Below are positions 1 through 10,050 of a stretch of DNA of 10,050 bases, in pieces (the first letter of the stretch is position 1; every line of letters starts with the position of its first letter). The notes below the pieces were generated by a model. That model did not search any database. It had not been told where the DNA came from and worked only from the letters and a program-made list of their open reading frames with translations. The position numbers and the translations under genes are program-made. This DNA is from a bacterium (GTDB lineage: Bacteria; CSSED10-310; JAJRTK01). The stretch spans positions 1 through 10,050 of the forward strand of contig JAJRTK010000111.1 in the NCBI GenBank assembly GCA_024278345.1, read 5' to 3'.

Positions 1-534
1 AGCCCGCTGAGGCAAAGCCGGAAGCAAAGCCCGCTGAGGCAAAGCCGGAAGCAAAGCCCGCTGAGGCAAAGCCGGAAGCAAAGCCCGCTGAAGCTAAGCC
101 GGAGGCAAAGCCCGCAGCCGTGAAACCGGTCGAAGCTAAGCCCGCCGAGGCTAAGCCGGAAGCAAAACCGGAAGCAAAGCCCGCTGAAGCTAAGCCAGAG
201 GCGAAGCCCGCTGATGCCAAGCCGGAGGCAAAGCCCGCAGCCGTGAAACCAGCCGAAGCAAAGCCCGCTGATGCTAAGCCGGAGGCAAAGCCCGCTGATG
301 CTAAACCGGAAGCAAAGCCCGCTGATGCGAAGCCCGCAGCCGTGAAACCAGCCGAAGCAAAGCCCGCTGATGCTAAGCCCGCAGCCGTGAAACCAGCCGA
401 AGCAAAGCCCGCTGATGCCAAGCCAGAGGCGAAGCCCGCAGCCGTGAAACCAGCCGAAGCAAAGCCCGCTGATGCTAAGCCAGAGGCGAAGCCCGCAGCC
501 GTGAAACCAGCCGAAGCAAAGCCCGCTGATGCCG
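1..534 (+). repeat. Nested tandem repeats encoding (A-K-P-x)n
   Basis: The short unit is about 15 nt and encodes AKPEA/AKPAD-type pentamers, with synonymous changes between copies. A longer unit beginning GCAGCCGTGAAACC starts at 114, 237, 336, 381, 438 and 495. The spacings are 123, 99, 45, 57 and 57 bp. The units at 381-437 and 438-494 are 57 bp each and differ at a single base by eye, encoding the 19-residue period [19 protein letters not shown]. The later copies are more alike than the earlier ones, which points to recent expansion at the 3' side by slippage or unequal recombination. The array begins before the window. Confidence 0.9.
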
Positions 535-1097
535 CGCCTGGAGAAGAAGTCGCTCGTCTCACCACCGACACGACGGCGCCTGTGGAGCCCAAGGCCCCCG
601 GTAAAATTATCGTGGAGCTCAAGACCAATAGGGGGCTCATCGTTTTGGAGCTGGACCCAGTCAAGGCTCCCATCAGCACGACCAACTTCGTCGCCTATGT
701 GAAATCCGGCCACTACGACGGAACGGTCTTCCATCGGGTGATCCCGAACTTCATGATCCAGGGCGGCGGATACGACGTCAACCTGAAAGAAAAGCCGACG
801 AACAAGCCCATCGCCAACGAGGGCAAGAACGGTCTCAAGAACAAGCGCGGCACCGTCGCCATGGCTCGCACGCGTGCCCCCAACAGCGCGACGGCGCAGT
901 TCTTCATCAATGTCACCGACAATCCTGGCCTCGACTATCCCAAACCGGACGGCAACGGTTATGCGGTCTTCGGAAAAGTGATCGAGGGGATGGAGATCGC
1001 CGACGCCATCGCCAGGACCCCCACCGCCCGCAAGGGTCCCCATAGGAACGCCCCAAAGGAACCGGTCATCGTCGAGAAGGCGAGCATCCGACCTTAA
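3..1097 (+). CDS. Cyclophilin-type peptidyl-prolyl cis-trans isomerase with long Ala-Lys-Pro repeat region (5' partial)
   Basis: The frame is open from the left edge, so the true start and any signal peptide lie outside; the GTG at 120 is inside the repeat and is not a convincing start. Visible residues 1-178 are low-complexity [12 protein letters not shown]-type sequence. After a short linker, the cyclophilin domain runs from about residue 200 to the stop (about 165 aa, the usual bacterial size). It shows [13 protein letters not shown], with the Arg, Phe and Gln that line the active site in this family, then MAR, QFFIN and YAVFGKV. These proteins catalyse cis-trans isomerisation of Xaa-Pro bonds. 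The Trp of the human cyclophilin A drug-binding site is absent, as in many bacterial members. The charged Pro/Ala-rich stretch resembles periplasm-spanning spacers such as that of TonB, so I infer an exported or envelope-tethered foldase, like PpiA. The enzyme call is firm; the location is inference. Confidence 0.93.
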
Positions 1098-1132
1098 TCC
1101 CGTAGGGGCTCAAACAGACGGCTCTTAGCTCC

Positions 1133-1166
1133 CCGGGGGTGCGCTCATCGCGCCCCCGGCCATTTT
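1133..1166 (+). terminator. Probable intrinsic terminator after the cyclophilin gene
   Basis: An 11-bp stem with one G-U pair (1133-1143 with 1149-1159) encloses a 5-nt CTCAT loop and begins 36 nt after the cyclophilin stop. The downstream T run is short (TTTT at 1163-1166) and separated from the stem by a few bases, so termination may be imperfect. It sits between two convergent genes. Confidence 0.55.
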
Positions 1167-1223
1167 GGCGGTGGTAAGTTTTCAGGGGAGAAAGCCTGGT
1201 CCGGGGGCGATGAGAAGGTGAGT

Positions 1224-1247
1224 GGCGACGGACGGACTGCCGTCGCC
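1224..1247. other. Short GC hairpin between convergent genes
   Basis: Perfect 8-bp inverted repeat, GGCGACGG at 1224-1231 and CCGTCGCC at 1240-1247, with an 8-nt loop. It lies about 80 nt beyond the stop of the minus-strand helix-turn-helix gene. It could act as a 3' stabilising stem or a weak terminator for that gene, but no T run follows on either strand. Nothing else is recognisable between 1167 and 1327. Confidence 0.3.
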
Positions 1248-1327
1248 GCGAACGGAACGCACGCCAAAGAAAAGAAAGCGATTTGCTCGAATAATTCCCG
1301 TTGGAAGTCCCTCTACTGGGATTCTAG

Positions 1328-1840
1328 CTACCGGCAGAACGCCCGTATCTTCGCCCGCATCTGCGCCTTGGCAAAATCCTCCCGAGTCCAGGCCTGTTCC
1401 AAACCGTCCAGCTCCTCCCGGGTCACAATCCCGTCCCTGAGGGCGGCGTATTCGAGGGCGGCGGCTTCGGAACAATAGAGGGAAACCTCCGCCACCGCAT
1501 GGAGAGCATCCATTTCTTCGGGAGCTTCCGTGACTTTCGGGTTCCAAGACCAGGAGACACCGAGCTCGCCCCCGATGAGATCCAGAAGTCCCTTGACCCC
1601 TTTGTAATCCAGTGCGGCCAGTGCTGCCAAGCTCCGAAGCTGTACCGGAATATCCCCGCTACACTGCCGGTAGACAGTGCTTTGGGTCACTCGCAGGATT
1701 TTCGCCACATCTCCGACGGTGGCGCCACCTCCAGGCGAAATCAGTCGGCTGTAGAGCAGCAATGCGGCTTCCTCCTGCAACCGTTCGGTAATCCTGGAAG
1801 CCTCCAACGCGCGTTTTCTAGCCGATTTCCCATCTGTCAC
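1328..1840 (-). CDS. Small helix-turn-helix DNA-binding protein, family not recognised
   Basis: From the chosen start the product is 170 aa. A basic N-terminus (KSARKR) precedes a helical stretch. A probable helix-turn-helix follows at residues 40-60 (ATVGDVAKILRVTQSTVYR), of the pattern in which the second helix is the recognition helix. The C-terminal half is acidic and helical (TEAPEEMDALHAVAEV, VTREELDGLEQAW) and may mediate dimerisation or partner contact. I start at the GTG at 1840 because GGAGGAGG (1844-1851) lies at suitable spacing. Upstream in-frame alternatives are ATG at 1858, ATG at 1867 and GTG at 1885, the last with its own GGAG, adding 6, 9 or 15 residues. The gene is divergent from the DUF4388 operon and could regulate it; that is inference from position. 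No enzymatic domain is seen. Several longer overlapping frames here look like shadows. Confidence 0.7.
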   Translation of the reverse strand: MTDGKSARKRALEASRITERLQEEAALLLYSRLISPGGGATVGDVAKILRVTQSTVYRQCSGDIPVQLRSLAALAALDYKGVKGLLDLIGGELGVSWSWNPKVTEAPEEMDALHAVAEVSLYCSEAAALEYAALRDGIVTREELDGLEQAWTREDFAKAQMRAKIRAFCR

Positions 1841-1843
1841 GAT

Positions 1844-1851
1844 CCTCCTCC
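1844..1851 (-). promoter_or_regulatory. Strong Shine-Dalgarno (GGAGGAGG) favouring the GTG start at 1840
   Basis: On the minus strand GGAGGAGG is followed by ATC and then GTG at 1840. The first GGAGG is 6 nt from the GTG. The same bases encode R-R-R if translation begins at one of the upstream starts, so the start remains ambiguous. Confidence 0.5.
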
Positions 1852-1928
1852 GTTCCATCGTTTCCATCCCCCATCCAACCACCACTTTCTCTCTCCAACA
1901 ACTCCTCGGGGCCGCCTTCCTCCTTAAC

Positions 1929-1945
1929 GGCCAGGAGAAATGGCC
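1929..1945. promoter_or_regulatory. Inverted repeat in the divergent intergenic region (possible operator)
   Basis: GGCCA (1929-1933) and TGGCC (1941-1945) form a 5-bp inverted repeat with a 7-bp spacer. It lies between the divergent helix-turn-helix gene and the DUF4388 operon, just upstream of the likely operon promoter. The size and place would suit an operator for a dimeric regulator, but such a short repeat in GC-rich DNA can occur by chance. Confidence 0.2.
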
Positions 1946-1963
1946 GGATAGGAGAACAAGGCC

Positions 1964-1992
1964 GTGCCCTGTTTTCCATTTTCCAGTATACT
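1964..1992 (+). promoter_or_regulatory. Possible sigma70-type promoter for the DUF4388 operon
   Basis: TATACT at 1987-1992 differs from the -10 consensus at one base and lies in an AT-rich island inside GC-rich DNA. The hexamer 17 bp upstream (GTGCCC, 1964-1969) is a poor -35, so an activator or other sigma factor may be needed. Transcription would start near 1999, about 43 nt before the ATG at 2042. Confidence 0.35.
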
Positions 1993-2041
1993 TTCCTAAG
2001 ACTTTTCACGGGACTTGGCACTTCGAGGACCTGAGCAACCC

Positions 2042-3256
2042 ATGGCCATGAACGGGGACCTCTCCAGCATCGGTGTCGGCGACCTCCTCCAGATGCTCCA
2101 CCTTGGTGGCAAATCCGGATCGCTCGTCTTGACCCGTCCTCTGGAACAAGTGGTCCTGGTCCTGCAACGAGGTCTTTTGTCCAGCATTCACGCACCTCGT
2201 GGCGACCGGCTCTCCATTCCTTGGACCCTTGAGCTGGAAGGTGCCGTGGGGGCGGAGAAGAGTGCGCTTCTTTTTTGGACGATCCGGAGCGAAGCGGGGC
2301 GATTAGACCTGGCGCAGGCATACGCCGCCCGATCCCCGGAATTTCGGAAAAAGGAGCTCATCCGCCGCCACATCTCCCGGCTCTTGGTGGAACTGGTAGC
2401 CTGGCGCTCGGGCCAATTCGAATTGATCCCCGGAACCTCCCTGGTCAACCCCTTGGTACTCGATCCCCCTGAAGGCCCCATGCCCTGGTGGCTCAGTGCT
2501 CTTCAGCGATGGGAGGAAGCAGACTCCGTGGCTCAAGAATGCCGGCAACGGGCCATCCTTTTCACGCGATCGATGGGAGATGGATCGGAGGCAAGGATCT
2601 CCCCAAGAGCCCAGCGCCTTCTTGGCCTTCTGGAACAGCCGGCCAATATCGACGAGGTGTTCGACTTATGCCACCATGCGCGGCCCGAAGCGCTGGAGGC
2701 AGTGCGAGAGCTCCTCCATGCCCGGCTCGTCATCCCGACGGCAGCCGGAGAAACCACGGAGCTTCGGCGCCATTTCTGGACCATGGAGGCTCCGGAATTA
2801 ATCTTCGACCTTGGACACCTAAAGCTTCCCGAGTGCCAACGGGGCTCTTTCCCGGGAGACAACCAACCGGCGGTCCATTCTGGAACTAGGCCTGGATTGT
2901 CTGCGGCTCCCCCGGCAAGGTCATCTTCCCCTTCTGAGAAGCTGGCCTCCGTGGCGGCCGATGAGAATGACTCCCAGTCGCCCACAGCGACCGATTCCAG
3001 CGCAGAGCACCAGCCCGCGCCTTTGCCGCTCAATGCCATGGCGGCCGATCCTAACCTGGAGAGGCAACTCACGCTGCTCACGCAAGGTCTTGATGAACTC
3101 ATTCCCCAGCTTTCGTTCTACGAGAAGACTAAGCGCTTCTTGGGGTTCGTGGCTTTCGCCCTCGTCATCTGTTTGCTTGCACTGGGCTTACTGGCTCATG
3201 CTCTTGGCTGGAGCAGGCCCCTCTTCCACTTTCTACAGACCTACTGGAGCAATTGA
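2042..3256 (+). CDS. DUF4388 (PatA N-terminal-like) protein with C-terminal membrane anchor
   Basis: The product is 404 aa from the ATG at 2042; an ATG at 2048 is also possible, and an upstream TTG at 2015 has no support. A GAGG lies about 13 nt upstream. Residues ~3-130 fit the DUF4388 pattern: it opens MNGDLSSIGVGDLLQMLHL, continues GKSGSLVLTR, and closes with the helical LLVELVAWRSGQFELIPG. Residues ~185-240 (ISPRAQRLLGLLEQ to LLHARLVIP) look like the winged-helix-type module often found after DUF4388. Residues ~270-345 are a Ser/Pro-rich linker. A strongly hydrophobic helix at ~366-388 (FLGFVAFALVICLLALGLL) is followed by a short tail, so the protein is probably tail-anchored with its body in the cytoplasm. 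DUF4388 occurs in signalling and gliding-related proteins and its biochemical role is unclear. First gene of the apparent operon; 77 nt separate it from the next. Confidence 0.8.
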   Translation: MAMNGDLSSIGVGDLLQMLHLGGKSGSLVLTRPLEQVVLVLQRGLLSSIHAPRGDRLSIPWTLELEGAVGAEKSALLFWTIRSEAGRLDLAQAYAARSPEFRKKELIRRHISRLLVELVAWRSGQFELIPGTSLVNPLVLDPPEGPMPWWLSALQRWEEADSVAQECRQRAILFTRSMGDGSEARISPRAQRLLGLLEQPANIDEVFDLCHHARPEALEAVRELLHARLVIPTAAGETTELRRHFWTMEAPELIFDLGHLKLPECQRGSFPGDNQPAVHSGTRPGLSAAPPARSSSPSEKLASVAADENDSQSPTATDSSAEHQPAPLPLNAMAADPNLERQLTLLTQGLDELIPQLSFYEKTKRFLGFVAFALVICLLALGLLAHALGWSRPLFHFLQTYWSN

Positions 3257-3333
3257 AAGAACCGGTGAAATCAGATTGAGTAAGGGGGACTGGCAGGAAC
3301 CAATCCGAACTTCTTTCGCCCCTTGTCCTTGGG

Positions 3334-4038
3334 ATGGCTATGTCTACCGACCTTCGCACGAACTCGACATCTTCTCCAAAGCCCGTGGTTACGCTTTTGC
3401 CCACGGATCTGTGGCACTGGCGCAAAGATCGGCTAGAGTGGCTTCGGGAGGCTCGGGATTCTTTGGTTTCCCGGTGCCGAACCATTGCACGGAAAGTGGT
3501 TGCCCATCGCGTACCCTCTCCGGAAGAAGAGGCGGCGGGCGCCATGGACACCTGGGACTTGATGGCGGCACGGGAGCGGCAACGGCTCTACGCATCGGTC
3601 TTCGAACAGCTTGTGGAAGCATCGGGCGCTGGGCCGGTCTTCGTGGAGAAACTCTTACCACAGCCTGTGGAGCAGGTTGTTCTGGAGGCTGTCCAGCAGC
3701 GCCGGGATTTTCTAGCGGAAACAACCATGGAGGCAACGGTGGATCTCTCCGCTCTCCGAGCCAGGGTCCAGCGGGAGACACGCCGCGTGCTCCGGGCCTT
3801 CATCAAGAAGGTTCCCCTGGCGCAGTGGCAACCGCTTCCACCGGAAAAGAAAGAAGAACGGCTGGCACGCCTCACCGGGTTGGTGGCGGATCGTCTGGGG
3901 CTCAGTCTTCAGGAAATCGTGGACGCCCTCGATGCGTCCATGGATGCCATCCTTCACCAAGAAGCTCTGGCTCTCCGCTCAGCGGCGGACAAGAACAAAG
4001 CGCGGATCTCCGGACAAGGAGGGGTTCGTGACTCCTGA
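3334..4038 (+). CDS. Uncharacterised helical protein in the nuclease-helicase operon
   Basis: The product is 234 aa and I do not recognise a family. It is rich in Arg, Glu, Leu and Ala with predicted long helices, no membrane segment and no signal peptide. Features are a Trp-rich early segment (DLWHWRKDRLEWLREARD), a central amphipathic region (FEQLVEASGAGPVFVEKLL) and a C-terminal helical block (RLARLTGLVADRLGLSLQEIVDALDASMDAIL). The ATG at 3334 is the first in frame after a stop at 3277-3279; its ribosome-binding site is weak, and ATG 3340 is equally possible. A competing frame at 2961-4031 gives Gly/Ser-rich sequence without protein character, so this frame is preferred. Its stop overlaps the GTG of the nuclease gene by 11 nt, implying translational coupling and a shared role. 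It may be an adaptor for the nuclease; that is inference. Confidence 0.72.
   Translation: MAMSTDLRTNSTSSPKPVVTLLPTDLWHWRKDRLEWLREARDSLVSRCRTIARKVVAHRVPSPEEEAAGAMDTWDLMAARERQRLYASVFEQLVEASGAGPVFVEKLLPQPVEQVVLEAVQQRRDFLAETTMEATVDLSALRARVQRETRRVLRAFIKKVPLAQWQPLPPEKKEERLARLTGLVADRLGLSLQEIVDALDASMDAILHQEALALRSAADKNKARISGQGGVRDS
4016..4024 (+). promoter_or_regulatory. Strong Shine-Dalgarno (AAGGAGGGG) fixing the GTG start of the nuclease gene
   Basis: AAGGAGG ends 5 nt before the GTG at 4028, inside the last codons of the preceding gene. This decides the start of the nuclease gene in favour of 4028. The longer frame beginning at ATG 3932 would overlap the upstream gene by over 100 nt. Confidence 0.75.
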
Positions 4039-4666
4039 AGTTCTCGTCACCCTCACCTTTCTAGTGGGCGCCGCTGCTCTGCTCTTCGCCTTGCTACAAA
4101 CTGGCCGGCACCTTGATGAGATCGATCCTCGGATCGGCCAGATCCTTTACGAGGACGTGGCGAAACCCGAGCTGCGGGATCTTGCCACGGAATCTATCGA
4201 GGCCGGGGAATTGGATCTCCCGAAAGTCGATACCTTGCGGTACGTGGACAACCATTTCGCGGCGGCGCCTGATGGAGAGCCCATGACAGTGACCCTTTCC
4301 CTCCAGGGGAAGGCCGACCGGGTGATCCAGAAGCGGGATGGCTCGATCCACATCATCGATTACAAATCGGGAACGTCGGCACGCCCCGCAGTGGGCGTCG
4401 AAACGAAGCTGCCGGACAAGTTTGACTACTACCGGTTTCAGATCATGGCCTACTTCCTGATGTGGGCGCAGTCCCGGGGGAATCGCCCCACTAGGGGACT
4501 CATCGACTTTGTGGATGGAGTCCAGGACTACATCACCTTCGACAACACGGAGGAGATTCGGAAAGAATGTTTTGATCTGATCCGGGAGCTTGTGGAGGTG
4601 AAGCTGGGGGCAATTCCCGAAGACCTCCTGCTGGAGCTTCGGCGGGAATCGGAGTTTCATGGCTAG
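4028..4666 (+). CDS. Membrane-anchored PD-(D/E)XK (RecB/Cas4-like) nuclease
   Basis: The product is 212 aa from GTG 4028, chosen for its strong ribosome-binding site. Residues ~4-23 (EVLVTLTFLVGAAALLFALL) form one hydrophobic helix, then RH and an acidic region, so an N-terminal membrane anchor is likely. Residues ~85-145 carry the RecB-family nuclease motifs: GKAD with Asp97, IIDYKSG with Asp111 and Lys113 as the D-x-K pair, and QIMAY with Gln138 and Tyr142 as the Q-x3-Y motif. These residues bind the metal and cut DNA in this superfamily. The cysteine cluster of true Cas4 is absent (one Cys only) and no cas genes are nearby, so it is not called Cas4. At this length it is a stand-alone nuclease domain, with no fused helicase. 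It is coupled to the gene before it and lies 70 nt before a UvrD-type helicase, which suggests the two act together on DNA ends. Confidence 0.82.
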   Translation: MTPEVLVTLTFLVGAAALLFALLQTGRHLDEIDPRIGQILYEDVAKPELRDLATESIEAGELDLPKVDTLRYVDNHFAAAPDGEPMTVTLSLQGKADRVIQKRDGSIHIIDYKSGTSARPAVGVETKLPDKFDYYRFQIMAYFLMWAQSRGNRPTRGLIDFVDGVQDYITFDNTEEIRKECFDLIRELVEVKLGAIPEDLLLELRRESEFHG

Positions 4667-4675
4667 TTGGGGTTT

Positions 4676-4693
4676 GCCGCCGGCTCCGGCGGC
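4676..4693. other. GC-rich hairpin between nuclease and helicase genes
   Basis: GCCGCCG (4676-4682) pairs with CGGCGGC (4687-4693) around a 4-nt GCTC loop, 9 nt after the nuclease stop. No T run follows, so it is not a standard terminator. It could modulate the relative level of nuclease and helicase through mRNA processing or partial attenuation. Confidence 0.35.
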
Positions 4694-4736
4694 TAAGTGG
4701 GCAGGCGGCGCGACCGGAAAGAAGAAATAGAAAGCG

Positions 4737-7700
4737 ATGGCGGAAGAAACGAGAAATCGGATTTCGGGGCGCCTCGATGAGGTGAGCTTCACGGCAGCGG
4801 AGCGACGGGCTATCGATGTGCGTTTGGCCGGTATGGATGCCGATGCGCTGTCGGCGATTCTTTCGTTCTCGGGCCGCCTGAATGCCGAGCAGCTCGAGGC
4901 GCTTTTCCACCCTCATGAGGTCTCCGGGCCGCTGTTGATCCTTGCGGGGGCCGGTTCTGGAAAAACGACGGTTTTGACGCGGCGGATCGCGTTTCTTCTG
5001 GCCTCTGGAGTACCGGAGGAATCAGTCTTTACCGTAACGTTCACCCGCAAGGCGGCCAACGAAATGGCCGAACGCTTGGCGGCTCTGCTAGCTCGGGAGA
5101 TGCCCAGTCGTTTTTTTGACACCGGGCGGCTTTGGATTTCGACGTTCCATTCGGCCTGCGGCCGGCTGCTGCGGGAAAGCGTCGGCGGGCTGCCGAACAT
5201 TGTGCGCCTGGGCTATCGCCACCAGAAATTTGGCGTCGTGACAGGCAAAGAGCAGATGCGGCTGGTGCATCGGGCTGTGGAATCGGTTCGCGGCGCGGCC
5301 CACCTCTTCACGCCTAAGCGAGCGCTGGAAGAGATTTCCGACGCGAAACAAAAACTGCTCGACCCGCACAAGTTCTCGGAAGCCGGAATCGATCAAGACC
5401 CTGAGCAAAGGCTCGTGCGGATCTATGTCGCCTACCAGAAGAGCCTAGTGGCCAGGAACGCCCTCGATTTCGACGACATGATTCTCCTAGCCGTCCATCT
5501 CTTGGAAACGGCTCCCGAAGTGCGAGCCCACTACCAGCGGCGCTTTTCGCATTTGCTCATCGACGAGTACCAAGACACCAACATGGCGCAATACCGCCTG
5601 GCGAGCCTGCTGGTAGGCGACAGCAGGGAGCTGTTCGTCGTGGGCGACGACGACCAGTCGATCTACGCCTTTCGCGGGGCGGATATCCGCAACATCTTGG
5701 AGTTTCGGAAGGACTTTCCCAACGCCAAAATCATCAAGTTAGAGACAAACTACCGGTCCAGCATCGAGATTATCACGACGGCGAATAATGTCTTCGACAA
5801 GGCGGACAAGAGCCTGGAGAAGAAACTCCGCGTCGGCCGCCAGACCGAGGGGAAACCGTTCAGCGGCGGGGCGATCCTCCACTACCAGGCAGTGGACCAG
5901 CGGGACGAGGCGGAGTTCGTTGCGGAAGAGATCCAGATCCAACGCGGGCGGGGCGTGGCACTCCAAAACTTCGCCGTCCTGTACCGAACGAACATCCAGG
6001 CGGAACCGTTCTGCGACGTTTTCGAGGCCCACGGGATTCCCTATTCAGTGGTAGGCGGCCGGATCGTCGATGAAGAAATCATCCAAGATGTCATTGCGGC
6101 TTTGCGGCTCATCGACTTCGAGATGCGCCTGCATCAGGGCAAGCTCGACCCGGGACTCGTCCTCCGAGCCCACGATCTGTTCTTGCGTCTACTGCTGGTG
6201 CCTCACACCCGCTTCCGGTTAGACACCAAGACCTTCCAACTTGCGGATCACTGGTACGCCGACGCTCCTGCGGGAAAACGGGGCCGGAGGTGCTCCAATT
6301 GTGCAGCGCTCCTGGGAGGCGCTCCACTGGAAAAATGTCCCCAATGCGCAATTCTTTTGGCCGAGCAGCCACCCATGACGACCATTTCGAGCTATGAAGC
6401 ACTGCTGCACTACCCAGACCTCAAGCCGGAGTACCGGCTTCGGTTCGTGCGGGAGGGAACGTGGGAACACATTCATGGGCTGCTCCAGATGGTCTCTGGA
6501 CTTGCTCAAGTCGCTCACCAATACGAGATGGGGGAGCTTGTGGAGATCCTGTTGGCCGAGTGGGGCTTGAGCTCGCGGCTCAGGGTTTCCGAGGAAGAGG
6601 GTAAACAGGCTCGATGGGAGAAGCTGGAAGCGCTCGTGGAATTGGCCACCGATTTCGACCGGAACTTCTCCCGGAAGCTGGAAACTCAGGCGCTGGGCAA
6701 GCTGCGCTCCTTCTTGCGGTATCTGGTGGAATCGGGAGACGAAGAAGACCGGATCAACTTATTGACGCTCCACAGCGCCAAAGGGCTGGAATGGCCAACG
6801 GTCTTCTACGTGGGCATGGAAGAGGGCCTGTCGCCCCACACCCCTCGGGGCAAACCCGGAAAGCCCCTCCTGCCGGCACAAGCCAGGGAGCAACTTGAGG
6901 AGGAAGCACGGCTCTTCTATGTTGGCATTACTCGGGCGCGGGATCAGCTCTACCTCGTGAACGCCAAAAAGCGCCGCCATTACGGGCACACAAAGAAGAA
7001 TCCACCGTCGCCCTTTCTAGAAAAAATCCCGCCAGAACTGCTTCTGGCAAAGGACCGAAGCCGACCTCGGCAGAGCGGGATCCGGGCCGGGCTGGAGCGA
7101 GCGGCGGCACTTCTGGAGGAGAGAAGCCATCGACGGCGCCTATTGGAAAGCCGCCGCACCGAACAGGCTGAGAAGATCGAGCAGAGCGTTGCCCTCTCTA
7201 TCGAGGCCAGACCATTGGCCAAGGAAGGCGGAACTCCCGCTCTCATCGTCGCCAACCCCGATTTGTACGGAATGGTGGGATCGGCGGCGGTTCTCCGCGC
7301 AATGCCATGGGCGGGAATTGAATTCGCCCACCCCAATCAGCTTACGGGCACTTTGGACCGGGCAGCCAGCCAAAGCACGAGGTACAGGCAACTCGTCATC
7401 GTAGGGCTTCCTGCCCCAAGCGATGATACCCAACGCCTGACTGCCGTGATGGAACTGCTCCAAGGCCATGGCTGCGCCATCCGCTGGTACGATCACCACC
7501 CCTGGAACCCGGACGTCCAAAGGGAAATCGAACGGAAGACCGAAGATCTTCTCGTCCGACCCGATGCCCGATCAGTGGTGCAGATCCTCGCCCGCCGACT
7601 CCTGCCGGAGGACGATTACGCCCACCGCCTGGACAGGCTCGTGGCCAATCGCCTTGGCCCCGCTGAAGAGCAGTGGGGGCTCGACTGGCTCTGCCTCTTG

Positions 7701-8264
7701 GAAGAGCTCGCACCCCACCGCCGCCTTAGCGCACGGATCGGTCCCATCCGGAGACTGTCCCAAAACCGAGCACCGGGTCCCAAGGAACGGGTGCTCATCC
7801 GCCGCAATATCACCCGCCACGCATTGACTGACGAGATGGGAAACCTGGCGCACCGGGAAGAGTTCACCGATTCTGGCCGAAAGCTGCTCATCATCGACCT
7901 GCGGCGGTTGCACAAAGAAGTCGCGAGCAACGGCCAGACCCACTACGTCCTCCTCTACCGGCTCCCCAACCCCGTCCCCCTGAGCCGGCAAGCCTGCCGC
8001 ACCCACGAAGCCGACGCCGCCCTCCTCGTCCACGCACCCGAAAGATTCAGCGTTCACCGCTACAGGCACCAGAGCGGCCTCGATCTGCGGCACCTCCTGA
8101 ATCTCCAGGCCGTCAACGGATTCCCCCTCGCTGTCCAGGGCCACGAATACGCCGTGGGCATGCGTATGCAACTGCCCTTGATGACCCGCTGGCGGGCGCA
8201 CCTGAAATTGGGATATCCCAAGCCCGTGGAAGATCTCATCGCCGAAATGAAGCGGCTGTTGTAA
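4737..8264 (+). CDS. UvrD/PcrA-type SF1 helicase with zinc-ribbon insert and DHH/DHHA1-like C-terminal extension
   Basis: The product is 1175 aa against roughly 720 for UvrD/PcrA. An in-frame stop at 4728-4730 makes ATG 4737 the first start; the ribosome-binding site is weak. Helicase motifs in order: NAEQ (49-52), Walker A GAGSGKTT (Lys76), TFTRKAANEM, Walker B IDEYQD (Asp276/Glu277), GDDDQSIYAFRG (303 on), NYRSS (338), LHSAKGLEW (679 on), FYVGITRAR (Tyr728, Arg733, Arg735). All residues for ATP-driven 3'-5' translocation are present. The stretch between NYRSS and the LHSAKG motif, where subdomain 2B lies, is divergent and holds C519-x2-C522-x11-C534-x2-C537, a probable zinc ribbon. After a charged linker (~750-830), residues ~835-1160 resemble DHH phosphoesterases: NPDLYGMVGS (842 on), YDHHPW (919-921), then a DHHA1-like end with GFPLAVQGHEYAVG (1128-1141). 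Several metal ligands look replaced, so nuclease activity is doubtful. Likely partner of the upstream nuclease. Confidence 0.93.
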   Translation: MAEETRNRISGRLDEVSFTAAERRAIDVRLAGMDADALSAILSFSGRLNAEQLEALFHPHEVSGPLLILAGAGSGKTTVLTRRIAFLLASGVPEESVFTVTFTRKAANEMAERLAALLAREMPSRFFDTGRLWISTFHSACGRLLRESVGGLPNIVRLGYRHQKFGVVTGKEQMRLVHRAVESVRGAAHLFTPKRALEEISDAKQKLLDPHKFSEAGIDQDPEQRLVRIYVAYQKSLVARNALDFDDMILLAVHLLETAPEVRAHYQRRFSHLLIDEYQDTNMAQYRLASLLVGDSRELFVVGDDDQSIYAFRGADIRNILEFRKDFPNAKIIKLETNYRSSIEIITTANNVFDKADKSLEKKLRVGRQTEGKPFSGGAILHYQAVDQRDEAEFVAEEIQIQRGRGVALQNFAVLYRTNIQAEPFCDVFEAHGIPYSVVGGRIVDEEIIQDVIAALRLIDFEMRLHQGKLDPGLVLRAHDLFLRLLLVPHTRFRLDTKTFQLADHWYADAPAGKRGRRCSNCAALLGGAPLEKCPQCAILLAEQPPMTTISSYEALLHYPDLKPEYRLRFVREGTWEHIHGLLQMVSGLAQVAHQYEMGELVEILLAEWGLSSRLRVSEEEGKQARWEKLEALVELATDFDRNFSRKLETQALGKLRSFLRYLVESGDEEDRINLLTLHSAKGLEWPTVFYVGMEEGLSPHTPRGKPGKPLLPAQAREQLEEEARLFYVGITRARDQLYLVNAKKRRHYGHTKKNPPSPFLEKIPPELLLAKDRSRPRQSGIRAGLERAAALLEERSHRRRLLESRRTEQAEKIEQSVALSIEARPLAKEGGTPALIVANPDLYGMVGSAAVLRAMPWAGIEFAHPNQLTGTLDRAASQSTRYRQLVIVGLPAPSDDTQRLTAVMELLQGHGCAIRWYDHHPWNPDVQREIERKTEDLLVRPDARSVVQILARRLLPEDDYAHRLDRLVANRLGPAEEQWGLDWLCLLEELAPHRRLSARIGPIRRLSQNRAPGPKERVLIRRNITRHALTDEMGNLAHREEFTDSGRKLLIIDLRRLHKEVASNGQTHYVLLYRLPNPVPLSRQACRTHEADAALLVHAPERFSVHRYRHQSGLDLRHLLNLQAVNGFPLAVQGHEYAVGMRMQLPLMTRWRAHLKLGYPKPVEDLIAEMKRLL

Positions 8265-8285
8265 CGAGTCGGAGCAGGGAGGAGC

Positions 8286-8813
8286 CTATTCCCGGAGGCG
8301 GGGCATGAGATCGACGAAGTTACAGGGCCGGTATCGGCTATCGAGTTGGTACACCAGAATCTCGTCCCAGGCATCTTCGCAGGCTCCCGTGGAGCCGGGG
8401 ATGGCGAAGAGAAGAGTACCATCGGCGACGCCGGCAAGAGCGCGGGACTGGATCGCCGCCAAGCCGATCTTCCGAAGACTGATGGAACGAAAAAGCTCGC
8501 CAAAACCCGGAAGCTCTTTCTGGCAAATCGCCCGAAAAGCCTCCGGAGTCACGTCCCGCCCCGTAATCCCCGTCCCGCCGGTAGCAATGACGACATCGAC
8601 ATCCCGCGAGACCACCAGTTCCTTCAGCCGGGCTTCGATGGCTCTTTGATCGTCGGTAACGATAGATCTCAAAGCCAAGCGATGGCCAGCCCTCTCCACC
8701 CGTGCCGCCAACGTGGCGCCAGAGCCATCCGTCTCCAGCGTGCGACTATCCGAAATCGTCAGAATAGCGATCTCGAGAGGAACAAAAGAACGGGATTCAT
8801 CGATTCCAGCCAT
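8286..8813 (-). CDS. moaB: Molybdenum cofactor biosynthesis protein MoaB/MogA family
   Basis: The product is 175 aa from ATG 8813, the usual size for MoaB. The start is chosen because GGAGG (8823-8827) lies 9 nt upstream; the frame stays open further to 8942 but the extra residues are basic and unlike the family. Recognisable features are IAILTISDSRT at the N-terminus, ATGGTGITGRDVTPEA (the molybdopterin-binding GGTG loop), GFGELFRSIS, LQSRALAGVADGTLLF-like sequence and AIPGSTGACEDAW, ending in an RPCNF motif shared with E. coli MoaB. The family acts in adenylylation of molybdopterin, or is a close paralogue of the enzyme that does so; MogA-type activity cannot be told from sequence alone here. 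No other cofactor gene is in the window. It converges on the helicase gene with 21 nt between stops. Confidence 0.92.
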   Translation of the reverse strand: MAGIDESRSFVPLEIAILTISDSRTLETDGSGATLAARVERAGHRLALRSIVTDDQRAIEARLKELVVSRDVDVVIATGGTGITGRDVTPEAFRAICQKELPGFGELFRSISLRKIGLAAIQSRALAGVADGTLLFAIPGSTGACEDAWDEILVYQLDSRYRPCNFVDLMPRLRE

Positions 8814-8822
8814 ACCAATGAT

Positions 8823-8827
8823 CCTCC
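8823..8827 (-). promoter_or_regulatory. Shine-Dalgarno GGAGG deciding the moaB start
   Basis: GGAGG on the minus strand, 9 nt before ATG 8813, supports this internal Met over the longer frame that starts at 8942. Confidence 0.6.
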
Positions 8828-8958
8828 ACAAGCAGATCAAGCCATCGACCTTTCCCCTGAAGGGGGAGATTTTCTTTCTTCTCGTTGCGTTCCGCTCCCA
8901 TCGGCGTCCATCCGGCCGCCGCCGTCCGCCATTTCCCCCCATGGTTCACTCGGTGAGC

Positions 8959-10050
8959 CTACGGGTGGAAAGCGCCGAGGGAAACGCCCCGCAACCGACC
9001 CAAGCGCCTCACGAAGAAGACACCGACCCCCAAAAGCAAACCGCCAAGAAAAAGTAGAGACCCAAGGTCCGAAAAAAGAGAGACGAACTCCGTGGCAGGC
9101 CGGTAGTGGCGCTCTCCCCATATTCCGCCCATGGAACCAATGTCGTTGTCTGTCCCATCGATATCCCGGCCACCGTAAACCTCGCTGTTATCGCCGCCGT
9201 CCAGGATGTCTGTATAGTTGCTGGGCGCCAGAAGATCGATAAGGTAGGAGTCCGGCTCCAAGAGAACTGCCTGGCGCTCCACCATCAACGAGTTTTTGTA
9301 CGTCTCACCGTCCGCACAGGGTTTCCAACCCTCGGGAAAAAGATTCGTCTCCAAGTTTGGAATCCTGCCATTATCCACCGACCATACATAGAAGTCACAC
9401 GGCTGCCCGAGGGAGACGTTGTTCACCATCAAAGGCTGTGCGTGCCGGGCACGGACCGCCGCCACCAACTGACCGATGAAGGTGTTGTTGTGGAGGATGG
9501 GAGCCGGGGAAACGGACTCGTTCAGATCGATTCCCACGGAGTTTCCCCGGAAGACGCAATTGCTGATGGTGGCACTGCTTCCGTAGATCCCAATTCCCGC
9601 GCCGCCCGTCGGCGAGGCGGATGCGAAGTTTTCGATGGTGAGGCGGCGGATGGCAACCCCGGAGGAACCGGGAAGGAGCTTGAACCCCACGGCCTGGCCG
9701 TTCGCCGGTCGGACGATGCAGCCCAGGATACTCTCGCCGATGATGGTCAACGGCCGATCGATGATCAGGTTTCCATCGTAATAGCTAGGAACGATACTGT
9801 CGTTACCATCGGTTCCCACCTGGACGATAATCATGGAATCGGCCACCACTTCCTGGCGGGAAAGGGCGTAGGATATCTGGCGCCAGGGCTGGGAGTTGGA
9901 GCCGTCGCGACCCGCGACATCACGCCCTGAAGGATGGACGTAGAAGATGCCGGGAAAAACAGCGGTCACATCGACGGTATCGGTTCCGTTGGTGGCCGGG
10001 TTGTCCACATCAAAAACGCGAATGGTGTGGGTCCCGGGACGAAAAGCAGC
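8959..10050 (-). CDS. Parallel beta-helix (DUF1565-like) surface protein with C-terminal membrane anchor (5' partial)
   Basis: The frame is open to the right edge; a GTG at 10008 sits mid-frame, and the 14 codons upstream (AAFRPGTHTIRVFD) read like the end of a beta-sandwich domain, so the start is outside. About 363 residues are visible. FYVHPSGRDVAGRDG...PWRQISYAL is the typical opening of DUF1565/pectate-lyase-like right-handed beta-helices. Repeated coils follow (LIIDRPLTIIGE, VAIRRLTIENF, ATISNCVFRGN, PILHNNTFIGQ). DGGDNSEVYGGRDIDGTDNDIGSMGG matches the common closing 'D.DG..DIG' segment of such proteins. The last ~40 residues hold a hydrophobic helix (LGSLLFLGGLLLGVGVFFV) and a basic tail (RRLGRLRG), consistent with a cell-envelope anchor. 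There is no PEP-CTERM or LPxTG motif. Likely a secreted, surface-retained adhesin or polysaccharide-binding protein; no catalytic residues can be assigned. Confidence 0.82.
   Translation of the reverse strand, partial: AAFRPGTHTIRVFDVDNPATNGTDTVDVTAVFPGIFYVHPSGRDVAGRDGSNSQPWRQISYALSRQEVVADSMIIVQVGTDGNDSIVPSYYDGNLIIDRPLTIIGESILGCIVRPANGQAVGFKLLPGSSGVAIRRLTIENFASASPTGGAGIGIYGSSATISNCVFRGNSVGIDLNESVSPAPILHNNTFIGQLVAAVRARHAQPLMVNNVSLGQPCDFYVWSVDNGRIPNLETNLFPEGWKPCADGETYKNSLMVERQAVLLEPDSYLIDLLAPSNYTDILDGGDNSEVYGGRDIDGTDNDIGSMGGIWGERHYRPATEFVSLFSDLGSLLFLGGLLLGVGVFFVRRLGRLRGVSLGAFHP

Follow-up and report, generated by a model that had tools for sequence, protein, structure and literature searches.

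Cdc45 is the textbook example of a dead RecJ-type nuclease that was turned into a helicase part, and the role of its dead cleft is debated. Inactivating changes have been described in three of its four motifs (PMC4873980). In Deinococcus RecJ, metal A is liganded by Asp83 (motif I), Asp135 (motif II), His159 (motif III), and Asp223 (motif IV), and metal B by Asp79, Asp81, and Asp135; exchanges of these ligands to Ala nearly abolish activity (PMC4846377). NrnB enzymes, to which the Helicobacter pylori NrnB is counted, are active general 3'-5' exonucleases (PMC12709177), and all members of the COG2404 clade were predicted to be active in a 2012 survey (PMC3307487). Here, we analyzed a contig of 10,050 bases (referred to as the window, which comprises the entire contig) from a metagenome-assembled genome of the candidate division CSSED10-310, a poorly known phylum (G000). 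An earlier note had proposed that it encodes a UvrD-family helicase fused to a degenerate DHH/DHHA1 domain, described as RecJ/NrnA-like.

Helicase part, linker, and upstream nuclease gene

The fused gene (4737..8264, + strand) encodes a protein of 1175 aa in the order UvrD/PcrA-type helicase, linker, and DHH/DHHA1 tail. Its 1175 codons form one open frame with neither an internal stop nor a frameshift, and codon-position GC content and codon usage are continuous across the junction of helicase and tail. The SF1A helicase part covers residues 1 to about 789/790 (4737..7103, +) and matched the Pfam models UvrD-helicase (1.2e-76) and UvrD_C (5.4e-45); the best NCBIfam model was PcrA with 523.6 bits, which is below the model cut-off of 911.2. 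All helicase motifs were intact, comprising Walker A (residues 71–78), DEYQDTN (276–282), GDDDQSIYAFRGAD (303–316), NYRS (338–341), LHSAKGLE (678–685), and FYVGITRA (727–734). The SF1A motifs of the UvrD/PcrA family are present according to Pfam, NCBIfam, and motif reading, and from these motifs the helicase is presumably active and would unwind in the 3'-5' direction, the polarity being that of the family. PADLOC also matched the helicase to GajB and further entries; these were discarded as generic UvrD matches. An insertion in the 2B region contains a putative zinc-ribbon-like pattern, CSNC-x11-CPQC (residues 519–537; 6291..6347, +), that is not shared by the nine further helicase genes aligned from the phylum.

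The helicase is followed by a hydrophilic linker (residues about 790–830; 7104..7226, +) that is encoded in frame and has no hydrophobic helix, with a maximum hydropathy of 0.48 versus 1.8–2.9 in the hydrophobic helices of relatives. It offers neither an ATG start in frame nor, near its TTG codons, a site resembling a Shine-Dalgarno sequence. Its codon-usage score was −3.91 in the helicase frame, compared with −4.21 and −4.18 for the two others. The linker lies at the position of the Tudor tail in related helicases and of the membrane anchor in related DHH proteins. A PcrA/UvrD Tudor domain (PF21196) forms the C-terminus of most helicases in the phylum; it was found in six of the eight phylum genomes and nowhere in G000. 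Thus, the DHH/DHHA1 pair occupies the place of a would-be Tudor tail. Genome G003 also lacks the Tudor domain, yet it contains no fusion.

A gene for a PD-(D/E)XK nuclease (3932..4666, +; Pfam PDDEXK_1, 1.5e-9), a possible partner, is located 70 bp upstream of the fused gene. Its product has one N-terminal hydrophobic helix (hydropathy 2.64), its true start is perhaps near 4013, and a clear counterpart was not found in the phylum. It does not represent the 551-residue nuclease of the com clusters described below, which is found on another contig of G000 (C276). With adjacency as the one hint, the upstream nuclease could conceivably supply the cutting.

The fusion has one known case, in a metagenome-assembled draft genome of 550 contigs, and a description of a UvrD–DHH fusion was not found in the open-access papers searched. 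A 1126-residue helicase frame in G001 (C79) was rejected as a second case, since its extra part is N-terminal and, as judged by eye, PHP-like and not DHH. Weak partial matches to the tail were observed in long frames of unrelated genomes, the strongest of which (G064) belongs to another kind of fusion that includes no helicase. Plasmid and phage collections contained no match to the tail; viral contigs gave a single weak one.

Fold, family, and metal ligands of the tail

When the tail was queried alone against Pfam, NCBIfam, and PDB sequences, no match was obtained, and homologues were therefore needed to reveal its family. Among 27 aligned members of the tail family, 24 matched Pfam DHH and 13 matched DHHA1. 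In a profile search of solved structures, 6mtz from H. pylori, which we take to be the NrnB of this organism, ranked first (3e-17), followed by archaeal RecJ and NrnA; the RecJ structure 1ir6 (6e-4) was behind. The AlphaFold model of the tail (pLDDT 94.6, pTM 0.86), together with homologues and alignment, resolves a DHH domain (residues 831–955; 7227..7601, +), a helical connector (956–1035; 7602..7841, +), and a DHHA1 domain (1036–1175; 7842..8261, +). Structural alignment by VIA-align gave Z-scores of 20.1 for archaeal RecJ-Cdc45, 17.2 for Thermus RecJ (1ir6), and 15–17 for Cdc45, with the alignments to RecJ and RecJ-Cdc45 spanning 281–288 residues. Foldseek pointed to this family as well, at lower TM-scores, which is no surprise given that the two domains can move relative to one another. 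The structure prediction and superposition on RecJ that the earlier note had suggested as a check yielded the DHH/DHHA1 fold, so that the refuting outcome named in the note, a structure lacking it, did not arise, and with this fold (pLDDT 94.6) and homologues at E values down to 6e-35 its assignment of a UvrD-family helicase with a degenerate DHH/DHHA1 tail was borne out. The RecJ/NrnA-like label held for the fold (Z 17 to RecJ), whereas the sequence is nearer to NrnB/COG2404, with 6mtz as best match. As judged from these profile matches, the sequence affinity of the tail is to NrnB/COG2404-type proteins and not to RecJ proper; a DHH/DHHA1 fold and NrnB-like ancestry are near certain. By fold and descent the tail belongs to the DHH/DHHA1 superfamily, and it is catalytically incomplete. 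It has no NCBIfam match, including the RecJ equivalog model TIGR00644, and the RecJ-model match of the genome is another gene on contig C131. As this gene encodes a separate, complete RecJ, the tail is not the RecJ of G000.

Catalytic motifs were located in the 27-sequence alignment using the HxDxDG, IxDL, WxDHHxW, and DHHA1 Gly-His columns of DHH proteins as reference. Motif I (N840-P-D842-L-Y844-G, residues 840–845; 7254..7271, +) and motif II (VIVG890LP, residues 887–892; 7395..7412, +) are degenerate, motif III is intact (Y-D919-H920-H921-P-W, residues 918–923; 7488..7505, +), and the Gly-His of DHHA1 is retained as G1135-H1136 in QGHEYAVG (residues 1134–1141; 8136–8159, +). The residues cited in the earlier note (NPDLYG, VIVGLP, YDHHPW with DHH at 919–921, and QGHEYAVG) proved exact, and the alignment agrees with the changes it had named, i.e. 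the motif I His to Asn840, the second motif I Asp to Tyr844, and the motif II Asp to Gly890. The end it had called DHHA1-like aligned at its Gly-His with real DHH proteins and was modelled as a DHHA1 domain. The tail contains neither a catalytic motif I (HxDxDG or DxDxDG) nor the motif II Asp, and it retains the motif III DHH and the DHHA1 Gly-His. At the motif II position, Asp is found in 26 of 26 aligned relatives and Gly890 in the window protein; the DHH of motif III is invariant across all 27 sequences.

Mapping by alignment assigned Asn840/Asp842/Tyr844 to Asp79/81/83 of Deinococcus RecJ and Gly890 to Asp135, which would leave only one sure ligand per metal. Apparently active bacterial relatives likewise have no Asp in motif IV, which was therefore not counted among the losses of the tail; given such relatives, the ligand rules of this subfamily appear to be not fully established. 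Based on the lost metal ligands of motifs I and II in the alignment, the tail is predicted to be nuclease-dead, in line with the inactive domain considered in the earlier note. The idea that the protein combines the jobs of RecQ and RecJ in one chain found no support as far as an active nuclease is concerned, because most metal ligands are gone. With most metal-binding residues lost, the tail probably holds on to DNA without cleaving it.

Standalone relatives and their com gene clusters

A six-frame search of 60 genomes with residues 831–1175 as query identified homologues in five of the seven other CSSED10-310 genomes (E values of 6e-35, 1e-29, 3e-27, 8e-27, and 8e-24). They are separate proteins of about 390–480 residues with 24–32% identity that matched over most of the 345 residues. 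Matches of this strength to independent DHH proteins, together with the confidently predicted fold, put the assignment well outside chance. The earlier note had asked for homologues with the same fusion and whether the DHH ligands are conserved among them; no comparable helicase–DHH fusion was seen in 385 further genomes searched, and the ligands were kept in four of the five standalone phylum homologues. These four retain motifs I–III and the DHHA1 Gly-His, with HTDFDG and variants in motif I, I-A-D-L in motif II, and W-(I/Y)-D-H-H-x-W in motif III; in the otherwise canonical protein of G003, motif I reads R-W-D-F-D-G and lacks the His. The fifth homologue, located in the com cluster of G001, is degenerate (QPTLEAMSG; VGNP, with Gly at the motif II Asp; YDNHAW) and has no Gly-His. 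It clustered with the window tail in the tree (support 84/93, branch 2.72), a grouping made unsure by the moderate support and the long branch. Provided that it is correct, catalysis would have been lost before the fusion. Since the G001 protein also lacks the DHHA1 Gly-His, binding need not be a trait kept there. A motif III pattern scan of genome contigs revealed 175 relatives; among the best 80 of these 175, the nearest were from CSSED10-310 and Auribacterota, followed by archaea. The standalone relatives begin with a hydrophobic helix (mean hydropathy 1.8–2.9), from which they are predicted to be membrane-anchored.

The relatives are encoded in clusters of the order (deoC)-deoA-comEC-comEA-MBL-(PD-(D/E)XK)-DHH-(cdd), with comEA coding for a comEA-type helix-hairpin-helix protein and MBL for a metallo-beta-lactamase protein that resembles the C-terminus of ComEC; the 551-residue PD-(D/E)XK nuclease and cdd are frequent extras. 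Auribacterota (L055, L056) and similar genomes (L059, L060) show this order as well, except that the PD-(D/E)XK gene is missing. Six of the eight phylum genomes have the DHH gene, deoA, and a long comEC with a strong match; G004 and G006, drafts of 86 and 78% completeness, respectively, have none of the three. The 551-residue nuclease follows the distribution of the DHH gene, but with only partial matches in G001 and G004. In G000, the genes are scattered over contigs C57 (deoA), C466 (comEC and comEA), C121 (lactamase-like), C276 (nuclease), and C30 (DHH–helicase fusion).

These com/deo clusters look like gene sets for DNA import and nucleoside breakdown. From this gene content, we infer that the original job of the DHH family may have been to digest ComEC-imported DNA and to feed nucleoside breakdown, which the general 3'-5' exonuclease activity of NrnB would fit. 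A description of a comEC-deoA-deoC cluster was not found in the open-access papers searched. The relatives reveal a conserved gene set that joins ComEC DNA import with nucleases and deoxynucleoside breakdown; the long-standing question of whether DNA is taken up as a nutrient thereby becomes testable from sequence in two uncultured phyla.

Proposed role of the tail and comparison with known systems

The explanation that we prefer, with a probability of roughly 0.5 for the whole, is a helicase equipped with a non-cutting DHH/DHHA1 accessory that holds ssDNA or a nucleotide. It builds on the fold, ancestry, and lost ligands of the tail, on the intact helicase motifs, and on the gene neighbourhoods of the relatives. 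An NrnB-like protein that was once an exonuclease but no longer has its two-metal centre would have been joined to an active 3'-5' SF1 helicase, and next to the motor its DHH/DHHA1 cleft would hold ssDNA, the end of a strand, or a nucleotide. The tail may thereby assist the motor in loading, in staying on, or in substrate choice. Its ancestor was probably a membrane-anchored exonuclease of the DNA-import/nucleoside-breakdown gene set; the fusion would have dropped the membrane helix and placed the DHH/DHHA1 pair at the usual Tudor position of the helicase. Binding of ssDNA or a nucleotide would be analogous to Cdc45 on a different helicase. Against this explanation, the fusion was seen once, in a draft genome, and purifying selection is thus not measurable. 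A wider proposal is that bacteria, independently of Cdc45, made a helicase accessory from an inactivated DHH/DHHA1 exonuclease that serves an SF1 motor by clamping or steering ssDNA, its origin being a membrane-bound enzyme that digested ComEC-imported DNA for food; we regard this as a tentative possibility with the odds leaning against it.

Alternatively, the tail could be a protein-docking module that links the helicase to a partner (RNA polymerase, the upstream nuclease, or the import machinery in the membrane), with nucleic acid binding being incidental. We consider this unlikely: the place of the PcrA Tudor domain, which six phylum genomes encode but G000 does not, is indeed taken by the tail, and crystals of Cdc45 show a closed RecJ-type cleft, with contacts in CMG made with other proteins (PMC4873980), but the cleft-lining DHH and the DHHA1 Gly-His are kept beyond the needs of a pure docking face, and the likewise Tudor-less G003 has no fusion. 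It is improbable that the tail is a live enzyme with an altered metal site, such as a nuclease or nucleotide phosphodiesterase that works with one metal or with Zn/Fe and is coupled to unwinding. Asp842, Asp919, His920, His921, and the DHHA1 His would still be available for such a site, and the otherwise canonical G003 protein also manages without the motif I His; however, the bridging motif II Asp, a ligand to both metals in RecJ, is replaced by Gly and the motif I ligand of metal A by Tyr. Finally, a recent accident or an artefact of assembly or sequencing, with the helicase and a decaying DHH gene being separate or non-functional, would account for a fusion found in one draft genome and in none of 385 others, on a contig without a second copy for comparison, but is hardly probable given the uninterrupted 1175 codons, the fit of linker and tail codon usage to the helicase frame, the lack of an ATG or nearby Shine-Dalgarno site for a separate DHH protein, the predicted intact fold, and a degenerate state common to G001.

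Among known systems, NrnB/COG2404 proteins (Bacillus subtilis NrnB; H. pylori 6mtz) have the same DHH-then-DHHA1 order and provide the closest solved sequence match, whereas the window tail has degraded motifs I and II and is fused to a helicase. RecJ shares the fold, but the tail has lost the catalytic ligands and is followed by nothing where RecJ has further domains. The helicase part shares all SF1A motifs with UvrD/PcrA helicases, PcrA being its best NCBIfam model; in contrast to these, the window protein has no Tudor tail and carries the zinc-ribbon-like insertion and the C-terminal DHH/DHHA1. Cdc45 and inactivated archaeal RecJ likewise combine a RecJ fold (Z 15–20 to the tail) with damaged catalytic motifs and helicase service (PMC4873980, PMC3307487). 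Since such dead RecJ-type helicase helpers are known (PMC3307487), the principle is not new; a covalent DHH fusion to an SF1 helicase and an inactivation inside a COG2404-like branch were not found in the open-access papers searched. Cdc45 is a separate subunit of the hexameric MCM helicase (MCM-GINS) and of RecJ descent, whereas the window tail is covalently linked to a bacterial SF1 helicase and of NrnB-like descent, so that their relation is, on present comparison, one of analogy and not of orthology. As a bacterial counterpart in which the dead domain and a simple helicase form one chain, the window protein would make the role of a dead cleft testable with one protein and its truncation.

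The window helicase and its neighbours

The UvrD/PcrA-type helicase of the fusion carries a zinc-ribbon-like CSNC-x11-CPQC motif (6291-6347) in an insertion of its 2B region, and this motif is absent from nine other aligned helicase genes of the phylum CSSED10-310. Directly upstream of the fusion lies a gene for a PD-(D/E)XK nuclease (3932-4666) with one N-terminal hydrophobic helix; this nuclease is an orphan inside the phylum. At 3-1097, a long repeat of the [10 protein letters not shown] type, truncated by the contig end, precedes a C-terminus that by eye resembles a peptidyl-prolyl isomerase.

Further degenerate DHH proteins

The homologue from G001, a genome of the same phylum, is a standalone, membrane-anchored protein encoded within a com cluster (L041:7257-8591, the same gene as L006:1477-2811). 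It lacks motifs I and II, part of motif III and the DHHA1 Gly-His, and is thus a predicted second pseudoenzyme of the NrnB-like DHH/DHHA1 family. Outside the phylum, a 936-residue protein of G064 (L199:5044-7854) has a degenerate DHH-like C-terminus (SHYDRDGVVG, WIDHVYW, QGHENVI) and an N-terminal part unrecognised by Pfam. This protein is another fusion of the DHH family, with a partner other than a helicase.

ComEC genes and the com cluster

The genome containing the window carries two ComEC-like genes, at C466 and C17. The long one encodes 1073 amino acids and is followed by comEA; the second (792 amino acids) has a comEA-like gene of its own.

Across CSSED10-310 and Auribacterota, the gene order (deoC)-deoA-comEC-comEA-MBL-(PD-(D/E)XK)-DHH-(cdd) is conserved (L037:1261-11185, L039, L041, L055, L056, L059 and L060). 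A search of open-access literature found no published description of this cluster. It looks like a system for importing DNA and degrading deoxynucleosides, one component being an exonuclease anchored in the membrane.
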